A stretch of DNA of 64,000 bases, taken from positions 372,001-436,000 of the forward strand of contig NZ_AP014680.1 in the NCBI RefSeq assembly GCF_000829395.1. The letters are read 5' to 3'. This document shows positions 1 to 64,000 of the stretch, piece after piece. Numbering within the stretch: position 1 is the first letter of the stretch; each line of letters starts with the position of its first letter. Source of the stretch: Paucilactobacillus hokkaidonensis JCM 18461. GTDB taxonomy: Bacteria; Bacillota; Bacilli; Lactobacillales; Lactobacillaceae. Below the pieces are notes generated by a model. That model worked only from the letters and a program-made list of their open reading frames with translations. It had not been told where the DNA came from and made no database searches. The translations under genes and the position numbers were made by a program.

Positions 1-8
1 GTACGCTA

Positions 9-1565
9 GTGGATGGTATCTTAGGCCACTAAATTTGATAGCCGATTAATCATTTTGTAATCTATTTGAAGCTTTACACCATCCATTTCGACGAATATAG
101 AAATTGGTACACAAAAAAAGCTCAATACACGTTTAAGATTGGCCAATACAACTCCAGTGTCAACTGTTACGGCAATTGTTTCTGCAGTTTTGGCGGTCAC
201 TAAACCTAGCCCAAGTTTGCTCTTAATCAGTGAGAACTCGCGCTCTATTTCACCACGCCGATTTTCTGCATCTTGTTCTTCACGACGTTTAGCTGGATCT
301 ACGTGTTTAGGCCTTCGGCCAAGCTTAGGACCACTTAATTTAATTCCTAAGTCTTTGCACAACTTAATGTTGGCTCGTGTTCGATAAAGTGTATCTGCTA
401 AGACCTCATCAGGATAGACTCCATGAACATCCTTATAGTGATCTATGGTTGAAGCGAAATCAGTACTTTCATTGAAGGAATCAAATGAGAATCGTTCAAT
501 GTTAACAACACCATCTGTAATTGATAGATCAACCTTAGGTCCAAATTCTACTGGTTGTTTAGCTTTCCCTCGTACAATCGGCCTAATTTCAGGCTGAGTC
601 AGGCTTACAATACGGTCACTAACATGATGCGTATGATTACGGTACATATAATCCTGCTGTTCATAGACTTTACGTACTGTGCTCAAAACTTTCAAACGGC
701 GTTCACTTAACTGGCCTCCTTGCGCGAGTAGTTCATCAACGAAACGTAAATCGCGTCGAATATATTGAAGCTGGGCTTTAATTTGCTTATGAGTCTGTTT
801 TCCCCAACGATGTGGATGGCGAGAAAAAGCAACCCATTGTTTTTTAGCTTCACGCTTACGCGTGCGTGGCGGAGCTAACTTCAACTGATTAGACATTAGT
901 TTGATATCTGCCTCTAACTTGAGCCGTGTTCCATTAAGCAGATGTGTATCCTGCGGATACGCAACATTAACTGGAAAAGCCGTAGCATCAGTGATTACCA
1001 CTCTTTTATCTGGCAATGCTTCATTGAGTAGTTTTCCTGTGTATTTTGCCATGATATTAAGAATCTGGTCTGAAATTGGAGCAATCCGTTTACGAAAGTA
1101 TACAAGTGTTACATGATCGAAAGGTCGAACTGGTTGGTACTCTGAAAAGCCGAGAAAATATTGATAAGCTGGAGTATCCCGAATAGCATCAACTACTTCA
1201 CGATCGGAAAGGCCTGTTCGTTGCTTGATTAGTTGGGCTCCATATAATTGTCTAAATGGTTTACCAGCACGACCCAAATTGGACGGAAAAGCCAATTGGT
1301 ATACTTCGTCCCATTCACTCCAAGGTAATTGATTAGCTAATTGAACCCATTCATTATCTGCACTCAGCGGACATCCTAAAGCAGTTTCAAAAGAATTAAT
1401 TGATAATTGTACTGTCTTTTTACGGTAAACCATAGGTGACACCTCCGATAGTATTTATAAATGCACGAAAATTCTTGCTTATTCAGGAATATGTATACAT
1501 TTATTTTACAATATATCGGTCTTAATGCCCATACTTATTAATATTTTAAATTAAATACCATCCAC
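9..1565 (-). mobile_element. Insertion sequence inserted in an ABC ATPase gene
   Basis: The element is about 1.56 kb with one transposase gene. Its ends are an 11-bp perfect inverted repeat, GTGGATGGTAT at 9-19 and its complement at 1555-1565. Outside the repeats lies the identical heptamer TACGCTA (2-8 and 1566-1572), which I read as the target-site duplication. Removing the element and one heptamer copy gives an uninterrupted frame reading (S)-T-L-L-R-I-I-A-G-L-E, the usual sequence after the Walker A lysine of an ABC ATPase. The insertion is therefore precise. Identical target duplications suggest it is fairly recent. The assignment of the boundary TA bases to repeat or duplication is ambiguous. 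Confidence 0.9.
21..1433 (-). CDS. DDE transposase (IS5/IS1182-like)
   Basis: About 470 residues. It would catalyse cut-and-paste movement of the surrounding element. An N-terminal part typical of InsH/IS1182-type transposases (PFRQLYGAQLIKQRTGLSDRE) precedes a DDE-type catalytic part. Likely acidic residues lie in VVITDATAFPVN, VLADTLYRTR and the C-terminal RRGEIEREFSLIKSKLG block. I chose ATG at 1433 because GGAGG lies a normal distance upstream; a GTG nine bases earlier overlaps that ribosome site. The frame is intact, so the element may still be active. The exact IS family is inferred from general resemblance only. Confidence 0.85.
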   Translation of the reverse strand: MVYRKKTVQLSINSFETALGCPLSADNEWVQLANQLPWSEWDEVYQLAFPSNLGRAGKPFRQLYGAQLIKQRTGLSDREVVDAIRDTPAYQYFLGFSEYQPVRPFDHVTLVYFRKRIAPISDQILNIMAKYTGKLLNEALPDKRVVITDATAFPVNVAYPQDTHLLNGTRLKLEADIKLMSNQLKLAPPRTRKREAKKQWVAFSRHPHRWGKQTHKQIKAQLQYIRRDLRFVDELLAQGGQLSERRLKVLSTVRKVYEQQDYMYRNHTHHVSDRIVSLTQPEIRPIVRGKAKQPVEFGPKVDLSITDGVVNIERFSFDSFNESTDFASTIDHYKDVHGVYPDEVLADTLYRTRANIKLCKDLGIKLSGPKLGRRPKHVDPAKRREEQDAENRRGEIEREFSLIKSKLGLGLVTAKTAETIAVTVDTGVVLANLKRVLSFFCVPISIFVEMDGVKLQIDYKMINRLSNLVA

Positions 1566-2130
1566 TACGCTACTTCGAATTATTGCTGGGTTGGAGCCGC
1601 CAACGAGCGGTACCGTTGATTTTCAAGAAGCTCATCCAGTCGTTCGTTTCATGTTTCAAGATGATCGGATTTTACCGTGGATGAGTGTGCTAGAAAATTT
1701 ATCATTTAAAAGTCGTGATCTAAAAGTTGTGACGAGGGCTAAGCAAATGTTGGAGTTGGTTGGTTTAAGCGAGTTTGCAAGTCATTATCCAGAAGCATTA
1801 TCTGGTGGACAAAAGCAACGAGTAGCTTTAGCTAGAGCCCTAATGGCACAACCGCAGTTATTATTGCTAGATGAACCACTCGGGGCATTAGACGCATTAA
1901 CTCGTCGTAAAATGCAGCAATTAATTATGCGGGTCTGTCATGAACAGCACTTAATGGCCGTATTGGTAACCCATGATGTTGATGAAGCAGCTCGAATGGC
2001 TGACCGAGTGATCGTAATGCGAAATGGAACTAATCGATTTGAAGAACGTGGTGCTAAAGGTCGAGATCGTAGCGAGGTTAGCGAAGTCTCAGATCAATTA
2101 TTTGATGATATCGTGAACGTCTCTTATTAA
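1566..2130 (+). pseudogene. ABC transporter ATPase, SsuB-like, 5' part cut off by the IS
   Basis: This is the 3' portion of an ATP-binding subunit of a nitrate/sulfonate/taurine-type importer. Visible motifs are a Q-loop-like segment (FMFQDDRILPWMSV), the ABC signature LSGGQKQR, Walker B (LLLLDEPLGALDALTR) and the switch histidine (VLVTHDVDEA). The codons after the Walker A lysine begin right after the insertion at 1566-1575. The lysine loop itself lies left of the IS, at or beyond the window edge. Any product made from an internal start such as TTG at 1591 lacks Walker A and cannot hydrolyse ATP normally. The gene is followed 22 bases later by the acyl-CoA-ligase-like gene of the same operon. 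Confidence 0.88.
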
Positions 2131-2152
2131 TGAAAAAGGAAGTGTTTTTAAT

Positions 2153-3694
2153 ATGACAAAACTGACAGAGCAATTAGCTAATAAATTGATTGAAGGACAA
2201 AAGCGCCTTTTGATTAAAGATGAGCACCAAAACATGTGGTTTACCGGGCAACAATTAGCCAAAGACGTGGCCACGTTAAAGCAACATTTCACTAATTTGA
2301 GAGTTAAACGTGGCGATCAAGTCTTAATTTGTCTTGATAATTCAGCAGTTTATCCAATCTTAATGCAGGCATTATGGGAGTTAGGTGTAATTGCCCATCC
2401 AGTGGCAGCTACAACTCCGTTAGCTCAGTTACAAGGTGATTTTAACGAATATGATTATGCAATGTTAATTGCCAAGGATAGTTTGGCTAAAGCAATTATC
2501 AATGATGTTGTGTTAGAAAAAGAAACGATTAAATTAAATACAACCTTCAATTTAACGACCTTTTTCAACACTAAAATGATAATTGAACGGCCGTTTGAAA
2601 GTTCAGGCTTGCCAACTGAAACTGACTTAGCCCTGATTTTAAATACATCGGGAACAACCGGTAAACCCAAAAGAGTTGGATTAACCCATCAACAGTTATT
2701 TAATGCCGCGAGTCATAATATTGGCAGTCATAAACTAACGGCTAATGATACAACCATGATTGTAATGCCATTATCACATATTAATGCACTGGTGATTGCA
2801 TGTTTATCGACCAGATTATCGGGTGGAAAAATGGTAATAACTGGAAAATTTAGTGCGCGTCATTTTTGGCAGCAAATTAGTGTTAATCAAGTTACATGGG
2901 TATCGGCCGTGCCAACGATAATTTCAATTCTGTTGATGAATGAAAAATCGAAGTTAGTTTATACGCAATTACGCGATACGATTAATTTACGGTTTATCAG
3001 AAGCGCATCATTTTCATTGCCAGAAAGCAAATTAGTATTATTTGAACAAGAATTTAATACTCCGGTGATAGAAGGATATGGTATGACTGAAGCAGCTGGT
3101 CAAATAACCTTAAACCCGTTTGAAGCTCCAAAGGTTGGATCTGTTGGTAAAAGTGTGGACACTGAAATTTCAATTTTAGTTGATGATCAGGTTCAAACCA
3201 TGAATACGCAATTGGGTGAAATTATGTTGCGTGGGGATCACGTTATCGCAGATTATGTTGATCCACATCCGGACTCATTTAAAGATGGTTGGTTATTAAC
3301 TGGCGACTTAGGTTACTTGGATGAAGAAGGATATTTATTTATCAAGGGCCGTAGTCGAGATATGATCAATCATGGTGGTGAAAAGGTGGCACCAGTTGAA
3401 GTTGAAAGTATTCTGTCAAAACTGGATTTAGTTGCCGACATTGCAGTGATTGGTTTGCCAGATGATCTTTATGGTGAAGCTGTCGTGGCTGTGATTATAA
3501 GTAAAACACCAGCTGTTAGTGAGTTTACACAAATGAAAGCAGTGATTGACTTTGCTAAAAATAATTTAGCGACGTTTGAGCAACCAACCCAAGTTTATTT
3601 TGTAGATAAATTTCCGCGTAATCCAACCGGTAAAGTCTCACGGGCACAATTAAAAGCAGAATTAGCCCAATCATTGATTGGTGATCGATCATGA
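2153..3694 (+). CDS. Adenylate-forming acyl-CoA synthetase, resembles oxalate-CoA ligase
   Basis: 513 residues, class I adenylate-forming (ANL) superfamily: it should activate a carboxylic acid with ATP and usually transfer it to CoA. Visible motifs are the P-loop-like LNTSGTTGKPKRVGLTH, GYGMTEA, LTGDLGYLDEEGYLFIKGR (hinge region) and the C-terminal catalytic-lysine motif PRNPTGKVSR. Segments such as VMPLSHINAL, SAVPTI and RFIRSASFSLP resemble the Pcs60/oxalate-CoA ligase branch as I remember it, so a small dicarboxylate is possible but unproven. It lies between the ATPase remnant and the binding protein of an importer. Its stop overlaps the next start by 4 nt, suggesting that the imported compound is its substrate. 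Confidence 0.8.
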   Translation: MTKLTEQLANKLIEGQKRLLIKDEHQNMWFTGQQLAKDVATLKQHFTNLRVKRGDQVLICLDNSAVYPILMQALWELGVIAHPVAATTPLAQLQGDFNEYDYAMLIAKDSLAKAIINDVVLEKETIKLNTTFNLTTFFNTKMIIERPFESSGLPTETDLALILNTSGTTGKPKRVGLTHQQLFNAASHNIGSHKLTANDTTMIVMPLSHINALVIACLSTRLSGGKMVITGKFSARHFWQQISVNQVTWVSAVPTIISILLMNEKSKLVYTQLRDTINLRFIRSASFSLPESKLVLFEQEFNTPVIEGYGMTEAAGQITLNPFEAPKVGSVGKSVDTEISILVDDQVQTMNTQLGEIMLRGDHVIADYVDPHPDSFKDGWLLTGDLGYLDEEGYLFIKGRSRDMINHGGEKVAPVEVESILSKLDLVADIAVIGLPDDLYGEAVVAVIISKTPAVSEFTQMKAVIDFAKNNLATFEQPTQVYFVDKFPRNPTGKVSRAQLKAELAQSLIGDRS

Positions 3695-4656
3695 AAAAGA
3701 AAAATAGCTGGAAAAAAGTTTTTTTGACAATTTTTGTAGTTTTTTGGATTGGAGTTGCGTTTTATGGATTTCGTCAAGTGGGCGGCGGGTCATCTGATCT
3801 AAAAACGGTAACGATAGGATATCAAAAGGCTGATCCGATTGATATTGCCAAAACACGCGGTGAATTTGCTAAAAAGATGAAAACCAAGGGCTACAAAGTT
3901 GTCTTTAAAGAATTTCAAGATGGAAGTGCATTATTACAGGCTTTGAAGTCCGGCAGTATTGACTATGCTCGTACTGGTGATACACCACCGGTAACAGCGC
4001 AAGCTAATGGGACAAAACTAACCTATATTGCGGCTGGAACTTCCAAAGCTAATGGATCTGGGATAGTTGTTGGTAAGAGTGCTGGAATTAATTCCGTATC
4101 AGACTTGAAGGGTAAAAAAATTGCCTATACTAAAAATACGAGTTCTGAATATCTGTTACGCAGTGCATTAAAGAAGGCCGGTCTTTCAACTAGTGATGTG
4201 ACAATGGTTAATATGGATCAATCCAGTGCCAGTGTGGCATTTTCTAAAGGCAAAGTGGATGCGTGGGTAACTTGGGATCCATATACAGCCCAAGCACAAG
4301 TTAAACAAAATGCTAAGTTGTTGGTTAGTGGCAAAGGAATTAGTAATAATCGGGATTTTATTTTATCGACTAGTTCTTATGCTAAAAATAATCAGGAAGT
4401 TTCGAAATATTTAATTAAATATCTGAATGATGATATGCAGTGGGCCCAAAATCACCATACTAAATTGGTGACAATGTTAAGCAAATCATTGAAACTTTCC
4501 AAGAGTGTAGTTACTAAAATGGTGAACCGGCGAACGTATGCAATTCATTCGATGTCGACATCAATCGTTAAGGAACAACAAAAAATTGCGGATCTGTTTT
4601 ATGAGGAAGGCGTCATCACTAAGAAAATTAAGGTTAGCGATGATGTTGATAATTGA
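3691..4656 (+). CDS. SsuA/TauA-like ABC substrate-binding protein
   Basis: 321 residues. A basic N-terminus and one hydrophobic segment (about residues 8-27) precede a periplasmic-binding-protein type 2 fold. The segment lacks a lipobox cysteine, so the protein is probably held by an uncleaved N-terminal anchor. Typical SsuA/NMT1-like motifs are VTIGYQKADP, GSIDYARTGDTPPVTAQANG, SDLKGKKIAYTKNTSSEYLL and VDAWVTWDPYTAQAQ. The gene starts inside the stop of the ligase gene (ATGA overlap). The substrate could be a sulfonate or another small acid. With the partner ATPase gene broken, the protein may now bind a ligand that cannot be imported through its own system. Confidence 0.82.
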   Translation: MKKKNSWKKVFLTIFVVFWIGVAFYGFRQVGGGSSDLKTVTIGYQKADPIDIAKTRGEFAKKMKTKGYKVVFKEFQDGSALLQALKSGSIDYARTGDTPPVTAQANGTKLTYIAAGTSKANGSGIVVGKSAGINSVSDLKGKKIAYTKNTSSEYLLRSALKKAGLSTSDVTMVNMDQSSASVAFSKGKVDAWVTWDPYTAQAQVKQNAKLLVSGKGISNNRDFILSTSSYAKNNQEVSKYLIKYLNDDMQWAQNHHTKLVTMLSKSLKLSKSVVTKMVNRRTYAIHSMSTSIVKEQQKIADLFYEEGVITKKIKVSDDVDN

Positions 4657-4681
4657 TTAAAATATGATTAGAAAAATTTAC

Positions 4682-4710
4682 TTGACATACTATTAATGAG
4701 ACTGTATCAT
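4682..4710 (+). promoter_or_regulatory. Promoter of the T-box leader
   Basis: TTGACA at 4682-4687 and TATCAT at 4705-4710 are separated by exactly 17 bp. Transcription would start near 4717, just before the T-box stem I. Confidence 0.75.
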
Positions 4711-4716
4711 AATCTC

Positions 4717-5001
4717 AACATTAAAAATAGATTGGAAACGTTGAAGAGAAGAAGTAAAATTTGTTAAGACTAAAGAGACCCCCTAGCTTGGTGCGAACGG
4801 GGAGCTTGGCTAATTTGAAAGTAGTCTCCGAGAATTGAATGCAAACCGAGTGTTCAATGGGTGCACCCATTATCGTGCCATGGTATCGTCAGTAATGACT
4901 GTACCTGGTGAGATCTGTTTTGTGAAAGACAGATAAAATGAGGTGGTAACACGTGAAAACGTCCTTATTAGGCTTTGAGGCCTAGTAGGGACGTTTTTTT
5001 G
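4717..5001 (+). promoter_or_regulatory. T-box riboswitch leader (tRNA-sensing), no obvious target gene
   Basis: The leader holds the ordered parts of a T-box. Stem I is closed by GTTGAA (from 4740) and TTCAAT (near 4853) with an AGAGAAGAAGTA-type 5' strand. Stem III is ATCTGT/ACAGAT at 4913-4934. The T-box sequence AGGTGGTAACACG is at 4941-4953. An intrinsic terminator at 4958-5000 ends in seven T. The UGGU of the T-box should pair with a tRNA acceptor end having A as discriminator. The specifier region reads GAATGCAAACC, from which ATG (Met) or GCA (Ala) fit an A discriminator better than TGC (Cys), but I cannot fix the register by eye. No aminoacyl-tRNA synthetase or amino-acid gene follows; the next gene is 520 bp away. 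Confidence 0.82.
4958..5000 (+). terminator. T-box terminator hairpin
   Basis: AACGTCC...TTAGGC pairs with GCCTA...GGGACGTT around a TTTGA loop, followed by a run of T. Part of the 5' arm would be captured by the T-box sequence in the antiterminated form. Confidence 0.8.
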
Positions 5002-5134
5002 TTTGAAACGTGTTCGCTGAAGGCAGATGCTTAGGGCCAAGCCAGAAAAAACAATCAAGTAATTAAAAACCAACTACTTAATTGTTTTTTTCCAACTTAG
5101 CCTACAGCATCTATACGCCTTCGCTCATACTCTA
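5002..5134. repeat. Long intergenic hairpin repeat, copy 1
   Basis: The left arm TTTGAAACGTGTTCGC and the right end TTCGCTCATACTCTA match the conserved ends of other copies in this window. Inner arms pair: GAAGGC.AGATGCT with AGCATCT..ACGCCTTC, then TTAGG with CCTA, then an A/T-rich hairpin. It belongs to the same subtype as the 21488 copy (shared GCAGATG..TAGGGC.AAG interior). It follows directly on the T-box terminator. Confidence 0.75.
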
Positions 5135-5170
5135 TTTTTAATGAATCTATGACAGAAAGAAGGCTTGATT

Positions 5171-5227
5171 ATGAAAAATAGATACGCGTGTAGTAGCGGT
5201 GGAATTATTCGAGTCAGTCTTCTTTAA
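5171..5227 (+). CDS. Possible 18-codon small ORF
   Basis: ATG at 5171 has GAAAGAAGG seven bases upstream and reads MKNRYACSSGGIIRVSLL before TAA. It lies in an otherwise gene-free stretch between the T-box leader and the NdpA-like gene. There is no recognised family and no independent evidence of expression; it may be chance. Confidence 0.2.
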   Translation: MKNRYACSSGGIIRVSLL

Positions 5228-5305
5228 TATGAAATGAAATTGATAGTAATCAAATTAGTGGGCGATTTGATTGAACAAAAACATATCTGAGTACTCCGAT
5301 AAAAC

Positions 5306-5391
5306 GAACACATATAGTAAATCAGTGACACATAGAAAAAAGCTAACACATAGAACAACGAACATATTGTATATTTGACATAGAAAAATAA
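5306..5391. repeat. Short degenerate direct repeats (ACACATAG-like)
   Basis: The octamer-like motif recurs as ACACATATAG, ACACATAGAA, ACACATAGAA, AACATATT and ACATAGAA at intervals of about 14-20 bp. The tract is A-rich and non-coding. It could be an array of protein-binding sites or simply low-complexity sequence. Confidence 0.35.
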
Positions 5392-5414
5392 TAATTAGAA
5401 AAGATTTTTTTGAT

Positions 5415-5440
5415 GAATTTGGTCAATAAATTCTTTTTTT
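5415..5440 (+). terminator. Weak terminator-like hairpin
   Basis: GAATTT pairs with AAATTC around a 7-base loop and is followed by seven T. The stem is short and A/T-rich, so termination is uncertain. It lies upstream of the likely extended promoter (TATAAT at 5470) of the NdpA-like gene. Confidence 0.4.
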
Positions 5441-5526
5441 GTATAAACCCCTTTAGCTCTTAAAAATAGTATAATTAATTTTCAGTGAAAAAGTTGAGCA
5501 CATCTAAATAAAGGATAGGTTTAAAA

Positions 5527-6540
5527 ATGGAAATACGATTGAAACAAGCTATTTTGCACGTGGTGGATCGAAAACTTGGTGATCCAGTGATTTCACAAGT
5601 TGGATTGGATCTTACGAATACGTATATTCGCGATTATTTAACCAAAAAAATCGAAAAGTTGTCTTCAGAAAAAGTAAAAACAGGAACGCTGATACCAACA
5701 TCGCCTTTGGCGGAATTGATTAAAACTGGAAAACAAGATTTCACGAATATGAGCCAGCAAATGGTTGAAAAATGGTATGAAATTTACCAAACTAGTGAAG
5801 ATGCACCTAGTGCGGATGTGTTCGTCGTGTTATATGAGCAAGAGCAGAATGTAACATTGCACACTGCATTTCTGAAGGTCAACTATCATCAAGGTTACAC
5901 TCATCTAGTTAGTGCAAATGACGAAGGGCTGTTGGCCAATGAGTTAATTGTACACAAATCTATTTTGGCGGGTAAAACTCAAAAGGCGGATGAGGGCTTT
6001 CAGATTAATAATGAAGATCTAAGTTATGAATTGGAAGAAAAAAAGTATACTTTTTCTGGTGATCGACAATTCTATCTTTCCACCAAGGTAATTGAAAGTG
6101 AACCATTACCATCGCTGGAAGAAAACGTGAAAGTTGTTGCAAAAGCGGCTAAAAAAATTGGCAACAAGTTTGATGTACCTGATAGAGAAATAGTGGCTAG
6201 CGTCAAAGAGGCCATTCAAGAAAATGTTACAGAGCATAGTAGTCTGGATACACAACAAATAGCACAAAAGGTGTTTAAAGATAACCCAGCAGCCCAGACT
6301 GATTTTCAAGCAACGGTGGTTGAAAAGGGTTATGTCGATAAAGTGCCCATGTCGACAGAAGTTAAGCAAATTGCAACTAAAAAGTATGGTAAACAAAAGT
6401 TGAAGCTGTCCAACGGAATTGAATTGATCGTGCCATTGGATGTTTATCAAGACCCCAACTTGATTGAGTTTATTAATAATCCGGACGGCACAATTTCAGT
6501 AACCATTAAAAATGTTGAAGATGTAATTAGCCGATTATGA
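5527..6540 (+). CDS. Nucleoid-associated protein, YejK/NdpA-like
   Basis: 337 residues, close to the usual 330-340 of the 37-kDa nucleoid-associated protein family. Family-like features are the N-terminal ILHVVDRKLGDPVISQ segment with a following acidic/alkaline helical part, and the C-terminal LKLSNGIELIVPLDVY block with a final IKNVEDV strand. It is expected to be cytosolic and associated with DNA, although the biochemical role in Firmicutes is poorly defined. ATG at 5527 follows AAAGGATAGG. The gene is monocistronic: a T-box leader and repeat precede it and a terminator follows. It is the first gene after the orphan T-box, but it is not an expected T-box target. Confidence 0.72.
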   Translation: MEIRLKQAILHVVDRKLGDPVISQVGLDLTNTYIRDYLTKKIEKLSSEKVKTGTLIPTSPLAELIKTGKQDFTNMSQQMVEKWYEIYQTSEDAPSADVFVVLYEQEQNVTLHTAFLKVNYHQGYTHLVSANDEGLLANELIVHKSILAGKTQKADEGFQINNEDLSYELEEKKYTFSGDRQFYLSTKVIESEPLPSLEENVKVVAKAAKKIGNKFDVPDREIVASVKEAIQENVTEHSSLDTQQIAQKVFKDNPAAQTDFQATVVEKGYVDKVPMSTEVKQIATKKYGKQKLKLSNGIELIVPLDVYQDPNLIEFINNPDGTISVTIKNVEDVISRL

Positions 6541-6555
6541 AGTAAATGAATGAAA

Positions 6556-6595
6556 AACAGCACCCAGACTGTTCTAACCCAGCCTGGGTGCTGTT
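6556..6595. terminator. Bidirectional terminator between NdpA-like gene and helD
   Basis: AACAGCACCCAG pairs perfectly with CTGGGTGCTGTT. On the minus strand it is followed by TTTTTC, so it best serves helD, but it also stands just after the plus-strand gene. Confidence 0.8.
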
Positions 6596-6711
6596 GCATC
6601 TAGAAAACCATATTATTAGATATCATTTATTGAAATTCAACGGATACGAAATAAAATTAGTTTTTCACTAAATCAGTTGAATTTGTTGTCCATATTTTAA
6701 AACTCGAGCAA

Positions 6712-9024
6712 TTAAATACTATGTTCAATCTGTAACAGTTTTTCCTGATCAGCAGCAATTATCGGGCAAGCAGCGCCGATACTCAAAAGAGTCAGCTGAT
6801 GCATCGCACGTGAAGCAATGGTGTATAAAATTCCCGTTGCTCGTGGGTCAGAATAGTTGGTCTCCGAAACATCGTAGGCAATCACAGCATCAAACTCTAA
6901 TCCCTTTGCCAAGTAAATTGGCATAATTAAAATCCCGGACGGTAACACGCGATCCGTATCTTTTAATAGATTCACATTACCAAATTGGCGTAATTGCTGA
7001 TAAACAGCATGTGCTTGAACTGCATTTTTGGTTAAAATAGCAACAGTTTCAAATGCTTCAGCTTGAGCCTTTACTTCATCAAGTAATGCATTCGTTGCAT
7101 CCGCCTGTGAATAACGTAGGATAATGCGTGGTAAATCCCCGTGGCGATTAAATGGTAAGATCTGATCACCATCCGGTAATAAGGATTTGGCAAAGTTGGT
7201 AATTTCGGTTGTGGAACGATAGCTGCGGTTGAGTACAATTAAATTAGGCTTTTTAGCCTTCAATGCAGTACTTAATCGATCTAGTAGTTGATGTGGCGGC
7301 TCAATTTCTTTAAACAGTGCCTGTTCGCTATCACCTAAAATAGTGAATTTGGCCTTTGGAAAGACGTGTTTAAGATAGATCAGTGCTGCAATCGAGTAAT
7401 CTTGCATTTCATCAATAAAGACATATTCAAGTTGTCGGTTTTGTCCAGAACCAGTAACCAAATCACGTAAATATAATAATGATGTACAATACATCAATGA
7501 AATTTGGTGGTATTCAATTTCTTGTTTAAAATTAGCAATAATTTGTTGCCATGACTCAGCGGCAACATTATCGGCAACATTATCCGGTTGTGATTGATTC
7601 AAAAAATCAGAATATTGTGCATACGGATCAAAAAAGTAATTATTATAAATGGCATCGTAAACAATACGTAGTCGTTTAGTGGCAAGCCGATTTGATACAT
7701 AATCCAATAGCTCATCTTCTGTTTCAAATTCATCTGACTTTTTCTTACCCAGTAGGTCGTGAAGATCTTCATTGTTTAGTTGACTAACTTCTTCAGAGAC
7801 CCAATCAGATTTAGCTTCATCTTTAATTCGCCGTTTGAGTTCCTTAATGAGACTATTTTTTGTAGCAATGGTTTTATCCGCAATAGCCATATTTTGTGGT
7901 AGTTTTGCGAAAATATCACGAATGTGGTCAGCCGTGAAAAAAATCCGGCCTTCAAATAAAATGTTAGAAAATTTCATTTGCTGAGGCGTTAAACTACGGC
8001 AATAATTTCTAACGGACTGCATACACGCAGCACTTTCTAAGTAATTTTGAGCTGCCTGATTTATGATTCCATTGGTTTGCTCGTTTTCATAACGTTCAAA
8101 TAAAGTTTGTACATCCAAGCCTTCAAATCGACGAGATAAAAATTCGGCTAATGTTACCTGGCGCATATTTCGCTCACCTAGACTGGGTAAAACTTCAGAA
8201 ATATAGTTACTAAAAAGTCGATTAGGAGAAAACAAAACGATTTGATCAGCATTTAATGAAGCACGACTGTGATAGAGCAAATAAGCAATTCGTTGTAAAA
8301 TAGCTGAGGTTTTACCACTACCAGCAACTCCTTGGACCAATAACAAGTCGCTATCGGTATCACGAATAATGTCGTTTTGTTCCTTTTGAATAGTGGCCAC
8401 AATGTTTTGCATGTATTGATCGTTTTGTTCGCCTAAAGCAGCCTGCAGCATTTCATCACCAACTGTTTCATTGGTATCAAACATGGTAGTTATATGGCCG
8501 TTTTTAATGGTAAATTGCCGTTTCTTTACTAGCTCAGTTGATTGTGGACCAGCTGGTGTTGAATATTTAACAGCACCAAGATTGCCGTTATAATAGATTC
8601 CAGCGACTGGTGCACGCCAATCATAGATTAAAAAATCAGATTTATCGTCGTTCATCAATGAGGCCACACCAATATAAAGCGATTCAGCTTCTGGCTCATC
8701 GGAATCTTTAATATCGATCCGACCAAAATAAGGAGAGCTTTTCAAGTTTGATAAAGTGTCTAACTGACGTTTTAAAATAGTTTCACTTTCAAATGACCGG
8801 GCAACCAATTGCCGTTGTTGTTCAATCATAGCGTTGGTTTCCATGGCATCATCAACTTCGTACAAGTTAACGGATGCGTTGTCGCTATAGTTTTGATCAA
8901 CCATGCGAGTTTCATGATGAGCTTGTTCAAACAGATCTTCACTAGCTTTAATTTGAGCGGATACTTGTTTGGTTACGTCATCGACGCGATTTTGTTCAAT
9001 TTGACGTTCACTTTTTTCTGTCAA
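6712..9024 (-). CDS. helD: RNA polymerase recycling motor HelD (UvrD-like helicase family)
   Basis: 770 residues, the normal size for HelD. The protein binds RNA polymerase and uses ATP to release it from stalled or post-termination complexes. A coiled-coil-rich N-terminal arm (about 1-95) precedes the family signature IYDWRAPVAGIYYN near 133-146. Walker A GVAGSGKTS is at 232-240, with UvrD-like motifs further on: FIDEMQDYS, TILGDSEQAL, LNRSYRST and the late AKGLEFDAVIAYD. I take TTG at 9024 as start because AGGAGG lies six bases upstream on the minus strand. The gene stands alone, divergent from trpS. Confidence 0.92.
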   Translation of the reverse strand: MTEKSERQIEQNRVDDVTKQVSAQIKASEDLFEQAHHETRMVDQNYSDNASVNLYEVDDAMETNAMIEQQRQLVARSFESETILKRQLDTLSNLKSSPYFGRIDIKDSDEPEAESLYIGVASLMNDDKSDFLIYDWRAPVAGIYYNGNLGAVKYSTPAGPQSTELVKKRQFTIKNGHITTMFDTNETVGDEMLQAALGEQNDQYMQNIVATIQKEQNDIIRDTDSDLLLVQGVAGSGKTSAILQRIAYLLYHSRASLNADQIVLFSPNRLFSNYISEVLPSLGERNMRQVTLAEFLSRRFEGLDVQTLFERYENEQTNGIINQAAQNYLESAACMQSVRNYCRSLTPQQMKFSNILFEGRIFFTADHIRDIFAKLPQNMAIADKTIATKNSLIKELKRRIKDEAKSDWVSEEVSQLNNEDLHDLLGKKKSDEFETEDELLDYVSNRLATKRLRIVYDAIYNNYFFDPYAQYSDFLNQSQPDNVADNVAAESWQQIIANFKQEIEYHQISLMYCTSLLYLRDLVTGSGQNRQLEYVFIDEMQDYSIAALIYLKHVFPKAKFTILGDSEQALFKEIEPPHQLLDRLSTALKAKKPNLIVLNRSYRSTTEITNFAKSLLPDGDQILPFNRHGDLPRIILRYSQADATNALLDEVKAQAEAFETVAILTKNAVQAHAVYQQLRQFGNVNLLKDTDRVLPSGILIMPIYLAKGLEFDAVIAYDVSETNYSDPRATGILYTIASRAMHQLTLLSIGAACPIIAADQEKLLQIEHSI

Positions 9025-9159
9025 CGGGCATCCTCCTGCTTAAAATTTGTCTATCAATTGTAAGTCCTTACTGGATTAATAACAAGTAATAAACACCAAT
9101 CGATGCGATAAAGTAGATTATTCTATTTACTTTTCCAATTTTGCTCGTTAAACTAGTGA

Positions 9160-10197
<1,038 letters not shown>

Positions 10198-10200
<3 letters not shown>

Positions 10201-10331
10201 AGTGTGAAGCACCCACGGTTAGAAGACGGAGTGCAACGTAAAAACAGGCCACCCCTGATTCGATTTTTGAATCAGGGGTGGCCTGTTTTTTTGTTGCACG
10301 TAGTCTTCTGTGGGTGCGGAACACGTTTGGA
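10198..10331. repeat. Long intergenic hairpin repeat, copy 2 (inverted orientation)
   Basis: TAGAGTGTGAAGCACCCACGG at one end and GTGGGTGCGGAACACGTTTGG at the other match the conserved outer arms of the family in inverted orientation. Inner arms AGAAGAC/GTCTTCT pair next, then a strong hairpin. The first TAG is the trpS stop codon. The rest of this 354-bp gap (10332-10554) shows only an A/T-rich promoter region. Confidence 0.78.
10246..10292. terminator. trpS terminator inside the repeat
   Basis: ACAGGCCACCCCTGATTC pairs perfectly with its complement GAATCAGGGGTGGCCTGT and is flanked by A5 and T7, so it would work in both directions. Confidence 0.9.
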
Positions 10332-10554
10332 CAACAAAGACCGGAGCATGTTTTACCAGCAAAAAATTGAAAAGCACTAACTATAAAATTTATAAATACT
10401 CCCATTACCATAAAAATTCATACGATAAAACTCCTCATAATCGTTAAATTTCCAGTGTTAGCTTCACGTGGAAATGTTATGATAAAAAGGAATATATTTT
10501 AAGGTTTACCAATTTAAGTTTTACGGATGATAAATAAAAAAGAATGGAGGTGAA

Positions 10555-11484
10555 ATGATGAAGAATTTGGCAATTGTCGACCTAGGTTCCAATTCAGTCC
10601 GGATGGCAATCACTGAAATTCAAACGGATGGTAGTTTTCGTGAAGTAAAACGAGTGAAGGAAGATTCACGAATTTCAGAGGGCATGGGACGCGAAAAAGT
10701 ACTGCAGCCACTGGCAATGGATCGGACTATTGCAGCATTAAAAAGATTCAAAAAGCTGTATGAAGGATTGCCTAACTTAAATGTTAAAGCAATTACGACT
10801 GCAGCTGTTCGGCAAGCCAAAAACCAAAAAGAGTTTTTACAACGAGTAAAACAGGAATTAGGACTTGATTTACAAGTGCTAACCGGCACTAAAGAGGCCT
10901 ATTATGACTACCTTGGTGTGATCCGCTCCTTAGATTTAGATCATTGTTTAATTTTAGATACTGGTGGTGCCAGTTGTGAAATCATTTTGGTGCAGCATAA
11001 AAAAGCTCGTAATTTAATTTCGATTCCAATTGGGGCGGTTAACATGTCTGAGCAGTTTCATTTGGGTGGCTATGTTAAAGCAGTTGATTTGTTTAAGGCT
11101 CAGATGGCTGTGAATGAACGGTTGAATAAAATCCCGTGGCTACGCTATGCCGAACATGTACCCATTGTTTTGCTGGGGGGCGCTAATCGAACATTGGCAC
11201 GGATGAGCAGAAATTATCGGCATAATGCACGTGGCAGCATACATGGCTACCATTTGTCAGCCCGAGCTGTATTTGCCACTTTTCGTGAGCTATTAAGTCG
11301 TAATTTAGTGCAACGCAAAAAAATATCAGGACTAGAGCCAGAACGAGCTGACATTATTGTTGGCGGGATGTTGCCACTAGTGGCGCTTTTGCAAAAAACA
11401 GATGACGGTCGCGTCGTTTTCTCAGAAAGTGGAGTTCGAGAGGGAATTATCGCTGAATACGTACAGCAACGGAATAAACAGTGA
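10555..11484 (+). CDS. ppx: Exopolyphosphatase / GppA-type phosphatase
   Basis: 309 residues, a short Ppx/GppA protein of the actin-like ATPase fold. It should remove phosphate from polyphosphate chains or from pppGpp. Phosphate-binding motifs are IVDLGSNSVRM near the N-terminus and LDTGGASCEIILV, followed by SIPIGAVNMSEQF and VLLGGANR. GGAGGTGAA precedes two adjacent ATG codons (10555 and 10558); either could start. It is the first gene of an operon with mvaA, the HExxH protein and sir2; the gap to mvaA is 14 nt. No polyphosphate kinase is nearby. Confidence 0.85.
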   Translation: MMKNLAIVDLGSNSVRMAITEIQTDGSFREVKRVKEDSRISEGMGREKVLQPLAMDRTIAALKRFKKLYEGLPNLNVKAITTAAVRQAKNQKEFLQRVKQELGLDLQVLTGTKEAYYDYLGVIRSLDLDHCLILDTGGASCEIILVQHKKARNLISIPIGAVNMSEQFHLGGYVKAVDLFKAQMAVNERLNKIPWLRYAEHVPIVLLGGANRTLARMSRNYRHNARGSIHGYHLSARAVFATFRELLSRNLVQRKKISGLEPERADIIVGGMLPLVALLQKTDDGRVVFSESGVREGIIAEYVQQRNKQ

Positions 11485-11498
11485 TTTTGGAGTGTGAA

Positions 11499-12764
11499 AT
11501 GGCAGATTGGCGACATGGATTTTACAAATTAACACGAGCGCAGCGACAGTCGTTGGTCGCCCGTCAATTTGATTTGTCTGCGCAGCAAGAACAATTATTG
11601 AACCAACAAGTTGACCCGGTGAATCAAGAAATGGTTGAAAACTATTTAACTAGTTATCATTTACCACAAGGCATCGCTGTTAATTTGGTGGTTGATCAGC
11701 AAGAATATGTCGTGCCAATGGTAACTGAAGAGCCATCTGTGATCGCTGCAGCCAGCAATGGCGCTAAATTAGTAGCTAAAAGTGGTGGCTTTCAGACGAC
11801 TGCAGATACTGCCATGATGATTGGCCAGGTTGTTTTGACGCAGGTAGATAACACAATCATTGATTGGCTTAAACAACACGAGTCGGAGCTGTTGCAAGTA
11901 GCTAATCAGGCTAAACCATCAATGCAAAGACGTGGCGGTGGTGCCAAGAAGGCGCAATTGCGGTCGTTGAAACATGGATGGGTATCAATTGACTTAATGA
12001 TTGATACTGATGAAGCAATGGGGGCTAATAGCGTCAATACAATGTGTGAGGCTGTTGGTAACTGGTTGTCTGATAATGGCTTGCATGTTTTAACAGCTAT
12101 TTTGAGTAACTTAGCCACGCAAAGCTTACAAACGGCCACTTGTAAAATTAATGCGGCTGATTTAGTAACCGAATCAATGTCCGGGGATGAGGTTGGCCAA
12201 AGAATTGCTGATTTAAGTGAATTAGCACAAATTGATCCGTATCGAGCGACGACCCATAATAAGGGAATCATGAATGGAATTGATGCTGTTTTGATTGCTA
12301 CAGGTAATGACTGGCGAGCAATTGAGAGTGGCGCACATGCCTACGCTGCCATTGGTGGTGTTTATAAGGGACTGAGTACTTGGCGCTTTGAAAAGTCGCA
12401 ATTAATTGGTTCAATCACGTTGCCGCTGCCAGTTGGAATTGTTGGCGGTTCGATTGATATTGTGCCGCTGGTCAAAATAAATCAGCGAATAATGAAGGTT
12501 AACTCGGCTCAGCAATTAGCTCAGGTTATTGCTAGTGTGGGATTGGCTCAAAATTTAGCAGCATTAAGAGCATTGGCAACGAATGGGATTCAGGTTGGTC
12601 ATATGAAATTGCAATATCGTTCGTTAGCACTTTCGGTGGGTGCCAAGCCAGCAGAAATTGATGCGTTGGTTGCTCGGCTACAAAATGAACAACATGTCGA
12701 TCATCAGTTTGCCATCCAAGAACTAGAACAGTTACGAAAGGAATTAAATAATGGCAGAAATTAA
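11499..12764 (+). CDS. mvaA: Hydroxymethylglutaryl-CoA reductase, class II
   Basis: 421 residues, the size of the soluble class II enzyme. It reduces HMG-CoA to mevalonate for isoprenoid synthesis, which in lactobacilli proceeds through mevalonate. Characteristic segments are EEPSVIAAASNGAK around 77-90, DTDEAMGANSVN, HNKGIMNGIDAV with the likely catalytic lysine, and NDWRAIESGAHAYA. ATG at 11499 follows TTGGAG; the upstream GTG overlaps the end of ppx and has no ribosome site. The last 14 bases overlap the start of the next gene, implying translational coupling. Confidence 0.93.
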   Translation: MADWRHGFYKLTRAQRQSLVARQFDLSAQQEQLLNQQVDPVNQEMVENYLTSYHLPQGIAVNLVVDQQEYVVPMVTEEPSVIAAASNGAKLVAKSGGFQTTADTAMMIGQVVLTQVDNTIIDWLKQHESELLQVANQAKPSMQRRGGGAKKAQLRSLKHGWVSIDLMIDTDEAMGANSVNTMCEAVGNWLSDNGLHVLTAILSNLATQSLQTATCKINAADLVTESMSGDEVGQRIADLSELAQIDPYRATTHNKGIMNGIDAVLIATGNDWRAIESGAHAYAAIGGVYKGLSTWRFEKSQLIGSITLPLPVGIVGGSIDIVPLVKINQRIMKVNSAQQLAQVIASVGLAQNLAALRALATNGIQVGHMKLQYRSLALSVGAKPAEIDALVARLQNEQHVDHQFAIQELEQLRKELNNGRN

Positions 12765-13704
12765 ATTAAACGATACTACCCAAAGTCTGTTAGATCAGGT
12801 TAATAAAATTTATCCGGGGACTGTTTTGGTTCACTTTGATGACCGGCAGGCAGGATATTTACGTCATGATCAGGCCAAACAAGAAGCCTTGCCGGGCGGG
12901 TTGGTGATTACAATCACTGATATTACAGCACCTAATTACACGGCTTCACATGAATTGTTACATTTGTTGATGTTAATGAGTGGCTTTCCACAAATCTTTT
13001 TCAATGTCTCATTTGGAGAAGAAAAATTGGACGAGCAGCTGATGATTATGGCGACTGATCTTTATGATATTGCTATGCATATTGTAGTGGTCAGTGAGCA
13101 ACGTAAACATCAACTAATTGATGAACAAATTGAAGACCTGTATTTAAAGGGAATTGATACAACCATTTCTGAGGAAAGCAAGCAAGATGACGATGAAAGA
13201 ACACTGCGGCTGTTGACGATTTTAGATGCACTGGTGTTTTATGGTGATCAGTTTGAACGAGTGGCAGATCATATTCAAAAACGTTATCCTAAAGCACTAA
13301 AAGCAGCCCAAGGATTATATCAGGACTTAATTGAAAAACCAATTGATTCACCGTTTGCAATGCGTCGAACGATTACCAAATTATTCAAGCAATTTGACGA
13401 TCAATTAACTAGCTGGGGATTACCTGCATTGCACAATACCGAATTTACAACTTTATCCAGTGTCCTAAGTGAACGCCAATTGCGTCTTGAAGTGCGCCAG
13501 ATGTTTGAAATTTTTCATTCAGAAATGATTGATCGCCAAAGTGGCGAAAAGGCTTATATTGGCTTGAATCGGAATGATCGGCAAAATTCATTTGTGCTGA
13601 CCCCACCGAAGGATGATTCAATTGGGTTTTTTAAAGAAATTTATGGTAAAAGTGTTAAAGAATTATTTGAAGTAGTGAAGATGCCTTATATTGTGAGGAA
13701 GTGA
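12751..13704 (+). CDS. Unknown protein with an HExxH motif
   Basis: 317 residues, soluble, with no signal peptide or membrane segment. HELLH at residues 67-71 (context YTASHELLHLLMLMSGFP) is a classical zinc-metalloprotease helix, preceded by a short beta-rich part and followed by a mostly helical body. An acidic helix (DEQLMIMATDLYD near 93-105) is where a third zinc ligand could lie, but I cannot identify it. The start overlaps mvaA by 14 nt, and the stop is six bases before sir2. I do not recognise the family with confidence. Function is unassigned, and peptidase activity is a hypothesis from the motif alone. Confidence 0.7.
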   Translation: MAEIKLNDTTQSLLDQVNKIYPGTVLVHFDDRQAGYLRHDQAKQEALPGGLVITITDITAPNYTASHELLHLLMLMSGFPQIFFNVSFGEEKLDEQLMIMATDLYDIAMHIVVVSEQRKHQLIDEQIEDLYLKGIDTTISEESKQDDDERTLRLLTILDALVFYGDQFERVADHIQKRYPKALKAAQGLYQDLIEKPIDSPFAMRRTITKLFKQFDDQLTSWGLPALHNTEFTTLSSVLSERQLRLEVRQMFEIFHSEMIDRQSGEKAYIGLNRNDRQNSFVLTPPKDDSIGFFKEIYGKSVKELFEVVKMPYIVRK

Positions 13705-13710
13705 TTCTAA

Positions 13711-14409
13711 ATGGAAGAACGAATTCAAAATGAGTTTGATCAGGCTAAACAGATTGTTTTTCTGACTGGTGCGGGTGTGTCAACGGCTTCTGGAATACCA
13801 GATTTTCGGTCGGCTAATGGATTGTATACGCAAAATAAAAATGCAGAATACTATTTGAGTCATGCCTACTTTGCATCTGATCCAGAGGGGTTTTATAATT
13901 TTTGTAAGCAAAATTTGTATTTTCCAGATGCCCAACCAAACGTGATTCATCAAAAGCAGGCTGCCTTAACGAATGAAAATCGTGGAGCAGTGATTACTCA
14001 AAATATTGATAATTTGTATGAAGAAGCACAAACCGCTAATTTAGTTGATTTTCATGGTAATTTATTTAATGTGTATTGCACTAAGTGTGGTAAAACGGTT
14101 GATTGGCATGAATATTTGATTAGTCGGATTCATCAAAATTGCGGTGGTGCATTGCGGCCAGATGTTGTGCTTTATGATGAGGGAATCAAGCAAGATTCCA
14201 TTTCTCGAGCTGTCAATTATTTGGCGGGGGCCGATTTAGTCGTGATTGTTGGTACTTCAATGCGAGTTTATCCGTTTGCCGGGCTCCTAGATTATCGTAA
14301 CCCGCAGTCTAAAGTAATTGCGATTAATCAGGAACAACTACAATTACCAATTCAGTTTGAAATGGTACAGCAAGATGCAGTCCAGTTTTTCACGGAATTG
14401 TCAGTGTAA
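13711..14409 (+). CDS. Sir2-family NAD-dependent protein deacylase
   Basis: 232 residues, a compact sirtuin that would remove acyl groups from lysines using NAD. Visible motifs are GAGVSTASGIPDFRS at 20-34 (NAD site), TQNIDNLYEEA near 96-106 with the catalytic histidine H115 in DFHGN, and a C-terminal VGTSMRVYPFAGL segment. The zinc module has C123, C126 and C144, but the position normally held by the third cysteine is histidine (H141 in HQNCGG). It is the last gene of the ppx-mvaA-HExxH-sir2 operon. Substrate specificity cannot be read from the sequence. Confidence 0.9.
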   Translation: MEERIQNEFDQAKQIVFLTGAGVSTASGIPDFRSANGLYTQNKNAEYYLSHAYFASDPEGFYNFCKQNLYFPDAQPNVIHQKQAALTNENRGAVITQNIDNLYEEAQTANLVDFHGNLFNVYCTKCGKTVDWHEYLISRIHQNCGGALRPDVVLYDEGIKQDSISRAVNYLAGADLVVIVGTSMRVYPFAGLLDYRNPQSKVIAINQEQLQLPIQFEMVQQDAVQFFTELSV

Positions 14410-14463
14410 ATCAGTGTTAATTACACCTTAAATCGTTTACAATTGAACTACGAGGTGATAACT

Positions 14464-14787
14464 ATGACACGCGAGGAAATTATTCAACGATTAACACAGA
14501 CTGTTAAGACGATGCGTAGGTTGCGCATAATTCAGATGTTTTTTGACTTTGCAATGATTTATGGTGTCATTTGTATCTTGACGAGTGGGGCTCTTGTGAC
14601 GATGTTTAATAGAACTTTTACGCAAGACAATGCAATGACAGTGGTATTTTTAATCTCATTAATTGATCTATGTTTTGCGTTTATCCGACGGAATCATCGG
14701 CGTGATGGCATGAAATTAATTACTGGCCTGACTGGTCAGTTAAACGAGCAAGAAGCTCAGCTAGTACAGCTATTGCATCGTTATTAG
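14464..14787 (+). CDS. Small membrane protein of unknown function
   Basis: 107 residues. A basic amphipathic start is followed by two hydrophobic segments (about 26-48 and 57-73) separated by a short polar stretch with RTFTQDN, then a basic segment (IRRNHRRDGMK) and a glutamine-rich tail. ATG at 14464 has GAGGTGAT close upstream and is preferred over an ATG 21 bases earlier. I do not recognise a family. It lies 54 bases after sir2 and 22 bases before the DUF72 gene, probably with its own promoter (TTTACA-like sequence near 14427). Confidence 0.6.
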   Translation: MTREEIIQRLTQTVKTMRRLRIIQMFFDFAMIYGVICILTSGALVTMFNRTFTQDNAMTVVFLISLIDLCFAFIRRNHRRDGMKLITGLTGQLNEQEAQLVQLLHRY

Positions 14788-14809
14788 AATTTAAATTGGA
14801 GTGAATGTG

Positions 14810-15670
14810 ATGATTACAATTGGGTTAACAACGTGGAGTGATCATCCAAGTTTAATTAAGGAACAGCGGCCCGTTCAGCTAACTGAATATGCCGCTTTTT
14901 TTCCGGTCGTTGAAATTGATAATCCATTTTATGGAGTTCCAACCGCCAAGGCAGTTACTGGTTGGCAAAAGAAAGTGCCAGACAAGTTTCAATTTATTTT
15001 GAAGGCCAATCGAGAAATGACGAAACATCCAGCAATCAATAAAATGGAGCCTCCACTAACAGAACGTGAGCGACGACAAGTTTTTGAAAATTATCGAAGA
15101 ATGGTGGATCCGTTGGTTAAAAGACATCAACTGAAAACAATTTTGTTTCAGTTTCCACCATTTTTTAATGCGACTACTGGTAATATTGAATATTTACAAC
15201 AAATTAGAGCAATGTTACCAAGCTTGCCAATTTCGGTTGAGTTTCGAAATCAAACTTGGTTTGATGCTGCTATTTTTAAAGTAGTTCGTAATTTTTTGCA
15301 AGAATTAAATATGACATTGGTCGTGGTGGATGAACCCCAGCAGGGAGCTAATTCAGCTCCACTTAAGCTAGCAGTTACCAATTCAGATTTGGTTATGTTT
15401 AGGCTGCATGGACAAAATACTAAGGGTTGGTCCAATCCAGATCGTGAATGGAGAAAGACACGGACCCTGTATCGTTATGATAGCAATGAACTAAAGCAGT
15501 TTGAAGAACTGGTTAAACAGGCTGAATCACAAGCAAAAGAAGTTTGCATCATTTTCAATAATAATTCAGGCCATGACGCGGCGGATAATGCATTGCAATT
15601 GCAAAAGCTATTAGGAATCAAGTTTAAGCAATTAGCACAAAGAGCACCGGAACAGCTTGACTTGTTTTAG
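14810..15670 (+). CDS. DUF72 (YecE-like) protein
   Basis: 286 residues, family DUF72 with a TIM-barrel-like fold. The biochemical role of the family is unknown. Family features are the opening IGLTTWSDHP, YAAFFPVVEIDNPFYG, FILKANREMTKHP, ILFQFPPFF, PISVEFRNQTWF and the late LVMFRLHGQNTKGW. ATG at 14810 follows TTGGAG; the GTG at 14801 overlaps that site. The gene is followed by 145 bases containing the promoter of metG. Confidence 0.85.
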   Translation: MITIGLTTWSDHPSLIKEQRPVQLTEYAAFFPVVEIDNPFYGVPTAKAVTGWQKKVPDKFQFILKANREMTKHPAINKMEPPLTERERRQVFENYRRMVDPLVKRHQLKTILFQFPPFFNATTGNIEYLQQIRAMLPSLPISVEFRNQTWFDAAIFKVVRNFLQELNMTLVVVDEPQQGANSAPLKLAVTNSDLVMFRLHGQNTKGWSNPDREWRKTRTLYRYDSNELKQFEELVKQAESQAKEVCIIFNNNSGHDAADNALQLQKLLGIKFKQLAQRAPEQLDLF

Positions 15671-15779
15671 GGCTAAGATTATGCAAATAAAAAATGGGCA
15701 AATAGTTATAGAAGACTATGCCTGATCGTGGTTGTTCATGTATTGCTGTGATATACTATCTGTTAATGTATTTAAATAA

Positions 15780-17837
<2,058 letters not shown>

Positions 17838-17847
17838 GGAGAAAATC

Positions 17848-18657
17848 GTGGCAATTTATACACACGAAGAATTGTTAAATATTTATGATTCACATACTCA
17901 TTTAAATGATGATGTTTTTTTTGATGAGGTTCCGGCATATATGGCACGGGCTAAACATTTTGGTGTCACTCAAATGAATATCGTGGGTTCTGATATTCAG
18001 TTAAATCAACGAGCATTGGAATTAGCACATGCATATGATAATTTACATGCAATTGTTGGTTGGCATCCAGAAGAGTCGAAAGACTATGATGCAGGGACTG
18101 AAAAGCTATTAATTGAACAATTAAGTGATCCACAAACTGTAGCAGTGGGTGAAATGGGACTAGATTATTATCAAGATGTTTCACCTAAAGATATTCAAAA
18201 AAAGGTGTTTGCGCGTCAAATAGCAATCGCAAAAGAACACCATTTACCAATTTCAATTCATGATCGAGATGCATTTGAAGACACATATCAAATTCTGAAG
18301 GATGCAGATGTTCGCGATATTGGTGGTGTGATGCACAGCTTTAATGGTGATACGGAATGGCTGAAGAAATTTTTAGATTTGGGGATGCATATTTCATATA
18401 GTGGTGTCGCTAGCTTTAAAAATGCAAACGAGGTTCATGAATCAGTATTGCAGACACCATTAGATAAAATGCTAGTAGAAACAGACGCACCATATCTAAC
18501 CCCAGCACCGTACCGTGGCAAGCAAAATGAACCTGGCTTTACTAAATTTGTGGTTGAAGCAATCGCCAAGTTACGAGATGTAAGCCCTAAAGAAATTGCG
18601 AACGCAACGTATGAAAATGCAGTACAACTATTTGGAATAAATAATGCAGAAAATTAA
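17848..18657 (+). CDS. tatD: TatD-family metal-dependent deoxyribonuclease
   Basis: 269 residues from GTG 17848, which has AAGGAG seven bases upstream; longer in-frame starts lie inside metG. The TatD fold is an amidohydrolase-like barrel with 3'-5' nuclease activity. Metal ligands are visible in SHTHL (H16, H18), VGEMGLDYY, LPISIHDRDA, GVMHSFNG and VETDAPYL. The gene is 10 bases after metG, and its 3' end overlaps rnmV by 14 bases, the usual order in Firmicutes. Confidence 0.94.
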   Translation: MAIYTHEELLNIYDSHTHLNDDVFFDEVPAYMARAKHFGVTQMNIVGSDIQLNQRALELAHAYDNLHAIVGWHPEESKDYDAGTEKLLIEQLSDPQTVAVGEMGLDYYQDVSPKDIQKKVFARQIAIAKEHHLPISIHDRDAFEDTYQILKDADVRDIGGVMHSFNGDTEWLKKFLDLGMHISYSGVASFKNANEVHESVLQTPLDKMLVETDAPYLTPAPYRGKQNEPGFTKFVVEAIAKLRDVSPKEIANATYENAVQLFGINNAEN

Positions 18658-19213
18658 AGAAATAATTGTCGTTGAAGGTAAGGATGACACTAAAAAAATT
18701 TTACGGGCAGTCAATGCAGACACGTTTGAAACTAACGGGTCTGCTTTGTCGTCTGCAGATATTGAGCGACTTAAAAAGCTACAACAAAAGCGAGGCTTGA
18801 TCGTATTTACAGATCCAGATTTTAATGGTGAACGGATTCGTAAGATGATCTCGACTGCCATCCCAGGTGTGAAACATGCGTTTATTAATCGTAATGAAGG
18901 GATTCCTGATATTGCTGGTGGTAGTTTAGGTGTCGAACACGCAACGCCAGCGACTATCTTAGCTGCTTTAAAGCATGTTTACACGCAGGAAACAGATTCA
19001 CGTGATGACATCTTTAGTACAGCGGATTTACGAAAGGTTCGCTTAATTAATGATGATCATGCTAGGCTTAGACGTGAGAAAATCGGTGATATTTTAGGGA
19101 TTGGTTATGGCAATGGAAAACAATTGTTAAAGCGGCTCAATTTATTTCAAATTACGAAGCAGCAGTTTGAAGAGGCCGTGGTTAAGTTAAATCAGGAGGA
19201 AAATAATGAATGA
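18644..19213 (+). CDS. rnmV: Ribonuclease M5
   Basis: 189 residues. RNase M5 performs the final maturation of 5S rRNA together with ribosomal protein L18. An N-terminal Toprim domain is visible: [13 protein letters not shown] with the catalytic glutamate, and [14 protein letters not shown] with the metal-binding aspartates. It is followed by the family's C-terminal [15 protein letters not shown] helix-hairpin segment. It overlaps tatD at its start and rsmA at its end (8 nt), so translation is probably coupled along the operon. Confidence 0.95.
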
Positions 19214-20102
19214 ACATTTAGAAGTTGCTAATCCAGTACGGACCAAGGCGATTATGGAGCGCTATGGATTACACACCAAAAAAAGTTTGGGTCAAAATTT
19301 TCTGACTGATTTAAATGTACTTAAAAATATTGTCAGTGCCGCAGAGATTACTGATCAGGATAATGTAATTGAAATTGGCCCCGGAATAGGTGCTTTGACG
19401 GAACAATTAGCGCTAAATGCCAAGCAAGTGGTAGCGTTAGAAATTGATGAACAATTAATTCAAGTGCTGGACGAAGTATTGATGGATTATCATAATGTTA
19501 AAATCCTTAATCAAGATGTCCTTCAAGCCAATTTACCAGAAACTATTGCAACTCAGTTTGATGATCCGACACGGCCAATTAAGGTAGTTGCCAACCTGCC
19601 TTATTACATTACTACACCGATTTTGATGCAGCTATTAACATCCCCTGTAAAATGGGATGCAATTGTTGTTATGATGCAAAAAGAAGTGGCCCAACGACTG
19701 GCAGCAACGCCAGGCAATAAATCGTATGGATCGTTAACGTTAGCGGTGCAATATCGGATGGATACTAAGATTGCTTTTGATGTGTCTCGGAAAGTATTCA
19801 TCCCTGCTCCCAATGTTGATTCTGCCATTGTTGTATTAAAGCCGCGTAGTCAGGCACTGGCAGTTCAACCATTTGATGAAAAAAGCATGTTTAGATTGAT
19901 TAAGGGTTGTTTTGCCCATCGCCGTAAGAGCTTATACAATAATCTACAGTCAATTTTTGGTAAAACTGAAGAAATTAGGGCCCAAATTAATGCCATTTTA
20001 GATTTAACTGAAATTTCACCACAAATTCGACCAGAACGGTTATCATTAGATCAATTTATTTTATTGACCAATACCTTTCATGACAAAGGATTATTGTCTT
20101 AA
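19206..20102 (+). CDS. rsmA: 16S rRNA dimethyladenosine transferase
   Basis: 298 residues. RsmA (KsgA) dimethylates two adjacent adenosines near the 3' end of 16S rRNA using S-adenosylmethionine. Motifs are [11 protein letters not shown] at 28-38, [15 protein letters not shown] (SAM site), [10 protein letters not shown], and the catalytic [14 protein letters not shown]. The C-terminal [12 protein letters not shown] helix is typical. ATG at 19206 has AGGAGGAAA upstream. It is last in the metG operon; no clear terminator is seen before the veg promoter. Confidence 0.96.
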
Positions 20103-20137
20103 TGTGCTTGTATTTTTATAACAAGTGTGCTAAAAGA

Positions 20138-20166
20138 TTGAAACTTTTGTGAAATGGGCGTATACT
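20138..20166 (+). promoter_or_regulatory. veg promoter
   Basis: TTGAAA at 20138-20143 and TATACT at 20161-20166 with 17-bp spacing, immediately before the veg ribosome site. Confidence 0.75.
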
Positions 20167-20190
20167 GTCACTCATAGTGAGGTGAATTGG

Positions 20191-20445
20191 ATGCCAGTAA
20201 CGTTAGCTAGCATCAAGGCGAAACTTGATCAAAGAATTGGTGACAACATGTTGGTAATTGCACAGGCAGGACGCAAGAAAATCACCAAGCGTCATGGTGT
20301 TTTGAGTGAGACCTACCCCGCAGTTTTCGTGGTTGAACTGAATCAGGACGAAAATTCGTTTGAACGTGTTTCGTATAGTTACACCGACGTTCTAACCAAA
20401 AATATTGAAATTGATTTTGAAGAAGAAAATGAAGAATCAATTTAA
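20191..20445 (+). CDS. veg: Veg family protein
   Basis: 84 residues, the normal size. Veg proteins are small basic-then-acidic proteins linked to biofilm formation in Bacillus. The sequence LASIKAKLDQRIGDNMLVIAQAGRKK, split by a conserved GRKK, and SETYPAVFVVEL are family-like, and the tail is strongly acidic. ATG at 20191 follows GAGGTGAA. The gene has its own promoter and terminator, and its position between rsmA and ispE is conserved in Firmicutes. Confidence 0.92.
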   Translation: MPVTLASIKAKLDQRIGDNMLVIAQAGRKKITKRHGVLSETYPAVFVVELNQDENSFERVSYSYTDVLTKNIEIDFEEENEESI

Positions 20446-20448
20446 CTT

Positions 20449-20487
20449 AAAAACACCAATGACAATTAGGTCATTGGCTTTTTTTGT
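20449..20487 (+). terminator. veg terminator
   Basis: CCAATGAC pairs with GTCATTGG around a short loop and runs into T7. Confidence 0.8.
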
Positions 20488-20610
20488 TAGCAAATGAAAA
20501 CAGAAATGGTATTTGTTAAATACTTTGAATATATGGCTGTTGCCGGATGACCAGTAAATTAGTATAATTACAGTATTCTGATGGATTACGACGATAGGAG
20601 GCGTAGCTAG

Positions 20611-21462
20611 TTGATAATGTTGGAAAAAGCACCAGCTAAAATAAACTTGGGACTAGATACGTCTCTTCGCTATCCTGACGGGTCACCGAAATGGGATATG
20701 GTGATGACTTCGGTAGATTTAGCGGATTATGTTAGTGTCCAAACTGTTCCAAATTCAAATAAAGTTTCTGTGGCCACCGATAGTGGTTTTTTACCTAATG
20801 ATCAACGTAATTTGGCATACCAAGCTATACATATTTTAAAAAGCCGTTTTCACCAGACAGATGGAGTTACGGTTAAAATCAAAAAACAAATTCCAGTGGC
20901 AGCTGGGTTAGGTGGCGGTTCGGCGGATGCGGCGGCGGTGCTACGAGCATTGAATCAAATGTGGTCTTTGGGATTGACATTAGAAGAATTGGCCAAAATT
21001 TCGCTGACAATTGATTCGGATGTTCCATATTGTATTTATAATCAAACAGCACGTGTAACTGGTCACGGCGAACATATTGAATTACTGAATTCTTTTCCCC
21101 ATTATCCAATTGTCATTGCTAAACCTAAGCTCAGTGTTTCAACTCCAGTTATTTTAAGACAGATTGATTATGATAAGTTAGACCATTTAGAGATTGACCA
21201 GTTAGTTGACGGGCTTAACCAGCAAAATGAACGCAAAATGTTTGCGTCAATGGGCAATGTGCTAGAACCAATCACGACTGAAGTTTATCCTGAGATTAAA
21301 GCGTTAAAGCAAAAAATGCTCGATCTGGGAGCTGATGTAGCGCAGATGAGTGGTACAGGACCGTCTGTCTTTGCTATTTGTCGTAAGCTTTCACGGGCTA
21401 AACGGTTACAAAATAGTTTACGTGGATTTTGCCATGAGGTTTATTTGGTTAGGGCATTGTAG
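20611..21462 (+). CDS. ispE: IspE-like GHMP kinase (4-diphosphocytidyl-methylerythritol kinase family)
   Basis: 283 residues. In the MEP pathway IspE phosphorylates CDP-methylerythritol. GHMP-kinase motifs are EKAPAKINLGLDT at the start, VAAGLGGGSADAAAV (ATP loop, about 97-111) and AQMSGTGPSVFAI. AGGAGG is nine bases before TTG 20611 and fifteen before ATG 20617, so TTG is the better start; it also gives the usual N-terminal length. The presence of mvaA in this window points to the mevalonate pathway, so the retained role of this IspE homologue is unclear. This is known for lactobacilli and not unique here. Confidence 0.9.
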   Translation: MIMLEKAPAKINLGLDTSLRYPDGSPKWDMVMTSVDLADYVSVQTVPNSNKVSVATDSGFLPNDQRNLAYQAIHILKSRFHQTDGVTVKIKKQIPVAAGLGGGSADAAAVLRALNQMWSLGLTLEELAKISLTIDSDVPYCIYNQTARVTGHGEHIELLNSFPHYPIVIAKPKLSVSTPVILRQIDYDKLDHLEIDQLVDGLNQQNERKMFASMGNVLEPITTEVYPEIKALKQKMLDLGADVAQMSGTGPSVFAICRKLSRAKRLQNSLRGFCHEVYLVRAL

Positions 21463-21487
21463 GTGGAGGATTTGTTTCTTTATTGCT

Positions 21488-21622
21488 GAGTTGTGTTCGC
21501 TGGGGCAGATGTCTAGGGCTAAGTTAGAAATCACAATCAATAAATCAAAAAGCAATTTATTAATCGTGATTTCTAACTTAGCCTACGACATCTATTCGCC
21601 CCTGCTCACATACTTTTTTTAG
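21488..21622. repeat. Long intergenic hairpin repeat, copy 3, also ispE terminator
   Basis: The arms GTGTTCGCTGGGGC.AGATGTC and GACATCT..CGCCCCTGCTCACAT pair, then CTAGGGCTAAGTTAGAAATCAC pairs with its near-complement ending at about 21585. T7 follows at 21616-21622. It shares its interior (GCAGATG..TAGGGC.AAG) with copy 1 at 5002. Confidence 0.78.
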
Positions 21623-21624
21623 TT

Positions 21625-21653
21625 GACACCGCTTCTCAAATTATGTATCCTTA
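21625..21653 (+). promoter_or_regulatory. Promoter of the cysteine operon
   Basis: TTGACA at 21625-21630 and TATCCT at 21648-21653, 17 bp apart. Transcription should begin near 21660, just before the leader-peptide ribosome site. Confidence 0.8.
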
Positions 21654-21679
21654 GATCAATCAAGTTGGAGGTTACTTTT

Positions 21680-21766
21680 ATGATTTTAGCACACACATAT
21701 ACTAACGTATGTTGTTGTGGATCGCGTCTTATGCGACCCACTAGTTGGTGTGCCAAAATTATGTAA
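21680..21766 (+). CDS. Cysteine-codon leader peptide (28 residues)
   Basis: ATG at 21680 has a perfect GGAGG (21667-21671) eight bases upstream. The frame reads MILAHTYTNVCCCGSRLM and continues for ten more residues to TAA at 21764. Codons 11-13 are TGT TGT TGT and codon 24 is another TGT: four Cys in 28, where cysteine is normally rare. It lies between the promoter and a terminator in front of three cysteine-biosynthesis genes. This is the arrangement of a peptide whose translation reports the supply of Cys-tRNA. It is too short for standard gene callers. Translation and regulation are inferred, not shown. Confidence 0.82.
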   Translation: MILAHTYTNVCCCGSRLMRPTSWCAKIM

Positions 21767-21840
21767 ACTTTGGCCACAATTAAATCGGGATAAATCGTAT
21801 AAGACGCAGATTCTAATATAGAATCCGCGTCTTTTTATTT
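21717..21840 (+). promoter_or_regulatory. Transcription attenuator of the cysteine operon
   Basis: Three mutually interfering structures are visible. Hairpin A: GTGG.TCGC (21717-21725) pairs with GCGA.CCAC (to 21741) and overlaps the third Cys codon. Hairpin B: GTG.GCCAAA (21748-21757) pairs with TTTGGCCAC (21769-21777) and contains the peptide's stop codon. Antiterminator: GCGTCTTAT at 21724-21732 is the exact complement of ATAAGACGC at 21799-21807, which includes half of the terminator's 5' arm. Ribosome position on the leader would therefore decide between antiterminator and terminator. The detailed order of events is inference. Confidence 0.75.
21802..21840 (+). terminator. Attenuator terminator before the cysteine operon
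   Basis: AGACGCAGATTCT pairs with AGAATCCGCGTCT (one internal mismatch) around AATAT, followed by CTTTTTATTT. The first cysteine gene starts 21 bases later. Confidence 0.88.
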
Positions 21841-21861
21841 ACCCACGAAAGGAAGATTGCA

Positions 21862-22773
21862 ATGTTAGTCAATAATGTATATGAATTAATCGGACACACA
21901 CCATTATTAAAATTAAAGATTGATACGCCTAATAATAGTCAAATTTACGCTAAATTAGAAATGAATAATCCAGGCGGAAGTGTCAAGGACCGGTTAGGGA
22001 TGGCGCTGATTGAACATGGAATAGAGATTAATGCGATTAAAGAAAAGACGACCATTATTGAACCAACTGCTGGTAATACAGGAATTGGGGTGGCATTAGC
22101 GGCACAAAAATATCATTTGCCAGTTAAATTGGTGGTGCCAGCAAAATTTAGTTTTGAAAAGCAGACTTTGATGAAGGCACTGGGAGCTGAAATTATTAAC
22201 ACGCCATCCGAAGCAGGAATTAAGGGCGCAATTCAAAAAGCTAAAGAGTTAGCCAGTGGTATTGAGAATTCGTATGTCCCGCTACAATTTGAAAACCCTG
22301 CTAATCCAGCCGTTTATCAACGGACGCTTGGTCCTGAGATTCTAGCGGATTTACCTAACCAAAAAATTGATGCATTTGTGGCCGGCGCTGGCAGTGGGGG
22401 AACTTTTGCTGGGACAGCCAAGGCACTTCAAGCAGCCTACTCCGAGATACATAAAGTTGTGGTTGAGCCAGAAGGATCAATTTTGAACGGTGGACAGCCA
22501 CATGCTCATAAAACTGAAGGCATCGGCGTTGAGTTTATTCCACCATTTTTTGAGGATGTAACCATTACCGATACCAAAACAATCAGTGATGATGATGCAT
22601 TTCATTATGTTAAATGGTTGGCCCAAAACGAAGGCCTGTTTGTCGGTAGTTCTAGCGGAGCTGCTTTGGCCGCTAGTTTGCAAATTGCTGAAAAATTGCC
22701 AACCAATTCGACGATTGTCACCATTTTTCCAGATTCCAGTGAACGTTATTTAAGCGAAGGTATTTACAATTAA
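21862..22773 (+). CDS. Cystathionine beta-synthase / cysteine synthase-type PLP enzyme
   Basis: 303 residues, fold type II PLP enzyme. It would join homocysteine to (O-acetyl)serine to make cystathionine, or sulfide to O-acetylserine to make cysteine. The PLP lysine is K42 in GGSVKDR. Other motifs are [12 protein letters not shown], the phosphate loop [15 protein letters not shown] and VGSSSGAA. The segment [11 protein letters not shown] recalls the MccA/YrhA and lactic-acid-bacterial Cbs branch rather than classical CysK, which favours the transsulfuration role, as does the lyase gene next door. The start has AAAGGAAG upstream. First gene of a three-gene operon under the Cys-codon leader. 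Confidence 0.88.
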
Positions 22774-22777
22774 TTAG

Positions 22778-23929
<1,152 letters not shown>

Positions 23930-23966
23930 TTGGATGCTAACTTTCGTCATAAAAGGGGTAATATAA

Positions 23967-24491
23967 ATGTTTTCCGCCGCCAAATACATCGTGAAAATTG
24001 ATCCTGCTGCTAAAAGTATGTGGGAAGTTATCTTTACTTACTCAGGCTTTCAGGCACTGGCTTTTTATCGGGTTAGTCATCGACTATATCAGGCTAAACG
24101 GTACTTTTGGGCTGCATTAGTTGCACATCTAGGTAAAAAAATGACACAAGTTGAGATTCATCCTGGAGCTAAGATTGGTAACCATGTTTTTATTGATCAT
24201 GGCACAGGTGTGGTTATTGGCGAAACAGCGATTGTTGGCAATTACGTGACCATTTTGCATGGAGTGACGTTAGGATCACGTTATAACAATGATGGACCAC
24301 GACATCCGCGGATTAGCGACCATGTATTAGTTGGTGCGAATGCGCTTTTACTAGGGCCAATAACTGTTGGATCTTACGCCAAAGTGGGGGCAGGAAGCGT
24401 TGTATTACATGATGTCCCTAAAAATGCTACCATAGTTGGTAATCCAGGTAGAGTTGTTAATCGAGAAATAAAATTGGTAGTACGGGGATGA
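23967..24491 (+). CDS. cysE: Serine O-acetyltransferase
   Basis: 174 residues, a short Gram-positive CysE. It acetylates serine with acetyl-CoA to give O-acetylserine, the acceptor for the first enzyme of this operon. A helical N-terminus (AKSMWEVIFTYSGFQALAFYRVSHRL) is followed by a left-handed beta-helix of hexapeptide repeats with VEIHPGAKIGNHVFIDHGTG, the catalytic-site HGVTLG and the terminal VVLHDVPKNATIVGNPGR. AAGGGG lies upstream of the start. cbs-cgl-cysE clusters are known in lactic acid bacteria and have been described as horizontally transferred. Confidence 0.95.
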   Translation: MFSAAKYIVKIDPAAKSMWEVIFTYSGFQALAFYRVSHRLYQAKRYFWAALVAHLGKKMTQVEIHPGAKIGNHVFIDHGTGVVIGETAIVGNYVTILHGVTLGSRYNNDGPRHPRISDHVLVGANALLLGPITVGSYAKVGAGSVVLHDVPKNATIVGNPGRVVNREIKLVVRG

Positions 24492-24495
24492 AATT

Positions 24496-24552
24496 AAAAA
24501 TAGGATAAGGCTACGCAGAAAATAATTTTTGCTTAGACTTGTCCTATTTTTT
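24496..24552 (+). terminator. Terminator of the cysteine operon
   Basis: AAAATAGGATAAG pairs with CTTGTCCTATTTTTT around a large A/T-rich loop that itself has some pairing. Confidence 0.72.
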
Positions 24553-24563
24553 ACCTCATCCGG

Positions 24564-24617
24564 TTGTCATTTGGGACATACTCTAGTAAACTACTAAATA
24601 GTAATTATTACAATTTA
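24564..24617 (+). promoter_or_regulatory. Zinc-uptake promoter with Zur-box-like operator
   Basis: A promoter reads TTGTCA (24564-24569), 17 bp, TAAACT (24587-24592). Directly after it, covering the likely start of transcription, is a 23-bp near-perfect palindrome at 24595-24617 with left arm TAAATAGTAAT, a central T and right arm ATTACAATTTA. It closely matches the Zur consensus known from Bacillus (TAAATCGTAAT, centre, mirror). Ten of eleven arm positions are complementary. This predicts repression by zinc-loaded Zur. Confidence 0.82.
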
Positions 24618-24633
24618 GACAAAGGGAGTTTGT

Positions 24634-25533
24634 ATGCTGCACAAAAGAACATTTATTTTAACAACGCTGTTGGCAATGATGGTACTGGTCCTTAGTGGCT
24701 GCCAAGCACAAGCGACCAAAGCACAAAAACCAATTCGGGTGGTCAGCAGTCTCGATTTTTATGGCGATGCAGCTAGTCAAGTAGCCGGTAAATATGGTCA
24801 AGTGACCTCGATTATTCATAGTTCATCAGTTGATCCACATGATTTTGAGCCAACTACTAAAAACGCCAAAGCAGTTTCTAAGGCGAATATTGTGATTCAA
24901 AATGGCAATGGTTATGATGATTGGCTTGGGAAGCTGGTTAAAGCTAATGATCAAAAAATTATTGATTTTAAAGTTAGTGAAGATCTGCTAAAGTTCCCAA
25001 CTGGTAGCAATGAACACGTATGGTATAATCCAACGACAATGCCTAAATTAGCTAATGAGTTAGCTAATCAATTTAGTAAGTTAGATTCGAGTCATACAAA
25101 ATATTATCGACAAAATGCAGCTAAATACATCCAATCATTAGCGCCATTACAAAAATTAATTAAAACTGTCAAACAAAATGTTGACCAAAATAATAAATTA
25201 GTAGATGTTAGTGAACCCGTCTTTAGTATTGCGTTGGCTCATCTAGGGTATCAGGTTAATAATCCACATTTTGCTAAGGCAATTGAGGATGGTAACGATC
25301 CTTCGCCGGCTGATATTGCTAAAATGCAAGCAGACATTCGGCAACGAAAGATTGCTTTCTTAGTGGTTAACACGCAAGAAAGTGACAGTATTGTTGATAA
25401 TATGGCGAAACTAGCCCGCAAGCATAATGTTCCAATTTTAAAAGTGACCGAATCATTACCAGCGGGTTTAAATTATAAACAATGGATGATGAACCAATAT
25501 GAACAATTAAGAAAAATTCAACAGGGGATGTAA
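24634..25533 (+). CDS. Zinc ABC transporter, substrate-binding lipoprotein
   Basis: 299 residues, ZnuA/AdcA-type cluster A-I binding protein. A signal sequence with lipobox LVLSGC places the lipidated cysteine at C23. Metal-ligand segments are VDPHDFEPTTKN, NEHVWYNP, the long charged helix around residues 140-190, and VVNTQESDSIVDN. The typical histidine-rich loop is absent or reduced. It is first in an operon with an ATPase and a permease, behind a Zur-box-like operator, which supports zinc over manganese. The terminal codons provide the ribosome site of the ATPase gene. Confidence 0.9.
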   Translation: MLHKRTFILTTLLAMMVLVLSGCQAQATKAQKPIRVVSSLDFYGDAASQVAGKYGQVTSIIHSSSVDPHDFEPTTKNAKAVSKANIVIQNGNGYDDWLGKLVKANDQKIIDFKVSEDLLKFPTGSNEHVWYNPTTMPKLANELANQFSKLDSSHTKYYRQNAAKYIQSLAPLQKLIKTVKQNVDQNNKLVDVSEPVFSIALAHLGYQVNNPHFAKAIEDGNDPSPADIAKMQADIRQRKIAFLVVNTQESDSIVDNMAKLARKHNVPILKVTESLPAGLNYKQWMMNQYEQLRKIQQGM

Positions 25534-25535
25534 TT

Positions 25536-26225
25536 ATTAACGATATTCTGACAATTAAACATTTGAAATTAGCGTACGGCGATAAACCGGTTATTCAGGA
25601 CCTGAATTTTTCCCTCGCGCAAGGCTCATTTACAGTTATTTTAGGCGAAAATGGTGTTGGAAAAACAACGTTAGTTAGAGCACTATTGGGTCAACTTAGA
25701 CCACAGGCCGGATCAATCGAATTTTTGAATGATCAAGAACCAGTAAAACTTGGTTATGTGCCGCAATTTAGGAACGTTGATGAGGAGTATCCATTATCGA
25801 TTCGTGAGTTTGTTGCACTGAATTTATATCATGGTTGGACACCATGGTTGAAAAAAGAGGAACAAAAGCGTGTCGATTGGGCCATTGAACAAACCAATCT
25901 GGAAAAAATTGCAACGAGACAGTTGGGACAGGCTTCTGGCGGCGAAAAGCAGCGGGCCTATCTAGCACAGGCACTGATTGAACATCCTAATTTATTGATT
26001 TTAGATGAATCGACAGCGAGTCTTGATGTCAGCATGAAATATGAACTATTGGAATTGGTAGCGCGATTGCAAAAGCAACAACCATTGAGTGTGTTATTTG
26101 TAACACATGACCTCCCATTGGCCAAACAGTTTGCAGATCATTTTTTATTGATGGAACACAACAAGTATGTAACTGGACCAATCGATGAATTGGCGGTTCA
26201 AGATGTGGGGGCAGAACATGTTTAG
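25536..26225 (+). CDS. Zinc ABC transporter, ATP-binding protein (apparent ATT start)
   Basis: About 229 residues, cytosolic ATPase of the ZnuABC/AdcABC type. Walker A GENGVGKTT is at 37-45, with signature ASGGEKQR, Walker B LLILDESTASLD and switch FVTHDLP. The conserved N-terminal strand (ILTIKHLKLAYGDKPVIQDL) lies upstream of the first usual start codon, TTG 25563. No ATG, GTG or TTG stands before it in frame down to the previous stop. ATT at 25536 (or 25533), with AGGGGA five to seven bases upstream, gives the expected length. An ATT start or a sequence error are the two explanations. It overlaps the permease gene by 8 nt. Confidence 0.88.
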   Translation: MNDILTIKHLKLAYGDKPVIQDLNFSLAQGSFTVILGENGVGKTTLVRALLGQLRPQAGSIEFLNDQEPVKLGYVPQFRNVDEEYPLSIREFVALNLYHGWTPWLKKEEQKRVDWAIEQTNLEKIATRQLGQASGGEKQRAYLAQALIEHPNLLILDESTASLDVSMKYELLELVARLQKQQPLSVLFVTHDLPLAKQFADHFLLMEHNKYVTGPIDELAVQDVGAEHV

Positions 26226-27006
26226 TTTTGATTTTATGCGACATGCATTTGTTGCCGGGACCTTTATTGCTCTTATTTGTGGCATTATTGGTGTATTTGT
26301 AATTGCACGAAGTATGTCTTTTTTGACCCATACGTTATCTGAAATTGGGTTTGCTGGTGCAGCATTTGGTGTTTTTGCTGGTTGGCCAGCGATTAATGGT
26401 ATGCTGTTATTTACAATTGTTAGTTCAGTGATTGTTGGTCAAATGAGTGTTAAAGCAGCACGCCGTGAATCAGCAATTACGGCAGTATCTGCCCTTTTTA
26501 TTGGGCTCGGAATTTTATTTCTATCGTTATCTAATCAAAATGCCAGCTCAGCCACTAGTATTTTATTTGGTAGTGTAATCGGAATTAGTCAGTCTGAGGT
26601 CTGGCAAATAATTGGTTTATCAGTAGTTGTCTTATTGGTCATTTTATTCAGTTACCGTTCGTTGAAGTTTGATTCATTTGACTCGGTGGGCGCACGGGTT
26701 AATGGAGTTAAGTCTAATTTAGTTTCAATTGTTTTTTTAATAGTGTTAGCACTTAGCGTTAGTATTGCCGCCCAAATCGTGGGTTCACTATTGATTTTTA
26801 TTTTATTAACCTTACCAGCAGCGAGTGCTAAATATTTTGTCCATAGCGTTTTCAAAATGATGGTATTGTCAATTGGTTTCGCCTTGATCGGTACTTGGTG
26901 TGGCTTGTACTTAGGCTACTTAACTAATTGGCCAGTTAGTTTCTTTATTGCCAGCTTAGAAGTAATAATATATTGTATTGCCTTGTTGCATGCTAGAAGA
27001 GCATAG
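26218..27006 (+). CDS. Zinc ABC transporter, permease
   Basis: 262 residues with about seven to eight membrane segments, ABC-3 (ZnuB/AdcB) family. Typical features are the opening FMRHAFVAGTFIALICGIIG, RSMSFLTHTLSEIGFAGAAFG, the IASLEVIIY-like end and the central FDSFDSVGARVNG with the family's conserved cytoplasmic loop. I chose ATG 26218 (MFSFDF) because GTGGGGGCAG precedes it. Longer in-frame starts lie inside the ATPase gene. No strong terminator follows; a short GCCCAAGGC stem with T6 is at about 27006-27021. Confidence 0.9.
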   Translation: MFSFDFMRHAFVAGTFIALICGIIGVFVIARSMSFLTHTLSEIGFAGAAFGVFAGWPAINGMLLFTIVSSVIVGQMSVKAARRESAITAVSALFIGLGILFLSLSNQNASSATSILFGSVIGISQSEVWQIIGLSVVVLLVILFSYRSLKFDSFDSVGARVNGVKSNLVSIVFLIVLALSVSIAAQIVGSLLIFILLTLPAASAKYFVHSVFKMMVLSIGFALIGTWCGLYLGYLTNWPVSFFIASLEVIIYCIALLHARRA

Positions 27007-27069
27007 CCCAAGGCTTTTTTATTATGTCAATAGGGAAAATTTTTAAATAATTTAAGGGATATATGAATA

Positions 27070-27093
27070 AAACACGAACAATTATGTTATTAT
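27070..27093 (+). promoter_or_regulatory. purR promoter with PurBox-like site
   Basis: AAACACGAACAAT at 27070-27082 matches 11 of 13 positions of the PurBox consensus AWWWCCGAACWWT. It lies just upstream of TGTTATTAT (27086-27094), an extended -10-like sequence. Autoregulation of purR through such boxes is known in Bacillus. Only one box is clear here, so this is tentative. Confidence 0.4.
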
Positions 27094-27135
27094 TTTTAGG
27101 GATTGGTAAAAAATAACGATGAAGAGGTAACGGTG

Positions 27136-27984
27136 ATGAAAGTCAGACGAAGCGACCGATTAGTTGATATGACAAGATATTTGCTTGAACGTCCACGGAC
27201 GTTGATATCCCTGAAGTTTTTTGCGCAACGTTATGATTCCGCAAAATCCTCAATTAGTGAAGACCTTGGAATTCTAAAACGCACGTTTCAAGATCGTGGA
27301 ACTGGTATTTTAGAGACTGTTCCTGGAGCAGCCGGGGGCGCACGCTTTATCCCATATATTTTGCGTGAAGATGCTCAAAAATTTATTGAACAGATAATCC
27401 ATGAAGTTAATGATGAGAGTCGTCTCTTACCAGGTGGATATGTTTATTTGTCTGACTTACTCAGTCGTCCAGATGTTTTGCGACAAGTTGGCCGATTAAT
27501 TGCCACTCAATATCTTAATCAAGATGTGGATACAGTTATGACAGTGGCCACTAAGGGGATTCCGATTGCTCAGAGTGTTGCTACTTTTCTAAATGTACCA
27601 TTTGTAATTGTTAGAAATGACTCACACATCACGGAAGGTTCAACGGTCAGCGTTAATTACGTTTCGGGTTCTTCTAAACGAATTGAAAAAATGGAATTAT
27701 CACGACGGAGCTTAAAAGAGGGCGCTCATGTGTTAGTGGTGGATGACTTCATGAAGGGTGGCGGTACGTTGAATGGTATGGCCTCGCTGATTAAAGAATT
27801 TGACGCTTCACTCGTTGGAATGACAGTATTTGCCGAGGGAGAATTTAGTGGTGAACATCGGTTAGTTGACCATTACACATCGCTGATTAAAGTTAACGCA
27901 GTAAATCCGAACGATCAAACGATTACTGCACAACCTGGTAATTATTTAACAACGGTATTTGGAAAAGAAATGGGGAGTAAATAA
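27136..27984 (+). CDS. purR: Pur operon repressor PurR
   Basis: 282 residues. A Gram-positive purine repressor: an N-terminal winged helix ([17 protein letters not shown], then [17 protein letters not shown]) is fused to a phosphoribosyltransferase-like domain. That domain has the PRPP-binding motif [17 protein letters not shown] and serves as a sensor, not an enzyme. The segments [11 protein letters not shown] and [14 protein letters not shown] are typical. ATG 27136 has GAAGAGGT seven bases upstream; an earlier in-frame start has none. glmU starts one base after the stop. Confidence 0.95.
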
Positions 27985-27985
27985 A

Positions 27986-29353
27986 ATGGCAACACGTAAT
28001 ACGATTATTTTAGCAGCGGGTAAGGGAACACGAATGAAATCCAAGCTCTATAAGGTATTGCATCAGGTTTGTGGCAAAGCCATGGTTGACCATGTGTTAA
28101 CGCAAATCGAAAAAAATAAAATGGATAATGTAGTTACTGTTGTTGGTTATGGTGCTGAAAACGTAGAAGAGGCTTTGGGTGATCGAACAAAGTACGTACT
28201 GCAAAAGCAACAGCTTGGTACTGGTCACGCAGTGCTACAAACTGAAGAATTACTTGGTAATTTGGATGGAGAAACACTGATTGTTAGTGGTGACACACCG
28301 CTTTTTACCGCAGAAACATTTACCCATTTACTTGAGTATCATGAGGCCAAAAAAGCAGCTGCAACTGTTTTAACATCTGTTGCGCCTAATCCAACTGGAT
28401 ACGGTCGGATTGTACGAAATGAAATTGGAATTGTAGAAAAAATTGTGGAACAAAAGGATGCAACGCCTGAAGAAACTGCTATTTCAGAAATCAATACGGG
28501 TGTCTATTGTTTTGATAATCGGACTTTGTTTGATGCACTACATTTAATTACCAATGAAAATGCACAAGGGGAATACTATTTGACGGATGTCATTGGTATT
28601 TTAAAGCAACGTGGTGACATTGTTGCAGCATATAAAATGGATAATTTTGACGAATCAATGGGAGTTAATGATCGGATTGCTTTAGCAAAAGCCAATCAGG
28701 TTATGCGCAATCGCATTAACACAGGATTAATGCAAAACGGTGTGACACTAATGGATCCTGATAGCACCTATATCGATTCAGATATTAAAATCGGTTCTGA
28801 TACGGTAATTGAGGGCGGTGTTTCTATTAAAGGAGATACAACTATTGGCTCAGATTGCTTTATCGGGGCCCACTCTGAAATTCAGGATTCAGTTATTCAT
28901 GATGAAGTTAAGGTGTTATCATCATTCATTGAAAAGTCAGAAATGCACACTGGCAGCGATATCGGGCCATACAGTCATTTGCGACCAGAATCAGAAATTG
29001 GTGAAAAGGCGCATCTAGGTAATTTTGTAGAAGTTAAAAAATCACAAATTGGTAATGGTACTAAAGTGGGACACTTGACCTATGTTGGGGATGCAACATT
29101 AGGCGAGAACATCAATGTTGGTTGCGGAGTAGTATTTGTCAATTACGATGGAACGGCTAAGCATCATACGAATGTTGGTGATCATGCCTTCATCGGTAGC
29201 AATTCCAATTTGATTGCTCCACTAGAAATTGCTGAAGATTCATTTGTGGCGGCTGGTTCAACGATTACTGATGGAACTGAAAAATTTGATATGGCAATTG
29301 CACGAGCTCGTCAGGTCAATAAACCTGGATATGCCAAAAAATTACCATGGTAA
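27986..29353 (+). CDS. glmU: Bifunctional UDP-GlcNAc pyrophosphorylase / GlcN-1-P acetyltransferase
   Basis: 455 residues, normal for GlmU. It makes UDP-N-acetylglucosamine for peptidoglycan. The N-terminal uridyltransferase has [36 protein letters not shown] and [10 protein letters not shown]. The C-terminal left-handed beta-helix has hexapeptide repeats and the acetyltransferase motifs [19 protein letters not shown] and [18 protein letters not shown] 27986 with GGGGAG upstream is preferred; an earlier in-frame start lies inside purR. The purR-glmU-prs order is usual in Firmicutes. Confidence 0.97.
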
Positions 29354-29358
29354 AAGTG

Positions 29359-29377
29359 GCAAGAGGCTTGCTTTTTT
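29359..29377 (+). terminator. Short terminator after glmU
   Basis: GCAAG pairs with CTTGC around a 3-base loop and is followed by T6. The stem is short, so some read-through to prs is likely. Confidence 0.5.
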
Positions 29378-29427
29378 GAATTTAAATCCATATTATTAAA
29401 TTATAGTTTAAATAACCGGAGGGCCTA

Positions 29428-30411
29428 ATGGAACAACAATATTTTGATCCGAAATTAAAAATTTTCGCACTTAACTCAAATTTGCCTTTAGCAGAAAAAA
29501 TTGCTGATACTGTTGGGGTAGAATTGGGGAAACTTTCCGTTGACCGGTTTAGTGATGGTGAAATCAGGATTAACATTGAAGAAAGCATTCGTGGCGACAA
29601 TGTTTATGTTATTCAGTCAACTTCTGCCCCTGTTAATGATAATCTGATGGAACTGTTGATCATGATCGATGCATTGCGTCGTGCCAGCGCTAATACTATT
29701 AATATCGTGATGCCATACTATGGTTATGCCAGACAAGATCGTAAGGCGCGCTCACGCGAACCGATTACGGCTAAATTGGTCGCAAATATGCTTGAAAAAG
29801 CTGGTGCTTCTAGAATCGTGGCATTAGATTTGCATGCTGCCCAAATTCAGGGATTCTTTGATATTCCATTGGATCATTTGATGGGTGCGCCATTGTTGGC
29901 TGATTATTTCATCAACCATGGCATTGCTGAAAATGCAGTCGTTGTTTCGCCAGATCATGGTGGAGTGACACGCGCACGCGCACTAGCCGAATTTTTGAAG
30001 ACTCCGATTGCCATTATTGATAAACGGAGGCCTAAGGCAAACGTGGCTGAAGTTATGAATATTATCGGGGATGTTGCTGGTAAACGGTGTATTTTGATTG
30101 ATGATATGATTGACACGGCTGGAACCATTACATTAGGATCACAGGCGCTGATTGATGCTGGTGCAACTGAAGTTTATGCTTCTTGTACTCATCCAGTGTT
30201 GTCAGATCCAGCTATTGAACGTTTAGAAAAGTCACCAATTAAACAAGTTATTGTTACTGACTCAATCAACTTACCAGATGAGAAACGAATTGATAAGTTA
30301 GTCCAAGTTTCAGTTGGTCCATTAATGGGTGCCGCAATTAAAAGGATTAATGAAAATCGACCAGTTAGTCCATTATTCAAAAAAAGATTTCCTGCTGAGC
30401 AGGAATTATAA
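29428..30411 (+). CDS. prs: Ribose-phosphate pyrophosphokinase
   Basis: 327 residues. The enzyme makes PRPP from ribose 5-phosphate and ATP for nucleotides, His and Trp. Family motifs are [36 protein letters not shown] (flexible loop and ATP site), [26 protein letters not shown] and the PRPP loop [16 protein letters not shown] 29428 has CCGGAGGG upstream. The gene has a clear terminator behind it. Confidence 0.97.
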
Positions 30412-30423
30412 TTAATATTTAAG

Positions 30424-30460
30424 AACTGCGACAATGTTAATTTGTTTGCAGTTTTTTTGA
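30424..30460 (+). terminator. prs terminator
   Basis: AACTGC pairs with GCAGTT, supported by inner CAA/TTG pairing, and is followed by T7. Confidence 0.75.
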
Positions 30461-30572
30461 TGAGAAATGAAATTATTAAATATTACAAAAAGATTACAGT
30501 AAAATGCGTTTCAACAGAGTCATTTAGGCTTGAGCATGCTATAATGAGATACGTTAAGGGAGGAGATATGAT

Positions 30573-31280
30573 ATGAAAAAAACAACGGTCCTCAAACAGA
30601 TTATGGCAGGAACATTAACAATCATCTCAATTGGGGTTCTTGCAGGCTGTGGTAATGGTAACGCTACTAATGACACGAGTTCTAGTAGCAGTTCATCTAC
30701 TACTGCTAAAACAAGTTCATCGACCAAGGCTTATAACTCTGCTAATAAATTAATTGCAGCGGGTAAGTATCAAGAAGCATTGGACAAGCTACAAGCGGCA
30801 CCACAAACAAGTAAAATTAAGGGCTTAATTGCCAACTTAAAGACACTTATTCAGGCTAAAGAAGATTACAGCAATAAAAATTATGATAATGCACAATCAG
30901 GTGTTGATACATTAAATGACAATGCAGATTCATCGAGTTCCGAACTGAAACAAGAAGTTTCCAGCTTAGCTACCAAAGTGCAAAAAGCACAGGATACACA
31001 AAGTACAAATACTTCTTCCAGTGTTGCTAACAACAGCAGTTCAAGTTCTACTTCAAGTGCAGCAACAACGACTGATACTGACTCAAATAGCGTAGTTGCT
31101 AGTTTTGCTAGGGCGGTTGGCTATTATGGCAAGTCAGGATATACATTTAATATAACCGGACAAAGTGGGTCAACATACACGATTGAAGTTCGCCAAAATA
31201 ATCAGGCTGGGGATGTGGCCAACTTGATTGGAATCTATCAATATAACCTATCCACCGGAGCAGTTAATAAAACTTTCTAG
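30573..31280 (+). CDS. Serine-rich lipoprotein of unknown function
   Basis: 235 residues. A signal peptide ends in the lipobox VLAGC (lipidated Cys at about 26). A Ser/Thr-rich linker follows, then a helical, TPR-like segment (about 52-125: AYNSANKLIAAGKYQEALDK and EDYSNKNYDNAQSG), then a second Ser/Thr linker and a C-terminal beta-rich domain (FARAVGYYGKSGYTFNITG and onwards) ending in TGAVNKTF. The protein should be anchored on the outer face of the membrane, with flexible linkers crossing the wall. A TGCTATAAT extended -10 is at 30537-30545. The family is not recognised. Confidence 0.75.
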   Translation: MKKTTVLKQIMAGTLTIISIGVLAGCGNGNATNDTSSSSSSSTTAKTSSSTKAYNSANKLIAAGKYQEALDKLQAAPQTSKIKGLIANLKTLIQAKEDYSNKNYDNAQSGVDTLNDNADSSSSELKQEVSSLATKVQKAQDTQSTNTSSSVANNSSSSSTSSAATTTDTDSNSVVASFARAVGYYGKSGYTFNITGQSGSTYTIEVRQNNQAGDVANLIGIYQYNLSTGAVNKTF

Positions 31281-31319
31281 GAGTGTAAATTTAATTTCAC
31301 TTAACTTTTATTTTCGAAA

Positions 31320-31455
31320 TGTGCTCTCAGCCGTAGAAGACTGATGTATAACATAAACTAATATAAATAAATAGATCCTGTAATTCAATTTTGAATTACG
31401 GATCTATTTTTGTGTTAAGCCACGTCATTTTAGGTGCGGGATGGGTGTACTTTTA
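31320..31455. repeat. Degenerate long hairpin repeat, copy 4, with terminator
   Basis: The left arm GAAATGTGCTCTCAGCC resembles the family end. The interior has a strong hairpin, AAATAGATCCTGTAATTCAA pairing with TTGAATTACGGATCTATTT at 31368-31410. It is followed by T5 and would terminate the lipoprotein gene. The right arm is degraded. Confidence 0.55.
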
Positions 31456-31581
31456 TTTGAAACGTGTTCGCAGCCACTGCTTCCTAAAGTGTAAATCAAA
31501 GCGGACAATCACTTCAAAAAGCGAAGTAATTATCCTCTTTGACTTACACCACGGAAGCAACCCGTGGCTGTTCGCACTCTA
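31456..31581. repeat. Tandem hairpin repeat unit A (copy 5)
   Basis: Ends TTTGAAACGTGTTCGCAGCCAC and CCGTGGCTGTTCGCACTCTA enclose a palindromic interior: TGCTTCC...AGTGTAAATCAAAG pairs with CTTTGACTTACACCACGGAAGCA, and CACTTC with GAAGTA. Nearly identical to unit C, 126 bp. Confidence 0.85.
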
Positions 31582-31709
31582 TTTGAAATGTGTTCGCAGC
31601 CACAAAAACTTCCATGTAACAAAAAAATTGGTAACACGATTAAAAAACGAATCGCATTACCAGTTTTCCCGTTACATTCTAGTTTCTGATCGTGGCTATT
31701 CGCACTCTA
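31582..31709. repeat. Tandem hairpin repeat unit B (copy 6)
   Basis: Same outer arms as units A and C (TTTGAAATGTGTTCGCAGCCAC, CGTGGCTATTCGCACTCTA), but the interior is unrelated in sequence. It is again self-complementary: GTAAC..AAAAATTGGTAA with TTACCAGTTTTCCCGTTAC, and GATTAAAAAACGAATC at the tip. 128 bp. Confidence 0.85.
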
Positions 31710-31835
31710 TTTGAAACGTGTTCGCAGCCACTGCTTCCTAGAGTGTAAATCAAAGAGGACAATCACTTCAAAAAACGAAGTAATTATCCTCTTTGACTTA
31801 CACCACGGAAGCAACCCGTGGCCGTTCGCATTCTA
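31710..31835. repeat. Tandem hairpin repeat unit C (copy 7)
   Basis: Almost a copy of unit A, with AAAGAGGA in place of AAAGCGGA, which restores perfect pairing to TCCTCTTT. It ends in TTCTA; the final CTA is the stop codon (TAG) of the minus-strand HAD gene. Confidence 0.85.
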
Positions 31836-32651
31836 GTTTAATGCGTACTTTTCAATTGCCGCGGCAACACCGTTTTCGACGTTTGTTAGTGTGATTTTGT
31901 TTGCTGCTGCCTTAACTTCAGCAGTAGCATTGCCCATTGCAACACCTAAGCCAGCATATTCAATCATAGTCAGGTCATTGCCCTGATCTCCTAATGCCAT
32001 AATTTCTTCTGGCATTAAGTTTAATTGGTGGCTAAGATCATTTAGTGCATTTCCTTTACTTGCATGTTTGTTCATAAATTCAAGGAAAAATGGTTCACTC
32101 TTAACGATGTAAAAACGATCTTTTATTGCTTGTGGAATCAGATTTTCTTGTTCAATCCGACTGATAATAGTTGGGTCGTCAATCATCATTCCCTTAGAAA
32201 TTGATAAATCACTACTCATTTCGCCGACTTCACGATATCGAATCGGCATACGAACCAAGTATGCTTCTCCAATAGTGTATGGACTTAGATTTTTATTGGC
32301 TGTGTAAATATATTGGTCTGTCTCACAATGAAAATGGACGCCAATTTTACGACTAAGTGCTTCCATGTCAATATAATCATTAAAATTTAAGGTATGGCGA
32401 ACAAGCACACTACCATCAGTTGTCTGGGCCAATGAACCATTAAATGTGATCACGTAGCTGTCACTTTGGTCATCTAGGCCTAAACGTTTTAAATATGTGT
32501 GAGCGCCAGTTAACGGACGTCCAGTACAGAGAACAACCTTGATGTTTTGTGCGGTTGCCCGTTTAACTGCATCAATGGTTGGTTGTGCTAACTCATTTTT
32601 TTCGTTTAACAAAGTGCCGTCAATATCGATTGCGATTAATTTAATTGCCAT
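31833..32651 (-). CDS. Cof-type HAD phosphatase
   Basis: 272 residues, HAD superfamily subfamily IIB (Cof/YidA-like), probably a sugar-phosphate or nucleotide phosphatase. Motif I is [11 protein letters not shown] with D9 and D11, motif II VVLCTGR, motif III in KGNALNDL and motif [25 protein letters not shown]. The large C2-type cap lies between motifs II and III. The stop codon is formed by the end of the tandem hairpin repeats. It is the last gene of a minus-strand run with the HD hydrolase and lipL. Confidence 0.9.
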
Positions 32652-32660
32652 GACTGTCTC

Positions 32661-34013
32661 CTATTGTGGTTTAATAATTTGATTGTTGCTAATGTAGCTT
32701 TGAAATTCCTCATATATCGGATCAAAGATTTCGATATTTTGGTGGCGCGACAACATTTCCTGTGGAAAGAAGAAGCGTTGGTCACCAGCAACCTTGCCAG
32801 ATACTGCAGCTACTAGCGTGCTTAGCTCTGATAACTCAACCAAGTCACCATTTGGCTGCATCAATTCGATTTGTGTCTGTGGTTTGGCTTCTTGGGGATT
32901 ATATGTGTCATAAGGAAGATTGTAACTGTCATTAACTGCCGTGTAGTAGTCACTATTGAAACCGGAAGTTTGGATTAGGTCACGTAATTTAGGCAATAGC
33001 TTTTCCGTATCAGCTGAATAAGTAATTGACTTTAACGGCCGACGATCTAAAAAACGAGCCGCTAGGTCAGATAAAATCTTGTCAGGAGCATCCCGCCACT
33101 GTGCAAAGTAGGTGGTTAAAACACCATCATCTAATGCTAAATATTCTTTTAAAGTAAAACTATGGTCAAAAAAAGGTAACAGCATGTGCGGGGTAAAGTT
33201 ATTATCTGGTTGGTCATTTTTATACAAGACATCAGCCCGTTTCAACAGATGTTCTAAAATGGCTTCCATTGCTCGGGAAACCGGATGGAAATAGATTTGA
33301 AGATACATTTGAAAACGGCTTAAAATGTAATCTTCCACTGCATGCATCCCCGAAATCTCAAAGGTAATGCCACCGCGATAGGGCCGCATTACGCGCAAAA
33401 TTCGTTCTAAATCAAATTTGCCATAGTTGGTACCAGTATAATAGGCATCTCGTTGCAGATAATCCATTCGATCAGCATCAATTTGGCTAGAAATTAATTG
33501 GACAACCTGTTGATTGGGATAAGTGTGATCAATCACACTGGCAACCTGTTTGGGAAAGTCTGGTGACACTCGTTTTAAAACTTTATTGATATTAGTTTCA
33601 GGTGAAGTGATGATCTGAGTTGTAATTTGTTCATGGTCTGTATGGAAAATATGTTCGAAGGTATGTGAATAAGGACCATGGCCAATGTCATGCAGTAATG
33701 CAGCACATAATGCAACTGACCGCTGACTATCATCCCATAAACCGTCATCTGCTGTTTTAGATGGATAATTACGTTGGAAAAGATTACAGATTCGACGGGT
33801 AATTTCATAAACCCCAAGACTGTGACCAAAACGTGAATGTTCGGCACCGTGGAAAATTAGTGAAGCAGTCCCTAACTGTTTAATGCGACGTAATCGCTGA
33901 AATTCTGGTGTATTAATCAAATCTAGGATGATTTTATTTTCGACGTAAATATAATTATGCACTGGATCACGAAAAACCTTTTCTTTTGCTAGATTTTCGT
34001 CTTCAAAACTCAT
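32661..34013 (-). CDS. HD-domain phosphohydrolase (dNTPase-like, YwfO family)
   Basis: 450 residues. HD-superfamily hydrolase resembling deoxynucleoside triphosphate triphosphohydrolases. Motifs are RDPVHNYIYV, FQRLRRIKQLG, the H in HSRFGHSLGVYE, the HD pair in LLHDIGHGPYSHTFEH, and DADRMDYLQRDAYYTG. Substrate unproven. I chose ATG 34013, which has AAAGGTGAT upstream and follows the lipL stop almost directly; a longer in-frame start lies within lipL. The gap to the HAD gene is 9 nt. Confidence 0.88.
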   Translation of the reverse strand: MSFEDENLAKEKVFRDPVHNYIYVENKIILDLINTPEFQRLRRIKQLGTASLIFHGAEHSRFGHSLGVYEITRRICNLFQRNYPSKTADDGLWDDSQRSVALCAALLHDIGHGPYSHTFEHIFHTDHEQITTQIITSPETNINKVLKRVSPDFPKQVASVIDHTYPNQQVVQLISSQIDADRMDYLQRDAYYTGTNYGKFDLERILRVMRPYRGGITFEISGMHAVEDYILSRFQMYLQIYFHPVSRAMEAILEHLLKRADVLYKNDQPDNNFTPHMLLPFFDHSFTLKEYLALDDGVLTTYFAQWRDAPDKILSDLAARFLDRRPLKSITYSADTEKLLPKLRDLIQTSGFNSDYYTAVNDSYNLPYDTYNPQEAKPQTQIELMQPNGDLVELSELSTLVAAVSGKVAGDQRFFFPQEMLSRHQNIEIFDPIYEEFQSYISNNQIIKPQ

Positions 34014-34014
34014 G

Positions 34015-34848
34015 TTAGTCATCACCTTTAAGTTTAGTTTGTCGCTGTTGCATTTGAATAGTTTCATATTCTAAGAAAGTTTGGAATTCTGGTTGTTGCA
34101 TTGATTGTTGTAGTGCTTGTGTCCCGATGTTAATAGACTGCTTTTTTAGGACGGCTAGAATTCTTTGCTTGGCTGCAGCTACTGTCAGTGGTTGATTTAA
34201 TAAATCGTCAATATTAGTCATCGTTTGTGGCCATACATCTGGGAAATTCCATTTGTTTTCAGCGGTCTGTAAACCGTGAGCATAAAAATTAGCGACCAAT
34301 TCTCCGCGTGCGGGCTGATTGCCAGTAATACTCAGATATAGCATAATGACTACGCCATTTTGATTCCGACGTTGGGACATGCCACCGATTTTTTGACCAT
34401 TAACACTTAAATCGAATTTGCCAGGACAGTAAGAATGGTCAATTTCAAGGGCATTCAAATTTAATTCAGGGAATGCTGCGTTAATTAAATCAGTCATTTC
34501 CTGATAAGATTCATCGATACTCATGGTTGTGTTCACCTGAGGTAAAAATATGGAAACATTTAGGATGCCAGCATTACTAATCACAGCTAGTCCACCAGAA
34601 TTACGAATAAAATAATGATAACTTTGTTGTTCCAAGAAATTTAGGGCGTCTTTTAAATATGGTAATCGCTGGTCAGCTAGTCCCAAAATTAAGGTATCCT
34701 CCAACGTCCAAAAATGGATGATCGGGTAGTTAATGTGGGCCAAAAGGCGGAGCAACGCGTTTGTATAGGCGAATGATGCTAGATTGTCTGTTGGCTTAAG
34801 TTGTTGATCTAAAACCTCAATTCGATGAGAATCAATATTATTTTCCAT
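34015..34848 (-). CDS. Octanoyl/lipoyl transferase, LipL-like
   Basis: 277 residues, biotin/lipoate protein ligase fold. The HSYCPGKFDLSVNGQKIGG block, with C141 and K153, followed by MSQRR resembles the LipL octanoyl-[GcvH]:protein transferase. LipL uses a cysteine to move the acyl chain between lipoyl domains. RNSGGLAVISNAGILNVSIF is the substrate-binding strand. A lipoate ligase reaction remains an alternative. Translated upstream of the HD hydrolase, with its promoter in the divergent region before 35015. Confidence 0.82.
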   Translation of the reverse strand: MENNIDSHRIEVLDQQLKPTDNLASFAYTNALLRLLAHINYPIIHFWTLEDTLILGLADQRLPYLKDALNFLEQQSYHYFIRNSGGLAVISNAGILNVSIFLPQVNTTMSIDESYQEMTDLINAAFPELNLNALEIDHSYCPGKFDLSVNGQKIGGMSQRRNQNGVVIMLYLSITGNQPARGELVANFYAHGLQTAENKWNFPDVWPQTMTNIDDLLNQPLTVAAAKQRILAVLKKQSINIGTQALQQSMQQPEFQTFLEYETIQMQQRQTKLKGDD

Positions 34849-35014
34849 TAGAGTCTTCTTTTCATTTTAGTATCGCGCTATTGTTATTATACAAAAAAGA
34901 TGGGCTAAAGTCATAAATGCAGCCAAATCAACCCGTATTTTTAGAATAATCTGGTAAAATGTTAGTATAATGAAAATCAAGATGAAATTGAAGGTGAAAT
35001 GAATCGATAATCAA

Positions 35015-35422
35015 ATGGCCGTGCAGGTTAAATTAAAAACAACAATTGTCCAAGATGACGAAAAACAACAGTTTGATTTTGATGAACCTGGACAATTAGT
35101 TCAGTTGCAAGATATTTACTATCTTCGTTACCAAGAAGGAACGAAAAAAATACCGGTAACATTTAAATTTGATACTGATGGAGATATTTATTTGACGCGT
35201 AATGCCACTAATCGTACTCGGTTTCAGTTTAGTCCTAATCAAACGTTTGAAACGCATTACCAGAGTGAATATGGGCTCATTAAGTTGGCTGTTAAAACGC
35301 TGAAAATTTTGCAAGAAGTCGATTTTAAAGCTGGGCAGGGGAAAATAGCAATAGATTATCAGTTATTATCTCAAAATCAGCTGCTTGGAATGTATCAAAT
35401 AAGATTGCAATTTAACGCATAA
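35015..35422 (+). CDS. DUF1934 beta-barrel protein (YwiB-like)
   Basis: 135 residues, small all-beta calycin-like protein of the DUF1934 family, function unknown. Typical patterns are VKLKTTIVQDDEKQQFDFDE, YYLRYQEG, VTFKFDTDGDIYLTR and the final strand LLGMYQIRLQF. The ATG at 35015 has AAGGTGAA about 17 bases upstream, which is long; a GTG two codons later is an alternative. It is separated from rpoE by 45 bases, a common arrangement in lactobacilli. Confidence 0.78.
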   Translation: MAVQVKLKTTIVQDDEKQQFDFDEPGQLVQLQDIYYLRYQEGTKKIPVTFKFDTDGDIYLTRNATNRTRFQFSPNQTFETHYQSEYGLIKLAVKTLKILQEVDFKAGQGKIAIDYQLLSQNQLLGMYQIRLQFNA

Positions 35423-35467
35423 CATTGTATTATGTAGGTTAGACTTTTCGAAGGGATGTGCACCAAT

Positions 35468-36061
35468 TTGGATTTAAAAGTTTTTAAGGGCCAAGACAAA
35501 TCAGAGCTTTCAATGATTGAAGTCGCACACGCCATTTTAGCACAACATGGCGATGCTATGTCTTTTGTTGATCTGGCTAATGAAGTTCAGCAATATTTGG
35601 GTAAGAGCGATGAGGAAATCAGAGAACGCCTGTCACAATTTTATACTGATTTAAATGTCGACGGCAGTTTTATTTCCCTTGGTGACAATACATGGGGCCT
35701 ACGGGCATGGTATCCATTCGAATCAATTGATGAAGCAACTATTCATGAAGACGAAGAGGATCAACCAAAACGTAAAAAACGCAAGAAGGTTAATGCCTTT
35801 TTAGTTGATGCTGGCGACGACGATGATGTGATCGACTATGACGATGATGATCCTGAAGATCAAGATTTGACTGGCGATGACGATGATGACAGTTTTGGTA
35901 AAGATGACGATGATTTTGATGCGGATGACGATACAGAAAATCCGGATGTCGAAGAAGATGTTCCAGCTGATGGAATTGAAGGTCAATTAGCCGAACTGGC
36001 AGACGATGAAGATTTTGGTACTAATGATGACGACGATGACGATGACGAAGATAATAAGTAA
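35468..36061 (+). CDS. rpoE: RNA polymerase delta subunit
   Basis: 197 residues. RpoE (delta) binds RNA polymerase, lowers non-specific nucleic-acid binding and helps recycling. The folded N-terminal HARE-HTH domain is clear ([20 protein letters not shown], then [24 protein letters not shown]). A short basic patch (KRKKRKK) follows, then a long D/E-rich disordered tail. TTG 35468 gives the family-typical start; an ATG four codons earlier sits directly on the ribosome site AAGGGA. HelD, encoded earlier in the window, acts with the same polymerase. Confidence 0.95.
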
Positions 36062-36076
36062 ATTTTTGGTTTGTGC

Positions 36077-36188
36077 TTGACGAACATTAATAAACCTTGT
36101 ATCATCTATTTTGGGCTCCCAATTATCGATTGGGACATCATAGTTCGGATCAAATGCTCCCTATTCACTTTTGAATAGGGATTTTTTT
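36077..36188 (+). promoter_or_regulatory. pyrG promoter and CTP-sensitive attenuator leader
   Basis: Promoter TTGACG (36077-36082), 17 bp, TATCAT (36100-36105). Eight bases on, the initially transcribed sequence is GGGC (36113-36116). A small hairpin TCCCAAT/ATTGGGA follows at 36117-36135. The terminator TCCCTATTCA/TGAATAGGGA with T7 lies at 36158-36188, and GCTCCC at 36156-36161 forms part of its 5' side. This is the layout known for pyrG in Gram-positives. At low CTP, extra G residues are added at the start by slippage, and the G run pairs with GCTCCC to prevent termination. Confidence 0.85.
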
Positions 36189-36247
36189 GTTTTTTGGATT
36201 AGAAATGTACGGCGGCCTTCAAATTTTCCCAAACCCAAAGGAGTTAA

Positions 36248-37852
<1,605 letters not shown>

Positions 37853-37980
37853 TTTTTTTGAAATTTAGCATAATAAATTAATTGAATCTCTCTAAATGGT
37901 TGTAATTTGTTGCTAATTTCTTTATTATTACAGGTGATTGTTTATAATCAATGAACTAGTATTTAGTGAGGAATTTAATA

Positions 37981-39261
37981 ATGAAAAGTATGATCATTCA
38001 GGGAGGAAACCGGCTTTCCGGTGAAATAACGATCGGTGGTGCTAAAAATAGTACAGTGGCATTGATCCCTGCTGCTATCTTGGCCGATACTCCCGTACAA
38101 TTTGATACGGTACCAGATATTTTGGATGTTCATAATTTAATGATCATTTTGGAATCAATGAATGTACATTCCAGCTTTACACATGGTGTACTTAATATTG
38201 ATCCAACTCAAATTATCGAAAGTGAGTTACCTAGTAAAGCAATTAAAAGTTTGAGAGCGTCGTATTATTTCATGGGTGCGCTACTTGGACGATTTCATAA
38301 GGCAGTTCTGACATTTCCGGGTGGAGATAATATTGGCCCACGACCAATTGATCAACACATTAAGGCATTTAAAGCAATGGGTGCTCAGGTAGTTGAAGAC
38401 CATGGAACGGTTAACATTACTGCGGAAAATGGGTTACATGGTGCCAGAATATTTATGGATATGGTTTCCGTTGGGGCCACGATTAACAGTGTTTTGGCAG
38501 CGGTACGAGCTGATGGTACCACGATTATTGAAAATGCAGCGCGCGAACCTGAAATTATCGATGTGGCGACCTTTCTTAATAATATGGGCGCTAAAATTCG
38601 TGGTGTTGGAACCGATGTAATTAGAATTGAAGGTGTCGATTCATTACGTTCAATGAATACGCACACGATTATTCCAGATCGGATTGAAGCCGGCACCTAT
38701 CTGTCTTTGGCTGCTGCGGCCGGGGATGGAATTACACTACACAATATCATTCCCGAACATTTAGAGTCGTTTACTAGTAAGTTGATCGAAATGGGTGTTA
38801 AATTAGAGATCGGCGAAGACAGTATTTTTGTACCTGCTAGTGGTGAGTTACAGGCAATTAATGTTAAGACATTGCCATTTCCTGGGTTTGCTACTGATTT
38901 ACAACAGCCACTTACACCGTTACTGGCGTGTGCAAAGGGCGTCAGTATGATTGTTGATACTATTTACCCACAACGAGTTAAACATATCCCAGAACTTAAA
39001 AAAATGGGATTAGAGATTTCGGTACAAAAAAATGTGATTTTAGTTGAACATTCAACGAATTTACATGGCGCCGAGGTTGAAGCAGGAGAGATCCGTGCAG
39101 GTGCATCCTTAATGATCGCAGGGTTGATGGCAACTGGTCAGACCGTTATTACACATGCAGATAACATTTTGCGTGGCTACGATAGGATTGTCTGGAAATT
39201 GAATCGATTAAATGCTGATGTGCACATTGAGGATGAATCTGGTGTGGAAGTAATGGAATAA
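37981..39261 (+). CDS. murA: UDP-GlcNAc 1-carboxyvinyltransferase with Asp in place of the catalytic Cys
   Basis: 426 residues. First committed step of peptidoglycan synthesis: transfer of enolpyruvate to UDP-GlcNAc. [17 protein letters not shown] and the [11 protein letters not shown] block are typical. The active-site loop reads [16 protein letters not shown]. Residue 116 is Asp where most bacterial MurA have the Cys that fosfomycin alkylates (Cys115 in E. coli). Asp at this site supports catalysis and gives fosfomycin resistance in other bacteria such as mycobacteria. ATG 37981 with GTGAGGA upstream is preferred. The gene is adjacent to pyrG and rpmE2, as in other lactobacilli. Confidence 0.95.
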
Positions 39262-39359
39262 TGTGTTGCTAAAAATGTAAATTCATGGTAATCTATTGTG
39301 GTTAACGATAAATAACTATGTCTCAGTCAATGATTCATGGCAAAGGAGCGTATTAAACT

Positions 39360-39608
39360 ATGAAACAAGGAATTCATCCAGATTATCACTTAGTTGTGTT
39401 TGAAGATTCATCAACAGGCTTTAAGTTTGTTTCTGGCTCAACAGCCACTTCTAAGGAATCAGTTAAATGGGAAGACGGTAACGAATATCCACTTATTCGG
39501 GTTGAAGTTACATCAGATTCACATCCATTCTATACTGGTAAGCAAAAGTTTACTCAGGCCGATGGTGCTGTGGATCGTTTCAACAAGAAATATGGTCTCA
39601 AAGACTAA
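39360..39608 (+). CDS. rpmE2: Ribosomal protein L31 type B
   Basis: 82 residues, the length of the type B form. It lacks the CxxC zinc motifs of type [31 protein letters not shown] and [20 protein letters not shown] are typical. AAGGAG lies upstream. Type B L31 is often induced on zinc shortage in other bacteria, but I see no Zur-like box before this gene. Confidence 0.97.
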
Positions 39609-39622
39609 TTATGTTGAATTTA

Positions 39623-39662
39623 AAAAAGAGTTTGCGGGGTATATTCTGCAAACTCTTTTTTG
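39623..39662 (+). terminator. rpmE2 terminator
   Basis: AAAAAGAGTTTGC pairs with GCAAACTCTTTTT. It is flanked by A and T runs, so it can act in both directions. Confidence 0.85.
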
Positions 39663-39739
39663 TTATATTATTTTTGAATTTCAATTGTTGCAATGGGTTC
39701 GACAATTGTCTTCTATCCGTGAGACTGCTCGCACTGTAT

Positions 39740-39866
39740 TTTGAAACGTGCTCACAGCCGCACTCGCTTTGCTACGATGTCGATTGTACTATGCCGAAAA
39801 CCGGCAAGTACAAGTCGCAGATAACTACGTTACACTCCGTCATCTAACCGTGGCTGTTCGCACTCC
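39740..39866. repeat. Long intergenic hairpin repeat, copy 8
   Basis: Ends TTTGAAACGTGCTCACAGCCGC and CGTGGCTGTTCGCACTCC match the family. Inside, TACGATGTCGATTGTACT faces AAGTACAAGTCGCAGATAACTACG with partial pairing around CCGAAAACCGG. Just before it, 39697-39738 ends in GCTCGCACTGTA, probably the right arm of another decayed copy. The last codons and stop of the MFS gene lie in the right arm. Confidence 0.7.
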
Positions 39867-41085
39867 TTGCTTTGTTTGCTACGTTAACCCTGAACAACAA
39901 AAAGTTCATGAAAACTAATAATGCGGTGGACAAGAACACACCACTATAATCAAACCATCCTGCCACAACTGCTCCTAGTAACGGACCGATGATGTTTCCG
40001 ATTGCTTGAAAACTTTGGTTCCAACTGAAAACACGTCCAGTCACCATTACAGGCGTGTTTTTTGCCAGTAATGTTTGAACCTGCGGAATCATGGTTGCAT
40101 CTGAGAGCCCAATTAAGAATCGCAGAATTCCCAATTGCCAGACATTAGTGACAAAGGCGGTCGGGATGAAAAAACAAATTGCCATGATAAAGCCAATGGT
40201 TAGTATTCGTTCGGTACCAATACGATCCCCTAAAGCGCCTAGTTTAGGAGCTGCCGCCATTGTAGCAATTCCGGGAATTGCCGCGATGATTCCACTTGTG
40301 AAAGTGACGTTACCATTGCCGTGCATTAATTCACGCACATACAGTGAAATAATAGGAGTAATTGAATTATTGGAAGCTTGAATGATTAAGGTTGTCAAAA
40401 GCATGCCAAAAATCATTTGGGGATCCTTAAGTGCTTTTAATACGCCTCGAGTACTGAATAAATCTTTGCTGGCAGCCGGCTTGAAGTCTGTTTCGTGCAC
40501 AAATAGTAAACTCATAATGAAAACGATCCCGAGTAATCCTCCGGTAATAAAAAAAGTTATTCGGTAGCTAAAGATTGAAGCTAATGTTCCGCCAAGTAAA
40601 GGGCCAAGTAGATTACCACCGGTTGTACCGGCCATCAAGGTGCCTAAAGCACGCCCACTCTTTTCTTTCGGCGTTTCAGTTGCAATTAAAGCGTTGGCGT
40701 TACTAATATATCCGGAGAAGATACCTTGGATGAACCGCAGTCCCATTAACTGCCACACGTTAGTGACCAAACCCATTAAGCCAAGGACAATTGCCATTCC
40801 AGCCGAAGCACGCAGAATCATAATTTTACGGCCATGCTTATCAGCTAGTCTGCCCCAAAGTGGTGAAACAACAGCAGTTACTAAATATGTAACGGCAAAT
40901 ACTAAACCAGAATATAGATTCAATTGGCTTTTAGTGAATGTTCCTAATGTATCCACGTAAAGTGACATAAAAGGCATGATTTCTGAAAAAGCCATGCCAG
41001 CCATAAAAACACTGAACCATAAAACAATAAGGTTTTTCTCCCAGGTTGCACGTGGCCGAAACATTTTTTGCTTAATTGCTTTCAT
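39844..41085 (-). CDS. Major facilitator superfamily multidrug-type exporter
   Basis: 413 residues with about twelve membrane segments. MFS drug:H+ antiporter family, similar in layout to MdtG/PmrA-like exporters. The motif-A loop is LWGRLADKHGRKIMILRAS, with a related GALGDRIGTERILTIG in the second half. FIQGIFSGYISNANALIATETPKEKSGRALG is the motif-C-like region (split by a glycine-rich AGTTGGNLLGPLLGG). Substrate unknown. The final residues RSANSHG are translated from the adjoining hairpin repeat, which suggests the native C-terminus was altered when the repeat arrived. Confidence 0.85.
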   Translation of the reverse strand: MKAIKQKMFRPRATWEKNLIVLWFSVFMAGMAFSEIMPFMSLYVDTLGTFTKSQLNLYSGLVFAVTYLVTAVVSPLWGRLADKHGRKIMILRASAGMAIVLGLMGLVTNVWQLMGLRFIQGIFSGYISNANALIATETPKEKSGRALGTLMAGTTGGNLLGPLLGGTLASIFSYRITFFITGGLLGIVFIMSLLFVHETDFKPAASKDLFSTRGVLKALKDPQMIFGMLLTTLIIQASNNSITPIISLYVRELMHGNGNVTFTSGIIAAIPGIATMAAAPKLGALGDRIGTERILTIGFIMAICFFIPTAFVTNVWQLGILRFLIGLSDATMIPQVQTLLAKNTPVMVTGRVFSWNQSFQAIGNIIGPLLGAVVAGWFDYSGVFLSTALLVFMNFLLFRVNVANKARSANSHG

Positions 41086-41198
41086 GGGACAAAGGGCTCC
41101 TTTTTATTATTATTCGGTGGTATACTCGTATTTGAAATAATTCATATTATGTATAGTACCACTGATCAATTGTTAACTAACTTATTTTGGAGGAAAAA

Positions 41199-41906
41199 AT
41201 GAAAAAAAAGCAAAGTGGCAAATTAAAACGGTGGTTAGGTGGGATAGCTTTAACGCTATTGATCTTAATATCGCTCGGGTTGATTTTTAATCAACAAATT
41301 AAGAACTATTTAGTTGATTCATACAAACCTTCAGTTAGCCAAACTAGTATTAAAAAAAATAATAAAAAACAAGGCAACTTTGATTTTTCGAGTGTTAAGT
41401 CATTGGACTTTCAAAGTGTGACTAAGGCAAGATTAAATAAACAAAAAATTCATGTGATTGGTGAGATTTCTATTCCAGCGATCAAAATGAACTTACCAAT
41501 TGCAAAGGGTGTTGATAACACGGTATTGGCATTGGCTGCTGGTACAATGCGTGAAAATATGAAGATGGGTCAGGGCAACTACGCGTTAGCCGGTCATCAT
41601 ATGAACAATAAGAAAATTTTATTCAGTCCGTTGTATTGGAAAGCTAAAGTAGGGCAAAAAATTTATGTGACTAACTTAAAACATGTTTACGAGTATAAAA
41701 TTTATAAACGCACCTTTATCAAGGCAACTCGCTTAGATGTGGTCAAAAATACTCCCCACAAAAAAATCATCACCCTCATTACCTGTGATGCCACAGGAAC
41801 TAATCGGTTGATGATTCGTGGTAAACATGTCAAGACAATGAAATTCAAACAAGCACCTGAAAAAGTACAAAAACAACTTAGTGGTAGCTTTAATAATAAG
41901 TATTAG
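41199..41906 (+). CDS. srtA: Class A sortase
   Basis: 235 residues. An N-terminal membrane anchor (about 13-30) and an extracytoplasmic transpeptidase domain attach LPXTG proteins to peptidoglycan. Catalytic residues are visible: H133 in YALAGHHM, C196 in LITCDATG and R203. IGEISIPAIKMNLPIAKG is the typical substrate-groove strand. ATG 41199 follows GGAGG. No sortase substrate is encoded nearby. The stop overlaps the 3' end of the convergent phosphatase gene by 4 nt. Confidence 0.93.
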   Translation: MKKKQSGKLKRWLGGIALTLLILISLGLIFNQQIKNYLVDSYKPSVSQTSIKKNNKKQGNFDFSSVKSLDFQSVTKARLNKQKIHVIGEISIPAIKMNLPIAKGVDNTVLALAAGTMRENMKMGQGNYALAGHHMNNKKILFSPLYWKAKVGQKIYVTNLKHVYEYKIYKRTFIKATRLDVVKNTPHKKIITLITCDATGTNRLMIRGKHVKTMKFKQAPEKVQKQLSGSFNNKY

Positions 41907-42370
41907 TCTGCGAGCTTTTGCTTAAAAAAGGCTAACCAGGCTGGCAAGGCTTCTACTAGGCTATTATAGGTTTCTTGAAAGCGATGAGTATACCAAGGGT
42001 CAGGGATTGCCTGCCCCTTTTTTGCTGGAATCATATCGAAGATGGCGTAAATTTTGGCATGTGAATCAGCAGGTGCTCGGCGCTTAACGTCTGCCATATT
42101 CATGTCATCCATACAAATAATATAATCGGCATTATCAAAATCGTGTGAATTTAAAGGTCTAGAAATTAAATTATCTGACTGTAAATGGTATTTAGCCAGT
42201 ATTTTACGTGTGCCAGGATGGGGCGGATTGCCCTCTTCTTCAGCACTAGTTCCTGCAGAATCAATCGTAATTTGGTTAGTGAGGTCCTCGTCAGTTACCA
42301 TTTTTTCAAACATTGCTTGTGCCATTGGTGAGCGACAAATGTTACCTAAACAGACAAATAATACGTTCAT
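41903..42370 (-). CDS. Low-molecular-weight protein tyrosine phosphatase
   Basis: 155 residues. The signature loop is CLGNICRS with nucleophile C7 and R13 at the N-terminus, and the general acid lies in IPDPWYTH. Low-molecular-weight PTPs remove phosphate from phosphotyrosine proteins, often those regulating capsule or polysaccharide synthesis. ATG 42370 is chosen because AAAGGTG lies about ten bases upstream on the minus strand; a TTG three codons earlier is too close. No tyrosine kinase gene is in this window. Confidence 0.93.
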   Translation of the reverse strand: MNVLFVCLGNICRSPMAQAMFEKMVTDEDLTNQITIDSAGTSAEEEGNPPHPGTRKILAKYHLQSDNLISRPLNSHDFDNADYIICMDDMNMADVKRRAPADSHAKIYAIFDMIPAKKGQAIPDPWYTHRFQETYNSLVEALPAWLAFFKQKLAD

Positions 42371-42492
42371 AATTAACAAACACCTTTCAAATCATTTATT
42401 TTTTGTTAACACCGTTGTTAAAACTTTCCTCAATAGCTTTAATGCGTTACTATTAAGAGTAATCAATATAAAAGAAGAAACGGGGAATTGAA

Positions 42493-43056
42493 ATGATGAC
42501 AACTATTATTGTAATTGTGGTGATTGTATTACTGATTGCCATTTATGCTGGCATATATAACGGTCTGGTACGGGCACGAACTCATACTCAAGAATCATGG
42601 AGCCAAATTGATGTGCAATTAAAGCGTCGAAACGATTTAATTCCTAACTTAATTGAAACTGTTAAGGGATATGGTAAATATGAAGCTGGTACACTTGAAA
42701 AAGTGGTTGCATTACGGAACCAATTGACACAAATACCAGCAGATGATCATCAACAGACAATGGAAGTTTCAAACCAGTTATCACAATCACTTAAAAGTAT
42801 TTTTGCTTTGTCAGAAAATTATCCTGATTTAAAGGCAAGTACAGAGTATACAAAGTTAATGGAAGAGTTAACTAACACAGAAAATAAGATTGCTTATTCA
42901 CGCCAGCTATTTAATTCAACGGCTGCCAATCTGAATATGAAAGTTCAATCGTTCCCAACTAACATTGTAGCGAAATTACAGCATTTTGTACAAATAGATT
43001 ACTTACAAGTACCAGAGGAAGAAAAAAGTGTTCCAAAGGTATCGTTTGATAACTAA
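42493..43056 (+). CDS. LemA family protein
   Basis: 187 residues. One N-terminal membrane segment (about 4-22) is followed by a long helical bundle facing the cytosol or outside, with the family's [39 protein letters not shown] motif region in three blocks. LemA proteins are often encoded beside HtpX, as here (19-base gap), and may act with it. Start at one of two adjacent ATG codons. Confidence 0.92.
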
Positions 43057-43075
43057 TTGATGAGGTGAAAATTAA

Positions 43076-43981
43076 ATGCTTTATCAGCAGATTGCACAAA
43101 ATAAACGACGAACAGTTTATGTGATGATTGGTTTTTTAATATTGGTTTTGGCAATTGGCGCCGCGATTGGCTATGTGTTTTTTAATAGTTATATTTCTGG
43201 GATTGTGATGGCATTGGTGATTGGTGTTATTTATATGTTGCTGATGATTTCGCAGTCAACGTCGGTCATTATGAATATGAATCACGGCCATGAAATCAAA
43301 GATGAAAATGAGGCACCACAATTATGGCACGTCGTTGAGGATATGGCATTAGTTGCTCAAGTACCAATGCCACGTGTATTTATCATTGACGATCCCAGCC
43401 CGAATGCTTTTGCAACTGGTAACAATCCAGAGCACGCTGCGGTAGCTGCAACAAGTGGTATTTTACAACAGCTTAATCGAGAAGAATTAGAAGCGGTAAT
43501 GGGTCATGAAATGTCACACGTTAGAAACTATGATATTCGTCTTTCAACGATTGCACTGGCATTATCGGCTGTGATTTCGGTATTAGTTAATATCGGGATG
43601 CATTCATTTTGGTGGGGTGGCGGACGCCGACGCAGTAACAATAATAATAGTGAGGGTGGTGGTTACATCCAAATTATTTTAATGGTTCTCTCGATTTTAA
43701 TTGTCATCTTGGGGCCACTAGCTGCTTCGATTGCGCAAATGGCGTTGTCCCGAAATCGTGAGTACTTAGCCGATGCGGGTAGTGTGGAGCTAACACGGAA
43801 TCCACGAGGCTTAATTACGGCGTTACAAAAGATCTCAAGCTCTGAGCCAATGAAACAAGCAGATCCTAGTAGCTCGGCACTGTATATCAGTGATCCAATG
43901 AAAAAGAAAAAGTCGTTTGCTCATTTATTCGATTCGCATCCACCGATGGAAGATCGCATTGCGAGATTGGAAAAAATGTAG
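43076..43981 (+). CDS. htpX: Membrane-bound zinc metalloprotease HtpX
   Basis: 301 residues, M48 peptidase for membrane protein quality control. Two N-terminal membrane segments (about 14-36 and 40-60) precede the zinc motif HEMSH at 144-148. The third ligand lies in [13 protein letters not shown], and two more hydrophobic segments fall between. A glycine/asparagine loop ([16 protein letters not shown]) divides the middle. [13 protein letters not shown] is the typical end. GAGGTGAA lies upstream of ATG. Confidence 0.95.
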
Positions 43982-44133
43982 TCACAAAATAAATTTTTAA
44001 AAATCAAAGATAACTGGCGTGTACTAGTGCTGGCTATCTTTTTTACTGCAGTTTTGTCTGAAAAATGTATAGTGATTTGACTGCACACTAACGGTAAATC
44101 GTGGTATATTCTTATTACTTGGAAGATGATCCA

Positions 44134-44142
44134 TGCTATAAT
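44134..44142 (+). promoter_or_regulatory. murF extended -10 promoter
   Basis: TGCTATAAT forms an extended -10; the -35 region is weak. It lies 55 bases before the murF start. Confidence 0.5.
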
Positions 44143-44196
44143 AAAAAAGTTGTACATTGGACAGATACTGTCTTTGAAAAAGAGGAGTCACATTTT

Positions 44197-45567
44197 ATGA
44201 AAATGAAATTAGCGGAAATTGCCAAGGCAATTTCTGTCGAAAATGACATTAGCAGGTGGCAAGATGTTGAAGTTTCTAGTGTTGCATTTGATAGTCGCCA
44301 AATTGCTAATGGTGCTTTGTTTGTCCCACTAACTGGACAACAAGATGGACACAAATTTGTGCAAAATGCTTTTGAACATGGTGCTAGTGCTACTTTATGG
44401 GCTAGTGATCATCCTATTGAAAAAAGTAACCAGCCAATTTTAGTGGTTAAAGATCCACTTAAGGCACTGCAAGAACTTAGTAAGTATTATTTAAGTAAAA
44501 TCAATCCATTCGTTGTGGCAGTCACTGGCAGTAATGGTAAAACAACTACCAAGGATATGATTGCCTCGATTTTAAGTACGCAGATGAATGTAACTAAGAC
44601 CTATGAAAATTTTAATAATCAAATTGGGGTCCCCGTGACGTTACTTAATATGGAGTCTAATACCGAGGCGGTGGTGGTTGAAATGGGGATGGACCATTTT
44701 GGTGAGTTAGATTTTCTTACTAAGATGGTTAATCCAGATATTGCCGTTATCACAATGATTGGTGAAGCCCATATTGAATTTTTCGGGACACGTGATAAAA
44801 TTGCGGATGCTAAAATGGAAATTACGCACGGGTTAAAAGAGGACGGGACGTTTGTTTTTAACGGTGATGAACCGCTATTGACGCAACGTGCTAAACAAGT
44901 TGATCAGGAACAACGGACGTTTGGTCGGCAACTTGAAAATAATCTGTATGCCACGAGCGTAAATCTAACTAGTCATGAAATTAAATTCACCACCAATATG
45001 TGGCCGGACACTGAGTTTACAGTTCCGATGATGGGTGAATACAATATTAATAATGCACTTGCGGCCCTGAGTGTTGCAGATTTAATGCGGATTTCATCAG
45101 CTAATATGCAAACAGGATTGGCCCACGTGGAATTAACACAAAATCGAGCACAATGGATTGCTGGTAAAAATGGCGAGCAAATTTTAAGCGATGTGTATAA
45201 CTCAAATCCAACAGCTGCTAAACAAGTTTTGCATGCATTTGCATTGACCCAAACTGAAGGCCAACGCGTGGCCGTCCTTGGAGATATGTTGGAACTTGGA
45301 GATGCAGCCGCTAATCTGCATGCATCATTAGCTCAGGAATTAGATCCAGCTAAAATTCAATCCGTGTTTTTAATTGGGCCCCATATGAAGGCTTTACGAG
45401 ATGAGCTACAAAATAAATATTCGGCAGATGCATTACATTATTTTGATATTGAACAAAAAGAACAAATGACCGCACAACTGCAAGATAGCCTTACAAATGA
45501 TGACATTGTATTATTGAAAGCAAGTCATGGAATTCATTTAGAAACCGTGCTGGAAAGTTTAAAATAG
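44197..45567 (+). CDS. murF: UDP-MurNAc-tripeptide--D-Ala-D-Ala ligase
   Basis: 456 residues. Adds D-Ala-D-Ala to the peptidoglycan precursor in the cytosol. Mur-ligase domains are visible in order: the N-terminal UDP-binding part (FDSRQIANGALFVPL), ATP loop VTGSNGKTTTKDM (about 110-122), VVEMGMDHFGELDFL, GEYNINNALAALSVA and the C-terminal VLGDMLELGDAAANLH with LKASHGIHLE. ATG 44197 follows AGAGGAG. alr further downstream supplies the D-alanine. Confidence 0.96.
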   Translation: MKMKLAEIAKAISVENDISRWQDVEVSSVAFDSRQIANGALFVPLTGQQDGHKFVQNAFEHGASATLWASDHPIEKSNQPILVVKDPLKALQELSKYYLSKINPFVVAVTGSNGKTTTKDMIASILSTQMNVTKTYENFNNQIGVPVTLLNMESNTEAVVVEMGMDHFGELDFLTKMVNPDIAVITMIGEAHIEFFGTRDKIADAKMEITHGLKEDGTFVFNGDEPLLTQRAKQVDQEQRTFGRQLENNLYATSVNLTSHEIKFTTNMWPDTEFTVPMMGEYNINNALAALSVADLMRISSANMQTGLAHVELTQNRAQWIAGKNGEQILSDVYNSNPTAAKQVLHAFALTQTEGQRVAVLGDMLELGDAAANLHASLAQELDPAKIQSVFLIGPHMKALRDELQNKYSADALHYFDIEQKEQMTAQLQDSLTNDDIVLLKASHGIHLETVLESLK

Positions 45568-45709
45568 ACTATTTAAGCGTTACAGTTGCGATTTATTGAT
45601 AATACTTGTATACTAGCAAGGTTGTATATTTTTAACTTTAGTTATTTATCGGTTAGGGCAACGGATTTTGTCTTGATAAACAACTCGTAATTAACAGGAG
45701 GAAACATAT

Positions 45710-47242
45710 TTGAAGTTTAGCGAATTAGGCCTATCAGAAAGCCTATTAAAAGCAGTGAAGCGTAGTGGCTACGAGGAAGCAACTCCTATTCAAGCCGAAA
45801 CGATTCCAATGGTCTTAGACGGTAAAGATGTTATTGGAGAAGCCCAAACTGGGACAGGTAAAACTGCTGCATTTGGTTTACCAATCATCGAGCATATAGA
45901 TCCAAGCAATCCAGAAATCCAGGCATTAGTAATTTCACCAACCCGTGAGTTGGCAATTCAAACTCAAGAAGAATTATATCGATTGGGTCAAGATAAAAAA
46001 GCTAAAGTCCAAGTGGTTTATGGTGGGGCCGACATTCGTCGCCAAATCAACAATTTAAAGAACCATCCCCAAATCTTGGTTGGAACACCAGGCCGACTAT
46101 TAGATCATATTAATCGTCGGACAGTTAAGTTAGCGCACATTCAGACATTAGTTTTGGATGAAGCTGACGAAATGCTTAACATGGGATTCTTAGAAGATAT
46201 TGAATCAATTATTAAACAAACACCTGATTCACGGCAGACGTTGCTGTTTTCAGCAACTATGCCAGCAGCAATTCGAAAAATTGGCGTTCATTTTATGAAG
46301 GATGCACAACAAGTTAAGATCAAGGCCAAGGAATTAACGACCGAATTAATTGATCAATACTATGTTCGTTCTCGTGATTTTGAAAAATTTGATACAATGA
46401 CTCGTTTAATTGATGTACAAGATCCGGACCTAACCATTGTGTTTGGTCGGACTAAACGACGTGTTGATGAATTATCAAAGGGTCTTGCAACCCGTGGTTA
46501 CAATGCCGCTGGAATTCATGGTGATTTAACACAGCAACGCCGTACTCAAATTATGAATCGGTTTAAGGCTGGTAAGATTGATATCTTAGTAGCTACTGAT
46601 GTGGCTGCTCGTGGATTGGATATTTCTGGTGTCACACATGTGTACAACTATGATATTCCACAAGATCCGGACAGTTATGTTCATCGTATTGGTCGTACCG
46701 GCCGTGCCGGACATCATGGTGTTTCATTAACGTTTGTAACTCCTAATGAAATGGATTACTTACGTGAAATTGAAAAGCTTACTAAGGTGCGTATGTTGCC
46801 ACTTAAGCCACCTTCACAAGAAGAGGCATTCAAAGGGCAATTAGCTAACGCTTTGAGTGAGGTTGAAAGTTTGATTTCAGCCACAGACACTGCTAAATTT
46901 TCAAGTCAGGCTGAAGAATTATTGAATCAGCATGATCCTGTGGAATTAGTGGCAGCATTGCTAAATGACATTACCAAAAATGATGCCAGTGCAACGCCAG
47001 TTAAGATTACACCAGAACGTCCATTACCAAGCCACAAAAAAGGTGGTAACGGTGGCGGACGTCGTGGCGGCGGTAGTCGTAATGGCGGTCATGGTGGCTA
47101 TCGTGGCAACTCATCAAATCGTCGACGTGGTTCATCTTCTCATAGTGATAACCATGGTGGCGGTGGTCGCTCAGGTAATCGTTCGAATAGCAACCATTCA
47201 AGTTCAAGTCGTCATTCATACAGTATTCATAAAAAAGATTAA
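45710..47242 (+). CDS. cshA: DEAD-box RNA helicase CshA
   Basis: 510 residues. It unwinds RNA in ribosome assembly and RNA decay. Motifs are the Q motif (GYEEATPIQAETIP), AQTGTGKT at 45-52, PTRELA, LDEADEMLNMGF, FSATMP, ATDVAARGLDI and HRIGRTGRAG. A C-terminal extension of about 60 residues is rich in Gly, Arg, Ser and His, typical RNA-binding tails. The start is TTG 45710, eight bases after AGGAGG. The 5' leader is about 90 bases from a likely TATACT element (near 45609). A terminator follows. Confidence 0.96.
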   Translation: MKFSELGLSESLLKAVKRSGYEEATPIQAETIPMVLDGKDVIGEAQTGTGKTAAFGLPIIEHIDPSNPEIQALVISPTRELAIQTQEELYRLGQDKKAKVQVVYGGADIRRQINNLKNHPQILVGTPGRLLDHINRRTVKLAHIQTLVLDEADEMLNMGFLEDIESIIKQTPDSRQTLLFSATMPAAIRKIGVHFMKDAQQVKIKAKELTTELIDQYYVRSRDFEKFDTMTRLIDVQDPDLTIVFGRTKRRVDELSKGLATRGYNAAGIHGDLTQQRRTQIMNRFKAGKIDILVATDVAARGLDISGVTHVYNYDIPQDPDSYVHRIGRTGRAGHHGVSLTFVTPNEMDYLREIEKLTKVRMLPLKPPSQEEAFKGQLANALSEVESLISATDTAKFSSQAEELLNQHDPVELVAALLNDITKNDASATPVKITPERPLPSHKKGGNGGGRRGGGSRNGGHGGYRGNSSNRRRGSSSHSDNHGGGGRSGNRSNSNHSSSSRHSYSIHKKD

Positions 47243-47247
47243 TATTC

Positions 47248-47284
47248 AAAGATTGAACATGGCTATGTGTTCGATCTTTTTTTA
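47248..47284 (+). terminator. cshA terminator
   Basis: AAAGATTGAACA pairs with TGTTCGATCTTT around an 8-base loop, followed by T. Confidence 0.85.
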
Positions 47285-47378
47285 TTTGGCCAATTATTGC
47301 CGGTGTCCATACTTTATCTATTGGCCAATATTTGCTATAATTAAAACTTCAGATAGCGGCTAAAAAGAGGGACTACTT

Positions 47379-47741
47379 ATGATTTTTGGAACCGGAATTG
47401 ATTTAACTGAAATAAGTCGAATTGATCAGATGCAGGTTAAGCATCCACATTTTGCTGACAAGGTCTTAACAAGTAAAGAATTGTTACAATACGATCAGTT
47501 AAAGGGACAAAGCAAGCGTGAATTTCTTGCTGGTCGCTTCTCACTGAAAGAATCGTTTTCTAAAGCTTATGGAACGGGCATAGGAGAACAATTATCATTT
47601 CAAGATATTGAAATTTTAAACAATGAAGTTGGCCGACCAATTCTGACACACACTGTGTTTGATGGTGAGGCGCATGTTTCTGTTTCACACATTCATGACC
47701 TTGTTGTTACGCAGGTCATCTTAGAAAAGGAGTCAGTTTAA
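47379..47741 (+). CDS. acpS: Holo-[acyl-carrier-protein] synthase
   Basis: 120 residues. Transfers phosphopantetheine from CoA to acyl carrier proteins. The magnesium motif GTGIDLTEISRI and the second motif FLAGRFSLKESFSKAYGTG are complete, and VSVSHIHDLVVTQVI forms the end. AAGAGGG lies upstream. The gene ends two bases before alr; the pair is commonly linked in Firmicutes. Confidence 0.97.
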   Translation: MIFGTGIDLTEISRIDQMQVKHPHFADKVLTSKELLQYDQLKGQSKREFLAGRFSLKESFSKAYGTGIGEQLSFQDIEILNNEVGRPILTHTVFDGEAHVSVSHIHDLVVTQVILEKESV

Positions 47742-47743
47742 TC

Positions 47744-48862
47744 ATGGTAGTTGGTGAGCACCGCACAACAAAATTGGTAATCGATAGGGATGCTTTGCGG
47801 CAAAATATTAAAAATGAAAAGTCATTATTAGCATCGGATACAAATTTGTTTGCCGTTGTTAAGGCGAATGCTTACGGCCATGGACTAGTTCAAATAGCTC
47901 AAGAAGCAATTGCTGCTGGTGCAGATGGACTTTGTGTCGCTATCTTAGATGAAGCGTTGGAACTACGAAATGCAGCCATTGATGTTCCCATTTTAGTATT
48001 GGGAATTACCGAAGTTGATAATGCAGCCATTGCCCAGCAATATAACATTTCACTTACGGTTGGTTCAGTTGAATGGTTGCAAGATTTTCAACGAATGGCG
48101 TTTAAGCATGCAAGTAGCAACAAATTAAATGTGCACTTAGCAGTTGATACTGGCATGGGGCGGATTGGATTTCGTGAGATTGGTGAATTCAAACAAGCAT
48201 TGCAGTTAGTAAATCAAGCTCCATTTAATTTTGAGGGCTTGTTTACTCATTTTGCAACGGCTGATGAGACTAATCAGGATTATTTCAATCACCAAATGAC
48301 GATATGGCATCAACTAACTGATGACATGGACACGATGCCACCGATAGTACATGTTGCTAATTCGGCTACCAGTTTGTGGCATTTACCAGTTACGGGTAAC
48401 ATGATCCGCTTTGGGATGGCAATGTATGGATTAAATCCATCTGGTTACGAGATCGAAACGCCATTTAAATTGAAGCCAGTGTTATCGTTAGTTACCAAAA
48501 TCGATTTTGTAAAGCAAATTAAACAAGGTGAGTTTGTTAGTTACGGTGCAACATATCAGGCGAAAGCGGATGAATGGATTGGGACAATTCCGTTGGGATA
48601 TGCTGATGGTTATCCACGCAGAATGCAAGGATTTCATGTTTTGGTAGCAGAACAGTTTTGTGAAATTGTGGGACGGGTTTGCATGGATCAAATTATGATT
48701 CGTTTGCCAAGCAAACTACCAGTCGGAACTGATGTAACTTTGATTGGGCGACAACATGGAAAACAAATTTCAAGTGAAGATGTCGCAGAATATGCTCACA
48801 CTATTAATTATGAGATTATGACTAGTATGGCTCCGCGACTTAAACGCGTATATATTAACTAG
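47744..48862 (+). CDS. alr: Alanine racemase
   Basis: 372 residues. Fold type III PLP enzyme making D-alanine for the cell wall. The PLP lysine K40 lies in AVVKANAYGHG. Family motifs include HLAVDTGMGRIGF, FTHFATAD, RFGMAMYGLNPS, SYGATYQA (catalytic Tyr region), PLGYADGYPR and VGRVCMDQIMI. AAGGAG lies upstream of ATG 47744. It is translated right after acpS and precedes mazF. Confidence 0.97.
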   Translation: MVVGEHRTTKLVIDRDALRQNIKNEKSLLASDTNLFAVVKANAYGHGLVQIAQEAIAAGADGLCVAILDEALELRNAAIDVPILVLGITEVDNAAIAQQYNISLTVGSVEWLQDFQRMAFKHASSNKLNVHLAVDTGMGRIGFREIGEFKQALQLVNQAPFNFEGLFTHFATADETNQDYFNHQMTIWHQLTDDMDTMPPIVHVANSATSLWHLPVTGNMIRFGMAMYGLNPSGYEIETPFKLKPVLSLVTKIDFVKQIKQGEFVSYGATYQAKADEWIGTIPLGYADGYPRRMQGFHVLVAEQFCEIVGRVCMDQIMIRLPSKLPVGTDVTLIGRQHGKQISSEDVAEYAHTINYEIMTSMAPRLKRVYIN

Positions 48863-48918
48863 AAATTATAATGAACCCATTGCAATATTTTAATTTGTGG
48901 GTTTAATTGATTGTGATA

Positions 48919-48927
48919 TGATATAAT
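48919..48927 (+). promoter_or_regulatory. mazF promoter (extended -10)
   Basis: TGATATAAT lies 63 bases upstream of the mazF start. It suggests a transcript separate from alr. Confidence 0.5.
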
Positions 48928-48989
48928 TAGCCGAATATCGAGAGACCACAAATTTAGTTTACTAATTGATAAAATGAGGAGGTGGTGGA

Positions 48990-49385
48990 ATGGCTAAGAT
49001 CGAAATAAAACGTGGAGATATTTTTTACGCGGACTTATCGCCCGTGATTGGTTCAGAGCAAGGTGGAATGCGGCCAGTAGTGATTATCCAAAATGATATT
49101 GGAAATCACTATAGTCCAACAGTGATTGTGGCTGCGATTACGGCACGGATTCAAAAACCAAAAATGCCCACCCACGTACCAATCAATTCAGAATATGTCG
49201 GTATTGAAAAGGATTCTGTCATTTTGTTAGAACAGGTTCGGACGATTGATAAGCAGCGATTACGTGATCGAGTAACTCACTTAGAAGATAGTACAATGAA
49301 ACGCGTTGATCACGCCTTGCAAGTTAGCATTGGATTACTTAGTCAAACCACTAAAACACCTGCTCCAGCGAGTAGTACATACTAA
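48990..49385 (+). CDS. mazF: MazF/PemK-family mRNA interferase without adjacent antitoxin
   Basis: 131 residues, close to the EndoA/MazF of Bacillus. It would cut mRNA at short specific sites. [45 protein letters not shown] and [16 protein letters not shown] are the core strands, and the C-terminus is a short S/T/P tail. GAGGAGGTGG precedes ATG 48990. In Bacillus the antitoxin gene lies directly upstream of the toxin. Here the 127-base gap after alr holds no such frame, so a partner must be elsewhere or absent. Confidence 0.92.
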
Positions 49386-49440
49386 AAAAAATAAAAATGC
49401 GCATCGAAGAATTGGTTGAGCGTAACCTCTGGTTAATTAA

Positions 49441-49486
49441 CAGTAAAAAACGAGTATCTCAAAAATGGGATACTCGTTTTTTACTG
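49441..49486. terminator. Bidirectional terminator between mazF and the CBS gene
   Basis: CAGTAAAAAACGAGTATC pairs perfectly with its complement ending at 49486. A-run and T-run serve both convergent genes. Confidence 0.92.
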
Positions 49487-49506
49487 TTTTGGTTTATTAG
49501 TTATGA

Positions 49507-50148
49507 TTAAAGTTTGGAATGTAAATTTTCAATTTCAGGGACTTCAAATCCTTTACGTTGCAGATTATGCACGATTTTTTTTAAAATGTCGTTAGTGACG
49601 CCAGAAGGTAATGTAAATAAAATACGGCGGACAACGTTAGGTTCTTGCAAGTCCAATGTTATACAGTTGGCGATCGGCGTGTATTTTGTGATTGCCTTTG
49701 CCATGTTAACCAGGGAACCGCGTTCATCGCGAGTAATGACAGTGAGAACGTAGCTACCAGCATGAATGTTCCAACCCTCAGCCAGCATGCTGAGCAATTT
49801 GGTGTGCGTTAATATGCCATAAAACTGGCTTTGCTCGTCTAAGACAGCAATATATGGTAAATCTTTGATTGAAAAAAAGATATTAAAAAAAGCTGCATTA
49901 ACTGAAATGAATTTAGTTGAATTTTTTAAAAGATTTGTTACGGGGAGGTTCATGTCGCCACCGCGAGATTTGTGCCTGTAAATGTGCATCTTGTAAATAT
50001 TACCACGGAAAATTTTCCCAGTGTTGTCTAGTACAGGGACACAGCGAAAGTCAGATTCTTCTAAAATATCAAGTGCTTGAGCCAGAGTAGTGTCTTCTTG
50101 TAACGTTGTTAAATTTTCTTTTGTCTTGACCATTGACTTGATTAACAT
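49507..50148 (-). CDS. CBS-domain protein (AcuB-like) with C-terminal ACT-like part
   Basis: 213 residues. Two CBS modules (about 1-60 and 75-130: LDILEESDFRCVPVLDNTGK and LPYIAVLDEQSQFYGILTHT) are followed by an ACT-like regulatory part with LTVITRDERGSLVNMAKAI. Such proteins bind adenine nucleotides. AcuB was linked to acetoin use in Bacillus, but no acetoin genes are here. The start is ATG 50148 on the minus strand. It is a single gene between two terminators. Confidence 0.82.
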   Translation of the reverse strand: MLIKSMVKTKENLTTLQEDTTLAQALDILEESDFRCVPVLDNTGKIFRGNIYKMHIYRHKSRGGDMNLPVTNLLKNSTKFISVNAAFFNIFFSIKDLPYIAVLDEQSQFYGILTHTKLLSMLAEGWNIHAGSYVLTVITRDERGSLVNMAKAITKYTPIANCITLDLQEPNVVRRILFTLPSGVTNDILKKIVHNLQRKGFEVPEIENLHSKL

Positions 50149-50319
50149 AACATTAAAACCTCATTTAATTTTATCTGTAAAGTGCCCTATTAATAATAGC
50201 ATAGATTGGATGATTATGAGAAAAACATTAGAGATTATTTATTTATTTTTTAGTGCACCGATAATAGACAGCACTTTTTGGTTGCTAAAATATGCCCTGG
50301 TCGTAATTTGTTAGTATCC

Positions 50320-50378
50320 AAAAAGAGTTAGTAATCAATAAATTCAAAAAGCAAATTTATTGATTACTAACTCTTTTA
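50320..50378. terminator. ldh terminator hairpin
   Basis: A 24-base arm starting AAAAGAGTTAGTAATC pairs with its perfect complement ending at 50378, around CAAAAAGCA. It is flanked by A4 and T4. The adjacent CCGTGGCTACGCACATACCTA (50393-50413) resembles the right arm of the hairpin-repeat family. Confidence 0.85.
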
Positions 50379-50410
50379 TGCCACGCAACTATCCGTGGCT
50401 ACGCACATAC

Positions 50411-51370
<960 letters not shown>

Positions 51371-51404
51371 TCATCCTTTCAAAACACATTTTTGCAACGT
51401 CCCC

Positions 51405-51451
51405 ATTATATCATGTCTGAGAAAATATTTTACAAAAAAATGTAAAATATT
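51405..51451 (-). promoter_or_regulatory. ldh promoter with overlapping palindrome
   Basis: On the minus strand an extended -10 TGATATAAT lies at 51413-51405. An 11-bp perfect inverted repeat, AATATTTTACA (51424-51434) and TGTAAAATATT (51441-51451) with an A6 spacer, covers the -35 region. It could be an operator, for example for a redox regulator such as Rex, but the match to the known Rex consensus is only partial. Confidence 0.5.
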
Positions 51452-51603
51452 GTTAGGTCTATTAGACACTAATAATCTAGTTAGCTTTAAAATCATTTGT
51501 TTTTGTTTTGCCGTCAACTGGTCTATAATGTTGATTGGATTTGCTGGACGGAGGATATTCCGTTCGGCCTTTTTGTATCAATTTGGGAAGGAATTTTTAA
51601 ATA

Positions 51604-52161
51604 ATGAAAATGATTGTTGGATTAGGAAATATCGGACCACAATACGATCAGACAAGACATAATACTGGGTTTATGGTCGCTGATCGATTTTGCCAGGAGC
51701 ATCAATTAACGTTTAAACGATCAAGAATGGAAGCAATGCTAGCAACTGGAGTAGTTGATGGGCAAAAAGTGTTGGTCGTTAAACCAACGACGTTCATGAA
51801 TGATTCTGGTCGGGCAGTGAGGCCATTAATGGATTACTATAATATTGAGGTTGCAGATTTAGTCGTTGTGCATGATGACATGGATTTACCGGTTGGCAAA
51901 ATCCGACTAAAGAAGCATGGTTCTGCCGGTGGTCACAATGGCATTAAGAGTTTGATTAGCCATATTGGAACCCAGCAATTTAATCGATTAAAGGTCGGAA
52001 TTGATCATCCACAAAAAGTTAGAGTGGTTGATTATGTTCTAGGCAAATTTAAACCGGTTCAAGTTAAACCATTTGAAGATAGCGTTTCTGATGCTGTTAG
52101 TGCACTGGATGCCTGGCTAACTGGCGAGTCGTTTGATCAACTAATGAATCAATTTAATTAG
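51604..52161 (+). CDS. pth: Peptidyl-tRNA hydrolase
   Basis: 185 residues. Releases peptides from peptidyl-tRNA that dropped off ribosomes. MIVGLGNIGPQYDQTRHNTGFM carries N- and H-residues of the active site (H20). VVKPTTFMNDSG, VVHDDMDLPVGKIRLKKHGSAGGHNGIKSL in two blocks, and RLKVGIDHP complete the family. AAGGAA lies upstream. The gene is 20 bases before mfd. Confidence 0.97.
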   Translation: MKMIVGLGNIGPQYDQTRHNTGFMVADRFCQEHQLTFKRSRMEAMLATGVVDGQKVLVVKPTTFMNDSGRAVRPLMDYYNIEVADLVVVHDDMDLPVGKIRLKKHGSAGGHNGIKSLISHIGTQQFNRLKVGIDHPQKVRVVDYVLGKFKPVQVKPFEDSVSDAVSALDAWLTGESFDQLMNQFN

Positions 52162-52181
52162 GCGTTAAAAGGAGATAAAAA

Positions 52182-55100
52182 GTGGAATTAGAAAATTTGC
52201 TAGAACAAATGCCAGAGTTTGATCCAATCGTGAACTCAATTAAGCCGGGAAATCGGCAATTAATCACTGGTATTTCTGGTTCTGCGCGGACGCTCTTATT
52301 AAGTGCATTAAAAAAACATCTACCGCATCCGCAAATTATTGTCACAGATACACTGTTTCATATGGATCAGGTAGCGACGGATTTAATGAACCGATTACCT
52401 GAAGAACATGTATTAACGTTTCCGGCGGAAGAAATGTTGGCCGCAGAAGTAGCTACCAGTTCGCCTAACTATCGACTGCAACGAGTAGAGGCGTTACACG
52501 CGTTATTAGAAAATGAAGATTGTGTCATTGTGACGTCTACTTCAGGGATGAATCGATTATTACCGGCACCAGCAGTATTTAAGCAAGCAGCATTAACACT
52601 GCAGGTTGGTGGTGTTGTGGACTTAGAACAGTCGAGGATTTTACTGAGTTCAATGGGTTATAAGTATGAAAAAATGGTCCTACGACCAGGTGATTTTGCC
52701 ATTCGTGGGTCGATAATTGATATTTATCCATTAAATACGGAATATCCCGTTAGAATTGATTTATTTGATACTGAAATTGATTCATTACGTTATTTTGATG
52801 CGAGTGATCAGCGTAGCGTTGAAAATATTGAACAGGTGACCGTGTTACCGGCCACCGATTTTGTTGTCTCACCAACTGATTTTGATGCAATCGGTAATCG
52901 TGTGCAGACTGCATTTAAAGCGGCTCAAGGTAAACTAACGAGTCAAGATGCGCAAGCCAAACTAGAACAAGCAATCTCACCACTACTAAAGGCTATTGCT
53001 CACCAGCAATTAATGCCTGAAATGATGGAGCTTGCTAATTTAGTGTATCCAAAAAAATATTCGTTACTAGATTATTTGCCGATTGATAGCGAACTATTTG
53101 TTGACGATTTTCCTCGAATTATGGATGCGCAAAAGCAACTACAAACTGATGAAAGTAATTGGCTAGTTGATAAGGTTGAACAACAGCAGTTATTTTCGAC
53201 TGAAAAATTGGGTAATGATGCCACACAGATAATCAGGGCTGATAAACATGCTCAGATTTTTTTTGCACTGTTTCAAAAAGGAATGGGACAGCTTCGGTTT
53301 AGCCAAATAAATAATTTAGTTACACGAAATATGCAACAATTCTTTGGACAACTGCCAATTTTAAAAACCGAAATAAAACGCTGGTTAGCGCAAAAACAAA
53401 CCGTTGTGATCATGGTGAATGGTCAGGAACGAATGGAAAAAATAAATAACACACTACAAGATTTTGATATCAATGTGACAGAGACTAAAGAAAATGAGAT
53501 TAAACCACAAGTTGTGCAATTAATCTCTGCGGGATTGCAAAATGGATTTGAATTACCTAACGCTAATTTAGTTGTCATTACTGAAACTGAGATGTTTAAA
53601 CAGGTTCAAAAAAAGCGTGTTCGGCAACAGACATTAGCCAATGCTGAACGAATTAAAAGCTATACTGACCTTAAACCTGGCGATTATGTAGTCCATGTTA
53701 ATCACGGAATTGGGCAATTCACTGGCATTCAGACGCTCGAAGTCGATGGCGTTAAGCAAGATTATATGACTATCGATTATCAAAAAAATGCACAGATCTT
53801 TGTGCCAATTACACAGCTTAATTTGGTCCAAAAGTACGTGTCATCAGAGGCTAAAACACCACATATTAACAAATTAGGTGGCAGTGAGTGGTCCAAAACA
53901 AAGCGTAAAGTGGCCGCTAAAATTGAAGATATTGCGGATGAATTAGTTGAACTATATGCAGCTCGTGAGGCCGAAAAAGGGTACGCATATCCCAAAGATG
54001 ATGGTTATCAAGATCAGTTTGAAGAGGACTTTCCTTACACTGAAACACGTGATCAGTTGCGGAGTACCGAAGAAATCAAACGAGACATGGAACGAATTAA
54101 ACCGATGGACCGATTATTAGTTGGGGATGTTGGTTACGGTAAAACAGAGGTTGCCTTACGAGCGGCTTTTAAAGCTGTTGAAGCAGGTAAGCAGGTTGCC
54201 TTCTTAGTACCGACAACCATTTTGGCGCAGCAACATTTTGATACGATGCAAAATCGATTTGAAGGCTATCCTGTAAATATTGGTCTGATGTCAAGATTTA
54301 GAACAACTAAGCAGGTGCGAGAAACCGAAGCCCAACTTAAGGCCGGCGAATGTGACATTGTAGTAGGCACCCACCGTCTGTTATCTAAAGATATTAAATT
54401 TAAGGATTTAGGTTTACTCATTATTGATGAAGAACAGCGCTTTGGGGTTAAGCACAAAGAAAAGTTGAAGCAACTGAAATCAAATGTTGATGTGCTGACT
54501 TTGACGGCGACACCAATTCCAAGGACTTTGCACATGTCGATGCTTGGTGTGCGTGATTTATCTGTAATTGAAACGCCACCAGCAGGCCGGTTTCCAATCC
54601 AGACATATGTAATGGAACAAAATGCAGGCGCACTGCGGGATGGTATTATGCGCGAAATGCAACGTGGTGGGCAGGTCTATTACTTACACAATCGAGTTGC
54701 AGATATTGAAAAAACAGTGAGTGAAATTCAGGTATTGGTACCAGAAGCTCGAGTTGGTTATATTCATGGTCAAATGACCGAATCACAACTAGAAGGTGTG
54801 TTGTATGATTTTGTTCGTGGAGAATATGATGTTTTAGTAACTACGTCAATCATTGAAACGGGAGTTGATATTCCCAATGTTAATACATTGTTTGTTGAAG
54901 ATGCAGACAGAATGGGATTATCACAGCTGTATCAGATCCGGGGCCGGATTGGCCGTAGTAATCGGGTCGCCTATGCCTACTTTATGTACCAGCAAAATAA
55001 GGTTTTAACTGAGATAAGTGAAAAACGATTGGCTGCAATTCGGGACTTTACTGAGTTAGGTTCTGGTTTCAAAATTGCCATGCGCGATTTATCGATTCGT

Positions 55101-55727
55101 GGTGCGGGTAACCTACTAGGAAAGCAGCAACATGGGTTTATTGATTCAGTGGGCTACGATTTGTATTCGCAAATGTTAGCGGACGCGGTTGCACAAAAAC
55201 AAGGTCAAAAAGTAACTGAGAAAACCGACAGTGAAATTGAACTTGGCGTAGAAGCATATCTGCCATCCGAATATATTGAAGATCAACGTCAAAAAATTGA
55301 AATCTATAAAGAAATTCGTAAAGCAGAAAATGAAGATCAGTTAACTGAAACGCAGGGCGATCTGATTGATCGTTTCGGTGATTATCCAATTCAAGTTGAG
55401 AATTTGCTGATAATTGGTAAAATTAAATTATTCAGTGACTTAGCATTGTTAGAAAAAATTAGACGGCAAAACGACCAAATATTTGTGTCATTATCTAAAA
55501 AAGCGAGTCAGATTATTTCACCTAAGATTATTTTGCAGCAGTTGGCCAAGACTGGTTTTAAGTCAACGATTGGAGAAACTGACCAAAAGTTAAAGCTTAA
55601 ATTGATAATTCAACCTAAGATGGATCAGGCAACCTGGTTAACACAACTAACTGAATTTATCGGCGCATTAGCACGGCAAACCCATGACAGTGAGGATAAT
55701 CGTGAAACAAAAGTCACACCTTCATAA
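52182..55727 (+). CDS. mfd: Transcription-repair coupling factor
   Basis: 1181 residues. Mfd removes RNA polymerase stalled at DNA damage and recruits UvrA. In order: a UvrB-like N-terminal module (about 1-350), the RNA-polymerase-interaction domain (GDYVVHVNHGIGQFTGIQTL, near 500), a RecG-like translocase with Walker A GDVGYGKTE (648-656), DEEQRFG, TATPIPRTL, and GRIGRSNRVAYAY, then the C-terminal TRCF module. The start is GTG 52182 with AAAGGAG upstream. The 3' end overlaps the next gene. Confidence 0.97.
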   Translation: MELENLLEQMPEFDPIVNSIKPGNRQLITGISGSARTLLLSALKKHLPHPQIIVTDTLFHMDQVATDLMNRLPEEHVLTFPAEEMLAAEVATSSPNYRLQRVEALHALLENEDCVIVTSTSGMNRLLPAPAVFKQAALTLQVGGVVDLEQSRILLSSMGYKYEKMVLRPGDFAIRGSIIDIYPLNTEYPVRIDLFDTEIDSLRYFDASDQRSVENIEQVTVLPATDFVVSPTDFDAIGNRVQTAFKAAQGKLTSQDAQAKLEQAISPLLKAIAHQQLMPEMMELANLVYPKKYSLLDYLPIDSELFVDDFPRIMDAQKQLQTDESNWLVDKVEQQQLFSTEKLGNDATQIIRADKHAQIFFALFQKGMGQLRFSQINNLVTRNMQQFFGQLPILKTEIKRWLAQKQTVVIMVNGQERMEKINNTLQDFDINVTETKENEIKPQVVQLISAGLQNGFELPNANLVVITETEMFKQVQKKRVRQQTLANAERIKSYTDLKPGDYVVHVNHGIGQFTGIQTLEVDGVKQDYMTIDYQKNAQIFVPITQLNLVQKYVSSEAKTPHINKLGGSEWSKTKRKVAAKIEDIADELVELYAAREAEKGYAYPKDDGYQDQFEEDFPYTETRDQLRSTEEIKRDMERIKPMDRLLVGDVGYGKTEVALRAAFKAVEAGKQVAFLVPTTILAQQHFDTMQNRFEGYPVNIGLMSRFRTTKQVRETEAQLKAGECDIVVGTHRLLSKDIKFKDLGLLIIDEEQRFGVKHKEKLKQLKSNVDVLTLTATPIPRTLHMSMLGVRDLSVIETPPAGRFPIQTYVMEQNAGALRDGIMREMQRGGQVYYLHNRVADIEKTVSEIQVLVPEARVGYIHGQMTESQLEGVLYDFVRGEYDVLVTTSIIETGVDIPNVNTLFVEDADRMGLSQLYQIRGRIGRSNRVAYAYFMYQQNKVLTEISEKRLAAIRDFTELGSGFKIAMRDLSIRGAGNLLGKQQHGFIDSVGYDLYSQMLADAVAQKQGQKVTEKTDSEIELGVEAYLPSEYIEDQRQKIEIYKEIRKAENEDQLTETQGDLIDRFGDYPIQVENLLIIGKIKLFSDLALLEKIRRQNDQIFVSLSKKASQIISPKIILQQLAKTGFKSTIGETDQKLKLKLIIQPKMDQATWLTQLTEFIGALARQTHDSEDNRETKVTPS

Positions 55728-57285
55728 AATATTTCAAGGAGCGTTAATTTTAACGCTGTCGACATTGATTGCTAAAATTTTGAGTGCCGCTTATCGGATA
55801 CCATTTCAAAATTTGGTTGGTGATACAGGATTTTACGTCTACCAGCAAGTATATCCGCTTTATGGTATTGGGGTTACATTGGCATTGAGTGGATTACCAG
55901 TGTTCATTTCTAAATTAGTGGCCGAATGTAAAACACAAGTTGAAAAAGAATCATTGGTGCGTCAGTTGCTGCAGATCTTGTTTGTATTTGCCGCTTTTTT
56001 AGTGATTGGTGGTTGGCTTGCAGCTCCTACTTTGGCGACTTTGATGGGGGACGAGCATCTGACTTCCACAATTCGCAGCGTTGTTTTAATGTTTTGTACC
56101 ATGCCAATATTAGCGGTGAGCCGCGGCTACTGGCAGGGCCAATATAATATGATTCCAACTGCAATTTCTCAGCTAATAGAACAAATTGTTCGAGTGACAA
56201 TCGTGATTAGTGTAGCTGTTGTAGCTAGTCAACAACGGTGGAATATATATAAGATGGGCACGTTTGCAATGAGTAGTGCAGTATTAGCCGGTTTGGTTGC
56301 CAGTGCATTTTTAGTGCCTTCCATTTGGCGGATTATGATTGGCACTAGATCCAGGCAACCAGCAGATAGACCACTATGGGGATTAGTTAAACGATTAGTA
56401 ATAGAAGGCGGAGTGGTGTGTTTGTTTGCCGCTTTGATTGTTTTATTCCAGTTGATTGATTCATTTACCGTTAAACGTGGATTAGTGGCTGCGGGTGTGG
56501 CTTCGATCGATGCTAAGGCTCTAAAAGGTGTATTTGATCGTGGACAACCATTAGTTCAGCTGGGCCTGGTAGTGGCAACCTCTTTTTCAGCAGTCTTATT
56601 ACCATCATTGACGACTAGTCGCTTGAAACGTAAAATAATTGAATTTCAGCGTATTTATCGATCAGCATTGCATATCTGTATCGCAATGTCGTTGTTTGCT
56701 ACGGTCGGATTAATTGCGTTGATGCCCCAGATCAATCAATTATTGTTTGCTAACCAAAATGGTAGTGGTGCATTAGCAATTAGTATGATCAATATTGTTT
56801 TAGTTGCTTTGATCACCACATACAGTAGTGTGTTGCAAAGCTTGAATCGATTTTCAGTTACAATGTTTGGGCTAGCTGGTGGGCTAATTACCAAGATGTT
56901 AATTAATTTTAACTTAGTTAAGCATTTTGAGATTGTGGGAGCGGCCATGGGAACGGTTATTGGTTTGCTAGTTACTTTATTAATCATTCACGCAGCATTG
57001 CCAGAGCAATTGCGTCGGTTAAGTACTGACCGTAATTTTAGTTGGAAATTGATCGGTACTTGTTTGTTGCTGTTTGGCAGTGTAAAAATGGTGGATATTG
57101 GCTGCGTGAACATATTCGGTACAGACAGAGTTGCGGCGTTACCAACGGTTATAATTTCAGTTTTAATTGGTTGTTTGGTAGTATTAGGAACTGTAATGTG
57201 GTGGCAATTATTTTCAACAAGGGAAATTGTCACCATTCCCGGTGGTAAAAGAATATTAAAGTTAATAAATCGAGTAAGAAACTAA
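55702..57285 (+). CDS. Polysaccharide-type flippase, MurJ/SpoVB-like (MOP family)
   Basis: 527 residues with about fourteen membrane segments. Candidate lipid II or polysaccharide lipid flippase. Family-like parts are FQGALILTLSTLIAKILSAAYRIPFQNLVG in two blocks, YVYQQVYPLYGIGVTLALSGLPVFISK, AVSRGYWQGQYNM and the final ILKLINR. I take GTG 55702, which has GAGG six bases upstream; an ATG 18 bases earlier lacks a site. It overlaps mfd by 26 nt, in the order mfd-flippase-rqcP-divIC known from Bacillus (spoVB-like yabM). Confidence 0.85.
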   Translation: MKQKSHLHKIFQGALILTLSTLIAKILSAAYRIPFQNLVGDTGFYVYQQVYPLYGIGVTLALSGLPVFISKLVAECKTQVEKESLVRQLLQILFVFAAFLVIGGWLAAPTLATLMGDEHLTSTIRSVVLMFCTMPILAVSRGYWQGQYNMIPTAISQLIEQIVRVTIVISVAVVASQQRWNIYKMGTFAMSSAVLAGLVASAFLVPSIWRIMIGTRSRQPADRPLWGLVKRLVIEGGVVCLFAALIVLFQLIDSFTVKRGLVAAGVASIDAKALKGVFDRGQPLVQLGLVVATSFSAVLLPSLTTSRLKRKIIEFQRIYRSALHICIAMSLFATVGLIALMPQINQLLFANQNGSGALAISMINIVLVALITTYSSVLQSLNRFSVTMFGLAGGLITKMLINFNLVKHFEIVGAAMGTVIGLLVTLLIIHAALPEQLRRLSTDRNFSWKLIGTCLLLFGSVKMVDIGCVNIFGTDRVAALPTVIISVLIGCLVVLGTVMWWQLFSTREIVTIPGGKRILKLINRVRN

Positions 57286-57300
57286 AATGGAGGATTTAAA

Positions 57301-57579
57301 ATGAGATTAGATAAATTTCTCAAAGTTTCACGTATTATTAAGCGACGTTCGGTAGCAAAAGAGATTTCGGACCAGGGTCGTATTACGATTAATGGAAATA
57401 ATGCCAAATCATCAAGCAATGTATCAGTTGATGATCAACTGATTATTAAGTTTGGCAATAAAACTGAAACGGTCAAAATTTTGCGGATTGTGGAAACAAC
57501 TAAAAAAGATGAGGCTGAACAGATGTATGAGATTATTGATGAAAGTTATAAAGAAGACTTCCGTAAGGGCGTTAATTAA
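57301..57579 (+). CDS. rqcP: S4-domain RNA-binding protein RqcP (Hsp15-like, YabO)
   Basis: 92 residues. An S4 domain ([21 protein letters not shown], with [17 protein letters not shown]) and a short acidic tail. RqcP stabilises tRNA on stalled 50S subunits during C-terminal alanine tailing by RqcH. TGGAGG lies upstream. Its position between the flippase and divIC is conserved. Confidence 0.93.
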
Positions 57580-57683
57580 CGATAATTTGTTGGGGTTCAT
57601 TCCCGGAATATCGCAATTTGTTATAGACAAATAATCAGGTGATTGCTATACTTTAAGCATTAATAGTAAAGGGGCAACCGTAA

Positions 57684-58097
57684 ATGGCACAAAATCGCGA
57701 GAATAATGTTTCCCATATTCATACTGCTTATTCAAAACAAATTCTTGCGCGCGAAGCGCAAAATGCTAGTGAACGCCAACAACTGATTAAAATTCGTAAA
57801 AAACGGTTTTACGCGATTATTAGTGTGTTCATAGTATTTGTCATGTTTTTCGGTGTGCAGATTATTCAAAGTCGAGCCAGTTTACGGAGTACTGATGCCC
57901 AAGTAGTTAAGCAAGAAAATAAATTAAAGACCGTTAAAAGCACAAATAAGGATTTAAAACATGAAGTTAAGTTGTTGAATAACGATGATTATCTACAAAA
58001 AGTTATTCGACAAAAGTACTATTATTCAAAAGCAGGTGAAACTATTTATAATTTACCAAGCCAATCTGGCAGCTTAGATAAAGTGAACGGAAAATAA
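57684..58097 (+). CDS. divIC: Septum formation initiator, DivIC/FtsL-like
   Basis: 137 residues. A basic cytosolic start, one membrane segment (about 35-56) and an extracellular coiled coil (about 62-100) ending in NDDYLQKVIRQKYYYSKAGE, the DivIC signature. Part of the division complex with FtsL and DivIB. AAGGGGCAA lies upstream of ATG 57684. It probably has its own promoter (TATACT at 57647). Confidence 0.93.
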   Translation: MAQNRENNVSHIHTAYSKQILAREAQNASERQQLIKIRKKRFYAIISVFIVFVMFFGVQIIQSRASLRSTDAQVVKQENKLKTVKSTNKDLKHEVKLLNNDDYLQKVIRQKYYYSKAGETIYNLPSQSGSLDKVNGK

Positions 58098-58257
58098 CAT
58101 ATTTTTTATAAAATTAGCGATAGTCAGACAGTTGTCGATTATGGCTAGTTTTTTATTTTTAAGGCGTTACATGTGTGGATCGCTTTTTTTCAGTGGCAAC
58201 ACAGTTTTAATCTGTGCTATACTCGAATTACAATATGCAAGGAGGATCTACTTTTTC

Positions 58258-58776
58258 ATGGCAATTGAAGTAGGAACAAAAGTTACAGGGAAAGTTTCAG
58301 GAATTACTAATTTTGGTGCATTTGTGGATTTGGCCGATCATAAAACAGGCTTGGTGCATATCAGTCAAGTATCAAACAGTTTTGTCAAGGATATTCATGA
58401 CGTTTTATCTGTTGGTGATATGGTCACAGTTAAGGTCATTTCAATTGGGGATGATGGCAAGATTGCTTTGTCGATCAAAGCTGCAAATGAGTCGGAACAT
58501 GGTGCTAGAGAAAGTAATCATGGTCCGGCAAAACATTACGAACACAATAGTCATAATGGTGGTCAGGGAAATGATAGTCACCACAGTGGTCAACGTAATT
58601 TTTCACACAATAATCAATCCAATAATCACAAAAATAATCGTGATCATCAAGATGGCGGTAAGGAAGATTTTGATTCCTTACTATCCGGTTTTCTTAAGGA
58701 AAGCGAGTCGAGACTATCAACGTTGAAACATAACACCGAAGGAAAACGTGGTGGCCGTGGTGGTCGACGCAGCTAA
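58258..58776 (+). CDS. S1-domain RNA-binding protein (YabR-like) with His/Asn-rich tail
   Basis: 172 residues. One S1 domain (about 4-75: GTKVTGKVSGITNFGAFVDL, KTGLVHISQVSNSFVKDI, VKVISIGDDGKIALSIK) is followed by a low-complexity tail of about 75 residues very rich in His, Asn, Ser and Gly. It closes with a conserved FDSLLSGFLKESESRLSTLK helix and GRGGRR end. The role is probably RNA binding; exact function unknown. AAGGAGG lies 12 bases upstream of ATG. A TGTGCTATACT element near 58213-58223 is a likely promoter. Confidence 0.9.
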   Translation: MAIEVGTKVTGKVSGITNFGAFVDLADHKTGLVHISQVSNSFVKDIHDVLSVGDMVTVKVISIGDDGKIALSIKAANESEHGARESNHGPAKHYEHNSHNGGQGNDSHHSGQRNFSHNNQSNNHKNNRDHQDGGKEDFDSLLSGFLKESESRLSTLKHNTEGKRGGRGGRRS

Positions 58777-58801
58777 TAATATCAATTAATAACGAGGTAT
58801 T

Positions 58802-60202
58802 ATGGTGAAAACAGCAGTACAGGCAAAATTTGAGCGGAACTTAGCACAGTACCGCTTTTTTAATACACAAGAAACGGTAGTATTAGCAGTTTCAACCGGA
58901 ATTGACTCAATGGTTCTGTTGGAACTGTTTTTACGGTTGCCACCAAAAAGACGACCAAAGATCCTTGTTGCACATGTCAATCATGAGTTACGTGATCAAA
59001 GTGTACAAGAAGAACAATTTATTCGTTCATTTTGTGATCAACACCACTTAGACTTAGAAGTTACGCATTGGGCCAAAGCAAAACATCCAGCTAGCGGTAT
59101 TGAAGAAGCTGCTAGAAGTTTTAGATATCATTTTTTTGCGACGTTACTGCAGCAAAAACATGCTCGAATATTAGTGACAGCCCATCAAGCCAATGATCAA
59201 GCCGAGACGATGTTAATGAAATTAGTCCGTGGTGGACAAGTAGCACAATTGGCTGGTATTGCCAACCAGCGAAAGTTTAAGGATGGTTATTTAATCCGGC
59301 CCTTATTGAACGTTTCACGAACTGAAATAGCACAGTTTGCCCACGAAAATAAAATTAAATGGTTTGAAGACGAGACTAATACAGACTTATCAATTCAACG
59401 AAATCGATTTAGACAGGGGATCATTCCCAATCTGCAAACAGAAAATCCTGCAGTGGTCGATCATTTAATTGATTACCAAAGACAGCTGGTAGAATTAATT
59501 GATTTTGCTGACAATCAACTTCGAGGAATCGTTAAGCAGGTTAATAACGTTAAACGACAGCTGAATTTAGACCTGTATCAACAACTAGAACAGACAACTA
59601 AACGGTTAGTACTGTCGTATTGGTTGGAGAAAGTCCAGCTTGTTACTAATCTTTCACAGGCGCAATTAGGTGAGATGGAACAGTTATTAGATAATCGGAA
59701 TAAACCACAAACAAGACTTAAGTTGAATGATCAACTAGAATTAATTAAACAATATCAATATGCTTGGGTTGTTAAAATTGGGCCAGCCGATATTTCAACT
59801 GCAATCATCCCAGCGACTGTGCTAAAATTAAATCATTGGTACTCCAGTAGTGTGCATGAGTCGATTGGCATTTTTGCGCCTAATGGTGAGCTGGACAAAC
59901 AAAAAGATTGTCAGGTTAACATAATGTGGCTACCATCAAAGGCATTTCCACTTCAATTACGGCGATGGCAAGCTGGAGACGTAATAGCACTAAAAAATGG
60001 GCATCATCAGCAAGTTAGGCGAGTTTTAATTGATCAAAAATTAAATAATGCACAACGGCAAGATCAACTAGTAATTACCGATCAACAAGGCAATGTTATT
60101 TGGTTGGTTGGTCGTAAATTTGCATGGTGGGAACGACCGTTAGACTATCAAGACAAATGGCAGCAGGTTGCGTTTGTCAGACGTTTTATCAGGGGAGAAT
60201 AG
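58802..60202 (+). CDS. tilS: tRNA(Ile)-lysidine synthase
   Basis: 466 residues. Converts the wobble C of tRNA-Ile(CAU) to lysidine. The N-terminal PP-loop reads AVSTGIDSM at 29-37, where the usual motif is SGGxDS; such STG variants are, to my knowledge, frequent in lactobacilli. [42 protein letters not shown] and FEDETNTD follow, and the C-terminal [23 protein letters not shown] domain is present. hpt starts one base after the stop. tilS-hpt-ftsH is a conserved order. Confidence 0.94.
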
Positions 60203-60203
60203 C

Positions 60204-60746
60204 ATGAATAATGATATTGAACGGGTTTTATATAGTAGGGATGACATTTCAAAGGCAGCTCATCGGTTAGGCCAGCAGTTAACTGAGGACTATAAGGACA
60301 AAAAGCCGGTGGTTATTTCTGTTCTCAAGGGCGCTATTTTATTTACGGTTGATGTCATTAAAGAAATGGATGTTTATGCTGAATTAGATTTTATTGATGT
60401 TTCCAGTTATCATGGTGGAACTGAGTCGAGTGGTAAAATTGATTTATTACACGACCTGAGTACAGAAATCAGTGGCCGTAATATTTTAATTATTGAAGAT
60501 ATTATTGATACTGGTCGTACACTGAAATATTTGATTGATTTACTCAAGCAACGCAATGCTGCCGAAATTAAGGTTTGTACGTTGTTAGATAAAGAAGATG
60601 GTCGTTTAATCGATGTTAAAGCCGATTATATTGGGTTTGCCGTTCCAAATGAATTTGTAGTTGGGTATGGGCTAGATTATAAGGAACTATATCGCAACTT
60701 ACCATACGTGGGAGTGTTAAAACCTGAAGTTTACACGGATAAGTAG
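60204..60746 (+). CDS. hpt: Hypoxanthine phosphoribosyltransferase
   Basis: 180 residues. Purine salvage: hypoxanthine or guanine plus PRPP to IMP or GMP. The PRPP loop [17 protein letters not shown] and [15 protein letters not shown] are present, with [26 protein letters not shown] as the C-terminal signature in two blocks. ATG 60204 has AGGGGAG seven bases upstream; longer in-frame starts lie inside tilS. Confidence 0.96.
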
Positions 60747-60760
60747 GCTGATAAATCAAT

Positions 60761-60788
60761 AGTCAACGTTGGTCAACTGTGCTATGAT
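60761..60788 (+). promoter_or_regulatory. ftsH promoter with CtsR-like operator
   Basis: Two heptads, AGTCAAC and GGTCAAC, three bases apart at 60761-60777, match the CtsR direct-repeat operator (RGTCAAA-NNN-RGTCAAA) except for the last base of each. They cover the -35 region of a promoter with extended -10 TGCTATGAT ending at 60788. FtsH is a reported CtsR target in lactobacilli. Confidence 0.75.
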
Positions 60789-60836
60789 AATTTTTATCAA
60801 CATAAGGCAGCTAAAGCTGTAAGTTAGGAGGTAGTT

Positions 60837-62945
60837 ATGAACAACAATAATAATAAGAAAAATGGTTTTAGTCGTAATGTGCTGTTCTACGCAGTCGTCT
60901 TTTTGGCGATCATGGGAATTGCCTACTTTTTCTTTGGTGGGAACAATTCATCATCGCAATCAGCTAACATTCAACAAAGCCAATTTGTCTCGCAGTTAAA
61001 AGACAAGAAGGTTAAGAGCTTCCAAATGCAGCCTAGTGGTGGCACATACAAGATCACTGGGACGTATAAACATGCTCAAACAAGTAAGGCAAGTAATTCT
61101 GGCTTTACATTTGGTGGCTCTCGGGATACCAAAGTAACCAGCTTTCAAGCTACCGTCTTACAAAGCGATGTAACGATTGCACAGTTACAAAAATATGCGC
61201 AACAAAATAACGTTAAAATGGGGACCAAAGCTGAAGAGTCAAGCGGCTTTTGGGTTAACATATTAATTTACATTATTCCAGTTGCAATCATGATTTTCTT
61301 CTTCTACATGATGATGGGTCAAGCCGGCCAAGGTAGCGGTGGTGGCGGTGGCCGAGGTGTAATGAACTTCGGTAAATCAAAAGCCAAACCATCAGATTCT
61401 AAGAAAAATAAAGTTCGATTCGCTGATGTTGCTGGTGAAGAAGAAGAGAAACAAGAACTGGTTGAAGTGGTTGAATTTCTAAAAGATCCAAAGAAGTTCC
61501 TGTCTCTAGGAGCAAGAATACCATCCGGTGTCTTACTTGAAGGACCTCCTGGTACTGGTAAGACTTTGCTTGCCAAAGCTGTTGCAGGTGAAGCTGGTGT
61601 ACCATTTTACTCAATTTCTGGTTCTGATTTCGTTGAAATGTTTGTCGGAGTCGGTGCTAGTCGTGTTCGTGATTTATTCGAAAATGCAAAAAAGACTGCT
61701 CCATCAATTATCTTTATTGATGAAATTGATGCCGTTGGACGTCAACGTGGCGCTGGTATGGGTGGCGGTCATGATGAACGTGAACAAACGTTGAACCAAT
61801 TATTGGTTGAAATGGATGGGTTTAGCGGTGAAGAAGGAGTCATTGTTATGGCTGCTACCAACCGTTCTGATGTGCTTGATCCAGCATTGCTTCGTCCTGG
61901 TCGTTTTGATCGTAAAATACTAGTTGGTCGTCCTGATGTTAAGGGGCGTGAAGCTATTTTGAAGGTTCATGCTAAAAATAAGCCATTAGCTAAGGATGTT
62001 GATTTAGCAGAAATTGCAAGACAAACACCTGGATTTGTTGGTGCTGATTTGGAAAACCTGTTGAATGAAGCTGCACTGTTAGCGGCTAGACGTAATAAGC
62101 ATGAAGTTGATGCGGCTGATTTAGATGAAGCTGAAGATCGAGTAATTGCCGGTCCAGCAAAACGAGATCGAGTAGTTTCTAAACAAGAACGTCAAACTGT
62201 AGCTTATCATGAAGCCGGGCATACGATTGTCGGACTAGTCCTAAATGATGCGCGTGTCGTTCATAAGGTTACAATTGTTCCGCGTGGTCGCGCTGGTGGA
62301 TATGCAATTATGTTGCCACGTGAAGATCAAATGTTAATGTCTAAAAAGGATGCAATGGAACAGATCGCTGGTTTAATGGGTGGTCGTGCTGCAGAAGAAA
62401 TTATTTTTGATTCTCAGTCTTCAGGTGCATCAAATGACTTTGAACAAGCCACTCAGATTGCTCGGGCAATGGTAACTCAATATGGAATGAGTGATAAATT
62501 AGGAGAAGTTCAATTAGAAGGCGGCGGGCAAGCATTTATGGGTACCCAATACGGCCAATCTCCAGCTTATTCTGAAAAGACAGCAGCTTTAATTGACGAA
62601 GAAGTTCGCCGACTAACTACTGAGGGTCACAAAGAGGCTCGTGATATTATTGGAAGTCATCGTGCAGAACATAAAGTTATTGCAGAAGCATTATTGAAAT
62701 ATGAAACACTAGATGAAAAACAAATTTTGAGTTTGTTTAAAACTGGTGAAATGCCTAAGGGTGATAACAGTGTTGAGGCTGCAACTGGTCTGGGTGCTAC
62801 CTTTGAAGAGTCCAAACGTGAATTGGAACGCAAAGAAGCACAAAAACATAGTGAAGCTGAAGATAGTCTTCATAAAGATGAAGACCAATCTGACACTCCT
62901 AATAGCGATCAACCAAGTGATGATTCACAATCAAAAGATGAATAG
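60837..62945 (+). CDS. ftsH: ATP-dependent zinc metalloprotease FtsH
   Basis: 702 residues. Membrane-anchored AAA+ protease for quality control. Two membrane segments (about 14-33 and 142-162) flank an extracellular domain. A glycine-rich linker ([11 protein letters not shown]) leads to the ATPase with Walker A GPPGTGKT at 236-243, Walker [13 protein letters not shown], and RPGRFDRKI. The protease has HEAGH at 458-462. The C-terminal tail is long, charged and rich in D, E and S. ATG follows TAGGAGG. Heat-stress control by CtsR is suggested by the upstream operator. Confidence 0.98.
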
Positions 62946-62968
62946 CAGCAAAAATATGTGATTTACCG

Positions 62969-62999
62969 GGATTGGTGCAAACTTTGTTTGTATCAATCC
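62969..62999 (+). other. Hairpin between ftsH and hslO
   Basis: GGATTGGTGCAAAC pairs imperfectly with GTTTGTATCAATCC and is followed by a T-rich but interrupted tail. It is possibly a weak terminator or an mRNA processing/stability element. Confidence 0.45.
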
Positions 63000-63028
63000 T
63001 TTGTTTGTTACCTGTAAGGGAGAAAAAA

Positions 63029-63919
63029 ATGGCAGAAAATAATTATTTAGTAAAAAGTGTTGTAGCAGATGGTATGTTTCGAGCATATGTAATTGATGCA
63101 ACTAATGTTGTCAAGGAAGCACAACAACGACATGATACTTGGAGCGCAGCATCTGCAGCGCTTGGTCGTAGTCTAGTTGGGACTTTGTTATTATCATCAT
63201 CAGTCCTTAAAGGGGCTGAAAAAATGACAGTTAAAATTCAAGGTGATGGGCCAGTTGGCGCGATTGTAGTTGATGGCAATGCTGACGGGACTGTTAAAGG
63301 ATATCTACAAAATCCACATATCAACTTACCATTGAATGATAAGGGTAAAATTGATGTCCGTTCAGCAGTTGGGACGACTGGAACCTTTTCAGTGACTAAA
63401 GATATGCCAGTAGGAGATCCGTTTACCGGTCAGGTACCGATTGTTTCTGGTGAGCTTGGTGAAGATTTTACTTATTATTTAGCACAGTCAGAACAGATAC
63501 CGTCATCAGTTGGCTTATCTGTATTTGTAAATGCGGACAACAGTATCGAAGTTGCCGGTGGATTTTTAGTTCAAGTCATGCCAGGTGCCACAGATGAAGC
63601 GATTAGTGAGTTAGAAAAAAAGATTGCTGATTTGCCACTAGTATCAGAATTATTACGGCAAAATAAAACCCCTGAAGATATTCTACAGATGTTGTTTAAA
63701 GATCAAGATGTAAAAATTTTAGATAAAATGCCAGTTGCGTTCAAATGTGATTGTTCCAAAGAACGATTTGCTAAAGCACTTGCTAGTATTTCTCGTGCCG
63801 GGATGGAAGAGATGATTAATCAAGACCACCATGCAGAGGCTGTTTGCCACTTTTGTGGTAATCGGTATGAATATAGTGAAACTGAACTAAAGAAAATTTT
63901 AGTGCAGATGAAAGCATAG
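63029..63919 (+). CDS. hslO: Redox-regulated chaperone Hsp33
   Basis: 296 residues. Cytosolic holdase activated by oxidation. The N-terminal domain has SAASAALGRSLVGTLLLSS, VKIQGDGPVGAIVVD and VRSAVGTTGTFSV. The C-terminal zinc center is complete with FKCDCSKERF and VCHFCGNRYEYSE. ATG 63029 with AAGGGAG upstream is preferred to an upstream in-frame start within the spacer. The ftsH-hslO order is conserved. Confidence 0.96.
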   Translation: MAENNYLVKSVVADGMFRAYVIDATNVVKEAQQRHDTWSAASAALGRSLVGTLLLSSSVLKGAEKMTVKIQGDGPVGAIVVDGNADGTVKGYLQNPHINLPLNDKGKIDVRSAVGTTGTFSVTKDMPVGDPFTGQVPIVSGELGEDFTYYLAQSEQIPSSVGLSVFVNADNSIEVAGGFLVQVMPGATDEAISELEKKIADLPLVSELLRQNKTPEDILQMLFKDQDVKILDKMPVAFKCDCSKERFAKALASISRAGMEEMINQDHHAEAVCHFCGNRYEYSETELKKILVQMKA

Positions 63920-63995
63920 GAACGTGGTATCATTAAAGCGATTGTGCTATGATAGTTTTCGCGTATAAATGAATAATGAGTAATGAGGTGAAAAA

Positions 63996-64000
63996 ATGGA
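63996..64000 (+). CDS. Start of next gene (cut by window edge)
   Basis: ATGGA at the end of the window is preceded by GAGGTG at 63985-63990, with a TGCTATGAT extended -10 at about 63945-63953. Only the first codon is present. In related genomes a tRNA-dihydrouridine synthase often follows hslO, but nothing here proves it. Confidence 0.5.

Follow-up and report, generated by a model that had tools for sequence, protein, structure and literature searches.

A tandem-cysteine leader peptide and a predicted transcription attenuator precede the cysK-cgl-cysE operon of Paucilactobacillus hokkaidonensis and its relatives in the Lactobacillales

In the window, the 64,000-nucleotide stretch of the Paucilactobacillus hokkaidonensis JCM 18461 genome that we analysed, the cysK-cgl-cysE operon is preceded by a leader that combines a Shine-Dalgarno-led open reading frame (ORF), tandem Cys codons, an intrinsic terminator, an antiterminator and a hairpin, P1, that overlaps the Cys codons. 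We read this element as a transcription attenuator, paced by the ribosome, that gauges cysteine supply in the form of charged tRNA-Cys, a reading to which we assign a probability of about 0.88, and the leader very probably turns the cysteine genes on when cysteine is short. A preliminary description of this DNA, made from the sequence alone, had proposed trp/his-type attenuation logic applied to cysteine, and the proposal is supported by the conservation of the leader, by compensatory changes and by the published response of an ortholog.

The features of the operon and its leader are listed in Table 1. By direct reading, the leader ORF starts with the ATG at 21680–21682 and stops with the TAA at 21764–21766, and the 28-codon frame, its ribosome site and the Cys codons at positions 11–13 and 24 all lie where the preliminary description had put them. 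The promoter TTGACA-17-TATCCT claimed upstream of the frame is likewise present, but the motif alone is weak evidence, because sites of this type are no commoner in the 5-kb region than in shuffles (15 versus 15.7 expected); judged by eye, the nearest relatives carry TTGACA with a TATTCT-like second box at the same position. The fold of the leader RNA has a z score of −5.4 and none of 200 shuffles is equally stable, so the leader is more than chance; what settles this is its conservation in relatives.

Table 1. Coordinates of the cysteine operon, its leader ORF and the helices of its leader in the window.
Feature	Position	Strand	Basis
Sigma-A type promoter candidate TTGACA-17-TATCCT	21623–21651	+	Motif scan
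Shine-Dalgarno motif TTGGAGG of the leader ORF	21665–21671	+	Direct reading
Leader ORF, 28 codons and stop, MILAHTYTNVCCCGSRLMRPTSWCAKIM	21680–21766	+	Direct reading; tandem-Cys leaders in homologous loci
Probable regulatory Cys codons 11–13, TGT TGT TGT	21710–21718	+	Direct reading; relatives show CC, CCC or CCCC
P1, predicted protector (anti-antiterminator) hairpin, 5′ arm starting inside the third Cys codon	21717–21741	+	Compensatory changes, local folding
Predicted antiterminator 5′ strand, core 21724–21736	21719–21739	+	Pairing counts over aligned leaders
Fourth Cys codon (24), TGT	21749–21751	+	Direct reading; absent from some relatives
Predicted antiterminator 3′ strand, core 21795–21807	21787–21813	+	Pairing counts; own-partner energies
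Intrinsic terminator, stem 21801–21833 with one mismatch, U-rich tract to 21840	21801–21840	+	Hairpin scan
cysK/cbs-like PLP enzyme, first operon gene	21862–22773	+	TIGR01139, 313.3 bits, under cut-off 350.95
Cystathionine gamma-lyase/synthase-like (cgl/ctl)	22790–23929	+	NF004821, 597.4 bits, under cut-off 642
Serine O-acetyltransferase cysE	23967–24491	+	TIGR01172, 213.4 bits, above cut-off 210.65

The leader RNA can form three helices. The separate hairpin that had been placed at 21717–21741 is present and opens in the third Cys codon. The exact complementarity described between GCGTCTTAT (21724–21732) and ATAAGACGC (21799–21807) holds and was understated, since duplex prediction gives a 13-bp core helix (21724–21736 with 21795–21807, including one G-U pair) that is extended by CCC/GGG (21737–21739 with 21787–21789) and by GGATC/GATTC (21719–21723 with 21809–21813). 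The 3′ complement had been said to overlap the 5′ arm of the terminator, and the antiterminator 3′ strand and the terminator 5′ arm do have 21801–21813 in common. The intrinsic terminator claimed in front of the operon was recovered by our own hairpin scan as AAGACGCAGATTCTAATATAGAATCCGCGTCTT followed by TTTATTT, with −16.7 kcal/mol; a simple terminator scan missed it because of the internal mismatch. In the terms of trp-type attenuators, segment 1 corresponds to 21717–21725, segment 2 to 21724–21741, segment 3 to 21787–21815 and segment 4 to 21819–21833.

In the proposed mechanism, a ribosome supplied with ample cysteine would pass codons 11–13 and finish at the stop codon (21764), where it would leave P1 free to refold behind it and hold the antiterminator strand. 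With that strand held, the terminator would form and transcription would end about 25 bases before cysK. When cysteine is scarce, the ribosome would wait at codons 11–12, with its leading edge reaching about 21722–21725 and so covering the P1 5′ arm; a stall at either codon would thus cover segment 1 and free segment 2. The stretch 21724–21739 could then pair with 21787–21807 and block the terminator, and cysK-cgl-cysE would be transcribed. Usual ribosome footprints underlie the estimate of coverage at the stalled codons, and we infer the stalling, the footprint and the order of the folding events.

The preliminary description had suggested looking for the frame and its Cys codons in relatives. 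Loci were picked by homology of the first gene only, and upstream regions were examined irrespective of leaders. Homologues were collected from 60 relatives, 330 family genomes and 345 order genomes, three sets that overlap in part, and from three named contigs and three plasmids; 89 of the 90 Lactobacillaceae places among the matches listed at E ≤ 3.2e-84 were used, a fragment in genome G278 being excluded. The cysK/cbs-like first gene is not universal, being found in 64 of the 345 order genomes at E ≤ 1e-95. In the first set (99 loci), we looked for an ORF that starts with ATG, is no longer than 60 codons, contains tandem Cys codons and is separated from the gene by a terminator, the Shine-Dalgarno motif serving for ranking only; in the second set (49 loci outside Lactobacillaceae), a Shine-Dalgarno motif was required and ATG, GTG or TTG starts were allowed. 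Frame, tandem Cys codons and terminator are kept together in 141 of 145 distinct loci (97/99 in the first set, 47/49 in the second), which span six family-level groups of the order (f1, f2, f3, f7, f8 and f9). In this count, loci that entered twice (L031/L148, L032/L159 and L033/L340) are each counted once, and L114 and L116, which belong to two genomes and have identical 300-nt upstream regions, are both counted.

The two misses in the first set are L164, whose contig ends 112 nt upstream of the gene and which was kept in the denominator as a miss, and L017. L017 belongs, with the two misses of the second set, L316 and L317, to genus g45 of family f2, in which a cysK/cbs-like gene is present and neither scan finds a Cys leader; a switch to another regulation is possible at these loci. 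Of the 97 leader ORFs chosen, 92 have an SD-like motif ahead of them and 5 lack one. Under a strict criterion (Shine-Dalgarno motif, start codon and CC within 450 nt), the leader is found in 92 of 99 loci versus 59 of 1980 dinucleotide shuffles (3.0%), and in 4 of 77 homologues from other taxa that served as a control. Distant cysK genes of related genomes, used as a further control, have a tandem-Cys leader in 2 of 27 and 0 of 7 cases (2/34); among the distant-cysK loci L020–L030, L020, L021, L022 and L023 were left out and seven were used. The scan found no such leader at the distant chromosomal cysK of genome G270 (L314). Seven loci of genus g20 (L123, L126–L130 and L147) have an extra stretch that separates the leader terminator from the gene and in some contains long palindromes, and their leader ORF starts 346–511 nt upstream of the gene.

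Compensatory changes, which the preliminary description had proposed to look for in both helices, are seen in the antiterminator and in P1, and also in the terminator. Two alignments were made, A1 with 30 leaders (30 of 32 selected rows, picked by the motif CCC[GE] plus four similar rows) and A2 with 34 of 42 rows; the invariance of the Cys codons in A1 is partly by construction, because its rows were chosen by that motif. Across the 30 leaders, 95.4% of cells are paired in P1, 92.5% in the terminator and 87.6% over the 18 pairs of the antiterminator, where sliding the strands leaves 33.7–40.5%. Double-change cells number 20 in P1 versus 4.7 in shuffles, 43 in the antiterminator versus 14.3 and 30 in the terminator versus 9.3, with 0 of 500 shuffles as high in each case, although kinship of the aligned rows inflates these counts. 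By a coarser measure, pairs changed on both sides, the result is less striking, with 27 of 500 shuffles as high for the antiterminator and 55 of 500 for P1.

Antiterminator fit, folding and P1 were further tested on 61 representatives of the 97 loci. Antiterminator strands bind their own partner with −25.3 kcal/mol versus −16.9 kcal/mol for cross-species partners, and the own partner has a mean rank of 6.8 and 6.2 of 60, where 30 is random. Specifically, the antiterminator is better than shuffles (z < −2) in 50 of the 61 representatives; the other 11, four of them outside Lactobacillaceae, have no significant antiterminator in the geometry used. For the second set, 33 of 46 loci were used, and in that same geometry 12 have a significant antiterminator and 21, mainly from f3, have none. 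In f3, to which the two named Enterococcus loci belong, most leaders show no trustworthy antiterminator in this geometry. P1 has a local fold with z < −2 in 46 of the 61 representatives. The folded piece was taken from 6 nt before the end of the Cys run onward; in 35 of 61 representatives P1 opens exactly 2 nt ahead of that end, and in 59 it does so inside the last two Cys codons. This placement is the geometry that a ribosome stalled on the Cys codons would need to open P1.

Equilibrium folding of the full leader with a masked ribosome gives a mean terminator probability of 0.93 for the free RNA, 0.83 with the ribosome at the first Cys codon (Cys1) and 0.94 with it at the stop codon; the probability is lower at Cys1 than at the stop in 38 of 61 representatives and higher in 3, a shift that has the right sign and is small. 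On average the terminator prevails in each of these states. When the RNA is cut before the 3′ arm of the terminator, antiterminator pairing at Cys1 versus the stop is higher in 22 of 61 and lower in 34, and a ribosome placed six codons upstream gives more antiterminator pairing than one at Cys1 in 39 representatives and less in 11, so that on the cut RNA the stall does not favour the antiterminator. We estimate a low barrier between P1 and the antiterminator (median 4.1 kcal/mol), which lends no support to P1 as a kinetic trap. Such modelling is not decisive and, taken alone, does not reproduce the switch; if the models are a fair guide, kinetics or pausing beyond them must drive the switch.

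An orthologous operon has been described in L. paracasei. There, cysK2-ctl1-cysE2 of strain FAM18149 is expressed more highly without cysteine than without methionine, by a log2 of 2.9–3.2, and the Cq of ctl1 is 21.4 versus 25.7 in the same comparison (PMC6004538). The same report describes high coverage of the 5′-UTR of this operon, a rho-independent terminator in the UTR and no T-box, and calls the mechanism of its regulation "yet to be discovered"; chromosomal cysE-cysK is assumed there to be constitutive, with a log2 of 1.1–1.2 by RNA-seq and with cysK not differing significantly by RT-qPCR (PMC6004538). In FAM18149, the leader MSQSMFNAINCCCRTTRFWRCSAC lies at plasmid locus L212, where the terminator AAGGGCGCGAAAATTCTGGATTTCAGAATTTCGCGCCCTT ends about 78 nt before cysK2. 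This terminator fits AAGGGCGCGAAA-N16-TTTCGCGCCCTT, which is given in that report as a potential regulatory motif in lactobacilli from Liu et al. 2012 (PMC6004538). The leader DNA matches 32 Lacticaseibacillus plasmids, which is the number carrying the gene in that genus, and the cluster thus travels on plasmids together with its leader. According to another report, this gene cluster decides growth of L. paracasei on methionine without cysteine (PMC6200037).

These data bear on other readings of the leader. A palindrome before the gene could be a DNA operator for a repressor, with the leader ORF incidental. At L212, however, the palindrome is a terminator stem with a U tract; it differs between lineages with compensatory changes, and it co-varies with a strand well upstream, for which an operator has no need, and we regard the operator as very improbable. 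Control of the terminator by an aptamer or a tRNA-binding leader (T-box, S-box, SMK or a novel riboswitch), with the Cys codons irrelevant, draws on what such genomes contain: 32 T-box matches at E ≤ 0.001 in the P. hokkaidonensis genome, 10 of them above the cut-off, and, in L. paracasei, T-boxes upstream of methionine genes together with a cysteine T-box that precedes a transporter (PMC6004538). Yet the leader has no Rfam match at the gathering threshold, and the 18 Rfam matches around it at E up to 10 are all far under their gathering scores and include no T-box or SAM family. In these searches the leader matches neither the covariance model of the T-box (RF00230) nor those of the SAM riboswitches (S-box and SMK). 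Tandem Cys codons after a start codon, moreover, persist across lineages with differing RNA structures, and we hold control by an aptamer to be highly unlikely.

The conserved Cys codons could also matter through the peptide itself, as a thiol-, metal- or redox-sensing arrest peptide in which the nascent chain, not a shortage of charged tRNA-Cys, sets the stalling. The Cys runs are conserved and some leaders add Cys clusters, such as CCCxCC or a C-terminal CSAC, as this reading would have it. The residues that flank the Cys run nevertheless vary widely among lineages, unlike those of known arrest peptides, and the genes behind the leader are those of cysteine biosynthesis and cystine-type uptake; we consider an arrest peptide improbable. 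Attenuation paced by a ribosome that reads the supply of charged tRNA-Cys is the reading we retain.

A covariance model of the leader, R1, was searched over 301 Lactobacillaceae genomes, of which 78 matched at E up to 0.01, with a doubtful weak tail. In the P. hokkaidonensis genome, R1 has one match, at the cysK-cgl-cysE operon, and model R2, built for another subtype, has none. We fetched 20 R1 matches away from the cysK/cbs operon, with E from 1.4e-17 to 9.2e-6, the remainder being mostly weak. A tandem-Cys leader ORF is present in 19 of the 20, a count that is not independent of the model because R1 contains the Cys-codon sequence; the exception, L282, has MCLCG instead. Behind these leaders lies cgl without a transporter, or cgl followed by a transporter of permease, ATPase and binding protein, which at L266 comes only after about 1.1 kb. 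The transporter stands alone behind the leader in L267, L268 and L282. In L283, the leader is followed by a metA-like gene accompanied by a distant cysK. The best matches of the L264 transporter proteins are cystine ABC families, under their cut-offs. In L272, the cgl behind the Cys leader seems broken and the ABC transporter genes after it are open.

Other elements were recorded in the window. A palindrome with 39-nt arms (87% complementary) lies at 21507–21593, between ispE and the leader promoter, and has 47 matches of 70–100% identity in the P. hokkaidonensis genome, with some places counted on both strands; some copies stand in tandem, about 130 bases apart, and the family looks like a REP/BIME-like intergenic element. 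One copy (5022–5119 in the window, G000:C1:377022-377119) lies about 50 nt after a T-box leader at 4732–4969 (97.3 bits), which has no ORF of at least 120 codons close behind it, the next starting at 5527. A repeat copy likewise follows the T-boxes at G000:C1:837923 and 1516456, about 70–80 nt downstream of each. An L31-Firmicutes ribosomal protein leader matches at 39316–39348 (37 bits).

Ribosome-mediated attenuators of the trp/his type are known from Proteobacteria. They resemble the present leader in having a leader ORF with tandem cognate codons, mutually exclusive hairpins and an intrinsic terminator; here, by comparison of descriptions only, the amino acid is cysteine, the order is Lactobacillales and several cysteine operons are involved. 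The his leader peptides before hisZ/hisS* in bacilli, to which the same comparison applies, were presented as new for Firmicutes (PMC2965389). A closer likeness in amino acid is uORFC-8-2, found upstream of cysS in Rhodobacterales with 145 examples and a proposed ribosome-mediated attenuation, which has an AUG uORF, two tandem Cys codons usually at positions 14–15, a first stem containing them and a terminator (PMC8632094). It differs in belonging to alphaproteobacteria and to cysS only, whereas the leaders described here precede cysK/cbs, cgl, an ABC transporter and metA. The polycysteine leader peptides predicted in Actinobacteria are likewise short ORFs with a Cys run; they lie upstream of cys genes, among them cbs in Bifidobacterium longum, and their description finds no conserved terminator hairpin and suggests Rho (PMC1262725). 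The leader described here has, in contrast, a Shine-Dalgarno-led ORF and an intrinsic terminator. Mycobacterial polycysteine ORFs are reportedly leaderless, to go by the title of the work of Canestrari in 2020. The cysteine T-box (RF00230) has in common with our leader a 5′ position, a choice between terminator and antiterminator and a cysteine signal, and differs in that uncharged tRNA binds the T-box RNA directly, whereas here the ribosome would read the signal and no T-box matches. In L. paracasei, such a cysteine T-box controls a transporter operon (PMC6004538).

The preliminary description knew of no account of such a leader in lactobacilli, and the titles and abstracts of the open-licence literature that we searched describe no Cys leader peptide, either for lactobacilli or for the rest of the Lactobacillales. 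With no Rfam match, the leader is best read as a new RNA family of a known attenuator type. It offers a concrete mechanism for the FAM18149 operon, whose regulation was left unexplained (PMC6004538). The palindrome listed as a potential regulatory motif is re-read as a terminator, and leader-peptide control is added to a group known for T-boxes. More broadly, we see a somewhat better than even chance that in many Lactobacillales ribosomes on short polycysteine ORFs read cysteine supply for a regulon of cysK/cbs-cgl-cysE, cgl, a cystine-type ABC transporter and metA-cysK, with the Cys-run ORF as conserved core and the RNA switch rebuilt several times with different antiterminators, in Lactobacillaceae, in the f2/f7 type and in enterococci (f3). 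If so, attenuation paced by the ribosome would be at work across an order of Firmicutes. Such attenuation needs the ribosome to keep pace with RNA polymerase, and in Bacillus subtilis transcription has been reported to run ahead of translation, as is widely assumed for Firmicutes. An attenuator that occurs in six family-level groups and would require coupling therefore makes coupling in Lactobacillales directly testable.
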